Shown here one piece after another: positions 1-64,000 of a stretch of 64,000 bases of DNA. Made by a program: the position numbers and the translations under genes. The notes under the pieces are model-generated. The model ran no database searches. It saw only the letters and a program-made list of their open reading frames with translations, and had not been told where the DNA came from. Source of the stretch: Microlunatus elymi (GTDB lineage: Bacteria; Actinomycetota; Actinomycetes; Propionibacteriales; Propionibacteriaceae); NCBI RefSeq assembly GCF_007362775.1, contig NZ_CP041692.1, forward strand, positions 2,790,001 to 2,854,000, read 5' to 3'. The number at the start of each line of letters is the position of its first letter. The first letter of the stretch is position 1.

Positions 1-578
1 TCTCCGACGTTGAGGCTCTGCACGACTTGATCGTCGTGATCGAGGATCGCGGGCACCGATATCCCCACGGCGGCCAGCCGGGCCGGCTCGCCGTTGCTCA
101 TCGGAAGTTGATCATGGACTAGATGATCATGGTCGGTCCCGGCACGACGCTGATGATCTTGGTACCGGTCCGCGTCCCGGAGAGCCCGCTGGACCAGGTC
201 CACGACGATCTGCGTCCGGTCGGCACCCGCGGGAACGGCGGCGTCGCTGCTGGTGATCAGCGCGCCACCGGCATCGGACAACGTACAGTGGACTCCCCGT
301 GCACCGACGTCGACGCCGGCGACCAGTGCGAAACGAGCGTTGAAGGCGAACCGCCGTGCGGGCCGACCCGGGAGGTTCAGGTCGGTGGGCGCGCAGCCGT
401 ACACCGGACCGCGATCAACGAGGTCGGCCAGAACTGCGTCGACGGTCGGCCGGGACAGGCCGGTGCGTTCGGCGAGTTCTCCGACGGTCAGCGGGCCGGA
501 TGCATCCCGGAGTTGCAGCAGGCAGTCGCGCGCATTCGCCTGTCTGACCGCGGCGGCTGCGCTGTCGGCAGTCGACAT
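1..578 (-). CDS. ROK family transcriptional regulator (N-terminal part, cut by window edge)
   Basis: Translating the minus strand from the ATG at 578 gives 192 residues with no stop before the window edge. An N-terminal winged helix comes first (residues ~20-55, LTVGELAERTGLSRPTVDAV). It is followed by the start of the ROK sugar-kinase-like fold (VAGVDVGARGVHCTL), the arrangement of NagC/XylR-type repressors. No sugar gene lies next to it inside the window, so its target is probably to the left. Residues ~145-170 form an Asp/His-rich stretch (DHDHLVHDQ) encoded by GATCATGATC-type repeats where ROK proteins have no such segment. The family call is firm; function beyond a sugar-responsive regulator is inference. 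Confidence 0.8.
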   Translation of the reverse strand, partial: MSTADSAAAAVRQANARDCLLQLRDASGPLTVGELAERTGLSRPTVDAVLADLVDRGPVYGCAPTDLNLPGRPARRFAFNARFALVAGVDVGARGVHCTLSDAGGALITSSDAAVPAGADRTQIVVDLVQRALRDADRYQDHQRRAGTDHDHLVHDQLPMSNGEPARLAAVGISVPAILDHDDQVVQSLNVG

Positions 579-768
579 GGCGTGCCTCCGTCCGGGTGCC
601 GTGATTGCCGGCCGATCGCTGCGCCGGAACTATCTGCCGTCGATATTGAAAGAGGGTTGCAAATTGCGACATGAGTACCCTCGCGCGGAACGGGACGTAC
701 GTCAAGCGTCCGAGCCGATTTGCCGTCGTGCCTCGGACTGCGTCGCCGGTCGGGAGCGGCAGGGTTCG

Positions 769-1206
769 CTACGGATGGCTGTCGGGGGCGCCGGCGTGGA
801 GGAGCGCCGTCCGGATCCGGTCCGCGTACGCGGCGGCCTCGCCGGCCGCGTACCGGGTGCGCGGCCAGAAGAACCCGCGAAGACCGTCGCCCTTGGTACG
901 GGGGACGACGTGCAGGTGCAGATGTGGGATGGATTGGCTGACGATCGTGTTGATCGCCGTGAAGCTGCCCTTGGCGCCGAGCGCGTCCATCAGCGCCCGG
1001 GTGATCTGCTGGCCCAGCGCGATCAACGGCCGCATCAGATCGTCCGGCAGGGTGAGCAGACTGTCGATGTGCTGGACGGGTGCAACCAGGACGTGCCCCT
1101 TGAAGACCGGGCGATGATCAAGGAACGCGATCAACTGCTCGTCCCGGTGCACAATCTCGGCGTCGAGATCGCCGGCGATGATCTGACAGATGACGTCGTT
1201 GCTCAC
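769..1206 (-). CDS. HIT family protein (histidine triad nucleotide hydrolase)
   Basis: The 145-residue product has the fold and length of small HINT-type HIT proteins, which hydrolyse nucleoside phosphoramidates or related dinucleotides in the cytosol. The triad HLHLHVVPR is intact, and upstream CQIIAGDLDAEIVHRDEQ and FKGHVLVAP are the usual nucleotide-binding strands. The GTG at 1206 is preferred because it opens directly on the conserved SNDVICQIIAG core. The frame continues back to a GTG at 1257, but that start abuts the terminator hairpin at 1261-1304. The gene sits downstream of sodA but beyond its terminator, so it is probably transcribed separately. Confidence 0.85.
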   Translation of the reverse strand: MSNDVICQIIAGDLDAEIVHRDEQLIAFLDHRPVFKGHVLVAPVQHIDSLLTLPDDLMRPLIALGQQITRALMDALGAKGSFTAINTIVSQSIPHLHLHVVPRTKGDGLRGFFWPRTRYAAGEAAAYADRIRTALLHAGAPDSHP

Positions 1207-1260
1207 CGTCGCGATGCTACTGGTGCGCAAGATCGCCCGGCCCACCGTCAGCCGCACTCG

Positions 1261-1304
1261 AAAACGTCAGCCGCACCCGAAATTTCGGGTGCGGCTGACG
1301 TTTT
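1261..1304. terminator. Perfect 44-bp palindrome with T-run, terminator of sodA
   Basis: Two exact 22-base arms meet without a loop at 1282/1283. They start AAAACGTCAGCCGCACCCG and end in TTTT, so the hairpin has A/T tails on both sides and could terminate in either direction. It lies 46 bp after the sodA stop. The same words (CAGCCGCGCGCAA just outside, CACCCGAAATTTCG in the arm) recur in the intergenic cluster at 40705-40870, so this may be one member of a dispersed repeat family used as a terminator. Confidence 0.75.
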
Positions 1305-1350
1305 TGCGCGCGGCTGTGTCCGGGCCGAGGACTCGAGCGCGCGCCAATGG

Positions 1351-1974
1351 TCAGGGGACGATGAGGCCCTGGGTCTGGCTGGTGGCGCGGGTGAAGCGGT
1401 CTTGGGCGTCGGCCCAGTTGACGACGTTCCACCAGGCTTTGACGTAGTCGGGTTTGACGTTTTGGTATTGCAGGTAGAAGGCGTGTTCCCACATGTCCAG
1501 CAGCACGATCGGGATCTGGGCCAGGGGCAGGTTGCCTTGTTGGTCGTAGAGCTGGACGATGTTGAGGCGGCGGCCCAGGGTGTCGTAGGCCAGGATGGCC
1601 CAGCCCGATCCCATGATGCTGGTGGCGGTGGCTTCGAAGTGGGCGCGGAAGGCGTCGAAGGTGCCGAAGTATTCGTCGATGGCCGCGGCGAGTTCGCCGG
1701 TGGGTTTGTCGCCGCCGTCGGGGGACAGGTTGGGCCAGAAGACGGAGTGGTTGACGTGGCCGCCGAGGTTGAAGGCGAGCGCCTTTTCCAGGCCGGCGAC
1801 GGTGCCGAGTTGGTTCTTCTCCCGGGCTTCGGCCAGTTGGTCCAGGGCGGTGTTGATGCCCTTGACGTAGGTGGCGTGGTGCTTGTCGTGGTGCAGTTCC
1901 ATGATCTTGCCCGAGATGTGCGGCTCCAGTGCGCCGTAGTCGTAGGGCAGATCAGGAAGCTCATAGGCAGCCAT
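1351..1974 (-). CDS. sodA: Superoxide dismutase [Fe/Mn]
   Basis: This 207-residue cytosolic enzyme dismutates superoxide to oxygen and peroxide. The N-terminal [20 protein letters not shown], the metal-ligand helix [14 protein letters not shown], the second helix around [11 protein letters not shown], and the C-terminal ligand motif [15 protein letters not shown] are all present. Family ligands are two His, one Asp and one His, and all can be assigned. The start ATG at 1974 has a strong GGAAGG ribosome site eight bases upstream. A dyad at 2024-2041 fits redox control. Mn versus Fe use cannot be settled by eye, so the symbol is a convention. The gene is monocistronic, ending in the 1261-1304 hairpin. 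Confidence 0.95.
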
Positions 1975-2023
1975 GTAGTCATCCTTCCGATGCGTCGTTC
2001 GCGTTCGTCGTCCCATCGTGCAA

Positions 2024-2041
2024 CCTCAACCAGGGTTGAGG
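2024..2041 (-). promoter_or_regulatory. SoxR/MerR-like operator-promoter upstream of sodA
   Basis: CCTCAACCAGGGTTGAGG is a perfect dyad with 8-base arms and a 2-base spacer. The outer CCTCAA and TTGAGG match the ends and 18-bp length of the enterobacterial SoxR box. On the sodA strand it lies between a possible -35 TTGTCC and a -10-like CACGAT spaced 19 bp, the long spacer typical of MerR-family promoters. No MerR gene is in the window. The dyad is seen directly; the regulator family is inference. Confidence 0.5.
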
Positions 2042-2199
2042 ACAAGCCTCAGCGCCGCCGGGTTTTGGTTGCGCCACGTTTCGTTACCCGGCACACATCC
2101 GGTGAAGCACGCCGATCGGTTTCCGTGCAGCAAGGTCCTTGCGTTCGCTCGAACTCCGGGCCTAGAATCGAACAAAAGACCTATTCGAGGCGGTGTGAG

Positions 2200-2571
2200 A
2201 TGAGCGGATATCTGCCGGCCGGCTGGCCGGCCGGCGTCGGGCCGCCGGGAGCGGTCGACTGGCAATCGCGAGCCGGACGGTACCTGATCGACTGCTGCGC
2301 CCCGGACTTCCGCCGGTACGCCGTCCTCACCCGGTATCCCGTCGTGCTGGCGGGTTTCGCCCAGCACTGTGTCAGCGGTGAGCGGCGGGCCGCCGCCGAT
2401 GCAGTCGGGCTGGTCAGAACCGAGCTCGAAGACCAGGTCGGACCGGAGGTGATTGCCGCGGCCGTTGATGCGTGGCAGTCCGAGCTGGCTCGGCTGGCGC
2501 GCGTCGAGAGGGAGGTGGGGTTGCTGCGCAGGGCGCTCTCGGGTGAGCGCTTCGTGCCCAAGCTCGAATAG
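2200..2571 (+). CDS. Hypothetical protein, 123 aa
   Basis: I do not recognise a named family. The protein is soluble, largely helical and Ala/Arg/Glu-rich, with a Trp- and Pro-rich N-terminus (LPAGWPAGVGPPG) and a C-terminal helix likely to coil (LARLARVEREVGLLRRALSG). It is preceded by AGGCGGTGTGAG, a weak ribosome site. The same frame is open far upstream, but that stretch overlaps sodA and the HIT gene on the other strand and looks like shadow coding, so the ATG at 2200 is chosen. It reads toward the Old Yellow Enzyme gene 110 bp downstream and may share its transcript. Confidence 0.65.
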   Translation: MSGYLPAGWPAGVGPPGAVDWQSRAGRYLIDCCAPDFRRYAVLTRYPVVLAGFAQHCVSGERRAAADAVGLVRTELEDQVGPEVIAAAVDAWQSELARLARVEREVGLLRRALSGERFVPKLE

Positions 2572-2682
2572 GCCGCTGGGGCGAGTGGGTGCGCGCCGTG
2601 CGGAATAGGTTGCCGACTGTGCGGGTTGGCGGTGGGGACGCCCAGTCGACCAAGGGACGCCCAGCCGAAGGAGAGCCCGCCC

Positions 2683-3780
2683 GTGAGCCTGATGTTCGAG
2701 CCGTACGCACTGCGTGAGTTGACCGTGCGCAACAGGGTCTGGATGGCGGCGATGTGTCAGTACAGCGCGGCGTCGACCGGGACGGAGGTCGGAGCGCCGA
2801 ACGACTGGCATTTCGCCCACCTCGCGGCACGGGCAACCGGTGGCGCCGGCATGATCGTCACCGAGGCCACGGCGGTCAGCGCCGAAGGCAGGATCAGTCC
2901 GTACGACCTCGGCCTGTGGAACGACCGCCAGGTAGAGGCGTTCGCGCCGATCACCGCGTTCATCGCGGGTCAGGGCGCGATCCCGGGTGTCCAGCTGGCG
3001 CACGCCGGCCGGAAGGCATCGACCGATCGGCCCTGGGTCGGTGGCGCCCCGGTCCTGCCGGACGCCGGCGGCTGGTTGCCGGTCGGACCGAGCGCGGTCC
3101 CGTTCGACAACCGGCATCTGGTGCCGCACGAACTCAGCGTCGAGGAGATCGCCGCCATCGTCGAGGAGTTCCGGCAGGCGGCGACCCGAGCGCTGGCGGC
3201 CGGCTTCCAGGTCGCCGAGGTGCATGGTGCGCACGGCTACTTGATCCATCAGTTCCTGTCGCCGATCAGCAACCGTCGTACCGACCGGTACGGCGGCAGC
3301 TTCGCCAACCGGATCCGCCTCGCCCTCGAGGTCACCGAGGCGGTCCGTTCGGTCTGGCCCGAGGAGTTGCCGATCCTGTTCCGGGTGTCGGCCACCGATT
3401 GGCTGGTCGAGGCGGGCCGAACCGACGAGCACGGCTGGACGATCAAGGACAGCGTCGCGCTGTCGATCGAGCTCAAGCAGCGCGGCGTCGACCTGATCGA
3501 CGTCTCCAGCGGCGGCAACGTCGCCGCGGTGTCGATCCCGGTCGAGGCCGGTTATCAGGTGCCGTTCGCCCGCCGGATCAAGGCGGACGCCGGTGTCGCC
3601 GTCGGGGCGGTCGGACTGATCACCGAACCCGTACAGGCCGAGAAGCTGATCGCCGACGGCGACGCGGACGTCGTCCTGCTGGGCCGCGAACTGCTGCGCG
3701 ATCCGTACTGGCCGCTGCACGCCGCCCGCGAGTTGGGTGTGGAGGTCACGGTGCCGCCGCAGTATCGACGTGCCCTCTGA
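2683..3780 (+). CDS. NADH:flavin oxidoreductase, Old Yellow Enzyme (YqjM-like)
   Basis: The product has 365 residues and an FMN-binding TIM barrel. Family members reduce activated C=C bonds of enones, quinones and electrophiles with NAD(P)H. Diagnostic features are FEPYALRELTVRNRVWMAAMCQYSA at the first strand (the Cys of the YqjM subclass is present), QLAHAGRKAS, EVHGAHGYLIHQFLSP with the paired substrate-binding His region, and RTDRYGGSFANRIRL. The GTG at 2683 follows GAAGGAG at good spacing. It lies 42 bp ahead of dxs on the same strand. The physiological substrate cannot be told from sequence; a detoxification role is the default expectation. Confidence 0.9.
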   Translation: MSLMFEPYALRELTVRNRVWMAAMCQYSAASTGTEVGAPNDWHFAHLAARATGGAGMIVTEATAVSAEGRISPYDLGLWNDRQVEAFAPITAFIAGQGAIPGVQLAHAGRKASTDRPWVGGAPVLPDAGGWLPVGPSAVPFDNRHLVPHELSVEEIAAIVEEFRQAATRALAAGFQVAEVHGAHGYLIHQFLSPISNRRTDRYGGSFANRIRLALEVTEAVRSVWPEELPILFRVSATDWLVEAGRTDEHGWTIKDSVALSIELKQRGVDLIDVSSGGNVAAVSIPVEAGYQVPFARRIKADAGVAVGAVGLITEPVQAEKLIADGDADVVLLGRELLRDPYWPLHAARELGVEVTVPPQYRRAL

Positions 3781-3822
3781 TCCTCGCCATGCCGGGACAC
3801 CCCGACACGTAGAATCAGGCCC

Positions 3823-5802
3823 ATGTCCTTGCTGGAGACGATCAATGCGCCGTGCGATCTGCGTGGCCTCTCCGCCGAACAGCTGGACCAGCTCAGCGAC
3901 GAGATCCGGTCTTTCCTGATCCATAACGTCAGCCAGACGGGTGGGCACCTCGGGCCCAACCTCGGCGTGGTCGAACTCACCATCGCCCTGCATCGCGTGT
4001 TCGACTCGCCGCGCGACCCGATCATCTTCGACACCGGGCACCAGAGCTACGTGCACAAGATCCTCACCGGGCGGCGCAACCTCTTCCCGACGCTGAAACA
4101 ACGCGGTGGGCTCTCCGGCTACCCGAGCCGGGCCGAGTCCGAACACGACTGGGTGGAGAATCAGCACGCATCCGCCTCGTTGTCCTACGCCGACGGCCTG
4201 GCGAAGGCGTTCCGGCTGCGGGGGGAGAAACACACCGTTGCTGCGGTGATCGGCGACGGCGCCCTGACCGGCGGGATGGCCTGGGAGGCGTTGAACAACA
4301 TCGCCGCGGCCAAGGACCTGCCGGTGGTGATCGTGGTCAACGACAACGGTCGCTCCTACACGCCGACGGTGGGGGCGATCGCCAATCACCTGACGACGCT
4401 GCGGACCGATCCGCGCTATGAGCAGGTGCTGGATCTGGTTCGTCGCGGGGTGACCCGTACGCCGCTGGTCGGCAGTGCCGCGTACGAGTTGTTGCACGGT
4501 GTGAAGACCGGCCTGAAGGATGTGCTGGCTCCGCAGGGCATGTTCGCCGACCTCGGGATGAAGTACGTCGGACCGATCGACGGCCACGACGAGCAGGCCG
4601 TCGAACGGGCGCTGCAGCAGGCCAAGCACTTCGGCGGTCCGGTGCTGGTGCACGTGATCACCCAGAAGGGCAAGGGATTCCCGGCGGCGGAGAACAACGT
4701 CGAGGATCAGTTCCACACGGTCGGCAAGATCGACGAGATCACCGGCGCACCGCTGGCCGGACCCAAGGGCCGCAGCTGGACCGACGTGTTCGGCGAGGAA
4801 CTCGTCCGGCTGGGCCGCAGAGACGATCGGTTGGTCGCCATCACGGCTGCGATGCTGTATCCGACCGGACTGCACCGCTTCGCCGAGGTCTTCCCCGATC
4901 GAACGTTCGACGTCGGCATCGCCGAGCAGCACGCGGTCACCTCCGCTGCCGGTCTGGCGATGGGCGGTCTGCACCCGGTCTTCGGCGTGTACGCGACCTT
5001 CCTGAACCGCGCCTTCGACCAGGTGCTGATGGACGTGGCGATGCATCGGCTCGGCGTCACGTTCGTGCTGGATCGGGCCGGCGTCACCGGGAACGACGGG
5101 GCCAGTCACAACGGCATGTGGGATCTGTCGATGTTGCAGCTGGTGCCCGGCCTTCAATTGGCCGCACCCCGCGACGCGACGCGGTTGCGCCGGGCGCTGG
5201 CCCGGGCGATCACCGTCGACGATGCGCCGACCGTGCTTCGCTACTCCAAGGAATCGGTGCCGGCCGACATCGACCCGGTCGACGTGATCGACGGCCTGGA
5301 CCTGCTGTATCGGTCCGGTCCACGCTCCGACCTCTACCGTGTCGATCTCCACGAGCCGCACCGCACCGAGCAAGCGGCCGAGGACGTGCTCGTCGTCGGG
5401 TACGGAGCGATGGTCCCGACCGCGCTCGCCGTCGGACGACGGCTGGCCGATCAAGGAGTCGCGGTCAGTGTGATCGATCCGGTCTGGGCACTGCCGGTCA
5501 ATCCGGCGCTTGTTGATCTTGCTGCCCGGCATCAGTTGGTGATCACGATCGAGGACAACGGCGTGGTCGGCGGCTGCGGCTCGCGATTGGCCCAGGAGTT
5601 GAACAACTCCGGCCGGCCGACGCCGATCCGCAACTTCGGCATCCCGCAGAAGTTCCTCGAGCACGGCGGCCGCGCCGAACTGCTGGCCGACTTGGGGCTC
5701 TCCGGCCAGGAGATCGCCCGGGCCGCACTCGAACAACTGCTCGGACGCTCCCAGCCCCTGACCGCCGAGGACGTCCTGGTCAAACAGCAGCGCGACGCCT
5801 GA
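3823..5802 (+). CDS. dxs: 1-deoxy-D-xylulose-5-phosphate synthase
   Basis: This thiamine diphosphate enzyme condenses pyruvate with glyceraldehyde 3-phosphate in the first step of the MEP isoprenoid pathway. The 659-residue chain has the expected order: N-terminal domain with [15 protein letters not shown] and the TPP motif [18 protein letters not shown], a transketolase-type pyrimidine domain with [16 protein letters not shown], and a C-terminal transketolase domain ending [12 protein letters not shown]. Length is normal. It starts with ATG 42 bp after the flavin oxidoreductase. No other MEP gene is in the window. A long open frame on the opposite strand here is a GC-rich shadow. Confidence 0.97.
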
Positions 5803-5839
5803 CCTCGAACGCTGTCGGTGCCGATCCCTCTCAGCGGCG

Positions 5840-5957
5840 CTCTGAGCCTGTCGAAGGGGCGTGAACGAGTTACCGACGGGGTTGCGTTCCCGGTCCTTCG
5901 ACCGTCTCAGGAGCCTTGGGGGCGTCTCGGTCCTTCGACAGGCTCAGGACCCTTGGG
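5840..5957. repeat. REP-like element with inverted CTTCGACAGGCTCAG units
   Basis: Three related units lie in the convergent gap between dxs and the fadB-like gene. They are CTGAGCCTGTCGAAGG at 5842-5857, its exact 16-bp inverse CCTTCGACAGGCTCAG at 5932-5947, and a diverged copy CCTTCGACCGTCTCAG between them (5895-5910). The outer pair can form a long hairpin carrying the middle copy in its loop. Words of this type are widespread REP-like repeats in actinobacterial genomes. Its place between two convergent stops suggests transcript ending or 3' end protection. Confidence 0.7.
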
Positions 5958-5958
5958 A

Positions 5959-8088
5959 TCAGGATGGTTGGGCGACGCTCGCGATGCCGCGGGGGAGGAA
6001 GCGCTGGCCGAGGACCTTTTCCGAGATGCCGGTGCGATCCAGGTACGGGGTGATGCCGCCGTCGTGGAAGGGCCAGCCGGCTCCGAGGATCAGGCAGAGG
6101 TCGATGTCCATCGGCGCCGCGACCACCTTCTCCTGCAGCATCAGGCCGATCTCCTCTGCCAGCGCGGAGGTTGCTCGCTCGAGGATCTGCTCCGGCGTGC
6201 TCGCGTTGTCGCCGACGGTGAACATCTCCTTCACCTCGCCCGGCACGTACGGCTGGCCGTTCTCGTCCCAGTCGTAGAGCCCGCGCCGGCCCGACTCCAC
6301 CCACGCACGCAGGTTCGGCGAGACACCGAATCGGTCGCCCAGCTTGGCGTTCAGCGTCTCGGCGACGTGCAGGGCGATGGCCGGGCCGACCAACTGCGTC
6401 AGCACCATCGGCGTCATCGGCAGCCCGAGCGGACGCAACGCGTTGTCGGCCACCTCGATCGGCGTGCCCTCGTCGATCGCGGCGATCACCTCGCCCATCA
6501 GCCGGGTCAGCAGCCGGTTCACCACGAACGCCGGCGCATCGGAGACGATCACCGCGTTCTTCTTCAGCTTCTTGGCCACCGCCAGCGCGGTCGCCACCGT
6601 CTCGTCGTCGGTTCGCTCACCGCGGGCGACCTCCAGCAGCGGCAGCACCGCGACCGGATTGAAGAAGTGGAAGCCGAGCACCCGCTGCGGATGATCAAGC
6701 TCGGCGGCCATCTCGGTCACCGACAGCGACGACGTGTTGGTGGCCAAGATCGTTTCGGCGCTGACGTACTTCTCCAACTCGCCGAAGACCTGCTTCTTCA
6801 CCGCCAACTCTTCGAAGACGGCCTCGATCACGAACTCGCAGTCGGCGTAGTCCGCGTAGTCGGTGGTGCCGGTGATCAACGCCTTGAACCGGTTGACGGT
6901 GTCGTCGTTGATCCGTCCCTTGGACCGCAGCTTGTCGATTTCGCTGTGTACGTAGGCAATCCCACGGTCGACCCGCTCCTGATCGACGTCGCTGATCACC
7001 ACCGGCAGCTGCAGCCGGCGCAGGAACAGCAGCGCCAGCTGACCGGCCATCAACCCGGCACCGACCACGCCGATCTTGGTCACCGGACGAGCCAGCCACG
7101 ACTCGGGCGCTCCGGCGGGCTTACGCGCCCGCTTCTGCACCAGGTCGAAGGCGTACAGGCCAGAGCGGAGTTCGTCCGACAGCAGCAAGCTCCGCATCGC
7201 CTGGTTCTCCCGCTCGAAGGCGGCGAGTCGATCTTGATGCTTGGCGGCGGTGATCAACTCCAGAGCCTTGTACGGGGCCGGTGCGGCCCCCGAGACCTTG
7301 GCGTCGGCGATCTCACGACCCCGGGCGACCGCCTCGTCCCACGCGGCGCCGCGATCGACCTCGGGCCGCTCGACGGTGATCTTGCCGCTGATCACCTGAC
7401 CGGCCCAGTCCAGCGACCGCTCCAGGAAGTCCGCGCCGTCGAAGATCGCGTCGGCGATGCCGAGCTGGTGGGCCTGCGGACCCTTCAGCATCCGGTTGTT
7501 GTTCAACGGGTTCTCGATGATCACCGTGACCGCGTTGTCGGCACCGATCAGGTTCGGCAGCAGGTAGGCGCCGCCCCAGGCCGGCACCATGCCGAGGAAA
7601 CACTCCGGCAGCGCCAGCCCCGCCGCCGACGACGACACGGTCCGGTACGTGCAGTGCAAGCCGATCTCCAGCCCGCCGCCCAGCGCGAGCCCGTTGTAGA
7701 ACGTGAAGGTCGGCACCGACGCGGTGGTCAGCTTCGCGTAGACCTCGTGACCGATCCGGGTGATCGCCTCGGCCTGATCGGCGTCGGTCAGCTTGGCCAC
7801 CCCGGTCAGATCCGCGCCGGCGGCCAGGATGAACGGCTTGCCGGTGATACAGATCGCGGCGATGTCGTCACGAGCCAGCGCGGCGTCGATGGCGTTGTTC
7901 AGCTCGCGCAGGCTGCGTGGACCGAGCGTGTTCGGCCGGGTGTGATCATGACCGTTGTCCAGCGTGATCAACACCGCGGTGCCGGCGCCGTGCGGAAGAT
8001 CAACATCGCGGCTGAGTGCCTTGGTGATCACCTCGTCGTCGGTCAGCGCGGCCGCTTCGGAGATGATGGTCGTCAGGTCCTTGCTCAT
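5959..8088 (-). CDS. fadB: Multifunctional enoyl-CoA hydratase / 3-hydroxyacyl-CoA dehydrogenase
   Basis: The product (709 residues) is the trifunctional-type alpha subunit of beta-oxidation. The N-terminal crotonase domain spans ~residues 20-290 (oxyanion region FILAAGADLTGV, GLALGGGLEIGLHC, LPECFLGMVPAWGGA). The NAD-binding 3-hydroxyacyl-CoA dehydrogenase follows (IGVVGAGLMAGQLALLFLRR, then FHFFNPVAVLPLLEV) and a C-terminal helical dimer domain. Its start ATG overlaps the thiolase stop by four bases (ATGA), so the two are translationally coupled. The start 33 codons into the open frame is chosen for this overlap. Domain order and coupling support hydratase plus dehydrogenase activity; chain-length preference is unknown. 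Confidence 0.93.
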   Translation of the reverse strand: MSKDLTTIISEAAALTDDEVITKALSRDVDLPHGAGTAVLITLDNGHDHTRPNTLGPRSLRELNNAIDAALARDDIAAICITGKPFILAAGADLTGVAKLTDADQAEAITRIGHEVYAKLTTASVPTFTFYNGLALGGGLEIGLHCTYRTVSSSAAGLALPECFLGMVPAWGGAYLLPNLIGADNAVTVIIENPLNNNRMLKGPQAHQLGIADAIFDGADFLERSLDWAGQVISGKITVERPEVDRGAAWDEAVARGREIADAKVSGAAPAPYKALELITAAKHQDRLAAFERENQAMRSLLLSDELRSGLYAFDLVQKRARKPAGAPESWLARPVTKIGVVGAGLMAGQLALLFLRRLQLPVVISDVDQERVDRGIAYVHSEIDKLRSKGRINDDTVNRFKALITGTTDYADYADCEFVIEAVFEELAVKKQVFGELEKYVSAETILATNTSSLSVTEMAAELDHPQRVLGFHFFNPVAVLPLLEVARGERTDDETVATALAVAKKLKKNAVIVSDAPAFVVNRLLTRLMGEVIAAIDEGTPIEVADNALRPLGLPMTPMVLTQLVGPAIALHVAETLNAKLGDRFGVSPNLRAWVESGRRGLYDWDENGQPYVPGEVKEMFTVGDNASTPEQILERATSALAEEIGLMLQEKVVAAPMDIDLCLILGAGWPFHDGGITPYLDRTGISEKVLGQRFLPRGIASVAQPS

Positions 8089-9314
8089 CGCGCGGCTCCC
8101 TCGCCCGTGCCGGCCTGGCCGGAATCGCTGTTGTAGAAGGGGTTCTCCCAGATCACCGAGCCGCCCATGCCGAGCCCGACGCACATCGTGGTCAGGCCGT
8201 AGCGGACCTTGGGATTGTCGCGGAACGTCCGGGCCAGTTGGATCATCAGCCGGACACCGGAGCTGGCCAGCGGATGGCCGAGCGCGATCGCACCGCCGTA
8301 CGGGTTGAGCTTGGGGTCGTCGTCGTCGACCTTGAAATGATCACAGAAGGCGAGCACCTGGACCGCGAACGCCTCGTTGATCTCGATCGCACCAAGATCA
8401 TCGAAGGACAGATCGGCGCGCTGCAGCGCCTTCTCGGTGGCCGGGATCGGGCCGACGCCCATCACCTCGGGATCGACGCCGGCGAAGGCGTAACTGACCA
8501 ACCGCATCGCGGCCGGCAGGCCCAGTTCGGCGGCGGTGTCCTCGGCGGCGAGCAGGGATGCGGTGGCGCCGTCGTTCAGTCCGGCAGCGTTGCCGGCGGT
8601 GACCCGGCCGTGCGGACGGAACGGGGTCCGCAGTCCGGCCAGGGCTTCCATCGAGGTGTCCGGCCGGGGCGGCTCGTCCTTGGTCGCCAGGCCCCAGCCC
8701 AACTCGGCGCTGCGGGTTGCGGTGGGCACCAGCGCCTCCTGGATGATCCCGTGCTGGTAGGCGTTGGCGACGCGCTGCTGGCTGAGCACCGCGTACGCGT
8801 CGGCCCGCTGTTTGGTGATCTCGGGATAACGATCATGAACGTTCTCCGCGGTGGATCCCATCACCAGCGCCGACTCGTCGACCAGCTTCTCCGCCACGAT
8901 CCGCGGATTCGGGTCGATGCCTTCGCCCATCGGGTGCCGGCCCATATGCTCAACGCCGCCGGCGATGGCCACATCGTAAGCACCGAAGGCGATTCCGGAG
9001 GCCGTGGTGGTGACCGCGGTCATCGCGCCGGCACACATCCGGTCGATCGCGAAGCCCGGGACCGTACGGGGCAGGCCGGCCAGCAACGCCGCGCTGCGCC
9101 CGATGGTCAGACCTTGATCGCCGATCTGCGTGGTGGCCGCGATCGCGACCTCGTCGATCCGTTCCGGCGGCAGTTCTGGATGGCGGCGGACCAGCTCGCG
9201 AATGCAGTTGATCACCAGGTCGTCGGCACGCGTCTCGGCGTACATCGACCCGGCCTTGCCGAATGGGGTACGGACGCCGTCAACGTAGACGACCTCCCGG
9301 GAGGCTCTGGGCAT
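8085..9314 (-). CDS. fadA: Acetyl-CoA C-acyltransferase (thiolase)
   Basis: This 409-residue thiolase cleaves 3-ketoacyl-CoA in beta-oxidation and partners the dehydrogenase downstream. The nucleophilic Cys is at ~residue 94 in DRMCAGAMTAV. NEAFAVQVLAF, GGAIALGHPLASSGVRL and the second active Cys in TMCVGLGMGGS complete the active site. It is first in a two-gene operon, its stop overlapping the start of the next gene. Nine bases before the ATG lies the palindrome TTACTCACGAGTAA, positioned to block transcription. A biosynthetic direction cannot be excluded, but linkage to fadB favours degradation. Confidence 0.94.
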   Translation of the reverse strand: MPRASREVVYVDGVRTPFGKAGSMYAETRADDLVINCIRELVRRHPELPPERIDEVAIAATTQIGDQGLTIGRSAALLAGLPRTVPGFAIDRMCAGAMTAVTTTASGIAFGAYDVAIAGGVEHMGRHPMGEGIDPNPRIVAEKLVDESALVMGSTAENVHDRYPEITKQRADAYAVLSQQRVANAYQHGIIQEALVPTATRSAELGWGLATKDEPPRPDTSMEALAGLRTPFRPHGRVTAGNAAGLNDGATASLLAAEDTAAELGLPAAMRLVSYAFAGVDPEVMGVGPIPATEKALQRADLSFDDLGAIEINEAFAVQVLAFCDHFKVDDDDPKLNPYGGAIALGHPLASSGVRLMIQLARTFRDNPKVRYGLTTMCVGLGMGGSVIWENPFYNSDSGQAGTGEGAAR

Positions 9315-9323
9315 GCGGTCATA

Positions 9324-9337
9324 TTACTCACGAGTAA
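9324..9337 (-). promoter_or_regulatory. Palindromic operator in front of fadA-fadB
   Basis: TTACTCACGAGTAA has perfect 6-base arms around AC and ends nine bases before the fadA ATG. Its size and symmetry suit a TetR-type dimer of the kind that commonly controls actinobacterial fatty-acid genes. No regulator gene is adjacent. The palindrome is directly visible; the regulator is inferred. Confidence 0.5.
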
Positions 9338-9394
9338 CAACGGCGCGCGAGGGGTTGTCGAGGTCCGATTTCAGCCGCCCAGGAGCAGCGGACG

Positions 9395-10729
9395 TCACGC
9401 GTCCACGAGCAGCGGAGTGATCAGCGGAACGACGATCTCACGCTGCCAGGGTCGAGCCCCGAAACCGCCGAGCAGATCGTTCACACTCCGCTCGGTGAGC
9501 TCGGTCGGCGGCCGCCAGGTCAACCGGCGCAGGTAATCGGGGGTGAGCAGATTCTCTGCCGGCAGGTTCAGTTCCTCGGCCTTGTCGGCCAGCGCGTCCC
9601 GTACCCGGTAGAGCCGGGCGGCTGCGACCGGATCCTTCCCGGCCCACAGCCGGGCCTGCTGCGGCGGGCCGGACGCGTGCCGGTGCAGCGCGGGCAGCTC
9701 GCGCTCCGACAGCGCCAGCGCACGTTCCAGAGCGGCGACCCAGTTGGCCCGATAGCGAGCGGCGGCGCGGCGATTGAAACCCGGCACCTCCCGGAGCGAG
9801 GAAGCCGACGGGTTGCGGATCGCGGCCAGTTCGGTGATCGCAGAGTCCGGCAGGATCCGACCGGGTGCGTTGTCGGTGCGGCGGGCGATCTGGTCGCGGC
9901 TGTGCCACAGCTCGGCCACGATCGCCAGCCCGCGCCGCGACCGGATCTTGTGAATGCCCGACGTCCGGCGCCACGGGTCGGGCCGGACCGCGGCCGGCCG
10001 TCCGGCGCCGGCCGCGAGCCAGGCGAACTCCTGCCGGGCCCACTCGTCCTTGCCGGCCCGAACGAGTTGCTCGGCCAGCGCGTCACGCAGTTCGACCAGC
10101 AACTCGACGTCGAGGGCGGCGTAGTTCAGCCACTCCCGGGGCAGCGGCCGGGTGGACCAGTCGGCGGCGGAGTGCTCCTTGAGCAGCCGGACCGAGAACA
10201 CCTCCTCGATCAGGGTGCCGAGATTGACCCTCGGATAGCCGAGCAGCCGACCGGCCAGTTCGGTGTCGAACAACCGCTGCGGAATCAGGTTGACCTCGGC
10301 CAGACACGGCAGGTCCTGGTTGGCGGCGTGGATGTCCCACTCGGCGTCCTCGATCGCCTCGGCCAGGTTGCTCAGATCGGCCAACGGCCGGGTACGCGAC
10401 GATCTGGTCCGAGTGCCGGCGGCTTCGCCGTGGCTGATGCCATCCGCGGCGGCGGCCTCGGCCAGGGCGACCGGGTCGATCAGGAAGGTGCCGGCATCGT
10501 GGCGGCGAAGTTGAATCAGGTAGGCCCGCTGGCTGTAGCGGAAACCGTGGGCGCGTTCGGCGTCGATCGCGACCGGTCCGCTGCCGCCGGCGAGTGCGTT
10601 GATCGCCGTACGGAGTCCGGCCATCTCGCCGATCACCTCGCCGAGGCCCTCGGACGGCTCGTTCAGGACCCGTACCTCGGGGGGATCGGCCTCGGGCGCG
10701 TCGGAATCGTCGGCTCCCGCGCGGGTCAC
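9395..10729 (-). CDS. Ribonuclease D family 3'-5' exonuclease with HRDC domain
   Basis: The 444-residue protein carries a DEDD exonuclease domain (VAIDAERAHGFRYSQRAYLIQL with the first Asp-x-Glu pair, DIHAANQDLPCL, and WLNYAALDVELLVELRDAL with the last Asp). It is followed by an HRDC helical domain (~residues 240-330, where SGIHKIRSRRGLAIVAELW opens the segment) and a C-terminal extension. It trims RNA 3' ends such as tRNA precursors. The GTG at 10729 overlaps the stop of the DUF3000 gene (GTGA), which decides the start. The frame is open further upstream but only as a shadow of DUF3000. Residues ~100-120 (SHGEAAGTRTRSSRTR) look like an inserted loop. Confidence 0.88.
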   Translation of the reverse strand: MTRAGADDSDAPEADPPEVRVLNEPSEGLGEVIGEMAGLRTAINALAGGSGPVAIDAERAHGFRYSQRAYLIQLRRHDAGTFLIDPVALAEAAAADGISHGEAAGTRTRSSRTRPLADLSNLAEAIEDAEWDIHAANQDLPCLAEVNLIPQRLFDTELAGRLLGYPRVNLGTLIEEVFSVRLLKEHSAADWSTRPLPREWLNYAALDVELLVELRDALAEQLVRAGKDEWARQEFAWLAAGAGRPAAVRPDPWRRTSGIHKIRSRRGLAIVAELWHSRDQIARRTDNAPGRILPDSAITELAAIRNPSASSLREVPGFNRRAAARYRANWVAALERALALSERELPALHRHASGPPQQARLWAGKDPVAAARLYRVRDALADKAEELNLPAENLLTPDYLRRLTWRPPTELTERSVNDLLGGFGARPWQREIVVPLITPLLVDA

Positions 10730-11337
10730 CGTTGCCGACCGGTCCGTCCCTGCGGCGACCGCCGGGACGGCATCGAGACGACCCCTTCGGGCAGCGGCGG
10801 CAGACCTGCGGTCATGCACAACAACTCGGCCCAGCCGGTCAGATGCGGAGTGATCGGCTCGCCATCCTCGATCTCCGGGGTCCAGGAGGCGCGGATCTCG
10901 ACCTCGGCGCGCGGCGGTTCGTCGGCCATCCCGCCGAACGATTCGCTGGACACCGAGGTGACCGTCCCGCTGGGCGAGTGGAAGCCGGCCTGATGGCCGG
11001 TCAACGCGTCGATCAGCCAACTCCAGCCCACCGATCCGAGCAGAGGATCGGTGACCATCTCGGGGTCGACCTCGGCGCGGGCGAAGGTGACCAGCCGGAA
11101 GGTGCCGCCCCAGGCGGCGTTGCCGGCGGGATCGTGCAGCAACACCAGCCGGCCGCTGCCCACCTCGTCGCCGCCGATCACCACGTCCGCGGTGATGGCA
11201 GCGGCGAACGGCGCAATCCGTTGTGGTGCAGGGATCTCCTCGATCTGCAGCTCGGGGCGCCAACTGGCAGACCGGATCTGCCGCAGGACTGTCTGGAAGC
11301 CGTCCGGCGGTGCCGGCTTCACCTGGTTCGCACCCAC
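10726..11337 (-). CDS. DUF3000 family protein
   Basis: The 203-residue cytosolic protein matches the actinobacterial DUF3000 family by its signature [22 protein letters not shown] and by its constant neighbourhood upstream of RNase D and near hemE. No biochemical role is established for the family. Starts at 11367 and 11337 (both GTG) are possible; the second fits family length and leaves a 70-bp divergent promoter region with hemE. The C-terminus ends in a basic tail ([13 protein letters not shown]). Overlap with the RNase D start implies coupled expression. Confidence 0.82.
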
Positions 11338-11407
11338 GGCTGAGAGCCTATTCCGCGGCACCCACACCCGATCGTCTCGACGCGCCGCCCGTGAAAAGAT
11401 TCAGCAC

Positions 11408-12520
11408 GTGTCCGCCACCGAACCTGCCCACTCCGCTACCTATGCCCGGCCCGCCGCTGCCGTACCGCCGGACTCGGCGGAGCCGGTGCTGCTGGCCGCG
11501 GCGCGGCGGCGGCAGGGCGAACGGCTGCCGATCTGGTTCATGCGGCAGGCCGGCCGATCGCTGCCCGAGTATCACCGGGTCCGTGAGGGGGTCGGCATGC
11601 TGGAGGCCTGCGCCCGGCCGGAGCTGGTGACCGAGATCACCCTGCAGCCGGTCCGCCGCTACGGCGTCGACGGTGCGGTGCTCTACAGCGACATCGTGGT
11701 GCCGCTGCGGGTCGCCGGGATCGACGTGGACATCGTCGCCGGCACCGGCCCGGTGATCGCCGAGCCGATCCGCAGCCGCGGCGATCTGGATCGGGTTCGT
11801 CCGCTGGATCCGGGCCGTGCCGACTTTGTCGCCGAGTCGGTCCGGCTGCTGGTGGCCGAACTCGGCCCGATCCCGCTGATCGGCTTCGCCGGTGCCCCGT
11901 TCACCCTGGCCAGCTACCTGATCGAGGGTGGTCCGAGCAAGGACTACGCCCGCACCAAGGCGATGATGGTCGGCGATCCCGAGTTGTGGCACGACCTCTG
12001 CGGCCGGCTGGCGGACATCGCCGCGACGTTCCTGACCGTGCAGGTCGAGGCCGGTGCGCAGATCGTGCAGCTGTTCGACTCCTGGGCGGGCAGCCTGGCG
12101 CCGGTCGATTACCTCCGCTTCGTCCAGCCGCATTCGGCGGCGGTGCTGGCCCGGGCGGCGGCACTGGGAGTGCCGAGCATTCACTTCGGGGTCGGCACCG
12201 GCGAGTTGCTGCCGGCGATGGCCGCGGCCGGACCGGACGTGGTCGGTGTCGACTGGCGGGTGCCGCTGGCCGAGGCCAGCCTCCGGATCGGGCCGGATCA
12301 TGCGGTTCAGGGCAATCTCGATCCGGCCCTGCTGCAGGCGCCCTGGCCGGTGCTCGCCGAACGGGTTCGCGACGTCATCCGCTCCGGAGCTCATGCGCCG
12401 GGGCACATCTTCAACCTCGGGCACGGGGTGCCGCCGAACGCCGACCCGGACGTGCTGACGAAGATCGTCGAGCTGGTGCATGCCGAAGGGCCGGCGTTGC
12501 GGGCCGAGGCGCTGGTGTGA
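11408..12520 (+). CDS. hemE: Uroporphyrinogen decarboxylase
   Basis: The enzyme removes the four acetate carboxyls of uroporphyrinogen III to give coproporphyrinogen III. The signature [19 protein letters not shown] near residue 40 includes the substrate-binding Arg residues. [32 protein letters not shown] and [14 protein letters not shown] complete the barrel. There are 370 residues from a GTG at 11408; an N-terminal Ala/Pro-rich tail of ~30 residues precedes the conserved core. It is first in the operon hemE-hemY-hemQ, and its stop overlaps the next start. Confidence 0.96.
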
Positions 12521-14010
12521 CCCGAACGATCCTGGTGGTCGGCGGCGGCATCACCGGTCTGGTCGCCGCCCGCCGGCTCAGCGAGCAGACCGACGCCGAG
12601 ATCATCGTCTGCGAGTCCTCGCCCCGGCTCGGCGGCAAACTCAACGGGGTAGCGCTGGACGACCTCGGCGACCTTGATCAACAACTGGCGCTGCAGGATC
12701 CTGAGCAAGGCGGCGGACCGCAACGCAACCCACTCGACACTGAGTTCACCGTGGACGCCGGCGCCGAATCGCTGCTGGCCCGCCGACCGGAAGGTCTGCA
12801 GTTGATCACCGAGTTGGGACTCGATGATCAACGCGTGCATCCCACCGCGTCACGGGCACAAGCCTTCCTGGCCGGGCAGATCAGGTCGCTGCCGCCGAGC
12901 AACCTGGGCGTGCCGACCGATCTCGACGCGCTGCGCGGCTACCTGACCGACGCCGGGCTGGACCGGGCCCGTACCGAAGTTGATCTTGATGCACCGCCGC
13001 TGACCGGCGACGTGGAGATCGGCCGGTACGTGGCGACGAGGTTCGGCGACGAGGTCACCGACCGGGTGCTGGAGCCGATGCTCGGCGGGGTGTACGCGGG
13101 GCAGTCCCGCCGGCTTTCCTTCCAGGCTGTGCATCCGGCCCTGTTCACCGAGGCCTCGCGGGGCGGTTCGCTGCTGGCCGCAGCGCAGCGGGTGGCAGCA
13201 GCGGCGAAACGCAGCAATGATCACGGCACCGGTGACGAAGGTGTCGCGCCGCCGGTGTTCGCCGGGCTCATCGGCGGCGTGAACCGGTTGATCGGCGCGC
13301 TCGTTGCTGATCTTGAACGTCGCGGCGTCAAGATCCTGACTCGGGCCACGGTGCGGTCGCTCACGCGGAAGTCCGGACGGTACGAGGTGATCACCGGTCC
13401 GGTCCCGCAGCCGAAGTTGATCATGGCCGACCGGGTGCTGCTGGCCATCCCGGCAGCACCGACCGCGCGGCTGCTCACCGGCTTGTCGCCCGCGGCGGCG
13501 GCCGGACTGGCCGAGATCCCGTACGCGTCGATGGCGGTGATCACCTTCGTGCTGGCCGGAGCCGAGCTGCAGGGTTCGGGGCTGCTGGTGCCGCCGGGGG
13601 AGTTGCCGACGATCAAGGCGTTCACCTACTCGTCCAACAAATGGGACTGGATCAGGGAGCGGGCCGAGGCCGATTTCGGACCCGGCACGGCCGTGGTCCG
13701 GGCCAGCGTCGGCAGATTCGGCGAGGAACAGCTGTTGCAGGTCGATGATCAACAACTGGCTCGCCGAACACTCGCCGAGGCGCGCGGATTCGTGCCGGGT
13801 TTCCAGAGCGTGCGACCGCTACGGGTCCGGGTGCAACGCTGGGGCGGCGGCCTGCCGCAGTACCTGCTGGACCATCGCCGCCGGATCGCCGACATCCGGA
13901 CCGCGGTCGCGGAGCTGGACGGCATCGCGATCGCCGGCGCGTACACCGACGGCGTCGGCCTGCCCGCGTGCATGGCCAGCGCAACCGCCGCCGCCGACAC
14001 CCTCCTCTGA
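12517..14010 (+). CDS. hemY: Coproporphyrinogen III / protoporphyrinogen oxidase (HemY type)
   Basis: This FAD enzyme oxidises the porphyrinogen ring. In actinobacteria HemY (CgoX) acts on coproporphyrinogen III, which fits the hemQ gene beside it. The FAD dinucleotide fold is at residue ~5 ([15 protein letters not shown]), with [24 protein letters not shown] and the C-terminal [23 protein letters not shown] at 12517 overlaps the hemE stop (GTGA). Two Asp/Gln/Gly-rich loops, after ALDDLG (~residues 48-68) and near [12 protein letters not shown], look like lineage insertions. 497 residues; substrate choice rests on context. Confidence 0.92.
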
Positions 14011-14016
14011 CCGACT

Positions 14017-14057
14017 TGTCAGAAGGTGGTGGCCTATAGCCCAACCACCTTCTGACA
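14017..14057. repeat. Inverted repeat with CTATAG centre between hemY and hemQ
   Basis: Exact 14-base arms (TGTCAGAAGGTGGT and its complement) flank a 13-base loop containing CCTATAGCC. It starts seven bases after the hemY stop. Its outer motif ACTTGTCAG and central CTATAG match the hairpin at 38492-38541, and a half-copy GACTTGTCAG sits at 14799-14808. It could attenuate read-through into hemQ. Confidence 0.7.
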
Positions 14058-14114
14058 GCTCGGAACCGGAGCGCAGAATGGGGGCGACGTTGACGATGAA
14101 CGGAAGGAACTGCG

Positions 14115-14795
14115 GTGAAGGCGCGGGAGATCAATGACACGATCCGCTACACGATGTGGTCGGTGTTCCGCCGGCCGAAGCGGCCCGAGGGGGATCCGGC
14201 GGAGCTCGCCGCAGATGCGTTGGCCGACATCGAGAAGGCCGCGGACGGCGAGGATCTGACCATCCGCGGCTGGTACGACGTGGCCGGGTTGCGGGCTGAC
14301 GCGGATCTCCTGGTCTGGTGGCACGCCCCGGACATTCAGGTGCTGCAGGATGCCTATCTCGCGTTCCGTCGATCGGCGCTGGGTGATCAACTGGAGTCAG
14401 TCTGGTCGCAGGCCGCGCTGCATCGGCCCGCCGAGTTCAACAAGGGCCACGTGCCGGCGTTCATGTCCGGCGAGGACCCCAAGGCGTACGTCTGCGTGTA
14501 CCCGTTCGTCCGCTCGTACGAGTGGTATCTGCTGCCCGACGCCGAACGGCGCAAGATGCTGGCCGAGCACGGCATGATGGCGCGTCCGTTCCCGGGAGTC
14601 CGGGCCAACACGGTGTCCTCGTTCGCGCTCGGCGACTACGAGTGGATGCTGGCCTTCGAGTCCGACGAACTGCATCAGATCGTCGACCTGATGCGCGAAC
14701 TGCGCAAGGCGGAGGCGCGCCGGCACACCCGCGCCGAGACCCCCTTCTACACCGGCCGCCGGCGCGAACTCGCCGACATCGTCGCCACCTGGTAA
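14115..14795 (+). CDS. hemQ: Coproheme decarboxylase (HemQ/ChdC, chlorite-dismutase family)
   Basis: The enzyme decarboxylates coproheme III to haem b, the last step of the coproporphyrin-dependent pathway of Gram-positives. The 226 residues carry REINDTIRYTMWSVF at the N-terminus, the GWYDVAGLRADADLLVWW strand and FVRSYEWYLLPDAERRKML with the conserved Tyr of the HemQ group; the proximal-His loop is around residue 155-165. The GTG at 14115 follows GGAAGGAA. It is transcribed with hemE-hemY, beyond the hairpin at 14017-14057. Together they imply a coproporphyrin ferrochelatase elsewhere in the genome; none is seen here. Confidence 0.95.
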   Translation: MKAREINDTIRYTMWSVFRRPKRPEGDPAELAADALADIEKAADGEDLTIRGWYDVAGLRADADLLVWWHAPDIQVLQDAYLAFRRSALGDQLESVWSQAALHRPAEFNKGHVPAFMSGEDPKAYVCVYPFVRSYEWYLLPDAERRKMLAEHGMMARPFPGVRANTVSSFALGDYEWMLAFESDELHQIVDLMRELRKAEARRHTRAETPFYTGRRRELADIVATW

Positions 14796-14812
14796 GCCGA
14801 CTTGTCAGTGGG

Positions 14813-15250
14813 TTATTCCGCGGGTTCCAGGGACAGGCTGATGGAGTTGATGCAGTAGCGCAGGTCGGTGGGGGTGTTGTAGCCCTCGCCCTCGAAGACG
14901 TGGCCCAGGTGCGAGTCGCAGGCTGAGCAGCGTACCTCGACCCGGCGCATGCCCAGCGAGTCGTCGGTGATGTAGCGGACCCGGTCCTCCGCCAGTGGGG
15001 CGAAGAAGGACGGCCAACCGCAGTGGCTCTCGAACTTCTCGTCACTGCGGAACAACTCGGCACCGCAAGCCCGGCAGCGGTAGACGCCCGCGGTCTTGGT
15101 GTCTGTGTACTCGCCGGTGAACGGCCGCTCGGTGCCGGCTTCGCGCAGGACGTGGAACTCGGCGGCGCTGAGCTGCCGGCGCCACTCGTCCTCGGACTTG
15201 ATGATCTTGCCCACGCCGGCGGCTGGGGACTGGTTCTGTTCGGTGGTCAT
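14813..15250 (-). CDS. msrB: Peptide-methionine (R)-S-oxide reductase
   Basis: It reduces methionine-R-sulfoxide in proteins. The 145-residue form has both zinc pairs (CRAC near 72, CSAC near 120), [11 protein letters not shown], and the catalytic Cys in [12 protein letters not shown] at 15250 has a near-perfect AGGAGGAAG ribosome site. It converges on hemQ, separated by 17 bp that hold the half-copy GACTTGTCAG. It is a single gene with a long divergent upstream region. Confidence 0.96.
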
Positions 15251-15649
15251 ATCGCTTCCTCCTACGTCGATCCGCCCGGTGCAACACACGCAGCCCGCGG
15301 GACGTTCCCGCCTCAGCGTACGCGGGAACCGGCGACCGGATCTCGGGCGGTGAAGGTCCGCCGGAGCCTCCACGGCGCGAGCTTGGATTCGGGACGGCAC
15401 GGAGAAGATTCCTGGAGCAGGGAGCCGAACACGCTCCCGCGCGAATCGCAGGCGGCTAGACACCCATAGACCGTCCGCGAGCGCCGGAACCTCCTTGGAT
15501 CCGCGAGCGCGGCCCGTGGTCGGGCTGGGGGCTGAGAACTCGACTCGTGCTGGAGAGTTGCCGCGGCTCGCCGGCTCACGGATGTCCGAATTCCCGGATC
15601 CGAAAGAGAGCGGGCCGCGGACCGGCCAGGGCGGATAGGGTGAGGGCTC
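15251..15649. other. Divergent intergenic region, no gene seen
   Basis: This 399-bp stretch separates msrB from the LigD-type polymerase gene and must hold both promoters. I see no RNA gene, no convincing small frame and no strong palindrome. A short direct repeat CCGCGAGCGC occurs twice (around 15475 and 15500). Confidence 0.5.
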
Positions 15650-16732
15650 ATGGCGACCCCGAAGGCCGAGTTGACCATCGGCGACCGCACCGTCGCGGTA
15701 TCGAGTCCGGACAAGATCTACTTCCCCGAACCGGGGCTGACCAAGATCGACATCGTCAACTACGTGGTCGCGGTCGGCGACGGCATCCTGCCGGCGTTGA
15801 AGGATCGGCCGACCACGATGGAGCGTTGGCCGGGCGGCTTCCGGGAGGGCGCCAAGCTGAGCACCCGCGCCGACCCGCGCGGGGACGCGTTCTATCAGAA
15901 GCGGGCACCGAAGAACACGCCGGACTGGGTACGCACGGCCGAGATCACCTTTCCCTCCGGCCGGACCGCCGAGGAGGTCTGCCCGCACGACCTGGCCAGC
16001 ATCGTCTGGATGGCCAACCTCGGCACGCTGCGCTATCACCCCTGGGCGGTGTCGGCACCCGACACCGACAAGGTTGATCAACTTCGCATCGATCTTGATC
16101 CCCAGCCCGGTACGGATTTCGCCGACGCGATCGAGCCCGCGTACGAGTTGCGGCAGGTACTGGACGAGATCGGATTGACCGGTTTCTGCAAGACCAGCGG
16201 CGGCCGCGGCATCCATGTCTTCGTACCGATCAAACCGGACTTCGGCTTCATCGAGGCGCGGCATGCGGTGATCGCGGTCGGCCGCGAGCTGGCGCGTCGG
16301 ATGCCGGAGCAGGTGACCGTCGACTGGTGGAAGGAAGAACGCGGGGAGCGGATCTTCATCGACTTCAACCAGATGGCCCGCGATCGGACGATCAGTTCGG
16401 CCTACTCGATCCGGCCGACGCCGAACGCGCGGGTGTCGGCGCCGTTGCAGTGGGACGAGCTGCGCGACTGCCGGCCGGACGACTTCACCGTGCAGACCAT
16501 GATCACCAGGTTCGCCGACGGCGGTGATCGGTGGGCCGACTTCTATCGCGGTCAGCCCGGTGATCTTGCTGCCGCCCTCGAGCTCTATCTGCGCGATGAA
16601 CGTGATCATGGTCTGGGCGAGCTGCCGTACCCGCCGGACTACCCCAAGATGCCCGGCGAGCCGCCCAGAGTCCAACCCAGCAAGAAGGTCGCCGGCCACT
16701 GGGACGAACAGGGCAACAGAATCGAGTCGTAG
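15650..16732 (+). CDS. Stand-alone LigD-type primase-polymerase (NHEJ)
   Basis: The 360-residue protein is the archaeo-eukaryotic primase-type polymerase domain that in LigD fills gaps and adds nucleotides during non-homologous end joining. Landmarks are [26 protein letters not shown] opening, RWPGGF, the catalytic Asp pair in [23 protein letters not shown], and the third Asp in [22 protein letters not shown]. No ligase or phosphoesterase domain is fused and no ku gene is adjacent. It starts with ATG and ends three bases before the convergent reductase gene. Role in NHEJ is from family knowledge; whether it has partners elsewhere is unknown. Confidence 0.9.
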
Positions 16733-16735
16733 CTC

Positions 16736-17515
16736 TCAGGAGTGCGCGCGGTGGCCGCGGAGATAGCGCAGCAGCAGGGCTTGATCGTCGGCGGCGATGC
16801 AATGCGCCAGCTCGTACGGTTCCGGCTCGAGCAGGGCGCCGGCGGTGGTGCGGCTGGCGTGGCCCCCGATCACCAGCGGCGACAGGGTCAGGCAGATCTC
16901 GTCCACCAAACCCGCGGCATGCAGTTGGCGGCTCAGGTGCGGTCCGCCCTCGCAGAGCACGCGACGCAGTCCGCGGTCGGCCAGCGCGGTGATCAACTCC
17001 TTGCAGGGCACCAGATCATGATCATCCAACTCGATCAACTCGACATGATCAGGCGTCGGTCGAGCCTCGCCGGTGGCATGCGGTGCGATCAAGATCACCG
17101 GGCCGCCCTGCTCGCCGGCCGCCGGTCGAGCGAGATCATCAGGCAGGTCCCGACTGCGGGAGATGATCGCCAACGTCGGGTACGGTGCCAACCCGAGCCG
17201 AGACCTCAGCTCGCGTTGCCAGGGTTCAAGATCAACAGCCCGGTAGTGCTCGGCCCGAGCAGTCCCGGCGCCGATCAAGATCACGTCGGCATGCGCGCGT
17301 TGCAGCGCGAACACCTTGCGATCGCTGGCGGTGTTGATGCTGCCGGACCGACCGTCCGGACCCTGAGCCGCCCCGTCCAGGGTGCTGACGAAGTTGGTCC
17401 GCACCCAAGCCCGATCGCCGGGATCGGGATGCCGGTACAGCTCGGAGAGCCCCGCATCGGTGATCGAATCGCGGGACACGCCCGGGCCGGCGAGCAGGTG
17501 ATAGCTGGTGGTCAC
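16736..17515 (-). CDS. RibD C-terminal-like reductase
   Basis: The 259-residue protein has the dihydrofolate-reductase-like fold of the RibD reductase domain: WVRTNFVSTLDGAAQG, ADVILIGAGTARAEHY, and the C-terminal RVLCEGGPHLSRQLHAAGLVDEICLTLSPLVIGG. The deaminase domain of bifunctional RibD is absent, so riboflavin synthesis is not implied. Stand-alone members are NADPH reductases of mostly unknown substrate. GTG at 17515 is chosen because homology begins there; the frame is open back to 17689, across the operator region. Asp/His-rich LIELDDHDLVPCKE is encoded by GATCATGATC words. Confidence 0.82.
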   Translation of the reverse strand: MTTSYHLLAGPGVSRDSITDAGLSELYRHPDPGDRAWVRTNFVSTLDGAAQGPDGRSGSINTASDRKVFALQRAHADVILIGAGTARAEHYRAVDLEPWQRELRSRLGLAPYPTLAIISRSRDLPDDLARPAAGEQGGPVILIAPHATGEARPTPDHVELIELDDHDLVPCKELITALADRGLRRVLCEGGPHLSRQLHAAGLVDEICLTLSPLVIGGHASRTTAGALLEPEPYELAHCIAADDQALLLRYLRGHRAHS

Positions 17516-17613
17516 GGCTTCGACCCTAACGGGAGCTTGTACGCGGCCAGGCTTTCGGGCAGCGCCCCGCAGCCGACCTCGGGCGGCGGGGACTCGTACG
17601 GGCTGGACGTTTT

Positions 17614-17679
17614 CCAACCACGGTTGGCAAATTCGCTCCGATTCGGGCGTGCGATCGTTCGTTTGGCAACCACGGTTGG
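17614..17679 (-). promoter_or_regulatory. Twin CAACCACGGTTG operators
   Basis: Two copies of the dyad CAACC-AC-GGTTG (CCAACCACGGTTGG at 17614-17627, GCAACCACGGTTGG at 17666-17679) lie 52 bp apart upstream of the reductase gene. Their flanks are inverted: TTTCC and GCAAA at the first, TTTGG and GGAAAA at the second. The dyad core resembles CAACCAGGGTTG in the sodA operator (2027-2038). Likely binding sites for a dimeric regulator; alternatively the pair folds as one large hairpin ending the sulfur operon. Confidence 0.55.
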
Positions 17680-17714
17680 AAAACGGCACGCAGCCGCCGC
17701 CGGTTCAATCGCAG

Positions 17715-18503
17715 TCAGGCGCCGACCACGGCGAGTTGTGGGCGCTGGTCACCGACGAGCGACTCGAGGTCGACCAGATCCATCGCGGAGACCACGTACC
17801 GGCTGATGATGGCCTGCAGCAGCTCCGACTCGGCACCCAGCGGCGCGGACACGGCGATCGCACCGGACTCGTACGCCAGACGGGCCTGGTGCAGGTAGTC
17901 CTCGGTCGGGCTCAGGTACCAGCTGCCGACGGCCACGTGCCGACGACCCTGCGCGTGCAGCGTACGTACAGCCTCGGCGGCGGTCGGTCCGTGATCACCG
18001 CCGAAGGCCGTCACCGACGGCAGCTTGTGGTGACCTGCCCAGGCGCGAGCGCGGCGGGCCACGATCGCATGACTGCGAACGTCCTGGCCGGCGTCGGAGA
18101 GGAAGACCAGCCCGTCCAGCTCGGTCACCCGCCGGGTCCGCAGCGCGGACCGCAGCCGACGATCGACCACCGACAGCAACTGCGGATCGGGTCCGATCGG
18201 CTTGGAGGCGACCACCTGCAGCCCGGGATGCGCGGCCCGGATCGCGGTCAGCATCGAACCGAGATCATCTCCGCCGCCGAAGGCGTCGGCGAGCTCCAAC
18301 GGCGTCAGCACGATCTCGGTCACGCCGCGCTGGGTGAGCTTGTTGATCACGTTCAGCGCGGTCGGCGGGTTGTCCATGAATGCGGCGTGGACATCGAGCT
18401 CCGGGCGCAGTTCGGTGAGTCCGACCCGAAGAGCCTGACTGACTTGGGCCACCCGTGGCTCGGCGCCACCACGGCCCAGCAAGATCAGGGACGGCGCGGT
18501 CAT
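17715..18503 (-). CDS. CbiX/sirohydrochlorin chelatase-like protein lacking the usual metal-binding His
   Basis: Position at the end of the sulfite reductase operon and the CbiX-like two-lobed layout (262 residues) suggest the protein that inserts iron into sirohydrochlorin for sirohaem. In typical CbiX/SirB the first lobe starts with a strand ending in HG and later has GxHxxxD. Here these read LILLGRGGAEPR and DAFGGGDDLGSML, so both His ligands are missing. The second half (GWLYLSPTEDYLHQ-like stretch WYLSPTEDYL) keeps an Asp. It starts at ATG 18503 after GGAAGC. It may be a divergent chelatase with other ligands or a non-catalytic sirohaem carrier; the fold call is moderate. Confidence 0.65.
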   Translation of the reverse strand: MTAPSLILLGRGGAEPRVAQVSQALRVGLTELRPELDVHAAFMDNPPTALNVINKLTQRGVTEIVLTPLELADAFGGGDDLGSMLTAIRAAHPGLQVVASKPIGPDPQLLSVVDRRLRSALRTRRVTELDGLVFLSDAGQDVRSHAIVARRARAWAGHHKLPSVTAFGGDHGPTAAEAVRTLHAQGRRHVAVGSWYLSPTEDYLHQARLAYESGAIAVSAPLGAESELLQAIISRYVVSAMDLVDLESLVGDQRPQLAVVGA

Positions 18504-18528
18504 TGTGCTTCCTTTCTCACGCTTGCTC

Positions 18529-19209
18529 TCACGGCAGTTGCCTGCCCAGGAGAGTCGAAACCAGCGCCTTGGTCTGTTCGACCGATTGCTTCAGCGGCAC
18601 CTCGGAGGTGTCCACCACCAGTTCGGCGCTGGTCGGTTCTTCGTACGGGTCGTCGATGCCGGTCATCCCGGTGATCTCGCCCCGGCGGGCCTTGGCGTAC
18701 AGCCCCTTCACGTCCCGCTGCTCGGTCACCTCGAGGCTGGTCGAGACGAAGATCTCGGCGAACGGAACGCCGTGCTCGGCATGGTCGGCACGGACCGCGG
18801 CCCGAGCCTCGGCGTACGGAGCGATCACCGGCACCAGCGTCAGCACACCGTGCGACGACAGCAGCCGGGCGACGTACCCGATCCGGGTGACGTTGGTGTT
18901 GCGATCCTCCCGGCTGAATCCCAGCCCCTTGGACAGGTACGGACGTACGTCGTCACCGTCCAGCACGTGCACGTCGACGCCCGCATCGCGGAGCTGATCG
19001 GCCAGCGCGTGCGCGATGGTCGACTTGCCCGCCGACGGCAGCCCGGTGAACCAGACCGTCGCTCCGGTGACCTCGGCCGGGACCGGATTGGACGGGCCGG
19101 ACAGCCCGGTGGACAGCACCGGTTCGGCGCCGGCGACGGTCGGCTGGGTCGGGGACGGGCTCGGCTGCGTCATGGGATCGGCATGCTCTCTGTCGACGGT
19201 CTCGGTCAC
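18529..19209 (-). CDS. cysC: Adenylyl-sulfate kinase
   Basis: The enzyme phosphorylates APS to PAPS. The P-loop GLPSAGKST, the APS-binding DGDDVRPYLSKGLGFSREDR segment and FVSTSLEVTEQRDVKGLYAKARRG are present in 226 residues. GTG at 19209 overlaps the cysH stop (GTGA), giving an N-terminal Pro/Ser-rich tail of ~45 residues before the kinase fold; an internal ATG at 19173 is the alternative. A sulfate adenylyltransferase (cysD/cysN) is not in the operon or window, so its substrate must come from genes elsewhere. Confidence 0.93.
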   Translation of the reverse strand: MTETVDREHADPMTQPSPSPTQPTVAGAEPVLSTGLSGPSNPVPAEVTGATVWFTGLPSAGKSTIAHALADQLRDAGVDVHVLDGDDVRPYLSKGLGFSREDRNTNVTRIGYVARLLSSHGVLTLVPVIAPYAEARAAVRADHAEHGVPFAEIFVSTSLEVTEQRDVKGLYAKARRGEITGMTGIDDPYEEPTSAELVVDTSEVPLKQSVEQTKALVSTLLGRQLP

Positions 19210-19970
19210 AGCTGGATCCCGCATTCGGTCTTGCCGCGACCGGCCCACCGTCCGCTGCGCGGATCGGAGCCGTCGATCGGACGACTGGTGCAGGGCTCGC
19301 AGCCGATCGAAGGATAGCCATCGGCGAGCAGTGGGTTGCTGATCAGGCCGTGGTCGTCGATGTAGGTCGCCACCTCGTCATCGGACCAGGCCGCGATCGG
19401 CGCGATCTTGACCAGTTTCTTGGCGCGGTCGTAGCCGACCACCTTGGTGCCGGCGCGGCGCGCGTTGTCGGCCCGCCGAACACCTGTCGCCCAGGCCTTG
19501 TACGGCTGCAGCGCCCGGCCGAGCGGCTCGACCTTGCGCATCGCGCAGCACAGATCGGGATTGCTGGCGAACAGATCCTTGCCGTACTTGGCGTCCTGCT
19601 GCGCCACGGTCAGCTCCGGGGTCACGTTGATCACGTTCACGTCGAACACCTGTTCCACCGCGTCGCGGGTGCCGATCGTCTCCACGAAGTGGTAGCCGGT
19701 GTCCAGGAAGATCACGTCCAGTCCGGGCGCGGTGCGCTCGGCCAGATGGATCATCACGGTGTCGGCCATCGACGAGGTGACGGCCAACCGGCGTCCGAAC
19801 CGGGCGAAGGCCCAGGCCATGATCTCCTCGGCCGGCGCACCTTCCAGCTCCCGACCGGCTCGCTCGGCGAGCGCCTCGAGCTCGGCCGGGGACAGGTCGG
19901 TGCTGTCACCGGCGTCGGTTCCGTGTCCGGAGATGGTGCCTCGATCCTGGTGGGTCTGGCAGACAGTCAC
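19206..19970 (-). CDS. cysH: Assimilatory adenylyl-sulfate (or PAPS) reductase
   Basis: It reduces activated sulfate to sulfite with thioredoxin. The 254-residue chain has SSMADTVMIHL, FLDTGYHFVET, and all cysteine pairs for a 4Fe-4S cluster: CCAMRK near 136 and CEPC near 226. The C-terminal catalytic ECGIQL is intact. The Cys-Cys pairs mark the APS-reducing bacterial type rather than the cluster-free E. coli PAPS reductase. GTG at 19970 overlaps the previous stop. The four tight overlaps in this operon point to translational coupling. Confidence 0.94.
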   Translation of the reverse strand: MTVCQTHQDRGTISGHGTDAGDSTDLSPAELEALAERAGRELEGAPAEEIMAWAFARFGRRLAVTSSMADTVMIHLAERTAPGLDVIFLDTGYHFVETIGTRDAVEQVFDVNVINVTPELTVAQQDAKYGKDLFASNPDLCCAMRKVEPLGRALQPYKAWATGVRRADNARRAGTKVVGYDRAKKLVKIAPIAAWSDDEVATYIDDHGLISNPLLADGYPSIGCEPCTSRPIDGSDPRSGRWAGRGKTECGIQL

Positions 19971-20188
19971 TGCTCATCCCTACTTTCCGGTGTCGAGCCC
20001 CCGGCTGTCGAATCCTGCGAGGTCGAGAGCAGCCCGTGGAAGGTCACCGAGAACGCGCGCAGGCAACTGCGGCACTCCCAGCCGCCACCCGCCCGGGGAA
20101 ACAACGTCTCCTCCGAGCAGTACGGGCAGTACGCGATCGCCTGCCGCTCGGCCCGCGGCTCGCTGACCGCGGGACCGCTGCTGGTCAC
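19967..20188 (-). CDS. Small zinc-ribbon protein of the sulfite reductase operon
   Basis: The 73-residue product has a CPYC-x16-CRSC zinc ribbon (AIAYCPYCSEETLFPR and GWECRSCLRAFSVTFHGL). Small proteins of this kind recur between the sulfite reductase and cysH genes in actinobacteria, and no function is established to my knowledge. The GTG at 20188 overlaps the sulfite reductase stop and the gene's own stop overlaps the cysH start. This frame could easily be missed by size cut-offs; the double overlap and CXXC spacing make it real. Confidence 0.85.
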   Translation of the reverse strand: MTSSGPAVSEPRAERQAIAYCPYCSEETLFPRAGGGWECRSCLRAFSVTFHGLLSTSQDSTAGGSTPESRDEQ

Positions 20189-21942
20189 AGCAGAACCGCC
20201 TCGTCGGCCCGGCCCACCCACTGGGCGAACCGTTCGCCGTCGAGCCGATCAGCCAGGTACGCCTTGGCGACCCGCTCGATGTAGTCGGGCAACTCGTCGG
20301 CGGTCACCTTGTGGCCGCGGAGCTTGCGGCCGAAACCGGCGTCCAGGCCCAACCCGCCGCCCAGGTGCACCTGATAGCCCGGGACCTGGTTGCCGCCCGG
20401 CCCGGTGACCAGCTGGCCCTTGAGTCCGATGTCGGCGGTCTGCACCCGGGCGCAGGAGTTCGGGCAGCCGTTGAGGTGCACGGTGATCGGGGAGTCCAGC
20501 TCACCCAGCCGCTGCTCGAGCTCGTCGGCCACCCGGACCGCCTGCGCCTTCGTCTCCACGATGGCCAGCTTGCAGAACTCGATCCCGGTGCAGGCCAGCA
20601 CCGAACGCTGCCAGGCCTTGCGGTTGGCCGACAGGCCCAGCTCGGCGAAGTCGGCGATCAGCCCCTCCACCTCGGCGTCGTCCACGTCGAGGACCAGAAG
20701 CTTCTGCATCGGAGTGGTCCGCAGCCGCTGCGACCCGTGTGCCTCGGCGATCTCGGCGGCCCGAGCCAGGATGTCGCCGCTGACCCGGCCCGCGGAGGTG
20801 TTGAAGCCGACGTAGTTGCGGCCGTCGTGCTGCCGATGCACGCCGACGTGGTCGCCTGTTGAGACGGGGGTCTCAGGTTTCGGTCCGTCGATCAGCTTGC
20901 GGTGCAGGTACTCGTCCTCCAGCACCTGGCGGAACTTCTCCGTACCCCAGTCGGCGACCAGGAACTTCATCCGGGCCCGGCCGCGCAGCCGCCGATAGCC
21001 GTAGTCGCGGAAGATGCTGGTCACACCGGCCCACACCTCGGGCACCTCGGCCAGCGGCACGAACGCGCCGAGCCGCTGCGCTAGCATCGGATTGGTGGAC
21101 AGTCCGCCGCCCACCCACAGGTCGAAACCCGGACCGTACTGCGGATGACGTACGCCGACGAACGAGATGTCGTTCAGCTCCGGCACCACGTCCTGGCTCG
21201 GGTGGCCGCTGATCGAGGTCTTGAACTTGCGCGGCAGGTTGGAGAACTCCGGGCTGCCGATGTACTTGGCGCGGATCTCGTCCACGGCCGGTTGGCCGTT
21301 GATGATCTCGTCTGCGGCGATGCCGGCCACCGGCGAGCCGATCACGACCCGTGGGCAGTCGCCGCAGGCCTCGGTGGTGTGCAGGCCGACCTCTTCCAGT
21401 CGCCGCCAGATCTCCGGCACGTCCTCGATCCGGACCCAGTGCAGCTGGATGTTCTGCCGGTCGGTGATGTCGGCGCTGCCGCGGGCGAAGTCGCTGGAGA
21501 TGCCGGCGATCACCCGCAGCTGCTCGGTGCTCAGCGCGCCGCCGTCGATCCGGACCCGGAGCATGAAGTAGGAGTCCTCGAGCTCCTCCGGCTCCAGCGA
21601 TCCGGTCTTGCCGCCGTCGATGCCGGGCTTGCGCTGGGTGTAGAGACCCATCCAGCGGAACCGGCCGCGCAGATCGCCGGGATCGATGCTGGCGAATCCC
21701 TGCTTGGCGTAGATGTTGATGATCCTGGCCCGCACGTTCAGCGGGTTGTCGTCCTTCTTCTGCTGCTCGTTGGCGTTCAGCGGCTCGCGGTAGCCGAGCG
21801 CCCACTGGCCCTCGCCGCGCTTGCGGCCGACCTGCCGCCGCTGGCCCGGGGTGCGAGCCGGGCGCTCCGTACGGGCCGGTCGATCCGTACGAGCCGGTCG
21901 ATCCGTACGAGCGTCGGGGGCGGTCGTGGTCTGGGTTGTCAT
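20185..21942 (-). CDS. sir: Ferredoxin-dependent sulfite reductase
   Basis: It reduces sulfite to sulfide with sirohaem and a 4Fe-4S cluster. Cluster ligands are in CGDCPRVVIGSP-type and NGCPNSCARVQTADIG motifs; substrate Arg residues lie in RFRWMGLYTQR and ADITDRQNIQLHWV. The 585 residues have an unusual N-terminus with three hexapeptide repeats (DRPART type) encoded by an 18-bp tandem repeat at 21860-21913. Nitrite reductase is the alternative within the family, but cysH and cysC downstream settle sulfite. It is the first enzyme gene of the operon, 130 bp after a leader peptide. Confidence 0.93.
   Translation of the reverse strand: MTTQTTTAPDARTDRPARTDRPARTERPARTPGQRRQVGRKRGEGQWALGYREPLNANEQQKKDDNPLNVRARIINIYAKQGFASIDPGDLRGRFRWMGLYTQRKPGIDGGKTGSLEPEELEDSYFMLRVRIDGGALSTEQLRVIAGISSDFARGSADITDRQNIQLHWVRIEDVPEIWRRLEEVGLHTTEACGDCPRVVIGSPVAGIAADEIINGQPAVDEIRAKYIGSPEFSNLPRKFKTSISGHPSQDVVPELNDISFVGVRHPQYGPGFDLWVGGGLSTNPMLAQRLGAFVPLAEVPEVWAGVTSIFRDYGYRRLRGRARMKFLVADWGTEKFRQVLEDEYLHRKLIDGPKPETPVSTGDHVGVHRQHDGRNYVGFNTSAGRVSGDILARAAEIAEAHGSQRLRTTPMQKLLVLDVDDAEVEGLIADFAELGLSANRKAWQRSVLACTGIEFCKLAIVETKAQAVRVADELEQRLGELDSPITVHLNGCPNSCARVQTADIGLKGQLVTGPGGNQVPGYQVHLGGGLGLDAGFGRKLRGHKVTADELPDYIERVAKAYLADRLDGERFAQWVGRADEAVLL
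21860..21913. repeat. 18-bp in-frame tandem repeat in sir
   Basis: Three consecutive 18-bp units (last two nearly GGTCGATCCGTACGAGCC) encode DRPART repeats in the disordered N-terminal tail of the sulfite reductase. Whole-codon length keeps the frame, so copy number may vary between strains. Confidence 0.85.
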
Positions 21943-22072
21943 CGCAGTCCTTCGTCAGGGTTCGTCGCCGGGTTTCAGGTTCGACAGGTACGCGCCGTCG
22001 CTCCCGGGTGCGGGAGACGCAGGCGTGGGATGCCGAGAGGCCGGCGATCGTCGGGGGACGGGTGTCGGCCGG

Positions 22073-22153
22073 TCAGGCGTGACGGCGACACATCATCGAC
22101 TCCGTGCGCGCGAAGTCCACGAAGCGGCGCACCACGAACGGCCCGAGGTCCAT
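22073..22153 (-). CDS. Putative cysteine-responsive leader peptide of the sulfur operon
   Basis: The 26-residue frame ends in FVVRRFVDFARTESMMCRRHA. It fits the actinobacterial leader-peptide pattern RRxVDxxRxxSxxC found ahead of sulfur-assimilation genes. The single Cys near the end suits ribosome stalling when cysteine is scarce. It stops 130 bp before sir, and a hairpin (CTCCCG/CGGGAG, 22001-22016) lies between. The frame is open from an upstream ATG at 22252 that has AAGGG before it, so a 59-residue form is possible; only the C-terminal part matches the pattern. Confidence 0.6.
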   Translation of the reverse strand: MDLGPFVVRRFVDFARTESMMCRRHA

Positions 22154-22320
22154 CGCCGGTGCGGTGGGCAGAACTCGGGCAGGCGTCAGGACCGGATGGA
22201 CCGCACCGAGACCCCGGAAGGGGCGGTGGATTCCGGTCGGACGGATGCGCATGGGTCAACCCTTGCGGTTGTCGGGGTGATCCGGCAACCCCCAATACCA
22301 TGATCTGGACACGCGTCTCA

Positions 22321-23205
22321 TTATGCGGATGGTTTGGGGCTGAATCCGGTGGGCAGATTGCGCCTTTTGTCGATCGCAGAATTGAATGCGGCCCCGATCA
22401 GCACCGCCAACGAGATCACGTACAGCCACAACATCAGCGCGATCGGCGCCGCCAACGGACCGAAGATGGACGGCGTCGCGGCGGTTCGGCTGAGCGCCAC
22501 CCGCAGCACCCAACTGCCCCCGATCCAGATCAACAACGCGACCGCGGCGCCGGGCAACCCGGAGCAGAGTCGGTAGCGGCGGGGCAGTGACAGGTTGTAG
22601 AGGGTGGCCAGGAAGAAGCCGGAGCCGATCAGCACGATCGGCCAGTAGAGAGCGCCCAGCCAGGCGATCGGGTGGGGCAGGATCCGGTCCACGAAGCCCG
22701 GCCCGGCCAGCACCAGCGGCACCAGGATCATCGCGACGACCAGGAACACGAGATACAGCAGGAAGGACAGCAACCGGGCGCGGACGAAGTGCCGATGCCC
22801 GCGCTGGCCGTACATGATCCCGATCCCGTCGATGAACACGTTCAGCGCCCGGGATCCCGACCAGAGCGAGATCAGGAACCCGATCGAGATCACGGCCGCG
22901 CGGCCCTCGGCGAGCACGTCGTTGATGGTCGGCGCGATCACCGTCTCGACCGCGGACGGAGTCAGCACCCGCGACGCCAACTCCAGCAGTTTGTCCTTGA
23001 AGTCCTGGATCGCCTCCGGACGGATCATCGACGCCACGAAGCCCAGCGAGCCGACCGCGGCGAAGATCAACGGCGGCAGCGAGAGCAGGGCGAAGAATGC
23101 CGCCTCGGCGGCCAACCCGGTGACCCGATAGCGAAAGCACCCCACGACGGTGTCCACGACGACGCGCCAGCCGGTGCGTGCCCAGCGCGGAAGGTTGATC
23201 ACCAT
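22321..23205 (-). CDS. YihY/BrkB family inner membrane protein
   Basis: The 294-residue integral membrane protein has about six hydrophobic spans (for example AAFFALLSLPPLIFAAVGSL, LLSFLLYLVFLVVAMILVPL and LYVISLAVLIGAAFNSAI). The family hallmarks are FRYRVTGLAAEAAFFALLSLPP at the N-terminus and SLWSGSRALNVFIDGIGIMYG. Members were once proposed to be RNase BN, a claim since withdrawn; their function is unsettled. It begins 16 bp after the P1 peptidase stop and may end that transcript. Confidence 0.9.
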   Translation of the reverse strand: MVINLPRWARTGWRVVVDTVVGCFRYRVTGLAAEAAFFALLSLPPLIFAAVGSLGFVASMIRPEAIQDFKDKLLELASRVLTPSAVETVIAPTINDVLAEGRAAVISIGFLISLWSGSRALNVFIDGIGIMYGQRGHRHFVRARLLSFLLYLVFLVVAMILVPLVLAGPGFVDRILPHPIAWLGALYWPIVLIGSGFFLATLYNLSLPRRYRLCSGLPGAAVALLIWIGGSWVLRVALSRTAATPSIFGPLAAPIALMLWLYVISLAVLIGAAFNSAIDKRRNLPTGFSPKPSA

Positions 23206-23221
23206 CGGTCGGTTCGCATCC

Positions 23222-24238
23222 TCAGCGGTCGATCAGTTCGTGGTAGCTCGGGTAGCCGCGCGCGGCGGTCCGGACCGGTTCGGCGCTGCGGACGCCGTCC
23301 AGGATCGCCTCCTGCATGACGGTCGCGGCCGCCGCCTGGACCGCGGCCAGCACGCCGAGCCTGCTGCCGACATCATCGGGTAGCGGGATCGCGCCGGTGG
23401 CCAGGGCGAACACCGTGTCGCCGTCGGTCAGCGTGTGCACCGGGTCGATCGCCCGGGCGAACCCGTCATGGGCGCAGGCCGCGGTCCGGGTCGCGTCGGC
23501 CACGTCCAGCCGGGCATCGGTGGCGATCACCGCGATGGTGGTGTTGAACTCCGTCACACCCGACGTGGTCCGATCCTCCGACTCTCCGCCGGCTTGCCGG
23601 CCGGACTGTTGTTCGCCGCTGCGGGAGAGCGCTCGGCCGATGCCCGGCAGTTGCGGCACACCTCGGGCGTTCACCACGGCCAAGGCGCCGACGGTGATCG
23701 GCTGCGCACCGAGGTCGATCGTGATCGACGCGGTGCCGACGCCGCCCTTGAGACGGCCGTCCGCAACCTGAGCACCGGTGCCGGCGCCGACGTTGCCGCG
23801 TGCCACCTCGGCATGATCACCGGACCGGTCGGCGGCGGCCGCGGCGCGGTAGCCCCAGTCCTCGGCCGGTCGGGCAGTGAAGCGGCCACCACGGCCGAGA
23901 TCGAAGATCACCGCGGCGGGGACGATCGGAACCACCTCACCCGGTCGACCCATCGGTACGCCGCGACCGTGTTCCTCACACCAGCGCTGGGCTCCGTGCG
24001 CGGCGATCAACCCGTACGCGCTGCCGCCGGTGAGCACCACCGCGTCGACGGTCGGGACCAGCGTGCCGGGTTTGAGCGCATCGGTCTCGTGGGTGCCCGG
24101 ACCGCCGCCGCGAACGTCGACGCCGGCCACGGTGCCCGGCGGCGGCAGCACCACGGTGACCCCGGTGAGGTAGTCACCGTCGGTACGGGTGTGGTGACCG
24201 ATCCGGATGCCGGCGACGTCGGTGATACTGGTGCTCAT
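23222..24238 (-). CDS. P1/DmpA family N-terminal-nucleophile aminopeptidase
   Basis: Members self-cleave before a Ser/Thr that becomes the N-terminal nucleophile and hydrolyse amides or beta-peptides. The 338-residue precursor has ITDVAGIRIGHHT, VLTGGSAYGL, GNVGAGTGA and a candidate cleavage site in FNTTIAVIATDA near residue 237. A Gly/Ser/Gln-rich linker (SRSGEQQSGRQAGGESEDR) lies before the site. It starts 37 bp after the peptide transporter ATPase and likely belongs to that operon, where it could process imported short peptides or amides. Confidence 0.88.
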   Translation of the reverse strand: MSTSITDVAGIRIGHHTRTDGDYLTGVTVVLPPPGTVAGVDVRGGGPGTHETDALKPGTLVPTVDAVVLTGGSAYGLIAAHGAQRWCEEHGRGVPMGRPGEVVPIVPAAVIFDLGRGGRFTARPAEDWGYRAAAAADRSGDHAEVARGNVGAGTGAQVADGRLKGGVGTASITIDLGAQPITVGALAVVNARGVPQLPGIGRALSRSGEQQSGRQAGGESEDRTTSGVTEFNTTIAVIATDARLDVADATRTAACAHDGFARAIDPVHTLTDGDTVFALATGAIPLPDDVGSRLGVLAAVQAAAATVMQEAILDGVRSAEPVRTAARGYPSYHELIDR

Positions 24239-24275
24239 GGTCTCATCCTGCAGCAGGGCGGCTCAGGCGTCGGGA

Positions 24276-26054
24276 TCATCCGGTAACCGTGATCCGGGGC
24301 AGCGCGGTGATCAACTTCTGGGTGTACGGGTGTTGCGGGTCGGCGTAGACCTGCTCGGTCGGCCCGCACTCGACGATCCGGCCGGTCTGCATCACCGCGA
24401 CCGTGTCGCACAGGTGACGGATCACGTTCAGATCGTGGGAGACGAAGATCAACGTCAGCTCGTACGCGCCGACCAGATCGGTCAGCAGGTTCAACACCTG
24501 CGCGCGAACGGACACGTCCAAGGCCGAGACCGGTTCGTCGGCGAGCAGGATCCTCGGCCGGGTGATCAACGCCCGGGCGATCGCGATCCGCTGCCGCTGT
24601 CCACCGGAGAACTGATGCGGGTAGCGATCGGCCGCCTGGTTCGGCAGCCCCACGGCCTGCAACACCTCGGCGACCCGCGCTCGGCGTACCTCGAGAGGTG
24701 TCTTCCGCAGCGGCTCGGCAATGACGTCGCGGACCCGCATCCGCGGATCCAGCGACGAGTGCGGATCCTGGAACACCAACTGAACCTGACTGCGCAGCGG
24801 GCGAAGATCACGTTCGCTCGCACCGGCGAGTTCGAGGCCGGTCACCGATGCGCTGCCTGAAGTCGGAGAATCCAACCCACACAGCAATCTCAACAGCGTC
24901 GACTTGCCGGAACCCGACTCGCCGACGATCCCGAACCGGGCACCGGCAGCGACGTCGAATGACACCCGATCCAGTCCGACCACCTGCCGCCGCGGCCCGA
25001 ACAGCGACACCCGGCCCCGGTGATAGATCCGACCAAGATCACGAACCCGGATCAGCGCATCGCCCGGCACCTCGTTGAAAACTCGCTCCTCAGCCTCTTG
25101 AGCCTGTCGGACCGCATCGTGAGCTTGATCATCCTCGGGTTTGCTCGACGCCTTGCTCAGGGACCTTTGGTCGGGTTGGTCGCTCAGGGAGTCTTGGGTA
25201 GGGGGTTGGCCCGACGCCTTGTTCAGGGCTCCTGGATCGGGTTGGTCGCCGGGGACGGTGATCAGGCGGCCGGTGCGGGGATCGGTGGCCAGCTCGGAGG
25301 CGGCCAACAATCCTGCCGTGTAAGGGTGTTGCGGTCGGGCGAACACGGTCTCGATCGGGCCGGACTCGACCACGGCGCCGTCCTTCATGATCAACACTCG
25401 TTCGCACATCTGCGACACCACCGCCAGGTCGTGGGTGATGAAGAGCAGGGCGCTGTCGTGATCGCGGACCTGCGCCCGCATCAGGTCCAGCACCTGCGCC
25501 TGCACGGTGACATCCAGCGCCGTGGTCGGTTCGTCGGCCAGCAGCAGGTCGGGAGAGTTGGCCATCGCCATCGCCAGCATCACTCGCTGTCGCTGGCCGC
25601 CGGAGAGCTGGTGCGGGTAGGCATGAACGGCGACCGCAGGATCCGGCAGCCCGACCTCGTCCAGCAGCTGCACCGTACGCTCTGCGGAGCGGCGGTCGGA
25701 TTCGCCGTGCAGGCTCATCATCTCGGCAACCTGCTTGCCGACCTTCATCACCGGATTGAGCGCCGTCATCGGCTCCTGGAAGATCATCGACATCCGCGCA
25801 CCGCGCAGCGGCGACCAGACCGACTCCGACGCGGTCAGCAGTTCATGATCAACATCCGCCAGCCGAAGCGATCCGGTCGCGGTCAGCCCGTCCGGCAGCA
25901 GGCTCATGATCGACAAGCAGGTCAGCGTCTTGCCCGAACCCGACTCGCCGATCAGGCCGACCCGTTCGCCGGGCGCCAGCTGCAGATCCAGATCGCGGAC
26001 CAGGGTCTCGGAGCCGGCGGACACCCGCACCCCGGAGATCGTCAGCAGACTCAT
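24276..26054 (-). CDS. Fused dipeptide/oligopeptide ABC transporter ATP-binding protein (DppD-DppF)
   Basis: Two complete ATPases are joined in one 592-residue chain: first with [22 protein letters not shown] and [11 protein letters not shown]; second with [21 protein letters not shown] and [11 protein letters not shown]. It energises the DppB/DppC permeases upstream. The linker (~residues 270-330) is Gln/Asp/Ser-rich with a repeated DQPD...L.KAS module and is encoded by degenerate REP-like DNA (25080-25260). ATG at 26054 has GGAGAG upstream; an overlapping TTG at 26060 is the alternative. Confidence 0.93.
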
Positions 26055-26056
26055 GA

Positions 26057-26923
26057 TCAACTCTCCAGGCGCGGGTCGAGGCGGTCACGCAGTCCGTCGC
26101 CGAGCAGGTTGAATCCCAATACTGTCAGGGCTATCGCGCAGCCCGGGAAGACGATCAGCAGTGGTGCGGTGAAGATGTAGGTCTGTGACTCCTGCAGCAT
26201 CCGGCCCCAGCTCGGCGTCGGTGCCGGCGTGCCCAGGCCGAGATAGGACAGCGCCGCCTCGGCCAGCACGGCGACCGCGAAGTTCACCGAGGCCTGCACG
26301 ATCAACAGCCCGCCGATGTTCGGCAGCAGATGCCGGCCGGCCAGGAACCACCAGCCACGGCCGGCGGCGCGGGACGCGGTCACGTACTCCCGGCTCATCA
26401 CCGCCAGGGTGCCGCCGCGAGCGACCCGGGCGAAGGCCGGCGCGGTGCCGATCCCCAACGCGAGCATCGCGGTCACCGTGCTGCCGCCCCAGATCGCACC
26501 GAAGATGATCGCCAGCAACAACGCCGGAAACGCTTGCATGATGTCGTTCCAGCGCATCAGCCAGCGACCGGCAGCACGAGAGGTGCTGCCGGCGACAACG
26601 CCGAGCGGGATCCCGATCACCGCGGCAACCCCGACCGCCACCAACCCGACCAGCAGGGTGGTCCGGCTGCCCGCCAGCAGGACCGAGAACACGTCGTGGC
26701 CGAAGGAGTCGGTGCCCAGCCAGTGCTGCGCCGACGGCGGCTGCAGCCGGATCGAGGCGTCGACCAGGGTCGGATCGTACGGAGTCCAGACGAAGGAGAG
26801 CAGGCAGCCGAGGACCACCAGGCCGACCAGCACGGCGCCGATGATCAAGGTCGCGCCGACTCTTCGACGAGGCACACCGGCAACGGCGACCTCGGACTCG
26901 GGCATCATCGGCAGCGCCGTCAT
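26057..26923 (-). CDS. Peptide-type ABC transporter permease (DppC-like)
   Basis: The 288-residue inner membrane permease has an N-terminal anchor span (LIIGAVLVGLVVLGCLLSFVW) and the five-span transport domain with the EAA-type loop region around AASRAAGRGWWFLAGRHLLPN. The periplasmic LGTDSFGHDVFSVLLAGSRTTL is typical for DppC/OppC. Start overlaps the DppB-like stop (ATGA), and it ends two bases before the ATPase ATG. Confidence 0.93.
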   Translation of the reverse strand: MTALPMMPESEVAVAGVPRRRVGATLIIGAVLVGLVVLGCLLSFVWTPYDPTLVDASIRLQPPSAQHWLGTDSFGHDVFSVLLAGSRTTLLVGLVAVGVAAVIGIPLGVVAGSTSRAAGRWLMRWNDIMQAFPALLLAIIFGAIWGGSTVTAMLALGIGTAPAFARVARGGTLAVMSREYVTASRAAGRGWWFLAGRHLLPNIGGLLIVQASVNFAVAVLAEAALSYLGLGTPAPTPSWGRMLQESQTYIFTAPLLIVFPGCAIALTVLGFNLLGDGLRDRLDPRLES

Positions 26924-27873
26924 CGTGAACTCCTCAACCGAGGGTCGATCACCGCATAGAGCAGGTCGACGACGAGATTGATCACCAGCACGATCACCAC
27001 GATCACCATCACAATTCCCTGCACCTCGATCAGATCCCGGTTCTGCACCGAACGGATCAGCAGGCTGCCGATGCCGGGCACCACGAACACGGTCTCGATC
27101 ACGATCGCGCCGACGAACAGAGCGGCCAGTTCGATGCCGGTGACCGTCAGCACCGGGATCATCGCGTTCCGCAGTCCGTGCCGGACCAACGCCCGCAACG
27201 GCCGCATGCCCTTCGATCGCGCGGTCCGCATGAAGTCCTCACGGGTGATCTCCAGCACCGCCGAGCGAACGTAGCGACTCAGGATCGCGCCCTGGATCAG
27301 TCCCAACGACAACGCCGGCAGCAGCAGGTGCGACAGGAAGGGGCCGATGCCCTCGATCGGCGCCGACCAGCCGCTGGCCGGTAGCCAGCCGAGTGTCACC
27401 GAGAACAAGATCACCAACAGCAGGCCGGCGAGGAAGCCGGGGACCGCGACGGCCAGCTGACTCAGCGCGCTGACCAGCGTGCCGTCCCAGCGGCGTTGCC
27501 GATAGGCGGCGTACACGCCGACCGGCAGAGCGACGCAGATCGCGACGATCATCGCCGCGATCACCAAGATCAACGAGACCTGCAGATGATCGAACACCTC
27601 CGGCGCGATCGGTTGACCGGTCACGTACGAGGTGCCCAGATCGCCGTGCAGCATCCCGGAAAGCCAATCCAGGTAACGGATCGGCACCGGTCGGTCGAGG
27701 CCGAGCTGCTGCTCCAGCGCCGCCACCGCCTGCGGAGTGGCCTGCACGCCGAGCATCGTCTGCGCGACGTTGCCGGGCAGGATCGCCAGCAGCGCGAACA
27801 CCACGATCGAGGCGACCCAGGCGGTCAGCAGGAAGATGCCGGCCCGCCGGAGCAACCGGAAAGCCATGGTCAC
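26920..27873 (-). CDS. Peptide-type ABC transporter permease (DppB-like)
   Basis: The 317-residue permease has the DppB hallmarks: LGLDRPVPIRYLDWLSGMLHGDLGTSY, and the cytoplasmic loop REDFMRTARSKGMRPLRALVRHGLRNA that contacts the ATPase. About six spans. The GTG at 27873 overlaps the binding-protein stop (GTGA); an ATG two codons in (27867) is equally possible. It works with the DppC-like and fused ATPase genes downstream. Confidence 0.93.
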   Translation of the reverse strand: MTMAFRLLRRAGIFLLTAWVASIVVFALLAILPGNVAQTMLGVQATPQAVAALEQQLGLDRPVPIRYLDWLSGMLHGDLGTSYVTGQPIAPEVFDHLQVSLILVIAAMIVAICVALPVGVYAAYRQRRWDGTLVSALSQLAVAVPGFLAGLLLVILFSVTLGWLPASGWSAPIEGIGPFLSHLLLPALSLGLIQGAILSRYVRSAVLEITREDFMRTARSKGMRPLRALVRHGLRNAMIPVLTVTGIELAALFVGAIVIETVFVVPGIGSLLIRSVQNRDLIEVQGIVMVIVVIVLVINLVVDLLYAVIDPRLRSSR

Positions 27874-29456
27874 TTCGGATTGCTGGCCTTGGTCAGGTCC
27901 AGCGAAACCCCGGTGTCGTCGGCGTTGACGCCGGCGACCGACTTCTTGGCGATGACGATGTTCGGCGCGTTGTAGAGCCAGTCGGCTGCGGCGTCATCGA
28001 CGATCCCGTTCACCGCCGTCTTCATGCCGGCCACAAACGCCTGTTGGCTGGGCGCTGCCACCGCGTCGGTGAGTTGCTTCTGTACGGCCTTGTTGCGATA
28101 GCTCCAGTAATAGCTGGGATCGGCATAGTTGAACACGTTGCGGGCCTCGACGTGGTTGATCACCGTCAGGTCGTAGTCGTGCTGAGTGAAGGTCTTGTCC
28201 AGCCAGACCGCGGGGAATTCCTGGGTCTGCAGGTTGGCGGTGACACCGATCTTGGCCAGATCCGACTTCACCACCTGCGCGATCGTCTGCGCGTACGGCA
28301 GGCTGGGAACCGTGAAATCCACGGTCAGCTTGGATTTCCCGGCCTCGGCCAGCAACTGCTTGGCCTTCTGCGGATCGTACGGGTACTTCTTCGACAGGTC
28401 GACGTACCACGGATCGGTCGGTGCGACCGGTCCGCCGAGCACCTTGCCGTAGCCGTTGGTGGCGGTGGTGTTGATCGCGTCCCGGTCGACGCCGTAGATG
28501 ATCGCCAGCCGGACCCGTCGATCGTTGAACGGCGGCCGGGCGTTGTTCATCGACATCACCGTGATGCCGGTGGTGGCACCGATCTGCACGTTGTACTGAT
28601 CATCGGCCTGGAACTGTTTGACCTGATCGGCCGCCTGGGTCTGATACACCACGTCCAGATCGCCACTGCGCAAGGCATTCACCGGGGCGTTGGCATCGTT
28701 GTAGTAACGCAAGGTGGCGGTCGCAAGCTGCGCCTCGGTGCCCCAGTAGTTGTCGTTGCGTTTCAAGATCAACGACTCGCCGCGGTTGTAGCGGTCGAGC
28801 AGGTAGGGCCCGGTGCCGATCGCCGTGGTGGCAAGATCATCAACGGCGTTGGGGGAGAACATCGCACCCAACGGCCCGGCCAGCCAGAACAGCAGATTGT
28901 TGTCCGGCTGCTTCAAGTTGATCATGACCTCGGTCGGCGAGACGACGCTCACCGACCTGATCGCCGACAGATAGGTCGGCGTGTTCGCCTTCCAGTCCGG
29001 CACCCGATCGAGGCTGAACTTGACCACGTCGGCGTTGAACGGATCGCCGTTGGAGAACTTGACTCCCGAGCGCAGCGTGAAGTCGTACTTCGTGCCGCCG
29101 TCGCTGATCTTCCACGACGTCGCCAGCAACGGCTTCACGTCGGCGTGCTCGTCGAGTTTCACCAGACCCTCGTACACGTTGTACATCAGCGCCTGCGGGA
29201 TCGCGGCGCCCGCGGTCTGGGTGAAGTCGAGGTTGGCCGGGGCCGCGCCGAGTCCGACGGTGAGCGTCTGCTGGCCGGAGCCGCCGGTGTTGTTGCCGGT
29301 CCCGCCGGAGTTGCCGGCGCCGGCCGAGCAGGCGGCCAGCAGGGACAGTACGGCGAGCAGGGCGGCCACGGCCACCAGTCGAGGCCTGCGGGTCCGAGGG
29401 CGCGGCGTGGGTTCGCGCGGGTCCTCGAGGTCGGTCATCTGGGACGCTGTGGTCAT
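27870..29456 (-). CDS. Peptide/nickel-type ABC transporter substrate-binding lipoprotein
   Basis: This 528-residue family-5 binding protein has a basic N-terminus, a hydrophobic span and lipobox LLAACS (Cys ~44), so it is anchored outside the membrane. Body motifs are LMYNVYEGLVKLDEHADVKPLLATSW, FTLRSGVKFSNGDPFNADVVKFSLDR and AIIYGVDRDAIN. The ligand is not readable from sequence. ATG at 29456 follows AGAAGGGG and overlaps the amidase stop. A Gly/Asn-rich linker follows the lipobox. Confidence 0.92.
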   Translation of the reverse strand: MTTASQMTDLEDPREPTPRPRTRRPRLVAVAALLAVLSLLAACSAGAGNSGGTGNNTGGSGQQTLTVGLGAAPANLDFTQTAGAAIPQALMYNVYEGLVKLDEHADVKPLLATSWKISDGGTKYDFTLRSGVKFSNGDPFNADVVKFSLDRVPDWKANTPTYLSAIRSVSVVSPTEVMINLKQPDNNLLFWLAGPLGAMFSPNAVDDLATTAIGTGPYLLDRYNRGESLILKRNDNYWGTEAQLATATLRYYNDANAPVNALRSGDLDVVYQTQAADQVKQFQADDQYNVQIGATTGITVMSMNNARPPFNDRRVRLAIIYGVDRDAINTTATNGYGKVLGGPVAPTDPWYVDLSKKYPYDPQKAKQLLAEAGKSKLTVDFTVPSLPYAQTIAQVVKSDLAKIGVTANLQTQEFPAVWLDKTFTQHDYDLTVINHVEARNVFNYADPSYYWSYRNKAVQKQLTDAVAAPSQQAFVAGMKTAVNGIVDDAAADWLYNAPNIVIAKKSVAGVNADDTGVSLDLTKASNPK

Positions 29457-30886
29457 GGAAGTGCCCCTTCTCTCGGCCAAGGTCGACTCGCCTCGGCCGG
29501 TCGATGTCGTTCGTACCATGCTGCAGCGGCGAGCACGCCGCGATCGTCGAATCGCCGTCCGGCCAGCTGGACTCCGATCGGCCGGCCGGCGGGTCTGCCG
29601 GCATCGGAATCGTCGGTGTAGCCGCAGTTGATGCTCAGCGCAGGTTGCCCGGACATGTTGTACGGCATGCAGAAGCCGATGTGCGCCATCGCCCGCTCCA
29701 CGTCGTTGCTAGGCATCGGCCAGTCGACCGGGTAGGTCGGTTCCGGCGCGACCGGCGAGAGCACAAGATCGAATGGTGACGTTGCAGCCAGGCAGGCGCG
29801 GGCGATGGCCAGCTGCGCGTCGCTGCCGGCGACGGCCTGGGGTCCGGTCACCGCGGCACCGGCCCGGCACCAGTCGGCGATGAAGTCGAACAGCAGTCCC
29901 CGGCGGTCGGGCGCGACGGCCAGGTAGTCGTTCCAGTGTCCGACCCGCCAGAACCGGTCGACCGCGTCCAGCAGGGCCTGGGTCAGGAACGGCGGCAGCA
30001 GCTCGACGGCGGCACCGGCGTCCGCAAAGGTCTCGGCCGCCCGGCGGACGGCCGAGAGGACCGGCCCGGCCACCGGCGTACCGGCACCGGCCTCGAGCAA
30101 CAGACCGATCCGTGATCCTGCCGGATCGAAACCCAGGTCGCCCCAGTCGACAGCCGCGGCCGGCAGGCTGTACGGGTCACGGTCGTCGGGCCCGTACAGG
30201 CAGCACATGGCGGCGGCGAGGTCGGCGACGGTGCGGGTCAGCGGGCCGATCGTCCGGCCGGTGTACGGGGGATCGACCGGGATCCGGCCGAAGCTCGGTT
30301 TGAACCCCAGACATCCGTTCCAGGTGGCGGGAAGCCTGATCGAGCCGCCGATGTCACTGCCCAGGTTGATCGGCGCGTAACCGGCCGTGGTGGCGGCCCC
30401 GGCGCCGGAACTCGAACCGCCGGGATTCCAATCCGGATGCCACGGATTGTGCGTGGTCGGATGCAGTGACGAGACGCCGCTGGACAACATCCCCCAATCC
30501 GGCATCGTGGTGCGCCCCAGCAGCACAGCTCCGGCCGCGAACAGGCGGTCGGCGACCGGCGCGTTGCGGGCGGCCGGCCGGTCCGGGCTGGCCGCCGTAC
30601 CCCAGCGGGTCGCCTCGCCGGCAAGATCGACGTTTTCCTTGATCGTCACGGTCACCCCGTCCAGCGGGCCGAGCGCAGCTCCGGCCCGCCAACGCCGCTC
30701 GCTGTCGGCGGCAGCGGCCAGCGCCCGGTCCGGATAGACGGCTGCGAGCGCATGCAGCCGGGGTTCGGCCGCGGAGATCCGGTCCAGCGCCGCCCTGGTC
30801 ACCTCGACCGGCGAAATCGAACCCTCGGCGTAGCCCCGGTGTTGATCCGTCGCGGTGAGGTCGGCGAGACCGTCGGCAACGACCAC
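29453..30886 (-). CDS. Amidase (amidase-signature family)
   Basis: The 477-residue enzyme hydrolyses amide bonds with a Ser-cisSer-Lys triad: Lys in VTIKENVDLAG, cis-Ser in NPGGSSSGAGAATTAG and nucleophile in GSDIGGSIRLPATWNG. It heads the transporter operon, with GGAGGATTT before its GTG and a stop overlapping the binding-protein start. Context (uptake of a peptide-like compound, a second amide hydrolase at the operon end) suggests amide-bearing substrates. A GatA role is unlikely as gatB/gatC are absent. Confidence 0.9.
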   Translation of the reverse strand: MVVADGLADLTATDQHRGYAEGSISPVEVTRAALDRISAAEPRLHALAAVYPDRALAAAADSERRWRAGAALGPLDGVTVTIKENVDLAGEATRWGTAASPDRPAARNAPVADRLFAAGAVLLGRTTMPDWGMLSSGVSSLHPTTHNPWHPDWNPGGSSSGAGAATTAGYAPINLGSDIGGSIRLPATWNGCLGFKPSFGRIPVDPPYTGRTIGPLTRTVADLAAAMCCLYGPDDRDPYSLPAAAVDWGDLGFDPAGSRIGLLLEAGAGTPVAGPVLSAVRRAAETFADAGAAVELLPPFLTQALLDAVDRFWRVGHWNDYLAVAPDRRGLLFDFIADWCRAGAAVTGPQAVAGSDAQLAIARACLAATSPFDLVLSPVAPEPTYPVDWPMPSNDVERAMAHIGFCMPYNMSGQPALSINCGYTDDSDAGRPAGRPIGVQLAGRRFDDRGVLAAAAWYERHRPAEASRPWPREGALP

Positions 30887-31224
30887 AAATCCTCCCGCAG
30901 AGTCCGGTGGAACACGTACGCATCAGTGCCGGAATGAACCTACTGGGATGCCGCGCAGGGCGTCGGACGGCGCGCGCATGGTGGACGCGATCGCGGCGTC
31001 CGACCGGCTCCGCTGGGCGCCGGCTCGATGGATCCACGGCTGTGAGCGCATTCCACCGAGGTCGCGATCTAACGACTGGACGTGCTAACGTCACGCCAGT
31101 TCTGAGAAGAACTCGGTAAATATCACATGAGCGTGCTGCGGGCGTCGCCACAAGCCGGACCCGCAGCAGCGAGTCGACGTCGTCCGTGACGGGAACCGGC
31201 CGGGCGGCGAGGAGGACGGCAAGG
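30887..31224. promoter_or_regulatory. Divergent control region of the amidase-transporter and tetritol operons
   Basis: No gene is supported in these 338 bp. The operon-proximal half (31060-31135) is distinctly richer in A/T. The dyad AGTTCT-GAGA-AGAACT at 31098-31113 is the best operator candidate, followed by GGTAAATATCAC, a possible -10 region. A longer inverted pair GTCGGACG/CGTCCGAC (30962-31004) lies nearer the amidase. The DeoR regulator at the end of the right-hand operon is the obvious candidate to bind here. Confidence 0.45.
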
Positions 31225-32256
31225 ATGCGCGCAGTAGTTTTCTCTTCACCCCACGAGCTCACCTTGACCGAGGTCGACGATCCGCGTCCCGGACCGGGCG
31301 AGGTCGTGATCAAGACCGCGGCAGTCGGCATCTGCGGTACCGACACCCACGTCTTCGACGGTGAGTTCGAGGGCACCGTCTATCCGCTGATCCCCGGCCA
31401 CGAGGCGACCGGCACCGTGGTCGAACTCGGCGAGGACGTCGACGATCTCGCGGTGGGAGATCCGGTGGCGATCAACCCCAGCACCACCTGCGGCCGCTGC
31501 GAGTTCTGCCTGAACGGCCGCGCCAATCTCTGCCGGGCCTGGAACGGGCTGGGCGTGGTGGCCAGTGACGGAGCATCCGCCGAGTACGCCCGGGTGCCGC
31601 GCGCGAACGTGTTCAAACTGCGCGCTGAAACCGACCTCCACCAGGCCGCACTGATCGAACCGCTGGCATGCGCGATCCGCGGCTACGACCTGCTGCCCCG
31701 CAGGATGGGCGAGCACTACCTGGTCTACGGCGCCGGCACCATGGGCCTGCTGATGGCCCAACTGGCACCGCGCGCCGGAGCGGCCAGTGTCACCGTGGTC
31801 GACCTGAACGAGAACCGGCTGCAGGCCGCCCGCGAGGTCGGTGTCCAGAACACCCTCACCTCCGCTGACGAGGCCGACGCCGACCGCGACCAGTGGGATG
31901 TGGTGATCGACTGCACCGGCGTGATCGCCGCGATCGAGGATGCGCTGCCGCGGGTCAAGGCCGGCGGCACCTTCCAGCACTTCGGCGTCGCCCCGGCCGA
32001 GGCGACTGCGCAGTATTCCCCCTTCCGGGTCTACCGGGACGAGATCAACATCGTCGGCACGATGGCCGTGTTGAACAGCTTCGGCCGCGCGGTGGAGATG
32101 TTCGAGGCCGGCGCGATCCAGCCGGCGCCGATGATCTCGCACGCGTTCGCGCTGGACGACTACGCGCAGGCGCTGGAGCAGTTCCGGGCCGGCACCGGTC
32201 GCAAGCTGCAGATCCGGCCGCACGCCTCCGAGTCCGTGGTGCTGTTGCCCGCCTGA
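31225..32256 (+). CDS. Zinc-dependent polyol dehydrogenase, probable erythritol/threitol dehydrogenase
   Basis: This 343-residue medium-chain dehydrogenase carries the catalytic zinc site (GICGTDTHVF, PGHEATGTVVELG), the structural zinc lobe CGRCEFCLNGRANLC and the NAD fold VYGAGTMGLLMAQLA. It resembles sorbitol/threitol-type dehydrogenases. Being first in an operon with an erythrulose-type kinase and two isomerases, it is inferred to oxidise a tetritol to erythrulose (EltD-like). ATG at 31225 follows GGAGGACGGCAAGG; an in-frame GTG at 31186 would add 13 residues. Confidence 0.85.
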   Translation: MRAVVFSSPHELTLTEVDDPRPGPGEVVIKTAAVGICGTDTHVFDGEFEGTVYPLIPGHEATGTVVELGEDVDDLAVGDPVAINPSTTCGRCEFCLNGRANLCRAWNGLGVVASDGASAEYARVPRANVFKLRAETDLHQAALIEPLACAIRGYDLLPRRMGEHYLVYGAGTMGLLMAQLAPRAGAASVTVVDLNENRLQAAREVGVQNTLTSADEADADRDQWDVVIDCTGVIAAIEDALPRVKAGGTFQHFGVAPAEATAQYSPFRVYRDEINIVGTMAVLNSFGRAVEMFEAGAIQPAPMISHAFALDDYAQALEQFRAGTGRKLQIRPHASESVVLLPA

Positions 32257-32300
32257 TCCTGCCGCCGGCCCGATTCCGAACCTCCAACAGGAGAACAGCT

Positions 32301-32978
32301 ATGTCGCAATCAGTGCAGATCGATGCCGCACCGGCCCGGCCGCGGCACAAACCGAAGCGGCACACCCACCGCTGGGTGATCACCGGACTCGTTGTGGTCC
32401 TGGTGATCGCCATGGGCTTCGGCACCACCGTGGTGACGCCGCTGGAGGCCAGCAAGGCGAGCAGCAGTGGCGTTGATCCGGCCACGTTCGCTCGGGACAA
32501 CTACGACGAGATCGCCGGCAAGATCACCGACCGAGCCAAACCGCTCGGCGAGGTCGCGACCGCGATCGACCAAGATCAGAACGCCGCCGCGAAGAAGTAC
32601 GCGGTCGGCACCGGCCCGTCGGCCACGTACTCGGTGAAGTTCACCGGGACCGCCGGCAAGGCCGATCCGGAGACCGGCTATCTGCCGGTGACGGTGGACG
32701 GCATGCCGGACGGGGTGGGGGTGTCGGTGCAGACCGGCCCGGCCCTGCTCGGTACGGCGTTGCGCGATGCCACCGGGGAGGTCACCTTCCCGATGTTCAC
32801 CAACCAGCTGGACTATCAGTCCGCCGGCGACGAGCTGAACAAGCAGCTGAAGGCCAAGACCCTCAAGGGTCTGGACGCCGCCGGTCTGGCCGGCAAGCAG
32901 GTCAGCGTGGTCGGCGCGTTCCAGCCGATCAACCCGGACGTGCTGTTGGTGATGCCCGTCTCGATCAAGGAGGCCTGA
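32301..32978 (+). CDS. DUF2291 family membrane-anchored protein
   Basis: The 225-residue protein has a basic N-terminus, one span (WVITGLVVVLVIAMGFGTTVV) and an extracytoplasmic domain with YDEIAGKITDRAKPL and VGAFQPINPDVLLVMPVSI, a pattern I associate with DUF2291. Such genes are found beside RbsABC-type importers for polyols or sugars. Function is unknown; an accessory role with the binding protein is plausible. RBS AGGAGA. Its stop overlaps the ATPase start by one base (TGATG). Confidence 0.75.
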   Translation: MSQSVQIDAAPARPRHKPKRHTHRWVITGLVVVLVIAMGFGTTVVTPLEASKASSSGVDPATFARDNYDEIAGKITDRAKPLGEVATAIDQDQNAAAKKYAVGTGPSATYSVKFTGTAGKADPETGYLPVTVDGMPDGVGVSVQTGPALLGTALRDATGEVTFPMFTNQLDYQSAGDELNKQLKAKTLKGLDAAGLAGKQVSVVGAFQPINPDVLLVMPVSIKEA

Positions 32979-34579
32979 TGCCTCCGGTGGCAACCGCTGA
33001 AGCCGAGGTGGGAACCGAGGTGGTGCTGACCGCGCGCGGCGTCCGGAAGAACTATGGCGGCACCCAGGCGCTGAAGGGTGTCGACTTCGAGGTGCACCGC
33101 GGCAAGGTGACCACGCTGTTCGGCGAGAACGGCGCCGGCAAGTCCACCCTGATGCGGATCCTGTCCGGCATCGAACAGCCGACCGTCGGCTCGATCGAGT
33201 TGGACGGCGAGCAGGTCATGTTCGAGTCGGCCAAAGACGCGGCGGCTCGGGGCATCGTGATCATCCACCAGGAGCTCAGCCTGGCCCCGAACCTCAACGT
33301 CCGCGACAACATCTTCATCGGTCGGGAGATCACCCGGGCCGGTCGGGTGGATTACCGGGCCGAGGAGAAGATCGTCGCCGAGCTGATGGCCCGGTTGCAG
33401 GCCGACATCGATCCGCGGACGCTGGTCTCCGATCTACGGCTCGGCCAGCAGCAGATGGTGGAGATCGCGCGGGCGCTGGCCCAGGACGCGCGGATCCTGA
33501 TCATGGACGAGCCGACCTCGGCGCTCAGCGCATCCGAGGTCGAGGTCCTGTTCAAGGTGATCGACGACCTGACCACCGACGGGGTCTCGATCGTCTACAT
33601 CTCCCATCATCTGGAGGAGGCACTCGAGGTCTCCGACTACGCGGTGGTGTTCCGCGACGGCAGCCTGGTCGCGACCGAGCGGGCCGCCGACATCGACCTG
33701 CCGTGGATCGTCGACAAGATGGTCGGCAGCGGATTCGATCTTGGTACGCCGCCGGATCCGAAGCGGTTCGGTGAGCCGGTGCTGGAGTTGACCAAGATCA
33801 GCGTCGCCGATCGCTCCAACCCGGATCGGCTCGCTGTCGACGACATCGACCTGACCGTACGAGCCGGCGAGATCGTCTGCATCTACGGGCTGATGGGCGC
33901 CGGCCGGACCGAGCTGCTGGAGGCCGTCGCCGGCCGGGATCCGTTGCTGGCAGGCGCGATCAGGGTCAACGGCGCCGACGTCGGCGGCCTCGGCATTGCC
34001 GAGCGGATCGACGCCGGGCTGGCGCTGGTGCCCGAAGATCGACAACGCGACGGCATCGTGCAGACCCTGTCGGTCGGCCGCAATCTGTCGTTGGCCAGCC
34101 TGGCCGAGATCGTCCGCGGCAAGATCCTGTCCCGGGACAAGGAACACCGGCGCAACGCGACGTCGATCAAGGACGTACACATCAAGACCGCCGGCCCGCA
34201 GGCCGCGATCGGCTCGCTGTCCGGCGGCAATCAGCAGAAGGTCGTGATCGGCAAGATCCTGCAGACCGATCCGGCGATCATCCTGCTCGACGAACCCAGC
34301 CGCGGCATCGACATCGGTGCCAAGACCGAGGTGTTCGCGCTGCTCGCGAGGCTGGCCGCCGAAGGTCTGGCCGTGGTCTACACCACCTCCGAGGTGGTGG
34401 AGTGCCTCGGCGTCGCCAACCGCGTGCTGGTGATGAATCGGGGCAGGTTCGCCGCCGAGTTCAGCCACGACCAGGCAACCAAGGAAGACATCATGGCCGC
34501 TTCCGGTGAATCGGCCGAGACCGAATCGACCCACACCGAATCGACCCACACCGAATCGACAAGGACGAAACAATCATGA
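32978..34579 (+). CDS. Sugar/polyol ABC transporter ATP-binding protein (RbsA type)
   Basis: Two tandem ATPase halves in 533 residues: the first has GENGAGKSTLMR and ILIMDEPTSALS; the second has the degenerate P-loop LMGAGRTELLE, LSGGNQQKVVIGKIL and IILLDEPSRGIDIGAK, as in RbsA/MglA. It drives uptake with the permease that follows. The C-terminal tail (THTES repeats) is encoded by a 15-bp tandem repeat (34520-34560) and looks dispensable. Stop overlaps the permease ATG. Confidence 0.93.
   Translation: MPPVATAEAEVGTEVVLTARGVRKNYGGTQALKGVDFEVHRGKVTTLFGENGAGKSTLMRILSGIEQPTVGSIELDGEQVMFESAKDAAARGIVIIHQELSLAPNLNVRDNIFIGREITRAGRVDYRAEEKIVAELMARLQADIDPRTLVSDLRLGQQQMVEIARALAQDARILIMDEPTSALSASEVEVLFKVIDDLTTDGVSIVYISHHLEEALEVSDYAVVFRDGSLVATERAADIDLPWIVDKMVGSGFDLGTPPDPKRFGEPVLELTKISVADRSNPDRLAVDDIDLTVRAGEIVCIYGLMGAGRTELLEAVAGRDPLLAGAIRVNGADVGGLGIAERIDAGLALVPEDRQRDGIVQTLSVGRNLSLASLAEIVRGKILSRDKEHRRNATSIKDVHIKTAGPQAAIGSLSGGNQQKVVIGKILQTDPAIILLDEPSRGIDIGAKTEVFALLARLAAEGLAVVYTTSEVVECLGVANRVLVMNRGRFAAEFSHDQATKEDIMAASGESAETESTHTESTHTESTRTKQS
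34520..34560. repeat. 15-bp in-frame tandem repeat at the 3' end of the ATPase gene
   Basis: Two full and one partial unit of ACCGAATCGACCCAC give the tail ESTHTESTHTEST. Repeat length is a multiple of three. Confidence 0.85.
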
Positions 34580-35748
34580 CCAGCACAGATGCTGCCATCA
34601 GCAAGCCACGCAGCGGCTTCGGTGAGGGCGTGACCATCGGCCGGCTGCTGCTTGACGGCAGGGCGTTCATCGCCCTGCTGGTGATCATCGTGATCTTCTC
34701 CCTGCTGTCGCCGAACTTCTTCACCTTCGACAACCTGATCGTGATGACCCGGCACGTCGCGGTGAACGCGCTGCTGGCGATCGGCATGTTGATGGTGATC
34801 TTGAACGCGGGCATCGACCTGTCGGTCGGTTCCACCGTCGCACTGACCGGTGTGGTGGCCGGATATCTCTTGCAGGGCGTGAATCTGCCGTTCAGCCAGC
34901 TGATCGCCTACCCGGCGGTCTGGGTGGTGGTGATCTTGTCGATCGCCATCGGAGCACTGGTCGGGCTGGTCAACGGTCTGCTGGTGTCGCGGTTCAAGGT
35001 GGCGCCGTTCGTGGCCACCCTGGGCATGATGTACATCGCCCGGGGGATCGCGTTGTTGATCACCAACGGCCAGACCTTCCCACGCCTGCAGGGATCCGAC
35101 GAACTCGGCAACACCGGCTTCAACTGGGTCGGCTTCAACTCGATCGGGTTCCTGCCGATCGGCATCATCGCCATGATCATCGTCGCCGCGGCGGCCAGCT
35201 TCGTCCTGAACAAAACCCCGTTCGGTCGTTGGCTGTACGCGTCCGGTGGCAACGAGCGGGCAGCGGAGTTGTCCGGTGTGCCGGTGCGTTCGGTGAAGAC
35301 CGGCGTGTACGTGATCTCCGGCGCGCTGGCCGGGATGGCCGGTTTGATCCTGACCTCGGAGCTCACCAGCGCGACCCCGCAGGCCGGTGACTCGTACGAG
35401 TTGACCGCGATCGCGGCCGTGGTGATCGGTGGCGCCTCGCTGATGGGCGGCAAGGGAACCGTACGCGGCACCCTGATCGGCGCCTTCGTGATCGGCTTCC
35501 TGTCCGACGGTCTGGTGATCATCGGCGTCTCCGAGTACTGGCAGATGGTGTTCAAGGGTGCAGTGATCGTGCTCGCGGTGATGTTGAACGCGGTCGACTA
35601 CCGCAGCCGGCGGCCGAAGAACGCCAAGGACGAGGCCGGTTCTTCGACCAGCCAGGCACTGGCCGCGGCCGGGCTGCGGCCGCCGCCGCTCAGCGACACC
35701 GAAGCAGCACAGAAATTGTCCGACGACCGCACCGGCGGAAAGGAATGA
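34576..35748 (+). CDS. Sugar/polyol ABC transporter permease (RbsC type)
   Basis: The 390-residue permease has ~9-10 spans and family motifs VAVNALLAIGMLMVILNAGIDLSVGS, ATLGMMYIARG, SGGNERAAELSGVPVRSVK and GGASLMGGKGTVRGTLIGAF. A soluble Ser/Ala-rich C-terminal tail of ~45 residues follows the last span. Start ATG overlaps the previous stop (ATGA). Confidence 0.93.
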   Translation: MTSTDAAISKPRSGFGEGVTIGRLLLDGRAFIALLVIIVIFSLLSPNFFTFDNLIVMTRHVAVNALLAIGMLMVILNAGIDLSVGSTVALTGVVAGYLLQGVNLPFSQLIAYPAVWVVVILSIAIGALVGLVNGLLVSRFKVAPFVATLGMMYIARGIALLITNGQTFPRLQGSDELGNTGFNWVGFNSIGFLPIGIIAMIIVAAAASFVLNKTPFGRWLYASGGNERAAELSGVPVRSVKTGVYVISGALAGMAGLILTSELTSATPQAGDSYELTAIAAVVIGGASLMGGKGTVRGTLIGAFVIGFLSDGLVIIGVSEYWQMVFKGAVIVLAVMLNAVDYRSRRPKNAKDEAGSSTSQALAAAGLRPPPLSDTEAAQKLSDDRTGGKE

Positions 35749-35750
35749 TC

Positions 35751-36773
35751 ATGGGTCTCAACAAGGTCAACACCAAGATCATCCGCGGTCGGCGGTCCCG
35801 GATCGGCGCGGTGGCGATCATTGCCGTAGTGGCGAGTTTGATCTTGTCCGGCTGCGGCTCCGGTTCCGAGGTGGCCGGCAAGAAGTCGGCCCAGGAGTTG
35901 GAGGGCGCGTTGATCTCGGTGATCACCTCGCCACTGGACAACCCGTACTGGCGGACCGAGGCCGACACCATCACCGCCGAGGGTAAGCGGATGGGATACC
36001 AGGTCAACGTGGTCTCCCACGACGCGGATCCGAAGAAGGAAAGCGATCTGGTGGACACCGCGATCACCAAGAAGTCGGCGGCGATCGTGCTCGACCCGGC
36101 CGGTGCGGACTCGTCCATCGGCAATGCCAGCAAGGCCAACGCGGCCGGCATCCCGGTGTTCCTGGTCAACGCCGAGATCAACGAACAGGGCATCGCCAAG
36201 TCCCAGCTGGTGTCGAACAACGCCCAGGGCGCGGTGCTCGGCGCGCAGCAGTTCGCCGAGGCGATGGGCCGCAAGGGCGAGTATGTCGAGCTCGTCGGTC
36301 TGTCCACCGACACCAACGCCGCGGTCCGGTCGAACGGATTCGCCAGTGTCCTGGGTCAGTTCCCGGATCTGAAGAAGGTCCAGTCCGAGACGGCCGACTG
36401 GGACCAGAAGAAGGGCTTCGACAAGATGCAGACGATGTTGCAGGCCCATCCCGACCTGAAGGGCGTCATCGCGGGCAATGATCAGATGGCGCTCGGCGCG
36501 ATCTCGGCGCTGAAGCAGGCCGGCAAACTGGACCAGGTCGTGGTCGGTGGCTTCGACGGCAACCAGGACGCGGTGAACGCGGTCAAGAACGGTGAGATGG
36601 CCTACACCGTGGTCCAGCCGGTGGTCGACTTCTCCACCGACGTGGTGCACCAGATCGACAGCTACCTGCGAACCGGCAAGACTGGTGTCGACGACGAGAA
36701 GCAATTGTTCGACTGTTCACTCGTGACCCGGGCCAACGCCGGGGAGTGGCAGGACTTCCAGCACAAGAAATGA
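35751..36773 (+). CDS. Sugar/polyol ABC transporter substrate-binding lipoprotein
   Basis: This 340-residue periplasmic-binding-protein-1-like receptor has a lipobox SLILSGCGSG (Cys ~32) and the RbsB-type layout (VITSPLDNPYWRTEADTI, IPVFLVNAEIN, VIAGNDQMALGAISAL, VVVGGFDGNQDAVNAV). It captures the ligand for the ATPase and permease upstream. ATG at 35751 has GGAAAGGA at proper spacing; ATG at 35745 overlaps the previous stop but sits too close to that site. Ligand inferred as a tetritol from the enzymes downstream. Confidence 0.92.
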   Translation: MGLNKVNTKIIRGRRSRIGAVAIIAVVASLILSGCGSGSEVAGKKSAQELEGALISVITSPLDNPYWRTEADTITAEGKRMGYQVNVVSHDADPKKESDLVDTAITKKSAAIVLDPAGADSSIGNASKANAAGIPVFLVNAEINEQGIAKSQLVSNNAQGAVLGAQQFAEAMGRKGEYVELVGLSTDTNAAVRSNGFASVLGQFPDLKKVQSETADWDQKKGFDKMQTMLQAHPDLKGVIAGNDQMALGAISALKQAGKLDQVVVGGFDGNQDAVNAVKNGEMAYTVVQPVVDFSTDVVHQIDSYLRTGKTGVDDEKQLFDCSLVTRANAGEWQDFQHKK

Positions 36774-36789
36774 CGGGATAGGAACACCG

Positions 36790-38493
36790 ATGTCCTTCAT
36801 CAGCAACGATCCCGCCCGGTTCAGCGAGCAGGCGACCGCGGGATTCGTGGCCGCTCACTCCGACCTGATCCGAGCGGTCCCCGGCGGGGTGGCGCGACGC
36901 ACCGCCACCCCGGCCGGCCAACCCGCGATCGTGATCGGCGGCGGGTCGGGCCACTATCCGGCCTTCGGCGGCCTGGTCGGCCCAGGACTGGCTCACGGCG
37001 CGGCGGTCGGCAACGTCTTCGCCTCACCCTCTGGTCAGCAGGTGTACGACGTGGCCAAGGCGGTGGAGAACGGCGGCGGCGTGCTGCTCACCTGCGGCAA
37101 CTACGCCGGCGACGTACTCAACTTCAACCAGGCCAAGGAACGGCTGATCGCCGAGGGCATCCGGGCCGAGACCCTGTTCGTCACCGACGACATCTCCTCG
37201 GCCAAGCCGGAGGAGTCGGCCAAACGGCGCGGCATCGCCGGCGGACTGGCCGTCTACAAGATCGCCGCCGCGGCGGCCGAGGCGGGCAAGGACCTCGATC
37301 AGGTCGTCGAGCTGGCCAACCGGGTCAACGACAACATTCGTACGCTGGGGGTCGCGTTCACCGGTTGCACCCTGCCCGGTGCGCACGAGCCGCTGTTCAC
37401 CGTGCCGGAGGGGCGGATGGGTGTCGGCGTCGGCATCCACGGCGAGCCCGGCATCGACGAGACCGACCTGCCGCGCTCCCAGGAGTTGGCCGCGAGGCTG
37501 TGGGATGCGGTGATCGCCGAACGTCCCGAGGGTGCCGGCGATCGTGCGGTGATCTTCGTCAACGGGCTCGGTGCGGTGAAGAACGAAGAGCTCTTCATCC
37601 TCTACAACGACATCCGGGCGCTGGCGGACCGGGACGGCATCGAGCCGGTCGCGGTCGAGGTCGGCGAGCTGGTGACCAGCTTCGAGATGGCCGGCGCCTC
37701 GCTCAGCCTGTGGTGGGTGGACGACGAGATCGAGCAACTGTGGGCGGCTCCGGCCTACACCTCCGGCTACCGCAAGGGCGCCGTGCAGGCCGATCAGGGT
37801 GAGGTGCTGGAGGACGTCAGCGAATCCGCCGAGACCGAGGTCGGCGAGGCGAGCGACGCGTCCCGGCAGGCGGCCCGGCGGATCGGCGGGCTGTTGAAGA
37901 CGGTGCACGAGACCATCCACAGTCACGCCGACGAGTTGGGCAAGCTGGACGCGATCGCCGGCGACGGCGATCACGGCATCGGGATGGAACGCGGCGCCCG
38001 GGCCGCGGTCGAGGCGGCCGAGGCGATCCTGGACCGGGAACCGGGTGCGCAGACCCTGCTGGTGCAGGCCGGACAGGCCTGGGCCGCACAGGCGGGCGGC
38101 ACTTCCGGCGTGCTCTGGGGTGCGGTGCTGGAGACGATCGGCCGGGCCCTCGGTGACGAGGACAAGCCCGACGCCGGCCGGGTTGCCGACGGTGTCGCGC
38201 AGGCCGACGAACAGGTACGCAAGATCGGTGGCGCTCAGGCCGGGGACAAGACCATGGTGGACGCTCTGATCCCGTTCGCCCAGGCGCTGACCGACGGCGT
38301 ACAGGCGGGTAGGACTCTGGCCGAGGCGTGGACCGAGGCGGCCGCCCTGGCGACCGAGCAGGCCGAGGCCACCGCCGACCTGATGCCGAAGATGGGCCGG
38401 GCCCGTCCGCACGCCGAGAAGAGTCTCGGCACCCCCGATCCGGGCGCGATCTCGTTCGCCCTGATCGCCACCGCAGTAGGCAGGAAACTCTGA
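36790..38493 (+). CDS. Single-chain dihydroxyacetone/erythrulose kinase (DhaK-DhaL fusion)
   Basis: The 567-residue ATP-type kinase has an N-terminal DhaK domain (GGGSGHYPAFGGLVG; substrate-linking His in GVGIHGEPG) and a C-terminal DhaL nucleotide domain (AIAGDGDHGIGMERGA, QAGGTSGVLWGA, MPKMGRARPHAEKSLG). Related kinases phosphorylate dihydroxyacetone or erythrulose. Flanking dehydrogenase and both isomerases favour L-erythrulose (LerK-like). The stop codon is inside the left end of the hairpin at 38492-38541. Substrate is inference. Confidence 0.9.
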   Translation: MSFISNDPARFSEQATAGFVAAHSDLIRAVPGGVARRTATPAGQPAIVIGGGSGHYPAFGGLVGPGLAHGAAVGNVFASPSGQQVYDVAKAVENGGGVLLTCGNYAGDVLNFNQAKERLIAEGIRAETLFVTDDISSAKPEESAKRRGIAGGLAVYKIAAAAAEAGKDLDQVVELANRVNDNIRTLGVAFTGCTLPGAHEPLFTVPEGRMGVGVGIHGEPGIDETDLPRSQELAARLWDAVIAERPEGAGDRAVIFVNGLGAVKNEELFILYNDIRALADRDGIEPVAVEVGELVTSFEMAGASLSLWWVDDEIEQLWAAPAYTSGYRKGAVQADQGEVLEDVSESAETEVGEASDASRQAARRIGGLLKTVHETIHSHADELGKLDAIAGDGDHGIGMERGARAAVEAAEAILDREPGAQTLLVQAGQAWAAQAGGTSGVLWGAVLETIGRALGDEDKPDAGRVADGVAQADEQVRKIGGAQAGDKTMVDALIPFAQALTDGVQAGRTLAEAWTEAAALATEQAEATADLMPKMGRARPHAEKSLGTPDPGAISFALIATAVGRKL

Positions 38494-38541
38494 CTTGTCA
38501 GCGTGAGGAAGCGCTATAGCGCCTGGTGAGGCTGACAAGTC
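38492..38541. repeat. Inverted repeat with CTATAG centre after the kinase gene
   Basis: Arms GACTTGTCAGC and GCTGACAAGTC (11 exact bases) enclose a loop whose middle GCGCTATAGCGC is itself a 12-bp palindrome. It overlaps the kinase stop codon and ends 21 bp before the next gene. It is a sibling of the element at 14017-14057. Confidence 0.75.
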
Positions 38542-38562
38542 GGGAAGAGAGAGGGAAAGATC

Positions 38563-39060
38563 ATGAGTGGATGGAAGATCGTCGTCGGTTCCGACGACGC
38601 GGGTTTCGACTACAAGGAAGCCCTGAAGAAGGATCTGGAGAATTCCGACCTGGTCGAGTCCGTGGTCGACGCGGGCGTGGACGCGACCGGCCACACCCCG
38701 TACCCGACGATCGCGATCGCGGCGGCGGAGATGATCGCCCGGGGCGAGGCGGACCGGGCGCTGCTGGTCTGCGGCACCGGGCTCGGGGTGGCGATCTCGG
38801 CCAACAAGGTGCCCGGGATCCGCGCGGTCACCGCCCACGACACCTACTCGGTGGAGCGGTCGGTGCTGTCCAACAACGCGCAGGTGCTGTGCTTCGGCCA
38901 GCGGGTGGTCGGCCTGGAGCTGGCCCGCAAGCTGGCCAAGGAGTGGCTGACTCTGCACTTCGACGAGTCCAGCGCATCGGCGGAGAAGGTCGCGGTGATC
39001 AGCGAGTACGAGAGCAAGGTCGACGCCAGCGCCGATCAGGCTTCCGGCTCGGCCTGCTGA
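38563..39060 (+). CDS. RpiB/LacA-type sugar-phosphate isomerase (probable erythrulose 4-phosphate isomerase)
   Basis: The 165-residue enzyme has the RpiB fold: [16 protein letters not shown], the catalytic Cys in [22 protein letters not shown] and the phosphate-binding [18 protein letters not shown]. Ribose-5-phosphate isomerase RpiB is the general alternative. Position after an erythrulose-type kinase suggests D-erythrulose 4-phosphate to D-erythrose 4-phosphate (DerI/EryI-like). ATG follows GAGGGAAAG. Confidence 0.88.
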
Positions 39061-39066
39061 GCCGCG

Positions 39067-39819
39067 ATGTCCAGATTCCTCGGCGTCAGTCTGAAGATGT
39101 ACCTGGACCATCGCAGCACGCTGCGGTGGATCGCCGATGTCGCCGCCATCGCCGACGAACAGTCGGCGGTGGCCGACGGCACGGTGCAACTGGCCGTGCT
39201 GCCGAGCTTCGTCTCGCTGCAGGCTGCGGCGCGGATCACCGCCGGTACGCGGCTGGAGCTGGGTGCGCAGGATCTGAGCTGGGCCGACAGCGGTGCCTTC
39301 ACCGGCGAGGTCAGCGGACGTGATCTTGCCGCGCTGGGCTGCCGGTACGTCGAGGTCGGGCACGCCGAACGGCGTCGATTGTTCGGCGAGGACGCCGTGA
39401 TCATCGCCGGCAAACTCGCGGCCGCGCAGCGGAACGGGTTGACGCCGATTCTCTGTGTGGGCGAGGAAGAACGGGTGGACGAGGAAGAGGCCGCCGACTT
39501 CTGCCTCGATCAGATCGCCGGTGCGCTGGGCGACCTGGACGGTGAGCTGCCGGAGTTGATCATCGCGTACGAGCCGGTCTGGGCGATCGGCGCCGACCGG
39601 CCGGCCGGGGCAGATCACGTCCGGGCGGTCTGCCGCCGTCTGCGGGCCGAGCTCGCCGATGATCATCGGCCGCAGCAGGTCCGGGTGATCTACGGCGGCA
39701 GTGCCGGCCCCGGACTGCTGGCCCAGTTGGGCGATGCGGTCGACGGGCTCTTCCTGGGCCGGTTCGCGCACGACCCGCAACAGCTGCGCCAGGTGATCAT
39801 CGAAGCCTCGGCGAGTTGA
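39067..39819 (+). CDS. Triosephosphate isomerase-like enzyme (probable L-erythrulose 1-phosphate isomerase)
   Basis: The 250-residue TIM barrel keeps the catalytic Lys (GVSLKMYL), His (YVEVGHAERRRLF), Glu (IIAYEPVWAIGAD) and phosphate loop (VIYGGSAGPG). The loop after YEPVWAIG differs from canonical glycolytic TIM, which has GTG next, and the gene is in a polyol operon. This fits the LerI/EryH group that converts L-erythrulose 1-phosphate to D-erythrulose 4-phosphate. It starts six bases after the RpiB-like stop. Confidence 0.88.
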   Translation: MSRFLGVSLKMYLDHRSTLRWIADVAAIADEQSAVADGTVQLAVLPSFVSLQAAARITAGTRLELGAQDLSWADSGAFTGEVSGRDLAALGCRYVEVGHAERRRLFGEDAVIIAGKLAAAQRNGLTPILCVGEEERVDEEEAADFCLDQIAGALGDLDGELPELIIAYEPVWAIGADRPAGADHVRAVCRRLRAELADDHRPQQVRVIYGGSAGPGLLAQLGDAVDGLFLGRFAHDPQQLRQVIIEASAS

Positions 39820-39821
39820 TC

Positions 39822-40676
39822 ATGATGTGTGCCGACTCGGACGCCGGGCGGGCAGAGCCCCGGCACGTCGTCACCCCGTCCGAGCCGGCGAGTCGGCAGG
39901 ACCGTCGCGCGGCTCGGCAGAACGCGATCGCCGATGCGGTGATCGCCAACGGGTCGGTCCGAATCGAGGAGCTGGCCGAACAGTTCAAGATCAGCTTGAT
40001 GACGGCCCATCGTGATCTTGACGAGCTGCAGGCCCGCGGGCTGTTGCGGAAGTCGCGTGGGGTGGCGACGGCGCAGGCCACCAGCCTGGTCGAATCCAGC
40101 GTGTTCTACCGGGGGGCCCAGCACCTGGACATCAAACGGGCGCTGGCTGCGGCGGCGATGGCCTACGTCGACAGCGGTCAGTCGGTGTTGCTGGACGACT
40201 CCACGACCGTGCAGCAGGTCATCGGGTTGCTGCCCGAGGTGGCGCCGCTGACCGTGATCACCAATTCCCTGATCGCGATCAACCAGGTGACCGGGATCGA
40301 CGAGATCTCGGTGATCGGTCTCGGCGGCGAGTACCACCCGGGATTCGGCTCCTTCATGGGCCGGATGACGAACGAGGCGATCGGCCGGCTGCGCAGCGAC
40401 GTGGTACTGATGTCCGCGGCGGCGATCATCGACCGCACCGTCTACTTCCAGGCGTCCGAGACCGTCGACACCAAGCGGGCGATGCTCGACGCCTCGGCGG
40501 TCCGCGTCCTGCTGGCCGACCACACCAAATTCAGCGCCCGAGCCCTGCACGCCCTGGCCGACCTGGACGAATTCGACCACGTGATCACCGACGACCGCAC
40601 CCCGGCCGACACCATCGACCGGCTCCGCGAGTCCGGCATCGACCTGATCGTCGTCCCGACGCCCGCACAATCCTGA
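39822..40676 (+). CDS. DeoR/GlpR family transcriptional regulator of the tetritol operon
   Basis: The 284-residue regulator has a winged helix (NGSVRIEELAEQFKISLMTAHRDLDELQARGLL) and the sugar-phosphate sensor domain with DDSTTVQQVIGLLP, VITNSLIAINQV and KRAMLDASAVRVLLADHTKF. It ends the operon. Starts: ATG at 39822 or 39825; a TTG at 39816 overlaps the preceding stop. DeoR proteins generally bind a phosphorylated intermediate, here perhaps an erythrulose phosphate, and repress their own operon. Confidence 0.9.
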   Translation: MMCADSDAGRAEPRHVVTPSEPASRQDRRAARQNAIADAVIANGSVRIEELAEQFKISLMTAHRDLDELQARGLLRKSRGVATAQATSLVESSVFYRGAQHLDIKRALAAAAMAYVDSGQSVLLDDSTTVQQVIGLLPEVAPLTVITNSLIAINQVTGIDEISVIGLGGEYHPGFGSFMGRMTNEAIGRLRSDVVLMSAAAIIDRTVYFQASETVDTKRAMLDASAVRVLLADHTKFSARALHALADLDEFDHVITDDRTPADTIDRLRESGIDLIVVPTPAQS

Positions 40677-40704
40677 CGGCTGTCTCCGACCCAGGGTCCT
40701 GAGC

Positions 40705-40870
40705 CACAGCCGCGCGCAAGATCGACCCCCGCCCCCGAAACCGCCGGCACCAGCACAGCCGCGCGCAAGATCGACCCCTGCACCCGAAATTTCGCGCGCG
40801 GCGGTCGGTTTGGGGTGCGGCAGTGTCCGGCAGCCGACAGCCGCGCGCGAACCCGACTCCCGCACCCGAA
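40705..40870. repeat. Cluster of three related intergenic repeats
   Basis: Three direct copies occur: ACAGCCGCGCGCAAGATCGA... ending CCCCGAAA at 40706-40740, a close copy ending CACCCGAAATTTCG at 40755-40794, and a diverged copy from 40837 to 40870. The same words flank and compose the sodA terminator at 1261-1320, read in the opposite direction. No gene is present in this gap, which also ends the tetritol operon. Confidence 0.7.
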
Positions 40871-40925
40871 GCCGCTCGAGACCTGCGGGCACCGTACTGA
40901 AGCTTTCACCTTCATCCTTGCGGAT

Positions 40926-40944
40926 GTGAAGCTTATGGCTTCAC
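40926..40944 (+). promoter_or_regulatory. GTGAAGC dyad upstream of satD
   Basis: GTGAAGC-TTATG-GCTTCAC is a perfect 7-base dyad ending nine bases before the GTG start. More copies of the half-site surround it (TGAAGC at 40899, TTCACCTTCA after it, AGTGAAGG at the start codon, CAGCTTCAG within the gene), suggesting cooperative binding. SatD-like proteins are proposed DNA-binding, so autoregulation is possible. Confidence 0.55.
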
Positions 40945-40953
40945 ACTGGGGGA

Positions 40954-41613
40954 GTGAAGGAATCAGCTTCAGACCCTGCTGAATACCGGGCGGCGGTGAT
41001 CGGGGATCTGGTCGGATCGCGTACGGCCTCCGACCGGCGTGGCGTCCATCGGCAACTGACCCGGGTGCTCGACGCGGTGGCAACCGAACTGCCGCCGCTG
41101 GATCCGGCCGTCGTCGTGGCCGGCGACGAACTCCAGTTGAGCTATCCGCGGCTCGGCGACGCGCTGCAGGCGGCCTTCCTGATCCGGCTCCGGCTGGCGC
41201 CCGAGATCGACGTCCGGTTCGGCATCGGCTGGGGCACGGTCGAGGTGCTCGATTCACGGTCCGGGGCGCAGGACGGACCGGCCTGGTGGCAGGCCCGATC
41301 GGCGATCGAGACGGTGGAAGCTCGGGCCCAGCACCCCGGGACCCGGAACGCCCGGTTCTGCTATCGGGCCGGCCCGGACGGGGAGGGGCCCGACGAGCCG
41401 GCGGTCGAAGCAGCGCTGATCTGTCGGGACCAGCTGATGGGATCGCTGAGTACGCGATCGATGCGGATCCTGGGAGGTTTGGTGGCCGGACGCAGCAAGA
41501 CCGAAATTGCCCGTACGGAGCAGATCTCGACCTCCGCGGTGTCCCAGCGGGTGCAGCGCGACGGGCTGGACGTGATCGTGGCGGCGAGCGCGATGTTGCG
41601 GGAGGTCGGATGA
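40954..41613 (+). CDS. SatD family protein
   Basis: The 219-residue protein opens with the SatD signature AVIGDLVGSRTASDRRGVHRQL and continues through VVVAGDELQLSYPRLGDALQAAFLIRL. The C-terminal end holds a helix-turn-helix (GGLVAGRSKTEIARTEQISTSAVSQRVQRDG). SatD was named in a streptococcal acid-tolerance operon; its biochemical role is unsettled. The start GTG lies within a half-site repeat with no room for a good ribosome site, so the transcript may be nearly leaderless. Its stop overlaps the next ATG. Confidence 0.78.
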   Translation: MKESASDPAEYRAAVIGDLVGSRTASDRRGVHRQLTRVLDAVATELPPLDPAVVVAGDELQLSYPRLGDALQAAFLIRLRLAPEIDVRFGIGWGTVEVLDSRSGAQDGPAWWQARSAIETVEARAQHPGTRNARFCYRAGPDGEGPDEPAVEAALICRDQLMGSLSTRSMRILGGLVAGRSKTEIARTEQISTSAVSQRVQRDGLDVIVAASAMLREVG

Positions 41614-42359
41614 GCATCCTTGCCGTGTTGCTGATCGCGATCGGCGTCTCGGATCTGTTCCGGCGTCCGCCGTTCCCGCCCTGGTTGCCGCTGCCGGCCG
41701 GACCGGCCATGGTGCTGCTGGTGGGTTTGCTGGCCGGGCTCGGCACGCCGGCGGAGGTCGGGCTGCTGGTGCTGGTCGCGCTGATCTGCCTGGCCTGGAC
41801 CGTGTTGGTCGGCCGATCCCGTACCTTCGGCTCGGGCCGCCGGTGGCCGTTGATCGTGATGCTCGGCGGCGCCGGACTGGTGATCGGCTTGTCGGGCCTG
41901 GCGGGTCCGGCAGGCGGCTGGCTGGCCGACTGGTTGCGGGCCTTGCCCTGGTCCGGCTTGGCCGGACTCGAGCCGGATCGCTTCCTGTTGCTGGTCGGCC
42001 TGTTCCTGATCCAGCTCAGCACCGGCAACGAGCTGGTCCGGCTGGTGCTCGGCGGCGTCGGCGCGATCAAGCCCGCCGGCCAACCGCAGGCCGCGGATCA
42101 GTTGCGCGGCGGCCGGTTGCTGGGTCCGTTGGAACGGATCTTCATCCTCGGCCTCGGGCTGACCGGCCAGGTGACGGCCGCCGGACTGGTGATCGCCGCC
42201 AAGGGGCTGATCCGCTTTCCCGAGCTCAGCGCACGCCGGTCGGACGCGACCAGGATCAACGGCATCGGAATCGACGAAGTCACCGAGTATTTCCTGCTCG
42301 GCAGCTTCGTGAGCTGGTTGATCAGCCTGGCCGCGCTGGGCATCGCCTACCTCGGCTGA
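41610..42359 (+). CDS. Polytopic membrane protein, SatD partner (DUF3307-like C-terminus)
   Basis: The 249-residue protein has about six spans (MSILAVLLIAIGVSDLF; MVLLVGLLAGL; LLVLVALICLAWTVLV; PLIVMLGGAGLVIGL; FLLLVGLFLIQLS; ERIFILGLGLTGQVTAAGLV; YFLLGSFVSWLISLAALGIAY). GNELVRLVLGG, then LERIFILGLG...AAKGLIRFPEL and VTEYFLLGSFVSWLI resemble the C-terminal part of DUF3307 proteins commonly next to satD. ATGA overlap with satD implies coupled synthesis. Function unknown. Confidence 0.72.
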   Translation: MSILAVLLIAIGVSDLFRRPPFPPWLPLPAGPAMVLLVGLLAGLGTPAEVGLLVLVALICLAWTVLVGRSRTFGSGRRWPLIVMLGGAGLVIGLSGLAGPAGGWLADWLRALPWSGLAGLEPDRFLLLVGLFLIQLSTGNELVRLVLGGVGAIKPAGQPQAADQLRGGRLLGPLERIFILGLGLTGQVTAAGLVIAAKGLIRFPELSARRSDATRINGIGIDEVTEYFLLGSFVSWLISLAALGIAYLG

Positions 42360-42639
42360 CGCCCGATCCTCTCGCACCGCTCGGGACCCTGGTGCGACCC
42401 GTGATGCCGCAGAGGCAGCTGTGATCTCCGCCCGGATCGGCCCGAATTCACGCGATTGAGGTTCAATTGGACCTGAGCCGGAACATCACAAGATGCTTAC
42501 AACGATGAACAAAATCGTGGCGGCATCGCTAGAGTCGCTCCCAGCGAACACCCTCGGGTCGTGTGCTGGACGCTTGCGCCGGTGCCCGGAAGGTGTCGCT
42601 GAGGTCTATCGGAAGCAGGGCGGCAAAGGGGCGCGCACC
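42360..42639. promoter_or_regulatory. Promoter region of the first CUT1 operon
   Basis: No gene is supported here, although the binding-protein frame is open back to 42493. AGGTTCAATTGGACCT at 42459-42474 is a near-perfect dyad with one mismatch pair, followed by an A/T-rich stretch (ACATCACAAGATGCTTACAA) suited to a promoter. The ROK regulator at 49452 is a candidate ligand for this dyad. Confidence 0.45.
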
Positions 42640-43998
42640 ATGGTTTCTGAGGCAGGTACGAGCACACGGCTGAGTCGCCGGGGCCTGTTCCGCGGCGGAT
42701 TGGGCATCGCCGCCGGCATCGGGCTGGCCGGTGGTCTGTCGGGCTGCGGCAGCGCGCTGTCGGCCGGACTCGCCGGGACGCAGCTGGCGCCGGGCACGAT
42801 CATGTACTGGAACCTGTTCGGCGGCGGCGACGGCGTCCGAATGGTCGACATGGAGAACGCCTACCAAGCGTCGAAGGGGTCGGCGCCGTTGCAGGCGGCG
42901 ACGTTCGCCTGGGGCAATCCGTACTACACCAAGGTGACGCTGGCGACCGAGGGCGGTGCCCCGCCGGACGTGGCGATCTCGCACCTGACCCGGGAGAAGA
43001 ATCTCGCCGAGGCGGGGCTGCTGGAGCCGATCACCGACGACATGCTGGCCTCGGTCGGACTGTCCGCAAGTGACTTCAACCAGAAGGCCTGGGAGAACCA
43101 GAAGGTCGGCCGGAACACGTACGCGCTGCCGCTGGACACCCACCCGTTCGTGCTCTACTACAACATCGACGTCTGCAAGAAGGCCGGCCTGATCGGCTCG
43201 AACGGCCGACTGGTCCCGATCCACGGCACCGCCGAGTGGGAGTCGGCGCTGACGGCGGCGAAGAAGGCCACCGGCGCGTTCGGCTGCACCGTCTCCACCG
43301 TCGGCGACACGGCGACCAGCTGGCGCTGGTTCCAGACCCTCTACAGCCAGCGCGACGGCAACACCCCGTGGCTGGCCGACGGCGGCACCAAGCTCACGTA
43401 CAACAAGGAACTCACCCTCGACACGCTGGCCTACATCCAGAAGCTGACCAAGACCGGGCTGATGCCGGCGACGACCGACTACGCCGGCGCACAGACGCTG
43501 ATGTTCACCGGCAAGTCCGCCTTCTATCTCGAAGGTGAGTGGGAGATCACCACCGCCGAGGCGGTCAAGGGGCTGAAGTTCAGCATGGAGCCGATCCCGA
43601 CGCTGTTCGACAAGCCCGCCTGCCAGGCCGACTCGCACACCTTCGTACTGCCGCGGAAGAACCGCAGCCCCGAGCAACTGAAGACGACGCTGGAGTTCGT
43701 CAGGTTCCTGCTCGGGCAGAGCATGACCTGGGCCGAGGGCGGTCACATCCCGGCCTATCTGCCGATCAAGGACAGTCAGGCCTACCGGAATCTGAAACCC
43801 CAGTCGTTCTACGCCCCGGCCGCCGACTTCGCGGTGTACGACGCGCCGGCCTGGTACTCCGGCTCGGGCTCGAACTTCGAGAACGTCGTCGGCGCCCAGA
43901 TCGGCCTGGTTCAGCAGGGGCTGGCGACGCCGAAGGCCGCACTGGCGAGCATCCATCAGCAGTTGTCCGTGTACGCAGACACCCCGAGCCCGCTGTGA
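42640..43998 (+). CDS. CUT1 sugar ABC transporter substrate-binding lipoprotein
   Basis: The 452-residue family-1 binding protein has a twin-Arg leader (LSRRGLFRGG) and a lipobox LSGC, implying Tat export and lipid anchoring. The body starts PGTIMYWNLFGGGDGV and has PPDVAISHLTREKNLAEAGLLEPI, LYYNIDVCKKAGLI and AFYLEGEWEI. ATG at 42640 follows AAAGGGG. It is first of the trio with the two permeases at 44063 and 45015. The sugar cannot be read from sequence. Confidence 0.9.
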   Translation: MVSEAGTSTRLSRRGLFRGGLGIAAGIGLAGGLSGCGSALSAGLAGTQLAPGTIMYWNLFGGGDGVRMVDMENAYQASKGSAPLQAATFAWGNPYYTKVTLATEGGAPPDVAISHLTREKNLAEAGLLEPITDDMLASVGLSASDFNQKAWENQKVGRNTYALPLDTHPFVLYYNIDVCKKAGLIGSNGRLVPIHGTAEWESALTAAKKATGAFGCTVSTVGDTATSWRWFQTLYSQRDGNTPWLADGGTKLTYNKELTLDTLAYIQKLTKTGLMPATTDYAGAQTLMFTGKSAFYLEGEWEITTAEAVKGLKFSMEPIPTLFDKPACQADSHTFVLPRKNRSPEQLKTTLEFVRFLLGQSMTWAEGGHIPAYLPIKDSQAYRNLKPQSFYAPAADFAVYDAPAWYSGSGSNFENVVGAQIGLVQQGLATPKAALASIHQQLSVYADTPSPL

Positions 43999-44062
43999 TC
44001 ACCGCCGGCATCGTCCGTGCGACCGATCGAATCCCGGATCGAGCTCGTCCGAAGGAGTTGTT

Positions 44063-45022
44063 GTGAGCGCTCAACTTGAAGCGAGCGTCCTGGGTCTCAC
44101 GCCGAGGACGGACGTCGGCCGAGGCAGCAGACGTACCCGCGGGATGACCCGGGCGGCCTGGCTGTTCATCGCACCGTTCGGGATCTTCTACATCCTGTTC
44201 ATGATCTGGCCGGTGATCTACATGATCATCACCAGCTTCTTCAACACCTCGCTGGTGCGTAAGGGGTTCGGCAGCTTCGCCGGCGTCGCCAACTACCACG
44301 AAATGCTGACCCGCCCCGACTTCTGGTCGGCGCTGTGGCACACCATCCAGTTCACCATCTACACCACGCCGCCGTTGGTGATCTTGGCGTTCGTCTTCGC
44401 CGTGCTGGCGAACCGGGTCCAGCACGGTCAGTGGTTCTTCCGGCTGGCCTTCTTCGTCCCGTTCATCCTGCCGTCGGCCGCGATCGCGCTGATCTGGACC
44501 TTCATCTTCACCCCGAGCACCGGGCTGTGGAACTCCTTCCAGGCCCTGCTCGGCGACCAGAATCCGCTGCCGGTGTTGGGAACCCCGAGCATCGCGATGG
44601 TGGGCATCGCGATCACCACCCTGTGGTGGACGATCGGGTTCAACTTCGTCTTGTACCTGGCCGGGCTGCAGGACATCCCGCGAGAGTTGTACGAGGCCGC
44701 GGCCGTCGACGGAGCGACTCAGTGGCAGCAGATCCGCGCGATCACCATCCCGCTGTTGAGCCGGACCACCACCTTGGTGCTGCTGCTGCAGATCATCGCC
44801 AGCATGAAGATCTTCGATCAGGTCTATCTGATGACCGGCGGCGGGCCGGGCATCTCCACCCAGGTACTGCTCGGACTGATCACCGGCACTGCCTTCACCG
44901 ACAACCGGATCGGCGCCGCGTCGGCCGCCTCGGTGCTGTTGTTCATCGTGATCGTGATCATCACCGTGGCCCGGCAGGTCATCACGATGGTCCAGGAACG
45001 AAGGGCGGCTCGCAATGACTGA
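44063..45022 (+). CDS. CUT1 sugar ABC transporter permease (MalF/UgpA type)
   Basis: The 319-residue permease has six spans and the ATPase-contacting EAA loop YEAAAVDGATQWQQIRAITIPLL. Its N-terminus carries basic TPRTDVGRGSRRTRGMTR before the first span. GTG at 44063 has GAAGGAG. It overlaps the next permease by eight bases. Confidence 0.93.
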   Translation: MSAQLEASVLGLTPRTDVGRGSRRTRGMTRAAWLFIAPFGIFYILFMIWPVIYMIITSFFNTSLVRKGFGSFAGVANYHEMLTRPDFWSALWHTIQFTIYTTPPLVILAFVFAVLANRVQHGQWFFRLAFFVPFILPSAAIALIWTFIFTPSTGLWNSFQALLGDQNPLPVLGTPSIAMVGIAITTLWWTIGFNFVLYLAGLQDIPRELYEAAAVDGATQWQQIRAITIPLLSRTTTLVLLLQIIASMKIFDQVYLMTGGGPGISTQVLLGLITGTAFTDNRIGAASAASVLLFIVIVIITVARQVITMVQERRAARND

Positions 45023-45959
45023 GCAAACAGCGAGTGGGCAGACCACCGCCGGCCAATCCGCCGACGCCCGGCGCAAATTCTCCAACGGCGTCTCCGCAGC
45101 GGCGCCTCCGCAGGCGATCACGGTCGGCAAGCACGGCTCCGGCCGGACGTTCGTGGTGGTCTCCTGGGTGATCTTGATCGTCTTCGCGGTGCTCTGGTTG
45201 ATTCCGAGCCTGTGGGCGATCAAGACCTCACTGACCTCCAACAGCACGTCGGCGATCGGGGCCGGGCCGATCCTGAAGGACTGGCACCTGACCCTCGGCT
45301 CGTACAAGACGTTGCTCAGCAGTGGAGACATCTGGAACTGGTATCTGGCCAGCTTCGTCACCTCGATCCTGACCGTGATCTTCGCGATCGGCTTCTCCTC
45401 GATGGCCGCGTACGCGCTGTCCCGGATGAATTTCCGCGGTCGCCGCTGGGTCTTCCTGCTGTTCATCGGCGGCATCCTGGTGCCGTCCCAGGTGCTGATC
45501 GTGCCGGTCTTCCAGGAGTTGAATGTGGTCGGCCTGCTGAACACGTACTGGGCAGTCATCCTGCCGCAGATCCCAACGGTGATTGCGTTGTTCGTGTTCA
45601 AGCAGTTCTTCGACAACATCCCGCGGGACTACGAGGAGTCGGCCCGGCTGGACGGCGCGGGCTACTGGCGGATCTTCCGCTCGATCGTGCTGCCGCTGTC
45701 CCGGCCGGTGATCGCGGCGATGGCCATCGTCACCTTCGTCGGCACCTGGAACAACCTGATCCTGCCGCTGTTCGTGCTGTCCAATCCGAAGCTGATGACG
45801 ATCCCGGTCGGTCTGGCCACGGTGCAGGGCTCGTTCGGCCAACGGCTGTCCGACATCCAGGCGTCCTCGATCCTGGGCGCGTTGCCGTTGGTGATCTTGT
45901 TCCTGATCTTCCAGCGGCAGATCGTGGAGGGCTTCGCCGGCTCCGGCCTGAAGGGCTGA
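45015..45959 (+). CDS. CUT1 sugar ABC transporter permease (MalG/UgpE type)
   Basis: The 314-residue permease has six spans, FSSMAAYALSRMNFRGRR and the EAA loop YEESARLDGAGYWRIFRSIVLPLS. It forms the membrane channel with the preceding permease. No ATPase gene follows; the system probably shares an MsiK-like ATPase encoded elsewhere. Confidence 0.93.
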   Translation: MTEQTASGQTTAGQSADARRKFSNGVSAAAPPQAITVGKHGSGRTFVVVSWVILIVFAVLWLIPSLWAIKTSLTSNSTSAIGAGPILKDWHLTLGSYKTLLSSGDIWNWYLASFVTSILTVIFAIGFSSMAAYALSRMNFRGRRWVFLLFIGGILVPSQVLIVPVFQELNVVGLLNTYWAVILPQIPTVIALFVFKQFFDNIPRDYEESARLDGAGYWRIFRSIVLPLSRPVIAAMAIVTFVGTWNNLILPLFVLSNPKLMTIPVGLATVQGSFGQRLSDIQASSILGALPLVILFLIFQRQIVEGFAGSGLKG

Positions 45960-45990
45960 CTCGGCCCGAGCCGCACGCGACAGTGTGCTG

Positions 45991-46024
45991 CCCCGGATTT
46001 CCCTGTGTACGCAGGGATCCGGGG
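45991..46024 (+). terminator. Hairpin after the first CUT1 operon
   Basis: CCCCGGATTTCCCTG pairs with CAGGGATCCGGGG over a six-base loop, with a two-base bulge. No T-run follows, so it may be a weak intrinsic terminator or a 3' end stabiliser, separating the two importer operons. Confidence 0.55.
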
Positions 46025-46160
46025 CGGTTCGCTGCCGCCCGGTGATCGCCTCAGCGCGGCGGCAAGATTCCTCCAACACACCCCAAAAGATGCTGCGTCA
46101 GCTTCGATCGGCATTTATTCTGAGTCGCGACAATAGGCACACAACGAAGGGGTTGTGATC

Positions 46161-47477
46161 ATGAGCATGCCCGTACGCCTGGATCGGCGCCGTTTTCTCG
46201 GTGCGATCGGTGTCGGAGCCGCGGCAGTGGCCGGCTCTTCGGCCCTGTCCGCCTGCGGCGGCGGAAGTTCGGGACTTTCCGGGGACTCCGGCGGCAGCGG
46301 CGGCGGAGGCGACAAGCCGAACTTGAGTGTCTGGTATCACCAGTACGGCGAGGCAGGCACCCAGCAGGCGGTGGAGCGCTACGCCAAGGAGTATCCGGAC
46401 GCCACCGTCAAGGTGCAGTGGACGCCCGGCGACTACACCTCCAAGGTGAACAGCGGCCTGCTGTCCAGCAGCGGCCCGGATTCCTTCGAGGGAACGCCGA
46501 ATCTGCAGATGGTCAAGGCCAAGCAGATCGTCCCGCTGGACGACATCCTGGACGAGATCAAGAGCGACTACACCGATGCCGACATCAAGTCGGTCAGCGT
46601 CGACGGCAAGATGTACGGCGCCCGGATCGTCGACGACTGCACGTTGATCTACTATCGCAAATCCATGCTGGACAAGGCAGGCGTCAAACCGCCCACCACG
46701 ATGGACGAGTTGGTCGCCGCGGCCAAGGAGCTGACCACCAAGGACGTCAAGGGTCTGTTCATCGGCAACGACGCGGGCGTCACGCCGGCCTACGGCGGCG
46801 GTTCGATGCTGGGACCGGTGTTGTGGAGCGTCGGCAAGAACTATCTCACCGATGACAACAAGGTCGACTTCACCGGAACCGATGTGGAGAACGCGTTCGG
46901 CAAGTTGCGTCAGCTGGTGGTGGACAAGTCGATCTTGCTCGGCGCACCCACCGACTACTGGGATTCCGGCTCCTTCACCCAGGGTCTGTGCGCGATGCAG
47001 TACACCGGCCTGTGGGCGATGCCCATTGTGCAGAAGGCGATCGGCGACGACTTCGGCGTGGTGGCGTTCCCGCCGTACAGCACCTCGGTCGGCAAACCGT
47101 CCACCGCACAGGGCGGCTGGTCGGCGATGGTCAGCGCGAAGTCGAAGAACGTCGACGCGGCGAAGAAGTACGTGAAATGGCTGTGGGTGAACAACACCAA
47201 GGACCAGGAGGACTTCAACCTGTCCTACGGTTTCCACGTCCCGCCGCGGAAGAGCCTGGCGGCCAAGGCCACCAAGCTGCAGTCGGGTCCGGCGGCCGAG
47301 GCGGTCAAGATCTACAACCAGTACGCGATCTCCGGCGGCACCACCTGGACCACCGAGATGAACACCTCGTTCGGGGACGCGGCCACCGCGATCGTCCGTA
47401 AGGGCAAGGAAGCCGGACCGGAGCTGGCCAAGGCCGAGACGACGATCAACGGCATCCTCGACAAGCTGCTGGGGTGA
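46161..47477 (+). CDS. CUT1 sugar ABC transporter substrate-binding lipoprotein (second system)
   Basis: The 438-residue protein has a twin-Arg leader LDRRRFLGAIG and lipobox ALSACGGG, then a Gly/Ser-rich linker. Binding-protein motifs include LSVWYHQYGEAGTQQAVERYAKEYP, YYRKSMLDKAGVKPPTTMDELV and AQGGWSAMVSAKSKN. ATG at 46161 follows AAGGGG; a GTG at 46155 overlaps. It is only distantly similar to the first binding protein, so the two systems probably carry different ligands. Confidence 0.92.
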   Translation: MSMPVRLDRRRFLGAIGVGAAAVAGSSALSACGGGSSGLSGDSGGSGGGGDKPNLSVWYHQYGEAGTQQAVERYAKEYPDATVKVQWTPGDYTSKVNSGLLSSSGPDSFEGTPNLQMVKAKQIVPLDDILDEIKSDYTDADIKSVSVDGKMYGARIVDDCTLIYYRKSMLDKAGVKPPTTMDELVAAAKELTTKDVKGLFIGNDAGVTPAYGGGSMLGPVLWSVGKNYLTDDNKVDFTGTDVENAFGKLRQLVVDKSILLGAPTDYWDSGSFTQGLCAMQYTGLWAMPIVQKAIGDDFGVVAFPPYSTSVGKPSTAQGGWSAMVSAKSKNVDAAKKYVKWLWVNNTKDQEDFNLSYGFHVPPRKSLAAKATKLQSGPAAEAVKIYNQYAISGGTTWTTEMNTSFGDAATAIVRKGKEAGPELAKAETTINGILDKLLG

Positions 47478-47481
47478 CCTG

Positions 47482-48456
47482 GTGGCGGCCGTGAACGCAG
47501 TCGAGCCAAGCGGCAGCCGGGGCAGAGTCGGCGGCTCGGCGGGGACGATCGGCCCCGCCGGGCGGAAGGGCCGGGGACTTCGCGGCGTCACCGGCGCCTT
47601 CTGGCTCTTCGTCGGCCCGTTCCTGCTCGGACTGTTGATCTTCGTCTACATCCCGATCATCTGGTCGGTGGTGTTGAGCTTCAGCCAGGCGCAGAACACC
47701 GTCACCCCGAGCACCTGGGTCGGGCTGGCGAACTACATCGACCTGCTCAAACCCGGCCCGTTCCTGGACAGCTTGATCGACTTCTGCATCTTCGCGATCT
47801 TCATCGTCCCGCTCACTTTCGTGCTGTCGTTGCTGTTGGCGGTGCTGCTGAACCGGATCCGGATCGCGCGGGCGTTCTTCCGATCGGTGTTCTTCATCCC
47901 GACGGCCTGCTCGTACGTGGTGGCGTCGATGATCTGGAAGCTGTCGATCTTCAACGGGGTGCGGTTCGGGCTGGCCAACACGGTGTTGAGCTGGTTCGGC
48001 ATCGACAACGTCGCCTGGCTGGCCACCCCGAGCCCTCCGCTGTACTGGGTGGCGATCGTCACCGCCCGGTTGTGGCTGCAGGTCGGCTTCTACATGATCT
48101 TGTTCATTGCCGGCCTGCAACGGATCTCGCCGCAGTTGTACGAGGCCGCAGAGGTCGACGGTGCCAAGCCCGGATGGCAGGTCTTCCGCTACATCACCTT
48201 CCCGCAACTGCGGGCGACCTCGGTCGCGGTGTTACTGCTGCTCTTCATCGCCGCCTTCCAGGCGTTCGACGAGTTCTTCAACCTGATGGGCAACTCGTCG
48301 CTGGCGCGACCGCCGCTGGTCTACCTCTACTACACGGCGTTGGGCAATCAGGACTTCGGTCGGGGCAGCGCGGGCGCGGTCATCCTGGCGTTGTTGATCA
48401 TGATCGTCTCGCTGGCCCAGGGCAAGCTGTTCGGCTTCGGAAAGGCGGCGGAATGA
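47482..48456 (+). CDS. CUT1 sugar ABC transporter permease (second system, UgpA type)
   Basis: The 324-residue permease has six spans and the EAA loop YEAAEVDGAKPGWQVFRYITFPQL. The N-terminus is Gly-rich. GTG at 47482 begins four bases after the binding-protein stop; a GTG at 47491 is possible. Stop overlaps the next ATG. Confidence 0.92.
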   Translation: MAAVNAVEPSGSRGRVGGSAGTIGPAGRKGRGLRGVTGAFWLFVGPFLLGLLIFVYIPIIWSVVLSFSQAQNTVTPSTWVGLANYIDLLKPGPFLDSLIDFCIFAIFIVPLTFVLSLLLAVLLNRIRIARAFFRSVFFIPTACSYVVASMIWKLSIFNGVRFGLANTVLSWFGIDNVAWLATPSPPLYWVAIVTARLWLQVGFYMILFIAGLQRISPQLYEAAEVDGAKPGWQVFRYITFPQLRATSVAVLLLLFIAAFQAFDEFFNLMGNSSLARPPLVYLYYTALGNQDFGRGSAGAVILALLIMIVSLAQGKLFGFGKAAE

Positions 48457-49397
48457 GCATCGAGTCGACCTCGCCAGGCACATCGGCCCCCGGGACCTCG
48501 ACCGTGCAGCCGCCGCGAGGCACGGTGGTCGCCGACGGCAAACCGGCCCGTCGGCACCGGCCGCTGACCGGTGCGCAGATCGCCGGCCAGTTCGTCCGCT
48601 ATTTGATCTTGATCATCGCCGCGGTGCTGTTCCTGGTGCCGTTCTACTTGATCTTGCGCAACGGACTGGCCAGTGACCCGGAGATCACCTCGCCCCGGTG
48701 GACGCTGTTTCCGGAGCAGTTGCACTGGGAGAACTTCGGCGAGTTGTTCAGCGACAAGGCGGTCAACATCCTCGGCGGGCTGCGGGTCTCGGCGATCGTC
48801 GCGGTGTTGCAGACGATCGGCCAGTTGCTGTTCAGTTCGATGGCCGGCTACGGCCTGGCCCGGATCCCGTACAAGCATGCGAACAAGATCTTCTACGCAA
48901 CCCTGGTGACGTTGATGATCCCGGCCGCGGTGACGTTCATCCCGACCTTCCTGATCGTGTCCCAGCTGCGCTGGGTGAACACGTTGCAGGGCATCATCGT
49001 GCCGACCTTGTTCAGCGGCTTCACCACCTTCCTGTTCCGGCAGTACTTCCTGAATTTCCCCAAGGAACTGGAGGAAGCGGCCCGGGTGGACGGTCTGGGC
49101 TGGTTCGGTGCGTTCATCCGGGTGGTGGTGCCGAACTCGCTGGCATTCTTCTCCGCGATCGCGGTGATCACCTTCATCAACAGCTGGAACGCCTTCCTGT
49201 GGCCGTTGGTGATCGGCCAGGACTCCTCGATGTGGACGGTTCAGGTGGCGCTGTCCACTCTGATGACGGCGCAGACCATCAACCTGCACGAACTGTTCCT
49301 GGCCGCCGCGGTCGCGATCGCCCCGCTGGTACTGGTCTTCCTGTTCCTGCAGCGATATCTGGTCCAAGGCGTAGCGGAGACCGGGCTGAAGGGTTGA
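48453..49397 (+). CDS. CUT1 sugar ABC transporter permease (second system, UgpE type)
   Basis: The 314-residue permease has an N-terminal Ser/Thr/Pro tail, six spans, and the EAA loop LEEAARVDGLGWFGAFIRVVVPNS. Start ATG overlaps the preceding stop (ATGA); the frame remains open farther upstream only as shadow. As in the first system, no ATPase follows. Confidence 0.93.
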   Translation: MSIESTSPGTSAPGTSTVQPPRGTVVADGKPARRHRPLTGAQIAGQFVRYLILIIAAVLFLVPFYLILRNGLASDPEITSPRWTLFPEQLHWENFGELFSDKAVNILGGLRVSAIVAVLQTIGQLLFSSMAGYGLARIPYKHANKIFYATLVTLMIPAAVTFIPTFLIVSQLRWVNTLQGIIVPTLFSGFTTFLFRQYFLNFPKELEEAARVDGLGWFGAFIRVVVPNSLAFFSAIAVITFINSWNAFLWPLVIGQDSSMWTVQVALSTLMTAQTINLHELFLAAAVAIAPLVLVFLFLQRYLVQGVAETGLKG

Positions 49398-49451
49398 TCG
49401 ACTCCGTCCTGCTTGGTGGTAGGTATCCAGGTATCCGAGACGGAGCTGAAA

Positions 49452-50735
49452 ATGATCATGAAGATTCGCCGGGACGGCAAGGTCCCGGCGACCACCCGCG
49501 ACATCCGGCAGGCCAGCAGGCTTTCGGTGCTGCGCGGGATCTACGCCACCGGCACGCCGACCCGCGGCGAGCTGACCCAACTGACCGGGCTGAGTTTCGC
49601 CACCGTGTCGACGGTGATCACCGAGCTGCTGATGATCGGACTGGTCACCGAGGCGGGACGGGAGGACTCCGGTATCGGCCGGCCCCGGGCTCGGCTGAAG
49701 ATCGCCGAGGACTTCGGTCGGCTGATCGGCGTCGACGTCGCGGAGACCTACGTCGCGGTCGACGTGTTCGACTCGGCGCTGCGGCGACGGCACCGCCAGC
49801 AGCGACCGATCCGGGAGCTGTCCGATCCCGGCTACGTGATCGGCCAGGTCGTCGAGGCGGTCCGGGAGGCCACCGACGGGCAGCTTGATCACGATCTGCT
49901 GGGGGCCGGATTGAGCTTCCCCGGCCGGGTCCGGGTAGCCGCCGGAGTGTCGGTGTTCGCGCCCAACTGGGGCTGGGACAACGTGCCGGTACGCGACCTG
50001 CTCGCCGAACGGCTGCCGGTGGAGCTGCTGATCGACAACCCGCTCAAGGCGACGACGGTGGCCGAACTGTGGTTCGGTCAGGGACGGTCGATCGGCGACC
50101 TGGTCACGGTCGTGCTGGGAACCGGCGTCGGCGCCGGGATCGCGATCGGCGGACAGTTGGTCCGCGGCGTCAGCAACGATGCAGGGGAGTGGGGACACAG
50201 CACCCTGGTGTTGGACGGCGAACGGTGTCGGTGCGGCCGCCGCGGTTGTGTCGAGGCCTACATCGGGGTGCCGGGACTGATGCGCGCCTTCGGCCGGCAG
50301 TTCGGCAACCGGCACCGTTACCTGGCGACGGCTCGGCAGAGTGACTTCGTGCTGGAGCTGGCCCGCGGTCTCGGTGCCGGCGAACCGGAGGCGGAGTGGA
50401 CGATCGACTGGTTCAGCCACTGCCTCGGCAACGCCCTGGCCGGGTTGGTCAACGTGCTGAACCCGTCGGCCGTGGTGCTCAGCTCCTGGGCTGCCCAGCA
50501 GTTGGCACCGTGGCTGCTGGATCGGACCCGTACGGTGTTGCGGGGCGAGCTGGCGTCGGCATCGCTGCAGACCGAGTTGCTGCTCAGCGAGGTCGACGAT
50601 CCAGTCCCGCTGGGGATGGCGACCCTGGCACTTCAGGACAAGATCACGAAGCTGGTGCAGTCGCGGCGAGCTGCCGAAAGACCTATGGCGCCGACCCTGG
50701 ACCGACAAGATCAGCAACCCGAGCCGCGCAGTTGA
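49452..50735 (+). CDS. ROK family transcriptional regulator of the CUT1 importers
   Basis: The 427-residue regulator has a winged helix (GTPTRGELTQLTGLSFATVSTVITEL) and a ROK domain with VVLGTGVGAGIAIGG and the zinc motif CRCGRRGCVEAYIG (Cys ligands, preceded by GEWGHSTL His). ROK repressors sense sugars or sugar phosphates. It lies 54 bp after the second importer on the same strand, and is the natural regulator of one or both importers. Start ATG at 49452 has GGAG at seven bases; another ATG is two codons later. Confidence 0.9.
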   Translation: MIMKIRRDGKVPATTRDIRQASRLSVLRGIYATGTPTRGELTQLTGLSFATVSTVITELLMIGLVTEAGREDSGIGRPRARLKIAEDFGRLIGVDVAETYVAVDVFDSALRRRHRQQRPIRELSDPGYVIGQVVEAVREATDGQLDHDLLGAGLSFPGRVRVAAGVSVFAPNWGWDNVPVRDLLAERLPVELLIDNPLKATTVAELWFGQGRSIGDLVTVVLGTGVGAGIAIGGQLVRGVSNDAGEWGHSTLVLDGERCRCGRRGCVEAYIGVPGLMRAFGRQFGNRHRYLATARQSDFVLELARGLGAGEPEAEWTIDWFSHCLGNALAGLVNVLNPSAVVLSSWAAQQLAPWLLDRTRTVLRGELASASLQTELLLSEVDDPVPLGMATLALQDKITKLVQSRRAAERPMAPTLDRQDQQPEPRS

Positions 50736-50757
50736 CGCTGCGCGCGCCGTCCGATGA

Positions 50758-50833
50758 TGGTGGGCGATACTGGAATCGAACCAGTGACCCCTTCCGTGTC
50801 AGGGAAGTGCGCTAACCGCTGCGCCAATCGCCC
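50758..50833 (-). tRNA. tRNA-Val (GAC anticodon)
   Basis: The minus strand folds as a cloverleaf: acceptor GGGCGAT/ATCGCCC, anticodon stem CTTCC/GGAAG around loop CTGACAC, T-arm with GGTTCGATTCC. The CCA end is encoded (50758-50760). Confidence 0.95.
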
Positions 50834-50834
50834 G

Positions 50835-50905
50835 AGGTGGAGACGGGATTTGAACCCGTGTACACGGATTTGCAGTCCGTTGCCTCGCCTCTCGGCCACT
50901 CCACC
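50835..50905 (-). tRNA. tRNA-Cys (GCA anticodon)
   Basis: 71 nt on the minus strand: acceptor GGTGGAG/CTCCACC, anticodon stem ACGGA/TCCGT around CTGCAAA, T-loop GGTTCAAATCC, discriminator U. CCA is not encoded. One base separates it from tRNA-Val. Confidence 0.95.
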
Positions 50906-50954
50906 ACAAGGGAGTCGAACCCTCCCCGAACGGTAGTGGGCCAGACCCGCTCCG

Positions 50955-51027
50955 AGCGGACGACGGGATTCGAACCCGCGACCCTCACCTTGGCAAGGTG
51001 ATGCTCTACCAACTGAGCCACGTCCGC
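50955..51027 (-). tRNA. tRNA-Gly (GCC anticodon)
   Basis: 73 nt on the minus strand: acceptor GCGGACG/CGTCCGC, anticodon stem TCACC/GGTGA around TTGCCAA, T-loop GGTTCGAATCC. CCA is not encoded. It leads a likely Gly-Cys-Val transcript. Confidence 0.95.
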
Positions 51028-51263
51028 ATGCTGTCCTGGGAACCTTACCGCGTTCCCGGGGCGCGAGCAGAAACAATAGCGGAGCCTGGCCAGGAGTCAA
51101 AACCGGGCCGGTTTCGACCTGTCGACCATGATCAACATCGGCTCCCGGCGGACCCGATTCGGCTGCCGAGGCCGGTCGATTCCACGAGCCGGAACGCCGG
51201 TTTCACGACGCCTGCGGCGGTGCGCTACAGTTGCCTACCGCGCCGGGTTTGAACGGCGTACGA

Positions 51264-51336
51264 GGGCGATTGGCGCAGCGGTTAGCGCACTTCGTTCACA
51301 CCGAAGGGGTCACTGGTTCGATTCCAGTATCGCCCA
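51264..51336 (+). tRNA. tRNA-Val (CAC anticodon)
   Basis: 73 nt on the plus strand: acceptor GGGCGAT/ATCGCCC, anticodon stem CTTCG/CGAAG around TTCACAC, T-loop GGTTCGATTCC. Divergent from the other three tRNAs; body very similar to tRNA-Val(GAC), differing mainly in the anticodon arm. Confidence 0.95.
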
Positions 51337-51408
51337 CCCTCATGATCATCGACGGGGCGCAGGGGACCATCCCGCGGCTCGCCAGGCCTGGCACGGAGAG
51401 GGCGACGG

Positions 51409-51786
51409 TTGTCCGACAGCGATGACTCCGGCCGCCGATTCCCGGCCCGGCTCTATCGCCAAGGACGTGAACCCGATCCGCGATTCACGCTGGCCAACGA
51501 ACGCACCTTCCTGGCCTGGATCCGTACCGCGTTGGCTCTGCTGGCCGGCGGCGTGGCGCTGGAGTCGCTCGGTCTGGGCATCAATCCCGGCTTCCGGCTC
51601 GCGGCCTCGCTGGTGCTGGTGGTCAGCGGGCTGCTGACGCCGCTGCAGGCCTGGTTCGGCTGGCAGCGGGTGGAGCGGGCCATGCGGCTCGGCCGGCCGT
51701 TGCCCTCACCGGCGCTGGCGTTTCCGGTCGGTGTCGCGGTTGCCGTGGTCGGCGTACTGGTGCTGCTCGGAGTGATCTTCGCGTGA
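51409..51786 (+). CDS. DUF202 (YidH-like) membrane protein
   Basis: The 125-residue protein has FTLANERTFLAWIRTALALLAGGVALESL, the DUF202 signature, and three spans (last VGVAVAVVGVLVLLGVIFA). The frame has only a TTG start at 51409, after GGAGAGGGCGACGG. Function unknown. It overlaps the next DUF202 gene by four bases. Confidence 0.85.
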   Translation: MSDSDDSGRRFPARLYRQGREPDPRFTLANERTFLAWIRTALALLAGGVALESLGLGINPGFRLAASLVLVVSGLLTPLQAWFGWQRVERAMRLGRPLPSPALAFPVGVAVAVVGVLVLLGVIFA

Positions 51787-52136
51787 GCGGCGGGCCGGTG
51801 CTGGACGACGGTCTCGGGCCGGAACGTACGGCGCTGGCCTGGCGACGTACCGGTCTGTCCTTCGCGGCCGCGTCGCTGGTGGCGGTCCGGATCCTGCCCG
51901 AGCTGCTCGGCACCTGGTCCGTGATCCCGGCCGGCTTGGGTGTCCTCGCTTCGATCTTGATCATCGTGCTGGCCCATCGTCGCCACCACGCCGTCCACCG
52001 GGCCCTGATCGGTGAACAGGAGCGCTCGCCGCTGCCCAGCGGCACCCTGCCGCTGCTCACCGCCGTGATCACCCTCGCCGGCGGCGGCGTCGCCCTGCTG
52101 ATCGTGCTGCACCTGGTGATCACCCGCGGTCGCTGA
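51783..52136 (+). CDS. Second DUF202 membrane protein
   Basis: The 117-residue protein has GLGPERTALAWRRTGLSFAAASLVAVRILP and three spans ending LITAVITLAGGG-like LLTAVITLAGGGVALLIVLHL. GTG start overlaps the first DUF202 stop (GTGA). Paired DUF202 genes recur in actinobacteria and likely form a hetero-oligomer; role unknown. Confidence 0.85.
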   Translation: MSGGPVLDDGLGPERTALAWRRTGLSFAAASLVAVRILPELLGTWSVIPAGLGVLASILIIVLAHRRHHAVHRALIGEQERSPLPSGTLPLLTAVITLAGGGVALLIVLHLVITRGR

Positions 52137-52214
52137 CCGCCGACACATCGCAACCACCGGGGCCGGGAAAACGAACGCCCCGGGCCGCGTGCTGCGGACA
52201 GCGGACTCGGGAAC

Positions 52215-52269
52215 TTGCGTGACGAGGGGGTGAGGTTCGGCGTCGATTTCCTGCGCTTTCGTCACGCAA
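52215..52269. terminator. Inverted repeat between convergent genes
   Basis: TTGCGTGACGA at 52215-52225 pairs exactly with TCGTCACGCAA at 52259-52269 (longer with one mismatch). It sits between the DUF202 pair and the PNPOx-like gene, so it could terminate both. Confidence 0.5.
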
Positions 52270-52288
52270 CTTCCTCACAGCGCTTCGC

Positions 52289-52819
52289 TCAGGTGTTGCG
52301 GATGCGGTGGACGCGCCGGCCCGTGATGTCGGTGGGCTGGAGCCTCAGGAAGCGGTCTCGTCGGCCGCCGGCCCAGGGCAGCACTCGGCCAGGATTGTCG
52401 ATCCGATCCAGCTCAATCGCGTCGACCTCGAGCAGCGGACCGTGCATGAGCACGCTCCAGCCGATGCCGCTGGCGTCGTGGTAGTCGACGTGGAAGGCGA
52501 CCGGCTGCCCGGCCTGAGCGGCGATCACCCCGTCGGGCAGCGTACGGATCAGGATCCCGTCGGCGACGAGATAGTTGACCGGGATGATCTGGACCGCGTC
52601 GTCGGCGACGAACCCGACCCGGCCGATCGTGGCCGCATCGACGAACTGCCAGCACTCGTCGGGTGTGAGGACGCTGATCTCCCCGGTCTCGGCACGATTA
52701 TCCCCGGTCTCGGCTCGATCGCCCGCGGGTCCTGCTGCATGCTCGTCCATGGCCCCATCGTCGAATGCGCGCGGTGTCCTCGCAACCACCTGATCGCTCC
52801 CGAGGGGGACGAGCTCCAC
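52289..52819 (-). CDS. Pyridoxamine 5'-phosphate oxidase-like flavin/heme-binding protein
   Basis: The 176-residue protein has the split-barrel signature ISVLTPDECWQFVDAATIGRVGFVADDAVQIIPVNYLVADGILIRT and VAFHVDYHDASGIGWSVLMHGPLLEV, like actinobacterial FMN/F420-binding or stress proteins. The GTG start at 52819 has AGGAGG eight bases upstream. Residues ~32-48 contain GDRAETGDNRAETGE from a short in-frame repeat (52680-52722). Not PdxH; substrate unknown. Confidence 0.85.
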   Translation of the reverse strand: MELVPLGSDQVVARTPRAFDDGAMDEHAAGPAGDRAETGDNRAETGEISVLTPDECWQFVDAATIGRVGFVADDAVQIIPVNYLVADGILIRTLPDGVIAAQAGQPVAFHVDYHDASGIGWSVLMHGPLLEVDAIELDRIDNPGRVLPWAGGRRDRFLRLQPTDITGRRVHRIRNT

Positions 52820-53029
52820 CGATCAACCTCCTGATCAACCGCTCCGGCTGACGAAGCAACCGGTTCCGGCCGGGGCAGTCTCAGCCGTCTGCTCGGGTAA
52901 CACGCCGTCGGTCCCGGGCAGTAGGCTCTGCTCGCCGGCCGGCGGGTCCGGTCCGAGGTTGGATTGCCCGCCGCTCGGATCAGCAAGCTGGGATTGACAG
53001 CTTGGAACGACAGGGAGACGTACGCAGCA

Positions 53030-55879
53030 ATGTCGCATCAGGATCAGGTGTTGGGCCATCAACCCGTCGCAACAGGTGGTGCGGGGACTGAGCAGCAGCC
53101 CGGCAACCAGGCGGAACGGCTGTCCTTCGCCGAGGTCGCGGTCGTGCCCGAGCCAGGCGACAACTGCGCGATGGCGTCCCGCACGCTGGCCGCCGGCACG
53201 GTGCTGGACGGCCCGGGTGTGGACAACAACGAGCAATCGATTGTCCTGTCGCATCGGGTGATGGAGGGCCACCGGTTCGTGATCACGCCGATCGCCGCCG
53301 GGGATCCGTTGCTCAGCTGGAACACCCCGTTCGCGACCGCTCTGCGTGATCTTGATCCGGGGACCTACGTCTGCACCGAGCCGGTGTTGGAGGCACTGGC
53401 CGGTCGAGACATCGAGGGGCTGCCGGCCGAGCCGTCGGCGGTGAACGTGCCGCTGGATCCCTATCAGCTGGACGAATCCGCGTTGGTGCTCGGCGAGCAG
53501 GTGCCGTTGTACGACGATCCGGACACCTTCGACGGGTTCGCCCGTGACAACGGCACCGTCGGCACCCGCAACCACCTGGTGATCGTCGGCGTCACCTCGC
53601 GCAGCGGCGCCTTCGCCACCGAGCTGGCCCGCCGGTTGGCCGAGCGCCATCCGGCCGGCGACAACTTCGACGGCATGGTCGCGGTCGCCCACACCGAGGC
53701 CGGCGAGGACACCCGGCCCAACAACGCCGACTTCGTACTGGCGGTGTTGGCCGGCACCCTGGTGCACCCCAACGTCGGCGCGGTGCTGCTGGTCGACGAT
53801 CCGGGCGCGGTGATCACCAGCAAGGACGTCAACCAGTTCATGGCTGCCCGCAACTACCCGGCTGTCACGATCCCGTGCGCCGCCTTCACCCGCCGCGGCG
53901 GATTCGAAGATGATCTTGCTCGGGCCGCCGAGATCGTCGACCCGTGGCTGCCGCAGGTGCTGCAGGCACGGCGTACCCCGCAACCGCTGAGCGCGCTCAA
54001 GATCGGCTTGCAGTGCGGCGGTTCCGACGCGTTCTCCGGCGTCAGCGCGAACCCGCTGGCCGGCGCGGTCGGCCGCGAAGTGATTAAGCACGGCGGCATC
54101 GCCTGCCTGGCCGAGACCGACGAGTTGATCGCCGCCGAGGGCTACGTGCTGAAGAACGTCCGCACCGTCGACGTGGCCCGCCGCTTCCTGGAAACCGTGC
54201 AGAGCTTCAAGGAACGGGTCAGCTGGCACGGCCACACCGCCGAGGGCAACCCGTCCGGCGGCAACGTCTACCGGGGTCTCTACAACATCTCGCTGAAGTC
54301 GTTGGGTGCCGCCCGCAAGCTCGATCGGGCCGTCCGGCTGGACGAGGTGATCAACTACGGCGATCTGTATCCGCGGCCGGGTTACATCTTCATGGACAGC
54401 CCCGGAAATGATCTTGAATCGGTGGCCGGTCAGGTGGCGAGCGGTTCCAACATCATCTTCTTCACCACCGGCAACGGGTCGATCACCAACTTCCCGTTCG
54501 TGCCGACGATGAAGTTCGTCACAACCACCGAGCGCTACAAGCTGCTCAGTCACGAGATGGACGTCAACGCCGGCCGCTACCTGGACGGCGAGGATTTCGA
54601 CGCGCTGACCGCCGAGACCTATCGCCAGACCGTACGAGTTGCCTCCGGCGAGCGGACCGCGGGGGAGAAGGCCGGCCACAGCCAGGTGTCGATCTGGCGG
54701 AACTGGAAGCAGACCGGCCCGCGCAAGGGCATCGCCATCTCCATCGACGGTCGGATCGGCCGCCGGCTGGACGAGCTGCCCGCCGACGAACGGGACGCCG
54801 AGTTGGACGGCCGGCCGGTCAAGATCACCGATGCCGCGGCGCTGCCGGCGGCACCGATCAGCGGCGTCGATCTGTATTCGGCCGAGGCGAGTCGGTACGC
54901 AACGGAGCAGGTCGCGTTGGTGTTGCCGACGTCGCTGTGCTCGGGCCAGATCGCCGCCCGGATGGCCGACCGGTTGGCGGCCGAGGACTGGACCGCCGGT
55001 CGTACCACCCGGTCGGTCGCCCTCCCGCACACCGAGGGCTGCGGGGTTTCCGGCGGCGCCAACATCGCCACCTTCGCCCGGACCATGGTCGGCTATCTCG
55101 CCCACCCGAACGTACGACTGGCGCTGCTGCTGGAGCACGGCTGCGAGAAGACCCACAACGACTTCTTCAAGCACGAGTTGGCAGCGGCCGGGCTGAGTCT
55201 GGAGCGGTTCGGCTGGGCCAGCATCCAACTGGACGGCGGGATCGAGGCCAGCACGGTACGGGTCCGGGACTGGTTCACCTCCACCGCTGCCGGGCTCGAA
55301 CTGCCGGTCCGGGCGAGCCGTCCGCTGGGCGACCTGTCGATCGCGCTCGACGCTCGCGGCCCGCTGACCGATCTGACCGCGACGGCGCTGGCCCGGATCG
55401 GCGGCTGGATCACCTCCGCCGGCGGCACCGTGGTGCTGCCGTCGACCAGCAAACTGCTGCAGAGTGCGGCGTTCACCTCCGCCGCGTTCGGACATGCTCG
55501 GGTCGAGCCGACGCTCGCCCACGGCCAGCGGCCGACCGAGCCGGGCTGGCACATCATGCGGATGCCCGGCACCGACTGGCTGGAGACGGCCACCGGGCTC
55601 GGTGCGACCGGTGCCGAACTCGCTCTGGTGCACGTTGCCGGCGGCACGCTGCCGGGGCACCGGTTCCTGCCGGTGCTGCAGGTCAGTGCCGATTCCGACA
55701 CCGTCGCCGACTACGGCGCGGACCTCGACGGCACCCTGGCAGCCGGCCCGGATCAGGCGGCCGAGGACGGTCTGCGAGTGCTCACCGACGCGGCTTCCGG
55801 ACGGCTGCGGGCCCGCGCCGACCTGGAAGGCAACGTCGGCTTCCAGCTCACCCGCGGGCTGCTCGGCGCCTCGATGTAG
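53030..55879 (+). CDS. Double-length UxaA-family hydrolase (altronate/galactarate dehydratase-like)
   Basis: UxaA proteins dehydrate sugar acids; the usual length is ~500 residues. This 949-residue protein has an N-terminal SAF-like domain (~25-110, VVPEPGDNCAMASRTLAAG...SHRVMEGHRFVI), a UxaA core (FARDNGTVGTRNHLVIV, CGGSDAFSGVSANPLAG, and FMDSPGNDLESVAGQVASG). It then has an additional C-terminal half with a second Cys-containing module (TSLCSGQIAARMADRL, HTEGCGVSGGANIATFARTM, LLEHGCEKTHNDFF). ATG at 53030 follows GGGAG. No sugar-acid pathway gene is near. Substrate unknown. Confidence 0.8.
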   Translation: MSHQDQVLGHQPVATGGAGTEQQPGNQAERLSFAEVAVVPEPGDNCAMASRTLAAGTVLDGPGVDNNEQSIVLSHRVMEGHRFVITPIAAGDPLLSWNTPFATALRDLDPGTYVCTEPVLEALAGRDIEGLPAEPSAVNVPLDPYQLDESALVLGEQVPLYDDPDTFDGFARDNGTVGTRNHLVIVGVTSRSGAFATELARRLAERHPAGDNFDGMVAVAHTEAGEDTRPNNADFVLAVLAGTLVHPNVGAVLLVDDPGAVITSKDVNQFMAARNYPAVTIPCAAFTRRGGFEDDLARAAEIVDPWLPQVLQARRTPQPLSALKIGLQCGGSDAFSGVSANPLAGAVGREVIKHGGIACLAETDELIAAEGYVLKNVRTVDVARRFLETVQSFKERVSWHGHTAEGNPSGGNVYRGLYNISLKSLGAARKLDRAVRLDEVINYGDLYPRPGYIFMDSPGNDLESVAGQVASGSNIIFFTTGNGSITNFPFVPTMKFVTTTERYKLLSHEMDVNAGRYLDGEDFDALTAETYRQTVRVASGERTAGEKAGHSQVSIWRNWKQTGPRKGIAISIDGRIGRRLDELPADERDAELDGRPVKITDAAALPAAPISGVDLYSAEASRYATEQVALVLPTSLCSGQIAARMADRLAAEDWTAGRTTRSVALPHTEGCGVSGGANIATFARTMVGYLAHPNVRLALLLEHGCEKTHNDFFKHELAAAGLSLERFGWASIQLDGGIEASTVRVRDWFTSTAAGLELPVRASRPLGDLSIALDARGPLTDLTATALARIGGWITSAGGTVVLPSTSKLLQSAAFTSAAFGHARVEPTLAHGQRPTEPGWHIMRMPGTDWLETATGLGATGAELALVHVAGGTLPGHRFLPVLQVSADSDTVADYGADLDGTLAAGPDQAAEDGLRVLTDAASGRLRARADLEGNVGFQLTRGLLGASM

Positions 55880-56014
55880 CGACAGCGCGTCCGGACCGGG
55901 GCTTGCTTGCCGACGCGGTTCTTCGGCAATCTCGGCTGGGGTGTCGATCCGGGTCGGGATCGTTCGACGCTTGGGTGAGCGCCCCGACGGACGGGGCCGG
56001 TCAAGGGGGTAGCC

Positions 56015-56485
56015 ATGCCGAACATCACCACCAACCTGTGGTTCGACACCCAGGCAGAGGAAGCCGCGCAGTACTACTGTCGGATCTTCCCGAATTCCAA
56101 GATCAACAACATCAGTCACTATCCCGACGGGACACCGCGGGCCGGCAGCGTCCTGACCGTCGACTTCGAGCTGGACGGCACCCGCTTCACCGCGCTGAAC
56201 GGCGGACCGGAGTTCCGCTTCACCGAGGCTGTCTCGTTCCTGATCGACTGCCAGGACCAGGCCGAGGTCGATCACTACTGGGATGCGCTGACCGCCGACG
56301 GCGGCGAGGAAAGTCAGTGCGGCTGGCTGAAAGATCGTTTCGGCGTCTCTTGGCAGGTCGTTCCGCGGCAACTGCCCGAACTGCTGTCGAATCCGGATCA
56401 GGCGTTGGTCGGCCGGGTCACCCAGGCGATGTTTCAAATGGCCAAGATCGACGTCGCGGAGCTCGAGCGAGCCGCGGCGCAGTGA
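56015..56485 (+). CDS. VOC-fold PhnB-like protein
   Basis: The 156-residue protein matches the PhnB/3-dmu-9_3-mt type glyoxalase-fold family: ITTNLWFDTQAEEAAQYYCRIFPNSKI, FTALNGGPEFRFTEAVSFLIDC and CGWLKDRFGVSWQVVP. The family name of methyltransferase is misleading, and enzymatic role is unknown. Single gene. Confidence 0.9.
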   Translation: MPNITTNLWFDTQAEEAAQYYCRIFPNSKINNISHYPDGTPRAGSVLTVDFELDGTRFTALNGGPEFRFTEAVSFLIDCQDQAEVDHYWDALTADGGEESQCGWLKDRFGVSWQVVPRQLPELLSNPDQALVGRVTQAMFQMAKIDVAELERAAAQ

Positions 56486-56539
56486 TCATCAAGTGATCAT
56501 GAAGTTGGTCCCGGGCCTTCTTTCCGCCAGATTTGACCC

Positions 56540-57508
56540 GTGCAGGAACAACCCGCCCAGGAAGACGCCGAGCAGGAGCGACCAGGGGCGAGGACGGCGA
56601 TCAGTCCGCCCTGGTGGCGGACGGCGTCGGGCGCGCTCGCGATGTGTTTCGTCGGCAGCAGCACGGCCGTGTCCCAGTTGCTGGTGGACGCGCCGCTGTT
56701 CACGGCGCAGGCCGTCCGGTACGGCATCGCTGCGGCTCTGCTGGCGTTGGTGATGCGTTTGCGCGGACAGCAGATCGTCCGGCCGGCGGGCCGGGAATGG
56801 CTGTGGCTGCTGGGCTTGGCGGTGTCAGGCCTGGTCGTCTTCAACGTCGCACTGGTCCGCGGCGCCCGGCATGCCGAGCCGGCCGTGATCGCGGTTGCGG
56901 TGGCTGCGGTGCCGATCCTGCTCGGCGTGCTCGGCCCACTGCTGGAACGCCGGCGTCCGGGAGCCCGCTTGCTGCTGGCGGCCGCCGTGGTCACCGCGGG
57001 CGCGGTGCTGGTGGTCGGTGTCGGGCGTACCGATCTGATCGGCATCGGCTGGGCCCTGGTCGCTCTGATCTGCGAGGCGGGCTTCACGCTGCTGGCCGTG
57101 CCGGTGCTGCCCAGGCTCGGCCCGGCCGGCGTCTCCCTGCACAGCATCTGGATCGCGACCGTGCTGCTCGCCGCGATCGGCGTCGGCGCCGAAGGGCCGG
57201 CCGCGGTCGCCGCGCTGACGCGCAGCGAGTGGATCGCGATCGGCTACCTGGCGGTGTTCGTCACGGTGATCGCCTTCCTGCTCTGGTACGGCTGTGTGCA
57301 GGCGATCGGCGCCGACCGCGCCGGACTGCTGACCGGTGTCGCTCCCGTCGCCGCGGCCCTGATCGGAGCCGTTGTACTGGGTGAGATGCCGGCACTGGGT
57401 GTCTGGCTCGGGATCGCCGTGGTGATCGCCGGGCTGGCGATCGGGCTCGGCCCGTCCGCGCGTCGCCGTACGGGTGCGGACGCGGTCACGCTGAGCCGGA
57501 CAGCGTAG
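56540..57508 (+). CDS. EamA/DMT family transporter
   Basis: The 322-residue inner-membrane protein has ten spans in two EamA halves ([30 protein letters not shown]; second half ending [37 protein letters not shown]). Such carriers export amino acids or metabolites. GTG start with weak ribosome site. It precedes thrS by 79 bp; co-transcription is possible. Confidence 0.9.
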
Positions 57509-57587
57509 GCTTGCGCCTCGGATTTACCGGCAAACATCGACATCTGCCGGCGCCAGGTCTGCGCCGGCCGGAGAGGGAGGACCGATC

Positions 57588-59594
57588 GTGGCCTCGACCA
57601 AGATCACCGTCGTTGCGGACAATGCGACAACCGAGCAGGTGATCGACGAGACGACGACGGGCCTGGACCTCTTCGGCACCGACCGCAGCATCGTTGCGAT
57701 CAAGATCAACGGCGAGCTCCGTGATCTTGATCGGCCGGTGCTGGACGGTGTCGACGGTGCCGAGATCACGGTCGAGCCGGTGTCGATCGAGAGCACCGAC
57801 GGGTTGAACGTGTTGCGGCACTCGACTGCGCACGTCGCCGCCCAGGCCGTACAAGCCCTGTACGCAGAGGCGAAACTCGGCATCGGGCCGCCGATCACCG
57901 ACGGCTTCTACTACGACTTCCAGGTGGCCGAGCCGTTCACCCCCGAGGATCTGAAGGCCATCGACAAGCAGATGTCGATGATCATCAAGGAACGGCAGCG
58001 GTTCGTCCGCCGCGAGATCAGCGACGACGAGGGCCGCCACGAGCTCGCGGCCGAGCCGTTCAAGATCGAGTTGATCGGCAAGAAGGGCGCCGCCGATGAT
58101 GCCGACGGCGCGGATGATCAAGGAATGGGCGTCGAGGTCGGCGCCGGCCAGCTGACCATCTACGACAACGTACGCCGGGACGGATCCGTTGCCTGGAAGG
58201 ATCTTTGCCGCGGTCCGCACCTCCCGCACACCGGCTACATCCCCGCGTACGCGATCACTCGCAGCTCGGCGGCGTACTGGCTCGGCGATCAGAACAACCA
58301 GCAGTTGCAGCGGGTCTACGGCACCGCCTGGCCGAGCAAGTCGGAGCTGAAGGACTACCAGCATCGGATGGAGGAGGCCGCCAAGCGCGACCACCGCAAG
58401 CTCGGCGTCGAGCTCGATCTGTTCAGCTTCCCCGACGAGCTCGGCTCCGGCCTGGCGGTGTTTCACCCCAAGGGCGGTGTGCTGAAGCGGGAGATGGAGG
58501 ACTACGTCCGCCGTCGGCACCTGGAGGAGGGGTTCTCCTACGTCGGAACCCCACATCTGACCAAGTCAGGACTGTTCGAGACCTCGGGACACTATCCGTA
58601 CTACGCGGACACGATGTTCCCGCCGATGGAGTTCGAGGGCAGCCACTACCTGGTCAAGCCGATGAACTGCCCGATGCACAACCTGATCTACAAGTCGCGG
58701 GGGCGGTCCTACCGCGAGCTGCCGCTGAGGTTCTTCGAGTTCGGCTCGGTCTACCGGTACGAGAAGTCCGGTGTGGTGCACGGGCTGACCCGGGTTCGCG
58801 GGATGACGCAGGACGACTCGCACTCCTACGTCACGCCGGAGCAGGCGCCGGGGGAGATCAAGCATCTGCTCGGCTTCATCCTCGGGCTGCTGCGTGACTT
58901 CGGGCTGAACGACTACTACCTGGAGCTGTCCACCCGGGATCCGCAGTCGGACAAGTTCATCGGCAGCGACGAGCAGTGGGCGACCGCGACCGAGATCCTG
59001 GAGCAGGTCGGCCGCGACTCCGGGCTGGACCTGGTGCCCGATCCGGGCGGGGCCGCCTTCTACGGGCCGAAGATCTCCGTGCAGACCCGGGACGCGATCG
59101 GCCGGACCTGGCAGATGTCGACGATTCAGTACGACTTCAACCAGCCGGCACGGTTCGGTCTGGAATACCAGGCGGCCGACGGGTCCCGGCAGCAGCCGGT
59201 GATGATCCACTCGGCCAAGTTCGGCTCGATCGAACGCTTCATCGGGGTGCTCACCGAGCACTACGCCGGCGCGTTCCCGGTCTGGCTGGCGCCGGTGCAG
59301 GCGGTCGGTATCCCGGTCGCGGCCGAGTTTGACGGCTATCTGGTCGACGTCGCTGCCAGGATGCGCAAGGCCGACATCCGGGTCGAGGTCGACACCAGCG
59401 ACGACCGGATGCAGAAGAAGATTCGTAACTGGACCAAGCAGAAGGTGCCCTACCAGCTGATCGCCGGCGGTCAGGACGCCGAGGCCGGTGCCGTCTCCTT
59501 CCGCTACCGCGACGGCAGCCAGAAGAACGGAGTCCCGGTGGACGAGGCGATCGCCGAGATCACCGCCGCCATCGCCGACAAGCGTCAGGTCTGA
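57588..59594 (+). CDS. thrS: Threonyl-tRNA synthetase
   Basis: The 668-residue class II synthetase charges tRNA-Thr. Order: TGS domain (1-65), editing domain with [14 protein letters not shown] and the GFYYDF motif, catalytic core with [28 protein letters not shown] and [17 protein letters not shown], and an anticodon-binding C-terminus. GTG follows GGGAGGACCGATC. Residues ~165-185 ([19 protein letters not shown]) are an acidic insertion partly encoded by GATGATC words. In actinobacteria thrS precedes the phosphatidylinositol mannoside genes, as it does here with Uma2 between. No T-box leader seen. Confidence 0.96.
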
Positions 59595-59721
59595 GGCACC
59601 AGCTCCGATCACGACGAATCGCGGTTGGCGTCGACCTCTCCGGCAGCGAACCCCGGCACGTTTCCGGCCGCAGTCGGAATCGACCCCCGAGCTCCGGGCA
59701 TGGCGTCGAGTGCCGCCGCTC

Positions 59722-59801
59722 GCGAACAGAATCACCCGCGCATTGAGTGTTTCGAGCCAATTTGGACCGGTTCGGCACGAACAGCGGGTGATTGTGTTCG
59801 C
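59722..59801. repeat. 18-bp inverted repeat in the thrS-Uma2 gap
   Basis: GCGAACAGAATCACCCGC at 59722-59739 pairs with GCGGGTGATTGTGTTCGC at 59784-59801 with one mismatch, around a 44-base, A/T-richer loop. It lies within the 349-bp convergent gap 59595-59943, where no gene is seen. It may be the bidirectional terminator of thrS and Uma2, a MITE-like remnant or a structured RNA. Confidence 0.6.
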
Positions 59802-59943
59802 GACGGTGACGCACAACTGCTGCCCACGGGCGCCGATCCCCGCAACAACGCCCAACCACCGGGCCCCCAACGGCATTGACGGACTCCGAATCCCGCGGAA
59901 ATGGCCGAGACTGCGCCGGATTCGAGCCCCTTCCTCACGGTTG

Positions 59944-60495
59944 TCAGTCCAGGAGTGCGTTCGGGGTGATGGTCACTTCGTACGGATCGGCCGCGGTGAA
60001 GGATTGCTCGCCGCTGACCTCGGCGATCTGCCGATAGTTATCCTTGTTCAGCGCCCACGCGGTCAACGACGGCCGGTCCGGATCGACGATCCAGTAGGAC
60101 CTGACTCCGGCGCGGCGGTAGCGGTCATGCTTGATGTTCAGCTCGAAGAGCCGGTTGCTCGGAGACAGGATCTCGACGGCGAGCAGCGGTGCGACCGGCA
60201 GAATCTTCGAGGTGAAGTCCGACCTGCGGGCGACAATCAGGTCCGGCACGACCACGGTGTCGTCGGCCAGGACGACGTCGGTGGGCGCCGCCAACACCCT
60301 GAGGTCGACCGGGCAGTTGGCCGCCAGCAACAGGTGCAGCTGCGCACTGACGATCTGGTGGCGTACCGCCGGCGACGGGCTCACGACGAGTACTCCATCG
60401 ATGAGCTCATAGCGATTCCCGTCGTTCTCCGGGAACTGTTCCAGGTCGGCGACGGTCCACGCTCGTCCCTGCGGGAAGGTGGTCACGGCTCCCAT
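59944..60495 (-). CDS. Uma2 family (DUF820) putative restriction-endonuclease-fold protein
   Basis: The 183-residue protein has WTVADLEQFPENDGNRYELIDGVLVVSP, PDLIVARR, and VEILSPSNRLFELNIKHDRYRRAGVRSYWIVDP, with the Asp/Glu-x-Lys-like site of the PD-(D/E)XK fold. Most members have no known role. It lies on the opposite strand inside the thrS-to-pimA syntenic block, as if inserted. ATG at 60495; short 179-bp divergent gap to the HIT gene. Confidence 0.87.
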   Translation of the reverse strand: MGAVTTFPQGRAWTVADLEQFPENDGNRYELIDGVLVVSPSPAVRHQIVSAQLHLLLAANCPVDLRVLAAPTDVVLADDTVVVPDLIVARRSDFTSKILPVAPLLAVEILSPSNRLFELNIKHDRYRRAGVRSYWIVDPDRPSLTAWALNKDNYRQIAEVSGEQSFTAADPYEVTITPNALLD

Positions 60496-60674
60496 CGTGC
60501 CTCATTTCTTCCGGCTCGGTCATCGTCACGTTCTGGAGTCGCTGTGCCCGGAAGCACCGATGGTCGTCCACAGGCAGCGGCGATTGCGGACAAGTGTCGT
60601 TGGTGGATGCGCGGCCCGATGACCGGGCCCGGAGTCAACCTTCGCCGACCTCATCCGGCATGCTTGGTCCCGAC

Positions 60675-61259
60675 ATGAATGACGAGATCACCGATCGGCC
60701 GGACGAGTTCGCCGGTGTGCCCGACCCGTTCGAACGGTTGTGGACGCCGCACCGGATGGTCTACATCGAGGGCGAGAACAAGCCGCCGGACGGCACCGCC
60801 GACACCTGCCCGTTCTGTCGTACGCCGGCCGGTGAGGACGAGACCGGACTGATCGTCCACCGCGACGAACTGGCCTACGTCGTGCTCAACCTCTACCCGT
60901 ACTCGCCAGGTCATCTGCTGATCTGCCCCTATCGGCACGTTGCCGACTACACCGATCTCACTGACGCCGAACGGGACGCGATCGGCCGGTTGACCGCCGA
61001 CGCGATGACCGTGATCCGCGCCACCAGCGCCCCGCACGGCTTCAACCTCGGCCTCAACCAGGGCGCTGTCGCCGGTGCCGGGATCGCCGCCCACCTGCAT
61101 CAGCACGTGGTGCCGCGGTGGGCGGGAGACGCGAACTTCCTGCCGGTGATCGGCCACACCAAGGCGATCCCGCAACTCCTCGGCGACAGTTGGAAGCTGC
61201 TGTACGAGGTCTGGCAGAAACATGATCAGCAGCCGCACGGTACGGAGGGGAACGGCTGA
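60675..61259 (+). CDS. HIT family protein, AP4A phosphorylase-like
   Basis: The 194-residue hydrolase has a zinc Cys pair (CPFCRTP), LNLYPYSPGHLLICPYRHV and triad HLHQHVVPRW. It belongs to the mycobacterial Rv2613c group, shown to be diadenosine tetraphosphate phosphorylases. Start ATG at 60675 preferred; ATG at 60660 also open. Its stop overlaps the next start by one base (TGATG), so the gene opens the mannoside operon. Confidence 0.9.
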   Translation: MNDEITDRPDEFAGVPDPFERLWTPHRMVYIEGENKPPDGTADTCPFCRTPAGEDETGLIVHRDELAYVVLNLYPYSPGHLLICPYRHVADYTDLTDAERDAIGRLTADAMTVIRATSAPHGFNLGLNQGAVAGAGIAAHLHQHVVPRWAGDANFLPVIGHTKAIPQLLGDSWKLLYEVWQKHDQQPHGTEGNG

Positions 61260-61912
61260 TGCTGGAACGGTTCCGCAACGCCTGGACCAAGGTGATCGCA
61301 CCGATCGCAGCGTTCTTCGTCCGGCACAACATCTCGCCGGACGTGATCACCATCGTCGGCACGCTCGGCGTGGTCGCCGGTGCGGTGATCTGCTACCCGC
61401 AGGGCTGGCTGTGGCAGGGCACGGTGATCATCTTCCTGTTCGTCTTCGCCGACATGGTGGACGGCCAGATGGCCCGCAGCACCGGCCGGTCGAGCAAGTG
61501 GGGAGCGTTCCTGGACTCCAGCCTGGACCGGCTCGGCGACGGCGCGGTCTTCGGCGGGATCACGCTCTACTTCGTGCACGGTGCCGCGGTGCACGGCCGC
61601 GACGTCGCCTTCGACCTGCCCACCATCTGGGCCTCGATCACCCTGTGTGCGTTGGTGATGGGCCAGCTCACCTCGTACGTCAAGGCTCGGGCGGAGAGCC
61701 TCGGCTTCCGCTGCGGCGGTGGGTTGGCCGCCCGCGCCGACCGGTTGTTGATCATCCTGATGGGCGCCTGGCTGGCCGGTCTCGGTGTGCCGTACGTGTT
61801 GGAGTTCGCGGTCACCGCGTTGGCCGTGATGAGCACCGTGACGGTGTTCCAGCGGATCTTCCAGGTCCGCAATCAGGCCCGGGAGCAGGACCCGCATGGC
61901 GCCGGAGCATGA
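61259..61912 (+). CDS. pgsA: CDP-alcohol phosphotransferase, probable phosphatidylinositol phosphate synthase
   Basis: The 217-residue membrane enzyme holds the CDP-alcohol phosphotransferase motif DMVDGQMARSTGRSS...FLDSSLD (Asp-x2-Asp-Gly-x2-Ala-Arg-x8-Gly-x3-Asp-x3-Asp) near residue 65-90, and about six spans. In the PIM block it joins CDP-diacylglycerol to inositol phosphate. Substrate from context. Confidence 0.92.
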   Translation: MLERFRNAWTKVIAPIAAFFVRHNISPDVITIVGTLGVVAGAVICYPQGWLWQGTVIIFLFVFADMVDGQMARSTGRSSKWGAFLDSSLDRLGDGAVFGGITLYFVHGAAVHGRDVAFDLPTIWASITLCALVMGQLTSYVKARAESLGFRCGGGLAARADRLLIILMGAWLAGLGVPYVLEFAVTALAVMSTVTVFQRIFQVRNQAREQDPHGAGA

Positions 61913-62846
61913 CCGGACGACCGCACTGACGCCGGCTGCCGTCGGCCTGAGACTGCTGTACGGGTTGGGCTGGCGGATCGGACCGCAACTGCCGAAGCCG
62001 GTGCGGCAGTTGATCATGGAACAGGGCGCCCGGGTCGCGGTTCGTCGCGGCGGTGAGAACCTTGATCATTATCGGGACAACCTGCGCGCCGTACTCGGCC
62101 GGGAACCCGATGATCAACTTCTCCGGGCCGGCGTCGCCTCGTACCTGCGCAACTGGATCGAGGTGTTCTCGCTGCCGGGCTGGTCGACGGCCAGGATCGT
62201 CGGCACCGTGTCCACCACCGGCGAGGCCGAGTTGCGCCGGGCGTTGCGGGAGGAGGGCGCGGTGGTCGCGTTGCCGCACAGCGGCAACTGGGACCTGGCC
62301 GGTGCCTGGGCGTGCGTCACCGGCATGCCGGTGACCACCGTGGTGGAACAGCTCGAGGCTCCCGAGTACGCCGCCTTCAAGCGATTCCGCGAGCAGCTCG
62401 GGATGGAGATCATCTCCAACCATGATCCGGCCGCGTTGCCGCGGCTGATGACCGCCGTCCGGCAGCACCGGGTCGCCTGCCTGGTGGCCGATCGTGATCT
62501 GCTCGGCAGCGGCCTACCGGTCGACTGGGCAGGCCATCGGGTGACCATGCCCGCGGGTCCGGCAGTGGTGGCGCGCCGCACCGGCGCCTCGCTGTTTCCG
62601 ATGGTGTGTCGATTCACTCCTGACGGGCTGCGGCTGGACATCGGCCGGCCGATCGAGCACCGACCCGGCCGCGACGGACTGATCGCGATGATCCAGGACG
62701 AGGCCGACTACTTCGCCGAACGGATCGCCCGTACGCCGCAGGACTGGCATCTGATGCAGCCGTTCTTCACCGCCGGGACCGGGGCGTCGGGTAAAGATCG
62801 TGGGGTTCCGGGAGAAGATGATCATGGTGTCGAGGGGAGACCATGA
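61896..62846 (+). CDS. Phosphatidylinositol mannoside acyltransferase (PatA-like)
   Basis: The 316-residue LpxL-type acyltransferase has the HxxxxD/E-type site PHSGNWDLAGAW, VVEQLEAPEYAAFKRFREQLGM and VACLVADRDLLGSGLPVDW. It acylates the mannose of PIM at the inner leaflet. It overlaps pgsA by 17 bases and pimA by four. The C-terminal tail (GEDDHGVEGRP) contains a GATGATCATGG-encoded segment. Confidence 0.9.
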   Translation: MAPEHDRTTALTPAAVGLRLLYGLGWRIGPQLPKPVRQLIMEQGARVAVRRGGENLDHYRDNLRAVLGREPDDQLLRAGVASYLRNWIEVFSLPGWSTARIVGTVSTTGEAELRRALREEGAVVALPHSGNWDLAGAWACVTGMPVTTVVEQLEAPEYAAFKRFREQLGMEIISNHDPAALPRLMTAVRQHRVACLVADRDLLGSGLPVDWAGHRVTMPAGPAVVARRTGASLFPMVCRFTPDGLRLDIGRPIEHRPGRDGLIAMIQDEADYFAERIARTPQDWHLMQPFFTAGTGASGKDRGVPGEDDHGVEGRP

Positions 62847-64000
62847 CCGAGCTGTTGCGGCCGGACCAACGCGCAGATCCGACCCGGGACGGGGCGCTGG
62901 GCGTCGGGCTGGTCTGCCCGTATTCGCTGAGCACGCCAGGCGGTGTGCAGAGTCACGTGCTCGGGCTGGCCGGCTACCTGACGTCGATCGGCGACCGAGT
63001 GCAGATCCTCGCCCCCGGAGAACTCGATCCGCTCCGCGCACGGCAGTACGGTCTGGAACGCGACCAGTTCACCTCGGTCGGCCCGGCGCTGCCGGTCCCG
63101 TACAACGGATCGGTGGCCCGGATCACCTTCGGCCCGATCACAGCCGCCAGGGTCCGGCGCTGGCTGGACACGCATCGGCTGGATCTGCTGCACATCCACG
63201 AACCGCTGGCGCCGAGCGTTTCCATGATCAGCTTGATGTCGGCCGCTGTTCCGGTGGTCGCGACCTTTCACACGGCCACCCCGCGGTCGCTGCTGATGCG
63301 GCTGGCCGGCAGCTGCCTGCGTTCGGCGGTGGACAAGATCGAGGCCGGCATCGCGGTGTCGGATTCGGCCCGCCGGGTGGTCGTCGATCATCTCGGGCGT
63401 CACCCGCAGGTGATCCCGAACGGCATCCGGTCGGCTGATTTCCGGCGCCCCGACCATGATCAACAGGGACCGAACGTTGATCATCATGACGCTGTTGATC
63501 TCAGCGATGTTGATCATGGCGGCGTTGATCATGACGGTATCGATCATGGTGGGGTGGCGGCGCTGCGTCGGAGCGGCGACCAGCCACGGCTGGTCTTCCT
63601 CGGTCGGTTGGACGAGCCGCGCAAAGGGCTCGAGGTCCTGCTCCAGGCGCTGCCGATGATCAAGCAACGGCATCCCGAACTCGAGGTGGTGATCGCGGGC
63701 CAGGGTCGGCTGTCACGGATCGTACGCCGGTTGCCGCCCGGTTGCGTGGCCCTCGGCGAGGTGGACGACGCTGCCCGGTCGGCCCTGCTCCGCAGCGCCG
63801 ACCTCTTCATCGCACCGCACCTGAACCGGGAGAGCTTCGGCATCGTACTGATCGAGGCGATCAGCGCCGGGGCCAGCGTGATCGCCTCCGACCTGCCGGC
63901 GTTCACCGACCTGCTCACCGACGGTCACGATGAACTCGGCTTCATGTTCCCCGCCGGAGATGCGGCGGCCCTTGCTGCCACCGTCGATCGCGCCCTGGCC
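62843..64000 (+). CDS. pimA: Phosphatidylinositol alpha-mannosyltransferase (3' end beyond window)
   Basis: PimA is a GT4 enzyme adding the first mannose to phosphatidylinositol at the cytosolic face. 386 codons are in the window with no stop. Landmarks are VCPYSLSTPGGVQSHVLGLAGYL, LLHIHEPLAPSVSM, VVATFHTATPR and, in the second domain, LVFLGRLDEPRKGLEVLLQAL and NRESFGIVLIEAISAGASVIASD. An Asp-His-rich insert (about residues 204-237; DHDQQ, VDHH, VDHGGVDHDGIDHGG) is wedged between VIPNGI and VFLGR and encoded by TGATCATG repeats. ATG overlaps the acyltransferase stop (ATGA). Confidence 0.93.
   Translation, partial: MTELLRPDQRADPTRDGALGVGLVCPYSLSTPGGVQSHVLGLAGYLTSIGDRVQILAPGELDPLRARQYGLERDQFTSVGPALPVPYNGSVARITFGPITAARVRRWLDTHRLDLLHIHEPLAPSVSMISLMSAAVPVVATFHTATPRSLLMRLAGSCLRSAVDKIEAGIAVSDSARRVVVDHLGRHPQVIPNGIRSADFRRPDHDQQGPNVDHHDAVDLSDVDHGGVDHDGIDHGGVAALRRSGDQPRLVFLGRLDEPRKGLEVLLQALPMIKQRHPELEVVIAGQGRLSRIVRRLPPGCVALGEVDDAARSALLRSADLFIAPHLNRESFGIVLIEAISAGASVIASDLPAFTDLLTDGHDELGFMFPAGDAAALAATVDRALA
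63452..63553 (+). repeat. TGATCATG-rich coding repeat in pimA
   Basis: Four TGATCA words plus one CGATCATGG lie within about 100 bases, mostly in GTTGATCATG phase. This keeps the frame and yields V-D-H repeats. Nothing similar is expected in this part of PimA proteins. Confidence 0.85.

What the first reader, a model, noticed from the sequence alone, without database searches (positions are those of the whole stretch)
31225..40676. Complete candidate operon for import and catabolism of a C4 polyol
Nine consecutive plus-strand genes form one system: Zn dehydrogenase, DUF2291, RbsA/RbsC/RbsB-type importer, single-chain DhaK-DhaL kinase, RpiB-like isomerase, TIM-like isomerase, DeoR regulator. 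Tetritol utilisation in Mycobacterium smegmatis is known to run through dehydrogenase, erythrulose kinase, TIM-like and RpiB-like isomerases to erythrose 4-phosphate (EltD/LerK/LerI/DerI types). All enzyme types needed are here, and active residues are intact. The substrate (erythritol vs threitol) is inference.
Basis: partly seen in the sequence, partly recalled or inferred. Interest (0 to 1): 0.7.

Follow-up and report, generated by a model that had tools for sequence, protein, structure and literature searches.

The report
Erythritol import and breakdown operon
Nine adjacent genes of an actinobacterium most likely let it take up the sugar alcohol erythritol and turn it into a normal sugar phosphate; the pathway type is already known, but this importer-plus-enzyme combination is a tidy, testable example.

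Summary
In detail: nine + strand genes (31225-40676) encode a Zn-dehydrogenase, DUF2291 protein, RbsA/C/B-type importer, DhaK-DhaL kinase, RpiB-like and TIM-like isomerases and DeoR regulator. The same nine stand in the same order in 6 of 80 related loci and on an Arthrobacter plasmid. The C4-polyol reading is supported and narrows to erythritol: ATPase, permease and binding protein are 64/60/60% identical to the importer of a Rhizobium leguminosarum locus laid out like eryEFG/eryABCD, against 49/52/48% for an R. etli apiose-type locus. Both isomerases are second copies in the genome. The enzyme set matches the Yarrowia erythritol cluster. Likely route: erythritol, erythrulose, erythrulose phosphate, erythrose 4-phosphate. 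Syntenic same-genus genomes lack just the dehydrogenase+importer block. DUF2291, an OB-fold relative of TM0957, accompanies this ATPase type in 15 of 15 loci. Caveats: binding-protein clade support 91/95, apiose grouping not rejected (p-AU 0.129), M. smegmatis reference sequences unavailable, no biochemistry. New member of a known kind.

The parts
31225..32256 (+). Zn-dependent polyol dehydrogenase, 343 aa (candidate erythritol dehydrogenase)
   Evidence: PF08240/PF00107; closest database protein 91%, the other listed hits 74-83% (best 120 of 5965); 78% to the plasmid operon copy
32301..32978 (+). DUF2291 protein, one N-terminal hydrophobic helix plus OB-fold domain predicted outside the membrane
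32978..34579 (+). Importer ATPase (EryE/RbsA type)
   Evidence: two PF00005 domains; 64% to the ATPase of the R. leguminosarum ery-type locus
34576..35748 (+). Importer permease (EryF/RbsC type)
   Evidence: PF02653; 60% to the R. leguminosarum locus
35745..36773 (+). Substrate-binding protein (EryG/RbsB type); lipobox-like LSGC near the N-terminus by eye
   Evidence: PF13407; 60% to the R. leguminosarum ery-type locus, 48% to the R. etli apiose-type locus; tree and pocket residues
36790..38493 (+). Single-chain DhaK-DhaL erythrulose kinase candidate
   Evidence: PF02733+PF02734; only match in the genome at E 0.001; tree
38563..39060 (+). RpiB-like isomerase (candidate D-erythrulose-4-phosphate isomerase)
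   Evidence: PF02502; second copy in the genome, other copy only 30% identical
39067..39819 (+). TIM-like isomerase (candidate L-erythrulose-1-phosphate isomerase)
   Evidence: PF00121; second copy in the genome, other copy 40% identical; altered SLKMY, GHAERR and LGRFAH motifs
39816..40676 (+). DeoR-family regulator (TTG start as listed; an ATG lies 6 bases on)
   Evidence: PF08220+PF00455; 53% to the DeoR gene directly after the binding-protein gene in R. leguminosarum
31098..31130 (.). Candidate operator stretch upstream of the dehydrogenase: palindrome AGTTCTGAGAAGAACT and half-site TCACATGA
   Evidence: seen in sequence; palindrome also from the inverted-repeat scan; not conserved across the operons, unproven

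Best explanation
An erythritol utilisation operon. An EryEFG-type ABC importer (binding protein, permease, ATPase), probably assisted by the membrane-anchored DUF2291 OB-fold protein, brings in erythritol. [quoted passage not shown] The DeoR protein probably represses the operon until a pathway intermediate is present. Shown here: gene content, intact motifs, conservation of the set, similarity of the importer to the EryEFG type. Inferred: every reaction, the substrate, the L-erythrulose branch and the regulation.
For: (1) Importer: all three subunits and the DeoR regulator are closer to the R. leguminosarum ery-type locus than to the R. etli apiose-type one; in the former the importer run begins with DUF2291 and lies divergent from eryABCD-type genes. 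Growth of R. leguminosarum on erythritol depends on eryEFG (PMC3599248, passages and section 10 seen); that L082 is eryEFG is my inference from layout. (2) The binding protein has the letters of the L082 protein at 15 of 17 recalled ribose-contact positions, with Asp-Arg of the ribose/apiose proteins replaced by Asn-Ala and Phe-Phe by Tyr-Trp. (3) Dehydrogenase, erythrulose kinase, L-erythrulose-1P isomerase (TIM type, related to EryH) and D-erythrulose-4P isomerase (RpiB type, related to EryI) make up the Yarrowia erythritol cluster (PMC9835291, PMC5992420, passages). (4) TIM-like and RpiB-like are second copies beside another TIM and RpiB elsewhere in the genome. (5) 67 of 80 kinase loci hold both isomerase types. 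(6) Best profile hits of the TIM-like family in the PDB are 3s6d and 11ef, the latter named L-erythrulose-1-phosphate isomerase.
Against: Best single-sequence PDB hits of the binding protein are 5ibq/4ry0, named ribose transporter proteins (recalled to have been solved with apiose/ribose), and public records name its relatives D-ribose binding proteins. The window protein sits on a long branch, and p-AU 0.129 does not exclude a grouping with the apiose type; in L019, which has the whole nine-gene operon, the binding protein falls outside the EryG clade. The Tyr-Trp/Asn-Ala pocket is also in the other same-genus operon type L110-L112 whose substrate is unknown. As a single sequence the TIM-like protein scores higher against ordinary TIMs (153 bits) than against 11ef (126 bits). 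The RpiB-like protein fails the curated rhizobial DerI model (151 of 240 bits) and passes one named ribose-5-phosphate isomerase. Dehydrogenases 60-65% identical occur in ten other same-genus genomes, five of which (G005, G006, G009, G010, G020) have no such binding protein at E 1e-60. In M. smegmatis, EltD+LerK take erythritol to D-erythrulose 4-phosphate, which would not need the TIM-like step (PMC10733421, passages).
Confidence: 0.7

Rival explanations
1. The operon serves L-threitol (or both L-threitol and erythritol): L-threitol is oxidised to L-erythrulose, then the same kinase and two isomerases follow.
For: In M. smegmatis EltD/LerK act on both tetritols and it is the L-threitol branch that gives L-erythrulose 1-phosphate, the substrate of LerI (PMC10733421, passages); the TIM-like gene is present here.
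Against: The importer is closest to the EryEFG type, tied genetically to erythritol.
Confidence: 0.16
2. The operon serves D-threitol/D-erythrulose by a DerK-type kinase and the RpiB-like isomerase; the TIM-like enzyme is accessory.
For: Some relatives of the kinase are named D-erythrulose (4-)kinase by data sources and the window kinase lies in the same 43-row group, support 97.
Against: The TIM-like step would be idle, yet 67 of 80 kinase loci hold both isomerase types; the binding protein is far from 4rsm (98 bits against 284 for the best hit), recalled as the M. smegmatis D-threitol protein; recalled: the D-threitol dehydrogenase of M. smegmatis is a short-chain enzyme, not a Zn enzyme.
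Confidence: 0.07
3. The operon serves apiose or ribose: the importer is of the kind found in the R. etli apiose-type locus.
For: The R. etli p42f locus also combines DUF2291, an Rbs-type importer, TIM, RpiB and DhaK/DhaL genes; best PDB hits are recalled to be that type; p-AU 0.129 does not exclude it.
Against: Binding protein, ATPase and permease identities are lower (48/49/52% against 60/64/60%); the Asp-Arg and Phe-Phe pocket letters are absent; oiaX, the Gfo/Idh oxidoreductase and the four-carbon acid sugar kinase of that locus are absent from the nine genes.
Confidence: 0.05
4. A dihydroxyacetone/glycerol operon in which TIM and DhaK-DhaL act in their textbook roles.
For: Families DhaK-DhaL and TIM.
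Against: Glycerone-kinase model not met (354 of 575 bits); a separate TIM exists; the TIM phosphate-loop and GHSERR motifs are changed; no glycerol facilitator family among the nine.
Confidence: 0.02

Closest known systems
Tetritol pathway of Mycolicibacterium smegmatis (EltD, LerK/DerK, LerI, DerI)
   Same: Polyol dehydrogenase, erythrulose kinase, L-erythrulose-1P and D-erythrulose-4P isomerases (PMC10733421 and PMC12780249, passages); that the kinases are DhaK type and the isomerases TIM-like and RpiB-like is recalled.
   Different: Here one kinase of this type is in the genome and the importer is EryEFG-like. Sequence orthology not tested; EltD is given as 362 or 368 aa (PMC12542623, passages), the window enzyme has 343 aa.
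Yarrowia lipolytica erythritol utilisation cluster (EYD1, EYK1, EYL2, EYL1)
   Same: The same four enzyme steps clustered, erythritol to erythrose 4-phosphate through L-erythrulose 1-phosphate (PMC9835291, passages). The PDB hits closest to the two isomerases, 3s6d (profile) and 3qd5/3sdw, are recalled to be fungal.
   Different: Eukaryote; no ABC importer or DUF2291 is mentioned in the passages seen; different regulator (EUF1).
EryEFG erythritol importer of Rhizobium leguminosarum
   Same: DUF2291-ATPase-permease-binding protein-DeoR order; 40/64/60/60/53% identity.
   Different: There it stands beside a kinase-first eryABC-type set; here beside a dehydrogenase-first set. TIM and RpiB there are a different lineage (37% and 43%).
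R. etli p42f apiose-type locus (recalled source of the 4ry0/5ibq binding protein)
   Same: Same importer family with DUF2291, plus TIM, RpiB, DhaK and DhaL genes.
   Different: Lower identity, different pocket letters, oiaX and other enzymes absent here.

Membership tests
Oxidation-first tetritol pathway (M. smegmatis / Yarrowia type) | Polyol dehydrogenase, DhaK-type kinase, TIM-like and RpiB-like isomerase genes together | tested here: met
   set with importer and regulator conserved in 7 of 80 loci
Oxidation-first tetritol pathway (M. smegmatis / Yarrowia type) | Isomerases distinct from the genome's other TIM and RpiB | tested here: met
   two TIM and two RpiB genes in the genome; other copies 40% and 30% identical; separate in the TIM tree (FastTree, long branches flagged)
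Oxidation-first tetritol pathway (M. smegmatis / Yarrowia type) | Sequence clustering with characterised EltD, LerK/DerK, LerI, DerI | not testable with these tools
   M. smegmatis sequences not found in the named collections searched; only database names of relatives seen
Oxidation-first tetritol pathway (M. smegmatis / Yarrowia type) | Curated D-erythrulose-4-phosphate isomerase model (rhizobial type, NF051858) | tested here: not met
   151.2 bits, cut-off 240; by its name the model is for the rhizobial lineage
Oxidation-first tetritol pathway (M. smegmatis / Yarrowia type) | Enzyme activities on tetritols and tetrulose phosphates | not testable with these tools
   needs biochemistry
EryEFG erythritol importer | Binding protein in one clade with EryG, apart from ribose/apiose proteins | tested here: inconclusive
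   16-row clade 91/95, below the star threshold; alternative with apiose type p-AU 0.129
EryEFG erythritol importer | DUF2291 gene directly before the ATPase gene | tested here: met
   same in L082 and in 15 of 15 loci with an ATPase 55% or more identical
Kinase-first ery pathway (EryA, EryB, EryC) | FGGY erythritol kinase, erythritol-phosphate dehydrogenase, EryC | tested here: not met
   none among the nine genes; such families present in L082
Apiose-type locus | oiaX, Gfo/Idh oxidoreductase, four-carbon acid sugar kinase beside the importer | tested here: not met
   none among the nine genes
Ribose importer (RbsB) | Asp89-Arg90 and Phe15-Phe16 ribose contacts (positions recalled) | tested here: not met
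   Asn-Ala and Tyr-Trp in the window protein

The most novel reading that the evidence does not exclude
DUF2291 is an unrecognised fourth subunit of one branch of RbsABC-type importers: a membrane-anchored OB-fold protein outside the membrane that travels with the ATPase gene from Thermotoga to rhizobia and actinobacteria and takes part in substrate delivery or transporter assembly, so that EryEFG is really a four-part importer.
Probability: 0.5. Interest if true: 0.5.

Novelty: new member of a known kind. Interest (0 to 1): 0.33.

Why it matters
It gives a compact, likely complete erythritol import and catabolism unit from a Microlunatus-type actinobacterium, usable for strain engineering. 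It shows two known halves (a rhizobial-type importer and a mycobacterial/yeast-type oxidation-first route) combined in one operon. Syntenic same-genus genomes that lack exactly the import/oxidation half make the substrate prediction directly testable. It also ties a domain of unknown function to one importer type.

Tried and rejected
Shared operator: an inverted-repeat scan of 21 upstream regions found no palindrome common to all; perfect TCACACGACTCGTGTGA in L105 and TCACATGAAG/CTTCATGTGA in L019 came from the scan, CACAYGA half-sites in L106, L002 and the window were seen by eye. Promoter scan: no sigma-70-like site in 30850-41000; 3 terminator-like hits against 4.1 in shuffles. LerK versus DerK: the kinase tree does not settle it, because the window kinase is on a long stem with three genus mates (and two MAG kinases, support 89) inside the large group. 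TIM-like names: among the 120 listed homologues every name given is a triosephosphate isomerase name and many have none, so names give no help. Papers: apiose+apulose returned none; DUF2291 none; erythritol+Microlunatus one off-topic paper, listing only. Any hint that this combination is not described rests only on searches in an open-access library. Huang 2015 (M. smegmatis) and Barbier 2014 were not read; what I say of them is from citing papers or recall.

Rows dropped: the first binding-protein tree held a wrongly long row (L082_26329). For some searches only hits above 40% identity and 60% coverage were kept, one of two identical rows (L103) was dropped in the tree, and E. coli RbsB was added. 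The TIM tree dropped the window's own duplicate loci L001 and L089 and hits under 60% coverage. The kinase tree used a hand-picked subset, 54 rows. Protein lists show the best 120 of thousands. Thresholds are mine, and presence there means in the same locus (up to about 21 kb; many loci are cut by contig ends).

Full report
What is there. The nine genes are real, intact and packed as one operon: dehydrogenase, DUF2291, ATPase, permease, binding protein, DhaK-DhaL kinase, RpiB-like, TIM-like, DeoR. Upstream on the other strand lie an amidase and an oligopeptide-type ABC transporter; downstream a SatD-type protein and another ABC transporter with a family 1 binding protein. These flanks are conserved in relatives that lack part of the operon, so I do not count them in.

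Is it a unit beyond this genome? A search of named bacterial and archaeal genomes with the kinase kept the best 80 loci of 556 confirmed; more exist. All nine genes occur in 7 of 80 by my thresholds, in the same order in 6 (L003, L005, L018, L019, L037, L066: Arthrobacter x2, Allobranchiibius, Glycomyces, Microbacterium x2); in Frigoribacterium (L040) the two isomerase genes stand apart on the other strand. An Arthrobacter plasmid typed as conjugative carries the same nine in order. Kinase plus both isomerase types occur in 67 of 80 loci, kinase plus TIM-like in 74, kinase plus RpiB-like in 72.

Importer. In PLSDB plasmids the 40 best-listed relatives of the binding protein are 59-64% identical and come from Arthrobacter, Shinella, Paracoccus, Rhizobium, Roseibium and kin; records name them D-ribose binding proteins. 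In R. leguminosarum (L082) this gene ends a run DUF2291-ATPase-permease-binding protein, followed by a DeoR gene and divergent from an FGGY kinase, a glycerol-3-phosphate-type dehydrogenase, a TIM-barrel protein and a sugar-binding regulator, with DeoR, TIM and RpiB genes beyond. I read this as the eryEFG/eryABCD arrangement of PMC3599248; the hypothetical gene which that paper puts at the start of the eryEFG transcript would then be DUF2291 (abstract, passages and section 10). The paper states that growth of R. leguminosarum on erythritol depends on eryEFG. Identities window to L082: binding protein 60%, ATPase 64%, permease 60%, DUF2291 40%, DeoR 53% (the DeoR beside the TIM and RpiB genes there only 36%). 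To the R. etli p42f locus with oiaX (L084): binding protein 48%, ATPase 49%, permease 52%, DUF2291 38%.

Tree and pocket. In a careful tree of 24 rows the window protein falls with 15 others including L082 (91/95, not starred). Holding it with L110-L112, L045 and L019 costs 13.3 log units (p-AU 0.017); holding it with the apiose type L084 and L060 costs 13.1 but is not rejected (p-AU 0.129). L019, although it has the whole nine-gene operon, has a binding protein outside the 16-row clade. At 17 positions recalled as ribose contacts the window matches L082 at 15, L084 at 11 and E. coli RbsB at 9; the telling changes are Asp-Arg to Asn-Ala and Phe-Phe to Tyr-Trp. These letters are in all 22 rows other than L084, L060 and RbsB, including L110-L112, so they mark a broad group, not erythritol alone.

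Enzymes. The genome holds a second TIM (L088) and a second RpiB (L090), but one DhaK-DhaL match. The window TIM-like protein forms a group with other kinase-linked TIM-like proteins, apart from L088 and from the rhizobial TpiB type (FastTree, 94 rows, long branches flagged). It keeps the catalytic Lys, His and Glu but has SLKMY for the NWKMN of L088, GHAERR for GHSERR and LGRFAH for VGGASL; the GR of the last motif is shared with rhizobial TpiB. A profile of 17 such proteins finds 3s6d first (227 bits) and then 11ef, deposited as L-erythrulose-1-phosphate isomerase (200 bits), ahead of ordinary TIMs (195 and below); as a single sequence, ordinary TIMs score higher (153) than 11ef (126). The RpiB-like protein is closest to 3qd5/3sdw (206 bits) and further from the other RpiB structures (113 and below); it passes the model named actinobacterial ribose-5-phosphate isomerase and fails the rhizobial DerI model. 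The Yarrowia cluster has dehydrogenase, erythrulose kinase, L-erythrulose-1P isomerase (gene YALI0F01584, related to EryH) and D-erythrulose-4P isomerase (YALI0F01628, related to EryI) (PMC9835291 and PMC5992420, passages). The kinase fails the glycerone-kinase equivalog model and passes the general dihydroxyacetone-kinase-family model; close relatives of the Prauserella member are called D-erythrulose kinase, D-erythrulose 4-kinase or erythrulose kinase by some sources and dihydroxyacetone kinase by most.

D or L? In M. [quoted passage not shown] In Yarrowia it does. Because a TIM-like gene is in the same locus as the kinase in 74 of 80 cases, I favour the L-erythrulose branch, but this is inference.

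Natural comparison. The genome of L002 has no good relative of the binding protein (best E 1e-5); G007, G012 and G013 have none at E 1e-60, and their best dehydrogenase matches are 32-40% identical. The stretch just before the kinase start (GATAGGAA in the window, TAGGAA in all) is similar at the junction. Since the nine-gene order recurs in other families, loss of a five-gene block looks simpler than exact insertion, but this was not tested on a species tree.

Verdict. A well-supported tetritol operon, most likely for erythritol, a new member of a known kind; the importer-route combination and the DUF2291 link are the parts worth following.

Noticed in passing
window 40708-40778: A 22-base sequence AGCCGCGCGCAAGATCGACCCC occurs twice just after the operon and 18 times genome-wide within 2 mismatches (these two included), against 0 for the reversed control: a small dispersed repeat.
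   Followed up: partly
L110, L111, L112 (same-genus genomes): A second operon type in the genus: dehydrogenase (28-29%), TIM of the rhizobial-side group, DUF2291, importer, kinase (49-52%), RpiB (55-62%); substrate unknown.
   Followed up: partly
L083 (Arthrobacter plasmid NZ_CP084551.1): The nine-gene operon lies on a plasmid typed as conjugative, between an IS30 transposase and a site-specific integrase gene, so the whole unit may be mobile.
   Followed up: no
L086 (Erwinia plasmid NZ_CP046581.1): This enterobacterial kinase/TIM-like cluster carries an MFS transporter, a sugar phosphate isomerase/epimerase and a phosphogluconate-dehydrogenase-like gene instead of the ABC importer: possibly another C4 pathway.
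   Followed up: no
L058, L068 (Prauserella): Two different DhaK-DhaL kinases (49% and 56% to the window's) in one stretch with RpiB-like and TIM-like genes, as if for two erythrulose forms.
   Followed up: partly
L105, L106, L002 upstream of dhaKL; L019 upstream of dehydrogenase; window 31123-31130: CACAYGA-type half-sites or palindromes as candidate DeoR operators; perfect palindromes in L105 and L019 by scan, the others by eye.
   Followed up: partly
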